Assembly (NCBI GenBank): GCA_015489255.1
Contig: WGAD01000154.1
Coordinates: 1-12,572 of the forward strand
Reading direction: 5' to 3'
Length of the DNA stretch: 12,572 nt
DNA from: Anaerolineales bacterium
Lineage (GTDB): Bacteria; Chloroflexota; Anaerolineae; Anaerolineales; Villigracilaceae
The first letter of the stretch is position 1. Each line of letters begins with the position of its first letter. The notes below the pieces were generated by a model that saw only the letters and a program-made list of their open reading frames with translations, searched no databases and had not been told where the DNA came from. The translations under genes and the position numbers were made by a program. Of the stretch, positions 1-12,572 are shown in pieces.

Positions 1-1
1 C

Positions 2-289
2 GCGCGTTTGTTTATTGACTTGGCCCGGGCTTCGGAATGGGAGGACGACCGCTTGCTGCTCACCATCAACCGGTACGACAAACGAATCAACATTTCCCCC
101 GACCGGGTAGCCAGCAACCTCAAGTTGCCTTTATCGGCCATTGTTCCATTGGACGAAAAAACAGTGATTCCGGCAGCGAACCAAGGCGTTCCTTTTATGT
201 TGACTTCTAAAGGCGCGCCGGCCTCGCGTGGTATTTTCTCCCTGGCTGAGAAAGTGCGTGCCCGGGTGACCTCCATGGGCGCCGGCTGA
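2..289 (+). CDS. cpaE: CpaE/TadZ-like pilus assembly ATPase, C-terminal fragment
   Basis: This is the last 95 codons or so of a gene whose start lies left of the window. The reading frame is open to base 2; the TTG at position 8 is not a convincing start. The fragment contains NRYDKR near its beginning, followed by a segment ending in IVPLDEKTVIPAANQGVPF. That pattern (an Asn-Arg-Tyr loop, then a proline and acidic pair before an A-x-N-x-G-x-P motif) is typical of the C-terminal part of the MinD/ParA-like domain in CpaE/TadZ proteins. In that family CpaE/TadZ sits at the cell pole or inner membrane and helps place the Tad pilus machine. The Walker motifs would be upstream and cannot be checked. 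It ends 21 bases before tadA, which supports membership of the same operon. A generic MinD-like ATPase cannot be excluded from this fragment alone. Confidence 0.8.
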   Translation, partial: ARLFIDLARASEWEDDRLLLTINRYDKRINISPDRVASNLKLPLSAIVPLDEKTVIPAANQGVPFMLTSKGAPASRGIFSLAEKVRARVTSMGAG

Positions 290-310
290 TCTGAGTAAGG
301 AGAGCGTGTT

Positions 311-1738
311 GTGTCATTGCTAAAACGTTTGGAGCAAGGACAAGGGGGGGCGGACAAGAAACCCGGCAGCGCTGGCGGATCAGCGACCGGCGGCGCTCGC
401 AGCGGCAGCAGCCGCCTGGGCGGTGTGCAGGCGCGGCGCGTGGACGCCCCGCAAGCGGGACCGCAGCGAGGTACCTATTTTGACCTCAAAACCCGCGTCC
501 AGAACCGCCTGCTGGCAGAACTGGACCCCTCCATGGACATCACCCAAACCGACGAGGTTCGCCGTACGATCTGGGCTTTGTTCGAACAGATCTTGCACGA
601 GGAAAACATCGTTCTTTCAAAGGTGGAACGTCAGCGTCTGTACGAACAAATCGCGGCAGAAATCCTGGGTTTTGGCCCCCTGGAGCCGTTGCTGCAAGAT
701 GAATCGGTAACAGAGATCATGGTCAATGGGGCCAAAAACATCTACGTAGAGCGCAGCGGCAAGATCTATCGGGTGCCCGTCTCCTTTGAGAGCGACGAGC
801 ATTTGATGCGCATTATCGAACGCATTGTGGCGCCTTTGGGACGCCGCATCGATGAATCCAGCCCCTATGTGGATGCCCGCTTGCCCGACGGCTCTCGTGT
901 GAATGCCGTCATCCCTCCGATTTCACTAGTTGGGCCGGTGCTGACCATCCGTAAATTTTCCAAAACGCCGATCACAGTCGAGCAGCTGGTGCAGTTTGGC
1001 TCTGTGACGAAAGAAGCGCTTGTCTTTTTGGACGCGTGCGTGAAAGCCCGTTTGAACATCGTCATTTCGGGCGGTACCGGTTCCGGTAAAACGACGCTGC
1101 TCAACATCCTGTCCAGTTTCATCCCTTCAGACGAGCGCATCATCACCATTGAAAACGCTGCCGAATTGCAATTGCGCCAAGATCACGTCGTGACCTTGGA
1201 GTCTCGGCCACCCAACATTGAAGGACGCGGTGAAATTACCATCCGGCAACTGGTGATCAATTCGTTGCGTATGCGTCCCGACCGCATTGTCGTCGGCGAG
1301 ATCCGCGATGAAGCCGCCTTGGACATGCTTCAGGCCATGAATACGGGCCATGATGGCTCTATGACGACGCTGCACTCGAACAGCCCGCGCGATACGCTTT
1401 CCCGTTTGGAAACGATGACCCTGATGGCTGGCATGGAACTGCCTTCGCGCGCGATTCGGGAGCAAATCGCTTCCGCTATCGACTTGGTGGTGCACCAGGA
1501 ACGTATGCGTGACGGCTCGCGTAAAGTGGTGTACATTACGGAAGTCAATGGCATGGAAGGGGACGTCATCACGACCACGGATCTGTTTGTCTTTGAGCAA
1601 ATTGGCATTGAGAACGGCAAGATCAAGGGGATGTTGCGGCCAACCGGTTTGCGGCCCAAGTTCATGGATCGAATTGAGGCCGCAGGCATTAAATTGCCGC
1701 CGTCCATCTTTGGCATTGGAGAACGTCGTCGCTACTAA
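311..1738 (+). CDS. tadA: Tad pilus motor ATPase TadA/CpaF
   Basis: This is the hexameric secretion ATPase that powers assembly (and in this family often retraction) of Tad/Flp pili at the cytoplasmic face of the inner membrane. The protein has 475 residues. Residues 1-55 form a Gly/Ser/Arg-rich, probably disordered leader, and an N-terminal helical domain follows to about 130. The RecA-like core has Walker A GGTGSGKTT at 254-262, an aspartate-box region TIENAAEL at 279-286 (Asn where many CpaF proteins have Asp), and Walker B ending in VVGEIRD at 327-333. Further motifs are AMNTGHDGS at 342-350 and a His-box TTLHSNSPRD at 352-361. The start is GTG at 311, with AAGGAG at 297-302 eight bases upstream. 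tadB begins 12 bases after the stop. A run of seven G lies at codons 12-14. Family assignment is secure. Whether the pilus serves adhesion, DNA uptake or motility is not visible here. Confidence 0.95.
   Translation: MSLLKRLEQGQGGADKKPGSAGGSATGGARSGSSRLGGVQARRVDAPQAGPQRGTYFDLKTRVQNRLLAELDPSMDITQTDEVRRTIWALFEQILHEENIVLSKVERQRLYEQIAAEILGFGPLEPLLQDESVTEIMVNGAKNIYVERSGKIYRVPVSFESDEHLMRIIERIVAPLGRRIDESSPYVDARLPDGSRVNAVIPPISLVGPVLTIRKFSKTPITVEQLVQFGSVTKEALVFLDACVKARLNIVISGGTGSGKTTLLNILSSFIPSDERIITIENAAELQLRQDHVVTLESRPPNIEGRGEITIRQLVINSLRMRPDRIVVGEIRDEAALDMLQAMNTGHDGSMTTLHSNSPRDTLSRLETMTLMAGMELPSRAIREQIASAIDLVVHQERMRDGSRKVVYITEVNGMEGDVITTTDLFVFEQIGIENGKIKGMLRPTGLRPKFMDRIEAAGIKLPPSIFGIGERRRY
344..350 (+). 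repeat. G7 homopolymer in the start of tadA
   Basis: Seven consecutive G bases fall in the codons for the Gly-Gly-Ala part of the disordered N-terminal leader of TadA. A one-base slip here would shift the frame before any conserved domain. The tract is short for a classic phase-variable switch, so this is only a site to note. Confidence 0.5.
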
Positions 1739-1750
1739 GGATAGGAGTTT

Positions 1751-2719
1751 ATGTCCGCAACCACCGTCTTGCTGATTGCAGGCATCCTGGTTTTGATTTT
1801 GTTGATCATCGGCCTGGTCACCTCGATTGCCAGCGAGCGCTCTCTTGTCGAAAATCGACTGGAGCGTTACCTGGTAGATGAGGATGAAATGGAGGAGGTG
1901 CGCAAACAGGCCGAGAAAAGCCTGGTGCGCGATTGGCTCAACCGCAATGTGGAACGAACCTCCATAGGCGAACGCCTGGCACGGGAATTGGCTCGCGCCG
2001 ATTTGAAATTCAAGGTGGGCGAATTCCTGATCCTGGTGTTTGGCATGGTTTTCCTGATGGGGTTCATTGCCTGGCTGGCGGGCGGGCGCGACATGATTTC
2101 CGCCGCCATCGGCATGGGCTTTGGTTTCTTCTTGCCAAACTGGTATATCAAACGCAAGCAACGGCAACGTTTACAACGCTTCAACGACCAACTATCAGAT
2201 ATGTTGAACCTGATGGTGAACGGTTTGCGCGCTGGCTATTCCACCATGCAGGCCATGGAGGCCGTGAGCCGCGAATTGCCACCTCCTATTAGCGATGAGT
2301 TTCGTCGTGTGGTGCAAGAAATGCAATTGGGCATCCCGATGGAACGCGCTTTGGACAACCTGCTGCGCCGCATCCCCAGTGAAGACCTGGATTTTGTGGT
2401 GACGGCCATCAATGTGCAGCGCGAAGTCGGCGGGAATTTGTCTGAAATTCTGGATACGATCTCCTATACCATTCGCGAACGTGTGCGTATCAAAGGCGAG
2501 ATTCGGGTGCTGACGGCCCAGGTGCGTACTTCCGGGCAGTTCATTTCGGCTTTGCCCTTTTTGCTCGTGCTGGTGCTGTGGTTTGTGAACCGCGACTATA
2601 TCATGACCTTTTTTGAACCGGAAAACCGTGTTTGTGGCTCGATCGCCCTGGGGGTAGCCTTTTTCTTGATCGTCACCGGGTACTTTGTCATGATGAAGAT
2701 TGCGGATATTGAGGTGTAA
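1751..2719 (+). CDS. tadB: Tad pilus inner-membrane platform protein TadB
   Basis: This is a type II secretion F-domain protein of the TadB type and one of two paralogous platform proteins that couple the TadA motor to the growing pilus. It has 322 residues. Hydrophobic segments lie at about 5-26, 91-110, 113-133, 262-280 and 296-316. The cytoplasmic F domain covers about 145-260 and includes LPPPISDEFRRVVQEMQLG (175-193), EDLDFVVTAINVQREVGGNL (211-230) and the following helix SEILDTIS, all characteristic of the family. AGGAG at 1743-1747 precedes the ATG. It is closely spaced between tadA (12-base gap) and tadC (2-base gap), so co-translation with its neighbours is likely. The order tadA-tadB-tadC and the second F-domain gene downstream distinguish it from a type II secretion GspF protein, which would be longer and single. 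Confidence 0.93.
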   Translation: MSATTVLLIAGILVLILLIIGLVTSIASERSLVENRLERYLVDEDEMEEVRKQAEKSLVRDWLNRNVERTSIGERLARELARADLKFKVGEFLILVFGMVFLMGFIAWLAGGRDMISAAIGMGFGFFLPNWYIKRKQRQRLQRFNDQLSDMLNLMVNGLRAGYSTMQAMEAVSRELPPPISDEFRRVVQEMQLGIPMERALDNLLRRIPSEDLDFVVTAINVQREVGGNLSEILDTISYTIRERVRIKGEIRVLTAQVRTSGQFISALPFLLVLVLWFVNRDYIMTFFEPENRVCGSIALGVAFFLIVTGYFVMMKIADIEV

Positions 2720-2721
2720 CC

Positions 2722-3675
2722 ATGTCAACCGCGCTGATCATCATCTTGGTTGTGGTTCTGATTATCGTTGTCATCGCTGTTTTGCTGGTTCGTGCCAGCA
2801 AAAGTTTGCCAGAAGATGATACCGATTTGATTTCCCAACGTTTGGCAGAATTTAGCGAACGAGGCGAACAGATTTCCTCTCTGGATGAAATCGAACTCTC
2901 GCAGCCTTTTAGCGAACGCGTTGTGTATCCGGCGTTGCGCAGCTTTGGCGAATGGGTGATGCGCTTCACACCACAGCGCGCCATGCAAAACGTGGAAGTG
3001 CAACTGGAGCGCGCCGGTATGGGCAATGTAGACGCCTCCATGTTTTTCGCCTTGCGGTTTGTGATGGCGTTTGTGCTGGGCGGGTTGCTGGCTTTCGTCT
3101 TTTGGGCTTCGCCCACGCCGCAGCCGGTAGGGCGTTCTGTGATGATTGTTTTGGGGGCCACAGTAATGGGCTTTTTGCTGCCGCAGATGTATGTCTCGAG
3201 CAAGATGCAACGACGGCAGCAAGAAATTCGCAAGGCCATGCCAGATGCACTGGACTTGCTTACGATTTGTGTAGAAGCGGGTTTGGGCTTTGATGCCGCC
3301 ATGGCCAAGGTGGCAGAAAAATGGGACAACGAATTGTCCTTGGCTTTTGGGCGCGTGATCCGCGAGATTCAACTGGGGAAAACGCGCCGCGATGCGCTCA
3401 AAGATATGGATGATCGCATCGGTTTGCCGGAAATGACGAGCTTTGTTGCTGCCATTATCCAGAGCGAGCAATTGGGTGTGAGTATGGCGAACGTGTTGCG
3501 TATTCAGTCCGAGCAAATGCGCGTGAAACGCCGCCAGCGAGCGGAAGAAGAAGCGCACAAGGCGCCGATTAAGATGATCTTGCCGATGGGATTGTTGATC
3601 TTTCCTTCTTTGTTGATCATCTTGTTGACACCGGCGGGTCTGATTTTTGTGGATTTGTTCAGCGGCTTCATGTAA
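2722..3675 (+). CDS. tadC: Tad pilus inner-membrane platform protein TadC
   Basis: This is the second F-domain platform protein of the Tad pilus and the partner of TadB. It has 317 residues. A strongly hydrophobic N-terminal anchor spans about 4-23. Further membrane segments lie at about 108-129, 136-156 and 285-303. The F domain is recognisable from PDALDLLTICVEAGLGFDAA (174-193), then REIQLGKTRRDALKDM (214-229) and FVAAIIQSEQLGVSMANVL (241-259), which is typical TadC. The tadB stop and this ATG are two bases apart. The likely ribosome site GAGGTG (2711-2716) lies inside the end of tadB, which implies translational coupling. No outer-membrane secretin, pilin or prepilin peptidase gene is in the window, so those parts of the Tad machine must be encoded upstream or elsewhere. 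Confidence 0.93.
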   Translation: MSTALIIILVVVLIIVVIAVLLVRASKSLPEDDTDLISQRLAEFSERGEQISSLDEIELSQPFSERVVYPALRSFGEWVMRFTPQRAMQNVEVQLERAGMGNVDASMFFALRFVMAFVLGGLLAFVFWASPTPQPVGRSVMIVLGATVMGFLLPQMYVSSKMQRRQQEIRKAMPDALDLLTICVEAGLGFDAAMAKVAEKWDNELSLAFGRVIREIQLGKTRRDALKDMDDRIGLPEMTSFVAAIIQSEQLGVSMANVLRIQSEQMRVKRRQRAEEEAHKAPIKMILPMGLLIFPSLLIILLTPAGLIFVDLFSGFM

Positions 3676-3699
3676 AAAACAGAACCATGGTAGAACGAG

Positions 3700-3728
3700 A
3701 CGCATTGCGATAATGCGTGTGCCTTTTT
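3700..3728 (+). terminator. Weak hairpin with T-run after tadC
   Basis: ACGCATT (3700-3706) pairs perfectly with AATGCGT (3712-3718) around a 5-base loop, and a run of five T lies at 3724-3728. The stem is only 7 bp and the T-run starts five bases after it. It may be a weak terminator or attenuator between the Tad genes and comFC rather than a full stop. It overlaps the alternative upstream ATG (3713) for comFC, which argues against that start. Confidence 0.4.
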
Positions 3729-3731
3729 GCC

Positions 3732-3736
3732 AGGAG
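3732..3736 (+). promoter_or_regulatory. Ribosome binding site deciding the comFC start
   Basis: AGGAG lies six bases upstream of the ATG at 3743. The other in-frame starts (3647, inside tadC, and 3713, inside the hairpin) have no comparable site. Confidence 0.7.
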
Positions 3737-3742
3737 CGGGGC

Positions 3743-4483
3743 ATGACGAAAGCTCGGGATTGGCGTTTTTATGCGTTGAGCTGGTTTTGGCAAGGCGTCG
3801 ATCTGCTTTTTCCGCCGCAATGTGCGGGCTGTGGCCGCCAGGGCGTGCGCTGGTGCCAGGATTGTCAGCACAAAGTGTTGCCTGTGCCGCAGCCCTTCTG
3901 TCCGCTTTGCGGCTTGCCCGTTTCTGCGCCGGGGCGTTGCCTGAAATGCCAGGCTCAGCCGCCGGCTTTTGATGCCCTGCGTTCGTGGGCTGTGTTTGCC
4001 GCACCCTTGCGCCAAGCCTTGCATTCATTGAAGTATCGGCGCAACCTGGGGCTGGGGGAATCGTTGGCGCGTCAAATGGCGCCCTTTGTTTCCGGCTTGG
4101 AATGGAAGGCCGATGTCTTCTTGCCTGTTCCGCTTTCCGCTTCCCGTTTGCGAGAACGAGGGTATAATCAGGTAGGGCTGGTTGCCCGGCCCTTGGCGTT
4201 GCTGTTGGGTTGGCGCTATCTGCCGCAAGCGTTGACCCGCATCCGCGAAACCCGTTCTCAGGTAGGGCTAACGCCCACCGAGAGACGTGCCAATGTACGC
4301 GATGCCTTTCGGGCGCGAACTTCCCTGGTGCAGGGGAGACGGGTGGTTCTGGTGGACGATGTAGCGACGACCGGGGCAACGCTGGATGCTGCGGCGCAGG
4401 CGCTGCGCCGCGCGGGCGCAATAGAGGTGCGTGCTGTGACCCTTGCCCGGGCTTTGCCCCAGCATGGCTTTCAGCAAGCCTAA
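3743..4483 (+). CDS. comFC: ComFC-family double zinc ribbon phosphoribosyltransferase
   Basis: This protein belongs to the ComF/GntX family, linked to natural transformation in several bacteria, where it is thought to act in the cytoplasm on incoming single-stranded DNA. The exact reaction is not established. From the ATG at 3743 it has 246 residues. The N-terminal part carries two CxxC pairs (CAGC and CQDC) and then CPLC and CLKC, a double zinc ribbon. The middle has the family signature RLRERGYNQ. The C-terminal half has the PRPP-binding loop VVLVDDVATTGATL, where the two Asp and the Thr-Thr-Gly-Ala are the ligand-contacting part of type I phosphoribosyltransferases. It follows tadC by 67 bases and precedes hpf by 28. 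A comFC-hpf pairing also occurs in Firmicutes. Its place behind Tad genes suggests, but does not prove, a role in DNA uptake. Confidence 0.9.
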   Translation: MTKARDWRFYALSWFWQGVDLLFPPQCAGCGRQGVRWCQDCQHKVLPVPQPFCPLCGLPVSAPGRCLKCQAQPPAFDALRSWAVFAAPLRQALHSLKYRRNLGLGESLARQMAPFVSGLEWKADVFLPVPLSASRLRERGYNQVGLVARPLALLLGWRYLPQALTRIRETRSQVGLTPTERRANVRDAFRARTSLVQGRRVVLVDDVATTGATLDAAAQALRRAGAIEVRAVTLARALPQHGFQQA

Positions 4484-4499
4484 AGCGCCTATCTCGCAC

Positions 4500-4506
4500 A
4501 AGGAGG
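4500..4506 (+). promoter_or_regulatory. Strong ribosome binding site deciding the hpf start
   Basis: AAGGAGG lies five bases before the ATG at 4512. The longer frame starting at 4443 would overlap comFC and has no such site, so 4512 is the start. Confidence 0.8.
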
Positions 4507-4511
4507 CTGGT

Positions 4512-5069
4512 ATGACCGAACTTGTCGAAATTCGCACGCGCAATTTGCAATTGTCCGATCGCCTGGAGAACTATGTTACGCGCAAGGCGGCCAAATTGGA
4601 ACGCTACTTGCAGCCAATCGACGGTTTGCGAGTTGATTTGGCTTACAACGAAACGGCCCGCAACGCCGCCGATCGTCACGTGGCACAGATTACGGTGCGC
4701 TCGCGGCGAGCGTTACTGCGGGCAGAAGAACGGGCGGATGACATCTTCGCAGCGTTTGACAAAGCGCTGGATAAGGTGCAGCGTCAAATCGAACGTTATA
4801 AGGGGCGGCGCTACCACAACCGTGAACGCTACCGCGAAACCGCGCCGACGCCTGTCGAGGAAGATGTGGAACCCGAAGAGACCGTTGCGGTGGTGCGACG
4901 CAAACGTTTTGAAGTGGTGCCCATGACCGAAGCCGAAGCGATTGAGCAAATGCAACTGCTCGGGCACGATAACTTTTTCATCTTCTACAATGCCGACACC
5001 AACGCGATCAATGTGCTCTACCGCCGGCGAGATGGCAACTATGGCATCATCGAACCGCTGGTAGGGTAG
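4512..5069 (+). CDS. hpf: Ribosome hibernation promoting factor, long form
   Basis: This is a stationary-phase ribosome factor of the HPF/RaiA family. Long forms bind the decoding region of the 30S subunit through the N-terminal domain and pair two ribosomes into 100S particles through the C-terminal domain. The protein has 185 residues, the normal size for the long form. Residues 1-100 make the S30AE domain (it begins TELVEIRTRNLQLSDRLENY and is rich in Arg/Lys in its second half). A charged linker with many Glu runs from about 105 to 127. The C-terminal domain (130-185) begins RRKRFEVVPMTEAEAIEQM and includes GHDNFFIFYNADTNAINVLY, characteristic of the dimerisation domain. It follows comFC after 28 bases and is probably co-transcribed with it. 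A terminator-like hairpin follows 24 bases after its stop. Confidence 0.95.
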   Translation: MTELVEIRTRNLQLSDRLENYVTRKAAKLERYLQPIDGLRVDLAYNETARNAADRHVAQITVRSRRALLRAEERADDIFAAFDKALDKVQRQIERYKGRRYHNRERYRETAPTPVEEDVEPEETVAVVRRKRFEVVPMTEAEAIEQMQLLGHDNFFIFYNADTNAINVLYRRRDGNYGIIEPLVG

Positions 5070-5093
5070 CGCCGTTTTTGGCTTTCGATACCG

Positions 5094-5127
5094 GCCTGGC
5101 GGGGAACTCTCCGCCAGGCTGTCTTTT
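5094..5127 (+). terminator. Terminator-like hairpin after hpf, abutting folE
   Basis: GCCTGGCGG (5094-5102) and CCGCCAGGC (5111-5119) form a perfect 9-bp GC-rich stem with an 8-base loop, followed by TGTCTTTT (5120-5127). It has the form of an intrinsic terminator with a slightly interrupted T tail. It ends only 11 bases before the likely folE start, leaving no space for a separate folE promoter. Confidence 0.75.
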
Positions 5128-5138
5128 GGAAGGGAATT

Positions 5139-5780
5139 GTGGACCTGGAATTGTTGGATTTCGATGACAACCTGAACAAAGAAGATCTGGCCGCCTCAGG
5201 AATGGATTTGCACGCCATCCAGCAGGCGGTGACGGAGATCTTGGCCGCTGTTGGAGAAAACCCGGAACGGGAAGGCTTGCGGCACACGCCGGTGCGTGTG
5301 GCCCGCATGTACACCGAATTGCTCGCTGGCTATTCGGTAGATCCGGCGGCTATGATCAACGGCGCCATTTTCAACATCAATTACGACGAGATGGTGCTGG
5401 TGCGCGATATTGAGTTTTATAGCCTGTGTGAACACCACATGTTGCCGTTCATCGGGCGGGCACACGTGGCCTACATTCCCAATGGCAAGGTCATCGGGCT
5501 TTCCAAGATCCCGCGCATCGTAGATATGTACGCCCGGCGTTTGCAAGTGCAAGAACGCATGACGCGCCAAATTGCAGACTTTTTGCGCGATTTGTTGCAT
5601 CCGCAGGGAGTAGCCGTGGTCGTAGAAGGGATGCACCTGTGTTCTGTGATGCGCGGGGTACGCAAACACGATGTGCGCATGACGACCTCAGCCATGCATG
5701 GGGCCTTCCGTGCGAACCTGGCGACCCGCCAGGAGTTTTTGGAAAACATTGCCCGCGGTTCTCGTCCTTTGCAAATTTAA
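5139..5780 (+). CDS. folE: GTP cyclohydrolase I
   Basis: It converts GTP to 7,8-dihydroneopterin triphosphate, the first step towards folate (and other pterins), in the cytoplasm as a homodecamer. The protein has 213 residues from a GTG start. The N-terminal helix region carries [20 protein letters not shown] (39-58). The active site carries [20 protein letters not shown] (93-112), with zinc ligands expected at Cys97 and His100, and [13 protein letters not shown] (162-174), with Cys168 as the third ligand. [15 protein letters not shown] (176-190) completes the family pattern. The GTG at 5139 has GGAAGGGA just upstream. An in-frame ATG at 5202 would give a 192-residue protein close in length to the shorter family members, but its AGGA touches the start codon directly, so 5139 is preferred with some doubt. 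folB lies convergently downstream. Confidence 0.96.
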
Positions 5781-5800
5781 GCGAACAAAGAACCCACAAC

Positions 5801-5842
5801 TGAAAAAGAAAAGCCCCCGTCCGTTTTCGTGAGGACGGGGGC
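5801..5842 (-). terminator. Strong terminator for the folB operon, between convergent genes
   Basis: Read on the minus strand, GCCCCCGTCC (5842-5833) and GGACGGGGGC (5822-5813) form a perfect 10-bp stem with a 10-base loop, followed by TTTTCTTTTTCA (5812-5801). That is a textbook intrinsic terminator for leftward transcription from folB. On the plus strand the same stem is not followed by a T-run, so it should stop folE transcripts less well. Confidence 0.88.
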
Positions 5843-5877
5843 GCGCTGCCTCTTATTGATTTTCATGTAAGTGAGTT

Positions 5878-5896
5878 AACCAGCTGCTTGCTGGTT
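5878..5896. other. Small inverted repeat between folE and folB
   Basis: AACCAGC (5878-5884) pairs with GCTGGTT (5890-5896) around TGCTT. No T-run follows on either strand, so it is not a clear terminator. It could stabilise a transcript end. The rest of the 156-base gap (5781-5936) holds only the terminator. Confidence 0.35.
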
Positions 5897-5936
5897 GAGT
5901 GTCCCAGAAGGGGCGTATCGCAACGTTTGACGAACA

Positions 5937-6287
5937 TCAAGAGGGGCGGGTGATTTCCACGCCGACCCCGTCTGCCTCTGGCAGGGCATCGGGTTTGATG
6001 ACGCGCACGGTAACGCGACTCACCCCGGGGAGGCGCAGGCACAGGGAAGCGATATCTTGCGCCAGGGCCTCTACCGTCCGCCGCGCTGCGGCGCGGACGT
6101 GGGCGCGAATGCGTCGGCTGAGGGCGTCATAATCCAGGCAATCGGCCAAGTCATCGCTTTGGGCTGCGGCCCGCGTGTCTGTTTCCAGGGTGACGCTGAT
6201 CTGGACGGTTTGCGGGGTGTGCCGTTCCCGTTCGTACACGCCTAAAATGGCCTGAATACGCAGGTTTTGGATGAGTATCTTATCCAT
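5937..6287 (-). CDS. folB: Dihydroneopterin aldolase
   Basis: It cleaves 7,8-dihydroneopterin to 6-hydroxymethyl-7,8-dihydropterin and glycolaldehyde in folate biosynthesis, as a cytoplasmic oligomer. The protein has 116 residues, normal for the family. Recognisable blocks are the opening IQNLRIQAILGVYERER (6-22), then DDLADCLDYDALSRRI (45-60) with the conserved Tyr53, and TVEALAQDIA (71-80) with the pterin-binding Glu73. IKPDALPEADGVGVEITR (97-114) follows, with the expected catalytic Lys98. Its first eight bases overlap the end of the Lgt-like gene upstream (ATGGATAA). No strong ribosome site is visible, so translation is probably coupled to that gene. It is the last gene of the leftward operon before the terminator at 5842-5801. 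folE faces it across the gap. Confidence 0.93.
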   Translation of the reverse strand: MDKILIQNLRIQAILGVYERERHTPQTVQISVTLETDTRAAAQSDDLADCLDYDALSRRIRAHVRAAARRTVEALAQDIASLCLRLPGVSRVTVRVIKPDALPEADGVGVEITRPS

Positions 6288-7011
6288 GATTGGCCGTTAG
6301 TCTTCTATCGAGCAAATACAGACAACAAACCAGCGTTATCCATGCCAGGACTTGATCCTGACGAAAGCCGCCAGGCAACAGGAGGCTGTCGCCGCGCAGG
6401 CCGCTGACGAGCACAAACCAGCTGCTCGTGAGGACGGCGAATTGCAAGAACAAGAAGCCGCTGGGGCGTTCTACGTTCAGCTGGCGCCATATTTTCCATA
6501 AAACGCCTAGGGCCGCCAGCAAGGCGTAAATTTGCGTGGGGTGACGCGTCTTTCCCCAGAGTGGCATCCCCCAGGGAAGATCGGTGGGGGCGCCAAAAAA
6601 AGAGCCGGCTGCCAGCGCTGCCAATGCAGCGCCAACCGCGGTGAAAGCCAGCGCTGGCGTCAGGTTGTCTAGCACCAGCCAGGGATCAAGGGCTTTCTTT
6701 TTCGTGTAGATAAAAAAGATGGCGATCGCCGTCAGCAAGGCGCCGGGCCAACTCATCAGGCTGAGATTGAGGGAAAACAGGTTGGTTGGCGTGCGCAGAA
6801 AAATATCCAGATATTCCAGCGCATAGACCAGGCGCCCTCCAAGCAAGCCGCCGATGAGCATACTGCCGGCCAGGTTGTAGGGCGTATCGGGTGAAAGGCC
6901 AAACCGATGGGCAGTTTTCTCCGCCAACCACAAGCCAGTATACAAACTGATAAGCAAGATTAAACCGGGAGCCTGCAGGGTGAGCGGGCCAAGTGAAATG
7001 GTGGGGAACAT
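6280..7011 (-). CDS. Lgt-family membrane protein with catalytic residues lost
   Basis: This is a homologue of prolipoprotein diacylglyceryl transferase, but probably not an active one. It has 243 residues with several hydrophobic segments, at about 12-30, 48-66, 88-103, 116-137, 160-174, 186-204 and 219-234. Lgt landmarks are kept: GGRLVYALEY (58-67), GAPTDLPWGM (140-149) and RHPTQIYALLAALG (156-169). The parts that carry catalysis in Lgt are changed. Where Lgt has the S-F-H-G-G motif with its essential His, this protein has MSWPGA (86-91). Where Lgt has G-R-x-G-N-F-x-N-G-E, it has an Ala-rich AALAALAAGS (128-137) without Arg, Asn or Glu. GGAGG (7022-7026) lies ten bases before the ATG. The start overlaps the thioredoxin gene stop by one base (TGATG), so the two are coupled. 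Family membership is fairly sure; the function is unknown. Confidence 0.8.
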   Translation of the reverse strand: MFPTISLGPLTLQAPGLILLISLYTGLWLAEKTAHRFGLSPDTPYNLAGSMLIGGLLGGRLVYALEYLDIFLRTPTNLFSLNLSLMSWPGALLTAIAIFFIYTKKKALDPWLVLDNLTPALAFTAVGAALAALAAGSFFGAPTDLPWGMPLWGKTRHPTQIYALLAALGVLWKIWRQLNVERPSGFLFLQFAVLTSSWFVLVSGLRGDSLLLPGGFRQDQVLAWITLVCCLYLLDRRLTANHG

Positions 7012-7565
7012 CAGGGGGTTGCCTCCAGCAGGGTTTCAACGCGGGTGCTGATAAGCGCTTCGGACATTGGGCCGCCGATCACAACTTCTTCAATGATGCC
7101 GTCCGGGCGGATGAAGAAAGAGGTGGGCAAGGCATTGATGCGGTATAAAGAGCCTACGCTGCCAGCCTCGTCCAGCAGTATGGGAAAGGTGAGGTTGTAT
7201 TCCAACACAAAATTCTGCACATCAGACAGGGCATCTTGGTTGGTGCCGTTCACGGCCAGCACGACAAAACCGCGATCGCGGTATGCTTCATAGGCGCGTT
7301 GAATGGCGGGCATTTCGGCCCGGCAAGGCGGGCACCAGCTGGTCCAATAGTTGATCAGAACGGCCTTGCCGCGGAAGCTGGACAGGGTGACGACCTCCCC
7401 CTCCAGCGTCGTAAGTGTGAAATCGGGCGCCAGGAACCCGGCTTGAGGGGCCGGGATTTGCCCCTCGGTGCTGCTACCGCTGGTATCGCGGGCAAGCACG
7501 ACCCAGCTGAAAGTGATAACGAGCAAGGTGGAAAAGAGAAGGCGGCGTTTGGTGGTCGGTTGCAT
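7011..7565 (-). CDS. Membrane-anchored TlpA/ResA-like thioredoxin
   Basis: This is a thiol-disulfide oxidoreductase of the TlpA/ResA group, expected to act on the outer face of the membrane in cytochrome or extracytoplasmic protein maturation; its own substrate is not known. From the ATG at 7565 it has 184 residues. Positively charged residues (KRR) are followed by a hydrophobic segment at about 9-24, a signal anchor without a lipobox Cys. A Ser/Gly/Pro-rich linker runs to 45. The thioredoxin fold then shows APDFTLTTLEGEVVTLSSF (46-64), the active site WCPPC (77-81), FPILLDE (127-133) and the cis-proline loop ALPTSFFIRPDG (145-156). The open frame extends upstream to 7802, but that extension crosses the divergent gene and lacks thioredoxin features. 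AAAGGA at 7576-7571 sits five bases before the chosen ATG. It is the first gene of the leftward operon. Confidence 0.9.
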   Translation of the reverse strand: MQPTTKRRLLFSTLLVITFSWVVLARDTSGSSTEGQIPAPQAGFLAPDFTLTTLEGEVVTLSSFRGKAVLINYWTSWCPPCRAEMPAIQRAYEAYRDRGFVVLAVNGTNQDALSDVQNFVLEYNLTFPILLDEAGSVGSLYRINALPTSFFIRPDGIIEEVVIGGPMSEALISTRVETLLEATP

Positions 7566-7622
7566 GGTTTTCCTTTTTCGGCTACACTGATATTGTCTTT
7601 TTTGCTCAGGAGCAAGTGGCCT
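7566..7622. promoter_or_regulatory. Divergent intergenic region expected to hold two promoters
   Basis: This 57-base gap separates the leftward thioredoxin gene from the rightward DUF429 gene, so start signals for both should lie here or just inside the genes. TACACT (7583-7588) and TATTGT (7591-7596) are loose -10 candidates for the rightward gene, but no convincing -35 box accompanies them. The placement is inferred from gene orientation more than from sequence. Confidence 0.3.
7571..7576 (-). promoter_or_regulatory. Ribosome binding site deciding the thioredoxin start
   Basis: On the minus strand AAAGGA lies five bases before the ATG at 7565. It places the start 79 codons inside the longest open frame, which would otherwise run through the divergent gene. 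Confidence 0.6.
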
Positions 7623-8387
7623 ATGTTGTTTACGGAACGCGTTTTCATTGGCATCGGCACGACGGGCGGGCGCAAGCCCTTCTTCTACGCGGCCCTGGAT
7701 GAAGAGGGGCGCTTGCTGGCAGCAGACGAGGCCGAGCAAGAAGAGATGCTGGCCTTTTTGCTGGCACAGGAACAGGTTGTGGTGGCCATCAATGCGCCGC
7801 AATCGCCCAATCGGGGATTGGTGCGTGCCCGCATGGAAGCCGAATCGCTGGATAAAAAAGTGCGTGGCGCAGACTTGCGCCTGGCGGAGGCCGAATTACG
7901 CGCCCGAGGAATTCAGGTAGGAAAAACGCCGGGGCGCCCGGAACTCTGCCCGGCCTGGATGCGGGTCGGTTTTGGATTGTACCAGAAATTGGATGCTGCA
8001 GGTTTCGCTCCTTATCCTGCCGGCGAAGCCTCGCGCGTCCGGCTCGAAACGCATCCACATGCGGTCTTTTGTGTCTTGCTCGGGCGGCGCCCCTTGCCGC
8101 GCCCCACGCTCCTGGGAAAGATGCAGCGCCAGCTGGCGCTCGTCAACCACGGGTTGGGCGTGCGCGATCCGATGGATTTCTTCGAAGAAGTGACCCGTCA
8201 CCGATTGTTGAAAGCCGATCTGCCTTTCGATTGGATCTATGAAGCCGAAATGTTGGACGCCCTGGCAGCTGCGCTAACCGCCTGGCAAACCGTCCGTCAA
8301 CCGGCAGACCTGCTCCTGGTGGGGGATGCCGAAGAAGGGCAAATTGCTCTGCCAACGGCAACCCTGCGCCCGAATTACGGGGCATGA
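7623..8387 (+). CDS. DUF429 protein (predicted RNase H-like fold)
   Basis: This is an uncharacterised protein of the DUF429 family, predicted elsewhere to have an RNase H-like fold; no cellular role is known. From the ATG at 7623 it has 254 residues, typical for the family. Family-like blocks are FIGIGTTGGRKPFFYAAL (8-25), VVAINAPQSPNRGLVR (53-68), RLAEAELRARGI (86-97), RLETHPHAVFCVLLGRRP (140-157), DALAAALTAW (212-221) and GDAEEGQIALP (234-244). Many family members have Asp where this one has the second Gly of GIG (11-12 region) and Asn57 in INAP, so metal-dependent catalysis is doubtful. AGGAG at 7608-7612 is ten bases upstream of the ATG. The open frame reaches back to 7236 but that part lies over the divergent thioredoxin gene. 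A strong terminator follows, so it appears to be a single-gene unit. Confidence 0.75.
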   Translation: MLFTERVFIGIGTTGGRKPFFYAALDEEGRLLAADEAEQEEMLAFLLAQEQVVVAINAPQSPNRGLVRARMEAESLDKKVRGADLRLAEAELRARGIQVGKTPGRPELCPAWMRVGFGLYQKLDAAGFAPYPAGEASRVRLETHPHAVFCVLLGRRPLPRPTLLGKMQRQLALVNHGLGVRDPMDFFEEVTRHRLLKADLPFDWIYEAEMLDALAAALTAWQTVRQPADLLLVGDAEEGQIALPTATLRPNYGA

Positions 8388-8407
8388 AATCAAACGGTGC
8401 TTTAACC

Positions 8408-8435
8408 GGCGGGCGGATGCCCGCCTTCTCTTTTT
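8408..8435 (+). terminator. Intrinsic terminator after the DUF429 gene
   Basis: GGCGGGC (8408-8414) and GCCCGCC (8419-8425) form a perfect 7-bp stem with a 4-base loop, followed directly by TTCTCTTTTT (8426-8435). It separates the DUF429 unit from the pentose-phosphate operon. Confidence 0.88.
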
Positions 8436-8444
8436 GTATCACGG

Positions 8445-8453
8445 TGGTACAAT
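8445..8453 (+). promoter_or_regulatory. Candidate extended -10 promoter for the tkt operon
   Basis: TGGTACAAT matches an extended -10 element (TGn followed by TACAAT), 41 bases before the tkt start and nine bases after the T tail of the preceding terminator. No good -35 box is present at the normal distance, which is tolerated for extended -10 promoters. Sigma factor preferences of this organism are unknown. Confidence 0.45.
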
Positions 8454-8494
8454 TTTCTCCATCCTCCATTTTGCCTGTCTTGAGAGAGTGAACC

Positions 8495-10483
8495 ATGATG
8501 AAATCCGAATCTTTACAAAACCAGGCCATCAATGCCATCCGTTTCTTGTCCGCTGACATGGTGCAGCAGGCCAACTCCGGCCACCCGGGCCTGCCGATGG
8601 GCGCCGCGGCGCTGGCCTTCACCGTTTGGACGCGCCATTTGCGCCATAACCCGGCCAACCCCTCCTGGCCCAACCGCGACCGCTTCATTCTCTCCGGCGG
8701 GCACGGCTCCGCCTTGCTCTACGCCTTGCTGCATCTGACCGGCTATGATTTACCGCTGGATGAACTCAAAAACTTTCGTCAGTGGGGCAGCCGCACTCCC
8801 GGTCACCCCGAATTTGGCCTGACGCCCGGCGTGGAAACCACCACTGGCCCACTGGGGCAGGGCTTCGCCAATGGCGTGGGCATGGCGCTGGCCGAAGCGC
8901 ATTTGGCGGCTGTTTTCAACCGCCCCGGGCATGCCATCGTCGATCACTACACCTATGCCATCGTCACCGACGGCGACCTGATGGAAGGCGTCTCTGCCGA
9001 GGCCGCCTCGCTGGCCGGTCACTGGCAGCTGGGGAAACTGATTTACCTTTACGACGACAACCGCATTTCCATTGAAGGCAGCACTGATGTGGCCTTCACC
9101 GAAGACCGCGCCCAACGTTTTGCAGCCTACGGCTGGCAGGTGCTGCACGTGGACGACGGCAACGATGTGGACGCGGTGGATGCCGCCATCCGCGCGGCCA
9201 AAGCCGACCCGCGCCCCTCGCTCATCGTGTGCCGCACGCACATTGGCTATGGCTTACCACACAAGCAAGATACCCCCAAAGCGCACGGCGAGCCGCCCGG
9301 AGACGAAGAACTGGCGGCGGCGAAAGAACAGGTCGGCTGGCCGGTGGAACCGCGCTTCTACATCCCCGACGACGTGCGTGACTTCTTCCACCAGGCGCTG
9401 CGCCGCGGCGCGGAACAGGAAGCGGACTGGCAGGCCCGTTTCGCGGCCTACCATCAGGCGTATCCTGATCTGGCAGCTGAGTTTGAACGTCGCCTGAAAG
9501 GCCAATTGCCCGCTGGCTGGGAAAAGAGCTTGCCGCGCTTCGAACCCGGCCTCTCGCTGGCCACCCGCGCCGCTTCGGGCAAGGTGCTCAACGCCATCGC
9601 CGCGGCGGTGCCGGATCTGGTCGGCGGTTCGGCGGACCTGGCGCCTTCCAACAAGACCTGGCTGAATGATTACCCGGCTTTTCAGAAAGACACGCCGCAA
9701 GGCCGCAACATCCATTTTGGCGTGCGCGAACACGGCATGGCCGCCATCGTCAACGGCATGGCCTATCACGGCGGCTTGCGGCCCTATGGCGCCACCTTCC
9801 TGGTTTTTTCCGATTACATGCGCGGCGCGCTGCGGGTGGCTTCACTCTCGCATTTGCCCGTCATCTGGGTGTTGACGCACGACAGCATCGGCGTCGGCGA
9901 AGACGGGCCGACGCATCAACCGGTGGAACACCTGGCCGCTTTGCGTGCCATCCCGAACCTGACGGTCATCCGCCCGGCGGACGCCAACGAAACCGCCGCC
10001 GCCTGGAAAGTGGCGCTCGAAAGCCGGGGTACGCCGACCGCGCTGGTGCTTTCGCGCCAGGGCCTGCCGGTGTTGCCTTTTGACGGGCTGCCGCCGGTGG
10101 AAAAGGGCGCCTATGTGCTGCGCGATGCCGACCGCACCCCCGATTTGATCTTGCTGGCCTCGGGTTCCGAAGTCTCCCTGACGCTTTCCGCCGCCGACGT
10201 TCTCACGGATGAGGGGCTGGCCGTGCGCGTGGTTTCCGTCCCCTCGCTGGATTTGTTCGCCGCCCAGGACAAAGCCTACCGTGAGCGCGTGCTGCCCACC
10301 GCAGTGACTGCCCGCCTGGCGATTGAAGCCGGCGTTTCACAGGGCTGGTGGCGCTGGGTCGGCTCGCGTGGCGACGTGCTCTCGATTGAACGCTACGGCG
10401 CTTCTGCGCCCGGCAAGATCGTCTTTGAAAAATTCGGCTTCACTGTGGAAAACGTGGTGCGTAAAGCAAAGGAGTTACTATGA
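8495..10483 (+). CDS. tkt: Transketolase
   Basis: It is a thiamine diphosphate and metal-dependent enzyme that moves two-carbon ketol units between sugar phosphates in the non-oxidative pentose phosphate pathway (cytoplasmic dimer). The protein has 662 residues, close to the 663 of E. coli TktA. His30 is in [19 protein letters not shown]-type residues are at 100-106. The cofactor motif starts TDGDLMEG (158-165) and ends DDNRISIEG. His264 sits in [26 protein letters not shown] (377-389) begins the middle domain, and the catalytic Glu412 is in [29 protein letters not shown] (463-476) carries the conserved His474. ATG at 8495 and 8498 are both possible; GAGAGAG at 8482-8488 serves either. The last four bases (ATGA) overlap rpiB. 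Codon choice is noticeably richer in C/G third positions than in the Tad genes. Confidence 0.97.
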
Positions 10484-10932
10484 AGATAGCAGTTGCCTGC
10501 GATCATGGCGGTTTTCCGCTCAAACAGACGGTTCTCGAAACCATTCGCGCCCTGGGACACGAACCGCTCGACCTGGGAACGGATAGCACCGCCAGCGTAG
10601 ATTACCCCGACTACGCCGAAAAACTGGGGCGCGCCATCCAGAGCGGGCAAGCCGAACGCGGCGTGCTGATGTGCGGCTCCGGCGTCGGCGCAAGCATCGC
10701 CGCTAACAAAATGAAAGGCGTCTATGCCGCCATCTGTCACGATACCTACTCGGCGCACCAAGGCGTAGAACACGACGACATGAACGTGCTCTGCATGGGC
10801 GCCCGTATCATCGGCCCCGAACTGGCCAAAGAAATCGTCGCTGCCTTCTTGCTGGCCCGCTTCCTTGGCAACGACCCGGGGCAAGAACGCCACGCCCGCC
10901 GGGTAAGTAAGGTTCGCAAATTAGAAAGTTAA
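10480..10932 (+). CDS. rpiB: Ribose-5-phosphate isomerase B
   Basis: It interconverts ribose 5-phosphate and ribulose 5-phosphate (LacA/RpiB family, cytoplasmic dimer), supplying substrate for the transketolase encoded just upstream. The protein has 150 residues. Visible features are the opening [13 protein letters not shown] with the Asp8-His9 pair, [11 protein letters not shown] (40-50), and the catalytic-cysteine loop [13 protein letters not shown] starting at Cys65. [20 protein letters not shown] (87-106) and a basic C-terminus with several Arg follow. Ser67 and the HDD in place of the more frequent HND are modest variations. AAAGGAG (10468-10474) is five bases before the ATG, which overlaps the tkt stop as ATGA. 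After its stop the coding strand has no G until 11005. Confidence 0.95.
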
Positions 10933-10945
10933 ATTTCCCACCCTC

Positions 10946-11005
10946 AACCTTCAACCACCCAACCTTCAACCACCCAACCTTCAACCACCCAACCTTCAAC
11001 CACAG
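10946..11005 (+). repeat. Left tandem array, 15-base unit, four copies
   Basis: Unit AACCTTCAACCACCC occurs perfectly at 10946-10960, 10961-10975 and 10976-10990. A fourth copy at 10991-11005 differs only in its last two bases and runs into the ribosome site of the next gene. It lies between rpiB and the four-helix-bundle gene. It shares the core AACCTnnAACC with the array on the other side of that gene (11422-11477). Confidence 0.95.
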
Positions 11006-11014
11006 GAGAACCCC

Positions 11015-11425
11015 ATGCCCACCGTCCGCCGTTTTGAAGACCTGGAAGCCTGGCAAACGGCACGTCGGCTGGCGCGGCTGGTATACCGCTTGACGGCCAA
11101 TGCCTCCTTTGCCCGCGACTTTGGCCTCAAAGACCAGATTCAACGGGCTGCCGTCTCGGTAATGAGCAACATCGCCGAAGGCTTTGAAAGCCTGCAAAAC
11201 ACCCAGTTTGTGCGCTACCTGGGATATGCCAAAGCCTCGGCTGGCGAAGTCCGCGCCCAACTGTACATCGCGCATGATTTGGGCTACATCACCGATGCCG
11301 AATTTGAAGAAGCCTTTGCCCTGGCCGAGCGCGTCTCTCGCCAACTGGCCTCCTTCATCTCCTACTTGAAAAACTCTCCCTACAAACACCGCCTCCGCGA
11401 AGACGAACCAGACTACAACCTTTAA
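11015..11425 (+). CDS. Four-helix-bundle protein (S23/Avd-like)
   Basis: This is a small helical protein of the family first known from intervening sequences in 23S rRNA genes and related to the Avd accessory protein of diversity-generating retroelements. The role of free-standing members is unknown. It has 136 residues, slightly longer than usual. Typical blocks are FEDLEAWQTARRLARLVYRL (6-25), then KDQIQRAAVSVMSNIAEGFE (40-59), AKASAGEVRAQLYIAHDLGY (70-89) and a last helix running to about 118, with a charged tail. AGGAG (11004-11008) is six bases before the ATG. The stop TAA (11423-11425) lies inside the first copy of the right repeat array. It interrupts the run tkt-rpiB-tal on the same strand and is flanked by repeats. 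No reverse transcriptase, template repeat or rRNA is nearby, so neither known context applies here. Confidence 0.88.
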   Translation: MPTVRRFEDLEAWQTARRLARLVYRLTANASFARDFGLKDQIQRAAVSVMSNIAEGFESLQNTQFVRYLGYAKASAGEVRAQLYIAHDLGYITDAEFEEAFALAERVSRQLASFISYLKNSPYKHRLREDEPDYNL

Positions 11426-11477
11426 ACCTGTAACCAACTTTAAACCTGTAACCTTAAACCTGTAACCTTAAACCTGG
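11422..11477 (+). repeat. Right tandem array, 14-base unit, about four copies
   Basis: Unit TTAAACCTGTAACC is perfect at 11422-11435, 11440-11453 and 11454-11467, with a 4-base spacer (AACT) after the first. A fourth partial copy, TTAAACCTGG (11468-11477), merges with the ribosome site GGAG (11476-11479) of tal. The first copy contains the stop codon of the four-helix-bundle gene. The arrays on the two sides of that gene share AACCTnnAACC but are not the same unit. Confidence 0.93.
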
Positions 11478-11483
11478 AGCCTC

Positions 11484-12572
11484 ATGAACCCCATCCCCAA
11501 ACTCACCTCCCTCGGCCAGTCCATCTGGTACGACAACATCGAACGCCGCCTGCTGGAAAACGGCGAACTGGCCGCCATGATTGCTCGTGGCGACATCCGC
11601 GGCGTAACCTCCAACCCCTCCATCTTCCAGAACGCCATTGCCAAATCGCACGATTACGATTCTGCGCTGGTGCCGCTGGCCTGGGCCGGCTGGACGCCCG
11701 AACCCATTTTCTGGCAGCTGGCCATCGAAGATATCCAGGCCGCCTGCGATCTTTTCCGCCCGCTCTACGACGAAACCGACGGCGGCGACGGCTACGTTTC
11801 GCTCGAAGTCAGCCCCTACCTGGCCTATAAGACCGAAGAGACCGTCCGGCAGGCCGCCGAACTCTGGGAGCGCGTCAACCGCCCCAACCTGATGATCAAA
11901 ATCCCGGCCACCGAAGCCGGTTTGCCCGCCATCCGTCAGGCGCTGGCACGGGGTATCAACGTCAACGTCACGCTGATTTTTTCCATTGAGCGCTACCGCG
12001 CCGTGATGGACGCCTACCTGTCCGGCCTGGAAGACCGCCTGGCCGCCGGTCACGATATTCGTCGCCTGGCCTCGGTGGCCTCGTTCTTCGTCTCCCGCAT
12101 GGATTCCAAAGTGGATCCCCGCCTGCCCGCCGGGTCGCCGCTGCGCGGCAAAGTCGCCATTGCCAACGCCAAACTGGCCTACCAGGCTTATCTGGAAGTC
12201 TTTGGCGGGGAACGTTTCGCCCGTCTCAAAGCGCAGGGCGCGCGCATCCAGCGGCCGCTGTGGGCTTCCACCAGCACCAAAAACCCGGCCTATCCCGATA
12301 CCCTCTACGTGGACGAACTGATCGGCCCCGATACCGTCAACACTGTGCCGCCCAAGACCCTGGCGGCCTTCAAAGACCACGGCACGGCCCGCCAGACCCT
12401 CACCGCCGGCGTGGACGAAGCCCGGCAGGTGCTCGCCAACCTGGCCGCTGTCGGGATTTCGCTGGATGAAGTCACCCGTGAGCTGGAAGAAGAAGGCGTT
12501 CAGAAGTTCGCCGATGCCTTCACCGCTTTGCTGGAGACCATCGACCAGCACCGCCGCGAAGCGGTGGATGCC
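11484..12572 (+). CDS. tal: Transaldolase, 5' part (possibly fused to glucose-6-phosphate isomerase)
   Basis: It transfers a dihydroxyacetone unit between sugar phosphates through a lysine Schiff base, linking the pentose phosphate pathway to glycolysis. The frame is open from the ATG at 11484 to the window end (363 codons, no stop). Visible blocks are [15 protein letters not shown] (9-23), [44 protein letters not shown] with Schiff-base Lys139, [30 protein letters not shown], and [20 protein letters not shown] followed by [11 protein letters not shown]. These are typical of the long (plant/actinobacterial type) transaldolases. GGAG lies four bases before the ATG. The transaldolase domain is essentially complete at the edge, where a stand-alone enzyme would be about to end. 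Fused Tal-Pgi proteins exist in some bacteria, so the downstream end needs to be seen. Confidence 0.95.

Follow-up and report, generated by a model that had tools for sequence, protein, structure and literature searches.

How a small gene of the S23 family came to lie between rpiB and tal, framed by two short tandem arrays, is the question raised by the DNA of an Anaerolineales bacterium analyzed here (12,572 nucleotides; this whole stretch is called the window). In the window, tkt, rpiB, a 136-aa S23-family gene, and tal follow one another in this order and in the same direction. The features of the locus are as follows.

10480..10932, + strand: rpiB, the upstream neighbor (PF02502)
10911..10932, + strand: 3' end of rpiB with AAGGTT and AAAGTT, a possible remnant of a GGTT arm (by-eye comparison with L118, L125, L309, and L316)
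10945..11003, no strand: left array of CAACCTTCAACCACC units, 3.9 copies, each unit 7+8 bases (Tandem Repeats Finder, 100% match)
11004..11008, + strand: AGGAG, the likely ribosome site of the S23-family gene (read from the sequence)
11015..11425, + strand: S23-family four-helix-bundle gene, 136 aa (profiles; dN/dS 0.14 against the orthologue L316)
11421..11476, no strand: right array, heptads TTAAACC/TGTAACC, including the stop codon at 11423-11425 (Tandem Repeats Finder for 11436-11476; sequence reading for the first, imperfect copy)
11484..12572, + strand: tal, the downstream neighbor, which runs off the window (PF00923)

The protein encoded by the small gene matched PF05635 at 2.7e-34 (118 bits, cut-off 33.8 bits) and TIGR02436 at 9e-32 (109.5 bits, cut-off 24 bits), and with both scores above the curated cut-offs it is a member of the S23 / 23S_rRNA_IVP family. 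The neighbors rpiB and tal were also identified by profile, and the original prediction of a tkt-rpiB-tal order interrupted by one small S23-like gene was correct. The 15-base and 14-base arrays that it described on the two sides were recovered by Tandem Repeats Finder, with period 15, 3.9 copies, 100% match, and a score of 118 at 10945-11003, and period 14, 2.9 copies, 96% match, and a score of 75 at 11436-11476, to which sequence reading added an imperfect copy at about 11421-11435. The 15-mer consists of 7+8 bases and the 14-mer of 7+7 bases, with an AACC core common to both, and AACCNNNAACCNNNAACC occurred four times in the 2.2-Mb genome of the window, three of them within the right array (0 in the control reading). 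The arrays also run into the ribosome sites as had been proposed: the left array leads into the AGGAG ahead of the S23 gene, and the right array, which contains the S23 stop codon, leads into GGAG at 11476-11479 before tal. Unusually for this family, both arrays of the window point the same way (inverted score 7.0; direct score 11.0, just short of the direct threshold of 11.5), and there was no stem in the window, the left array being unpaired in the fold. Elsewhere in the window, positions 311-3675 presumably encode a CpaF/TadA-type ATPase and two TadB/C-like membrane proteins, as judged from the translations.

The S23 family was present in 52 of 61 related genomes, that of the window included, with up to 22 copies per genome. 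The flanks of its members were compared in three sets: 32 copies from relatives, 80 named loci from many phyla chosen by record title (the best 80 of 568 confirmed), and 42 further loci, including two from an earlier sample and one, L284, that duplicates L035 and was dropped from joint counts. Three of the 80 named loci and three of 30 Y1 control loci were left out for short flanks, and the joint set of 150 S23 loci comprised 32 from relatives, 77 named (from the best 80 of 568), and 41 further. The third S23 match of the window's genome (L003), which is sub-threshold and has no arms, is included in the counts. Period-7 chains of a 4-mer were found upstream in 16/32 and downstream in 20/32 loci of relatives, in 46/79 and 35/78 named loci (best 80 of 568), and in 19/42 and 18/42 loci of the third set. 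Random segments of the relatives' and named loci, drawn from the loci at large, coding and spacer alike, had such chains in 3.1% of 2168 cases and chains of other periods in at most 1.9%. When the upstream flank was compared with the reverse-complemented downstream flank, a threshold of 13, set at the 99th percentile of the 1301 cross-locus comparisons in the first two sets, was passed in 22/32 relatives, 53/77 named loci (best 80 of 568), and 30/42 loci of the third set (29/41 without the repeated L284), that is, inverted arms occurred in 104 of the 150 loci, the named part being the best 80 of 568. Among cross pairs of the third set, 69/1722 passed, orthologues among them. The direct comparison passed its own threshold in 3/32 relatives and 9/77 named loci (best 80 of 568). 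The arm units are of 7 bases, some of 8, with a sequence specific to the locus, and in the orthologue L118 the frame lies in the loop of inverted arms with a score of 39.5.

Such flanks were rare at control genes. PIN genes of the same genomes had period-7 flanks in 0/30 cases upstream and 1/30 downstream and inverted flanks in 0/30, and Y1_Tnp genes of the same genomes had period-7 flanks in 0/27 and 2/27 cases and inverted flanks in 5/27, the latter being GC-rich by eye rather than heptads. The direct-repeat threshold was passed by 6/27 Y1 genes, compared with 3/32 S23 genes of relatives and 0/30 PIN genes. Among 473 other frames of the named loci (best 80 of 568), inverted flanks were found at 9, and a period-7 flank was found upstream of 38 and downstream of 44. 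That gene and repeats belong together, as originally proposed, was upheld. The check proposed with it, whether AACC-rich arrays flank members at unrelated loci, came out positive for the presence of repeats but not for a shared AACC sequence, the heptads being locus-specific and usually inverted.

The region upstream of tal was read in 30 genomes, that of the window included. Five carried S23 together with arrays (the window itself as L117, and L118, L124, L125, and L127), four a gene-less heptad hairpin by eye (L130, L131, L136, and L139, of which L136 had another upstream gene), two half an array (L123 and L133), and eight a short clean spacer (L121, L126, L135, L140, L141, L143, L145, and L146); the other eleven were arranged differently upstream of tal. 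G006 and G015 likewise carry S23 at the rpiB-tal junction (L309 and L316). In L118, L125, L309, L316, and L288, the last of which corresponds in place to L127, the order was GGTT arm, AACC array, gene, and second AACC array, whereas the window retains the AACC arrays only and lacks the GGTT arm of its relatives. The window is a decayed case of an arm-framed S23 locus, and the AAGGTT and AAAGTT at the rpiB end may be what remains of the GGTT arm. The window gene is a resident S23-family gene of the class in which a frame lies between two arms of locus-specific heptad repeats.

The clean gene-less junction that had been foreseen for relatives was found in the eight short spacers, and two close pairs gave near-empty sites: G036 with the gene versus G017 clean and G030 with a hairpin versus G008 clean. 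The genes of these pairs were 79-89% identical and the spacer was wholly different; no target duplication was visible in the two pairs, the whole spacer having been exchanged. The S23 proteins of the junction, the window aside, were 77-89% identical. Their dN/dS was 0.03, 0.04, and 0.06 in three pairs (window aside) and 0.14 between the window and L316 of G015, the only unsaturated one of six window pairs; of the 21 pairs in all, the remaining 17 had saturated dS. The S23 protein is under purifying selection in the unsaturated pairs. From these identities, the low dN/dS, and the near-empty sites, the gene seems to be old at this junction and selected, and the absence of S23 in some close relatives seems to reflect loss rather than fresh insertion. 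On the Tal tree, the gene state needed four changes, at least three of them forced, and on this tree alone recombination of the region is a possible reading.

Heptad arrays were also found away from S23 genes. Across 1.2 Mb surrounding S23 loci, arrays with period 7 and at least four units numbered 90 within 200 nt of S23 and 99 farther away, and other periods gave 1-14 arrays far from S23. Sampling of three S23-positive genomes placed 54 of 60 strong arrays at distances above 400 nt from all S23 genes and remnants. With background included, 36 of 142 arrays of at least three units in the three samples were paired with an inverted array no more than 1.5 kb away, and for 14 of these the loop measured 0-42 nt; gene-less hairpins therefore exist, but a hairpin nature holds for a minority of arrays as detected. 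Period-7 chains of three and four units numbered 28 and 7 in 340 kb of G004, which has 22 S23 copies, and 3 and 0 in 400 kb of G048, which has no S23; the four-unit counts are the fairer ones, since periods 6, 9, and 12 yield as many three-unit chains as period 7 (coding signal). At 1956-2334 of L214, a heptad hairpin encloses a short S23-like remnant (63-aa frame) between two apparent ABC transporter genes.

The association was examined across 301 genomes of one phylum, Chloroflexota (92 S23-positive, 209 S23-negative), by counting one 4-unit heptad pattern and its reversal, itself a heptad pattern, with genomes of at least 20 matches called array-rich; arrays with other cores were missed by this count, as it is built on a single pattern. 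S23 was present in 54 of 58 array-rich genomes versus 38 of 243 others, an odds ratio of 73, and fewer than 20 matches were found in 205/209 S23-negative and also in 38/92 S23-positive genomes. A permutation within families, covering the 104 genomes of the 16 families in which S23 is present in some members and absent from others, gave p 0.0002, the floor for 5000 shuffles. Gene-less heptad arrays are abundant chiefly in S23-holding genomes. The original prediction had named a wide occurrence of repeats without the gene as fatal to its cassette idea, and such repeats are indeed common; their being largely confined to S23-holding genomes is not what a refutation of this kind would predict.

Odds ratios for array richness were 73 for S23, 4.4 for Y1_Tnp, and 2.3 for RVT_1. 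A requirement for reverse transcriptase was rejected, with 23/40 S23-positive genomes without RVT_1 being array-rich as against 0/61 S23-negative genomes with RVT_1, and so was dependence on a Y1 transposase (16/32 S23-positive genomes without Y1 array-rich; 2/61 S23-negative genomes with Y1). In REP/RAYT systems, numerous short hairpins between genes are linked to a single gene family, that of the RAYT (Y1) transposases. The present case differs in that Y1 genes were rarely heptad-flanked (0 and 2 of 27), that their association with arrays was weaker (4.4 versus 73), and that the arms are locus-specific, unlike one conserved REP palindrome. No Y1 gene is adjacent to the S23 gene of the window, the sole Y1 match of its genome lying on another contig (C294).

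In ten further loci with 11 S23 genes, 6 genes were without inverted arms. Among seven S23-positive but array-poor genomes, four had inverted arms at S23 (G154, G161, G195, and G256) and three did not, namely G139 (three copies), G124 (direct G-rich repeats), and G127; of two array-rich genomes, G128 had inverted arms at S23 and G121 direct ones only. The three S23 copies of G139 (L324 and L325), two of them adjacent, are without heptad arms in similar GC-rich surroundings and are perhaps a different element type.

To account for these findings, we tentatively favor, as a reading that may well prove wrong, a trans action of S23 on fold-back DNA that would favor 7-base slippage and strand switching. 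The S23 protein, a relative of which is a homopentameric ring according to PMC4990558, would act on fold-back DNA at replication or repair and allow the polymerase to slip by about 7 bases and to switch strands. Slippage and strand switching would lengthen the arrays and copy one arm from the other; gene-less arrays and hairpins would be products of S23, and the gene itself would persist in the loop of one of them. At the window, the GGTT arm would have been lost and the remaining AACC arms re-expanded as direct repeats. Alternatively, S23 could be dependent on arrays made by something else. Counting against the favored reading are the missing stem of the window, the minority of sampled arrays with a detected inverted partner (36 of 142), the arrays of G275, which has no S23 match, the lack of correlation between S23 copy number and array count, the 6 of 11 S23 genes in ten further loci that are without inverted arms, the strand bias of the arms, and the S23 protein of Coxiella, judged to be decaying. 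A wider form of the proposal, which we regard as rather doubtful, is that S23 proteins are the trans-acting part of a chromosome-wide repeat maker that turns small DNA fold-backs into long, locus-specific heptad arrays and hairpins in intergenic regions and even coding linkers, the rRNA intervening sequences being the same system caught in rRNA genes.

It is unlikely, in our estimate, that S23 genes are passengers, kept or inserted only at heptad hairpins that a host process makes. A passenger would explain why no dose relation was seen, S23 copy number and array count being uncorrelated (rho 0.11, p 0.54) in the 34 of 92 S23-positive genomes compared, a non-random choice, and it fits the gene-less hairpins and clean junctions at the same site. 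It also fits G275 (77% complete), which has arrays, with two inverted pairs by eye among 8 strong arrays, and no S23 match. The near absence of arrays from S23-negative genomes (205/209 with fewer than 20 matches) and the purifying selection on S23 in the unsaturated pairs argue against it.

The median aligned length of the arms was 32 nt, and they ended about 30 nt before the start codon and resumed about 7 nt after the stop codon. The self-identity of the 5' arm was 0.58 at lag 7, 0.50 at lag 14, 0.36 at lag 8, and 0.21-0.32 at other lags, and its match with the partner arm was 0.82 in the best register, which as a maximum is biased upward, and 0.57-0.60 when slid by 7. Of the 104 loci, 88 had a G-rich 5' arm, 14 a C-rich one, and 2 a neutral one, and both neighbors were co-directional in 102 of 132 judgeable loci. 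If RNA pairing maintained the arms, G-U mismatches should exceed A-C mismatches; in the 104 loci there were 123 of G-U type and 120 of A-C type, with more G-U in 33 loci, more A-C in 40, and equal numbers in 31, and a laxer alignment likewise gave no G-U excess (355 G-U, 364 A-C). This lack of preference suggested that arm complementarity is made on DNA rather than selected in RNA. Inverted heptad pairs were also seen by eye in the coding linker of an apparent dihydrolipoamide acyltransferase (E2) gene downstream of S23 in L008 and L012, and more weakly in L017, and L031 had by eye a single heptad array inside another coding frame. Together, the lack of G-U excess and the heptads in coding linkers speak for a DNA-level process. 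The strand bias of the arms is unaccounted for by a plain DNA mechanism and could point to transcription-linked single strands. At 2130-2254 of L008, and also in L012 and L017, the heptads come after the first E2 domain and apparently shape a low-complexity linker.

The RNA-level precedent is the intervening sequence of 23S rRNA. As described in PMC4990558, an rRNA insert of Coxiella burnetii has three tandem heptamers before the S23 frame, their number varying among strains, with the frame in the loop of a stem and the insert excised by RNase III. The same paper gives helices 9, 25, and 45 of 23S rRNA as the commonest insert sites, mentions older proposals of mobility for the rRNA insert, describes the S23 structure from Xanthomonas as homopentameric, and leaves open the function of the S23 protein and the origin of rRNA intervening sequences. 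In its judgment the Coxiella S23 protein is decaying and probably not produced in vivo; this argues against S23 being active in that organism and differs from the purifying selection seen here in the judged pairs. Two homologous solved chains are 2gsc and 2rld.

The loci studied here resemble the insert presented in PMC4990558 in having an S23 frame, upstream tandem heptamers, and a frame in a stem loop; they differ in that S23 has protein-coding operon genes as neighbors, the arms are locus-specific, and gene-less arrays occur genome-wide. The heptamers upstream of the frame are matched in the window by a 15-mer of 7+8 bases, heptads in part. The S23 locus of the window sits between rpiB and tal and not in an rRNA gene, and it is without the stem of an intervening sequence, a feature that 104 of the 150 S23 loci have. 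None of the retrieved S23 loci contained a 14-base motif of 23S rRNA used to look for an rRNA location. We consider it improbable that these loci are RNA-level elements of this kind, in which the transcript arms pair, RNase III cuts out the S23 frame, and pairing keeps the arms complementary. The Coxiella precedent (PMC4990558), the co-directional neighbors, and the G-rich 5' arms favor such an element, but it is weakened by the G-U count, in total and per locus, and by the inverted heptads inside coding linkers.

The heptads themselves turned over at fixed sites. Related S23 genes at orthologous junctions may have wholly different heptads, each locus being self-complementary, as in L299 versus L312, L027 versus L301, and L289 and L303 versus L311. 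In 42 pairs with S23 proteins at least 55% identical, the arm score was higher within the locus than across loci in 27 (mean 18.1 versus 14.2), and in the 15 others the arms were mostly still alike or the own scores low. Both arms can be replaced together over time at orthologous sites. Such turnover, and the wide differences among heptads of different loci in one genome (L285, L289, L290, and L296 of G004), make it quite improbable that S23 is a nucleic-acid-binding regulator that binds to the arrays, with the arms at its own gene serving autoregulation, despite the presence of arrays at S23 genes as well as at other places in these genomes and a heptad seemingly preferred, by eye, in some genomes (G002, L058).

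Most S23 copies seem to have been in place for long instead of moving about: among 16 groups sharing a downstream neighbor, 12 had at least one S23 protein pair with 55% identity or more (all pairs 30-91%), and 27 of 30 S23 copies from three genomes were closer to a copy of another genome than to any compared copy of their own, although the pool from other genomes was larger and two genomes were represented by 13/22 and 8/14 copies only. Transposon-type constant terminal repeats were absent, arms matching within a locus and rarely across loci (1% of 1301 pairs, as the threshold itself defines, and 69/1722 pairs). The transposable cassette of gene and repeats entering between genes, as first envisaged, is very improbable, for although the gene is present or absent at one junction in close relatives with the spacer exchanged cleanly, and L035 has a different S23 subfamily (30-33% identical) at the same downstream and a shared upstream gene as L008, L012, and L017, there is no constant terminal sequence, no target duplication in the two pairs compared, and a set of orthologous S23 genes at shared junctions across genera, while repeats are common without the gene; a cassette with fixed ends was rejected on the locus-specific arms.

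Intergenic heptamer arrays have been described before. PMC4679880 reports arrays of TAACTGA and other heptamers, many before start codons and patchy over phyla, with 169 sets of direct repeats and one indirect; they are intergenic tandem heptamers as here, but described as direct repeats. Its text makes no use of the terms 'S23', 'four helix', or 'intervening'. In the open-licence literature, no report linking S23 or four-helix-bundle genes to heptads or inverted repeats was found. Avd of diversity-generating retroelements, which the original prediction had also invoked, is a distant relative by profile: bAvd matched the window protein at 0.011 and the L035 protein at 1.3e-12, and unlike Avd the window protein scored below the bAvd cut-off (16.6 versus 40 bits). 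RVT_1 had 0 matches in the window's own genome (86% complete).

These results strongly link one unexplained protein family, S23, with rRNA intervening sequences and bacterial heptamer arrays, and the tight genomic link between S23 and locus-specific heptads offers a common cause both for S23 function and the origin of the rRNA inserts and for the heptamer arrays. If S23 does make the arrays, repeats would be generated by copying local sequence and not by a fixed element, and such a repeat-making system may explain the inserts known from rRNA genes.

Very long heptad arrays were seen in L078 (14758-15001), L102 (9893-10105), and the downstream flank of L093, with 4-mer chains of 11, 19, 27, and 21 units, in records of Pseudoalteromonas, a planctomycete, and Grimontia; these are perhaps recent expansions. 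The genome of the window holds a second S23 gene, L002 (G000:C68:689-4003), amid apparent type I restriction-modification genes by eye, with AATGG / CCATTAT heptads on either side and an inverted score of 33.5.
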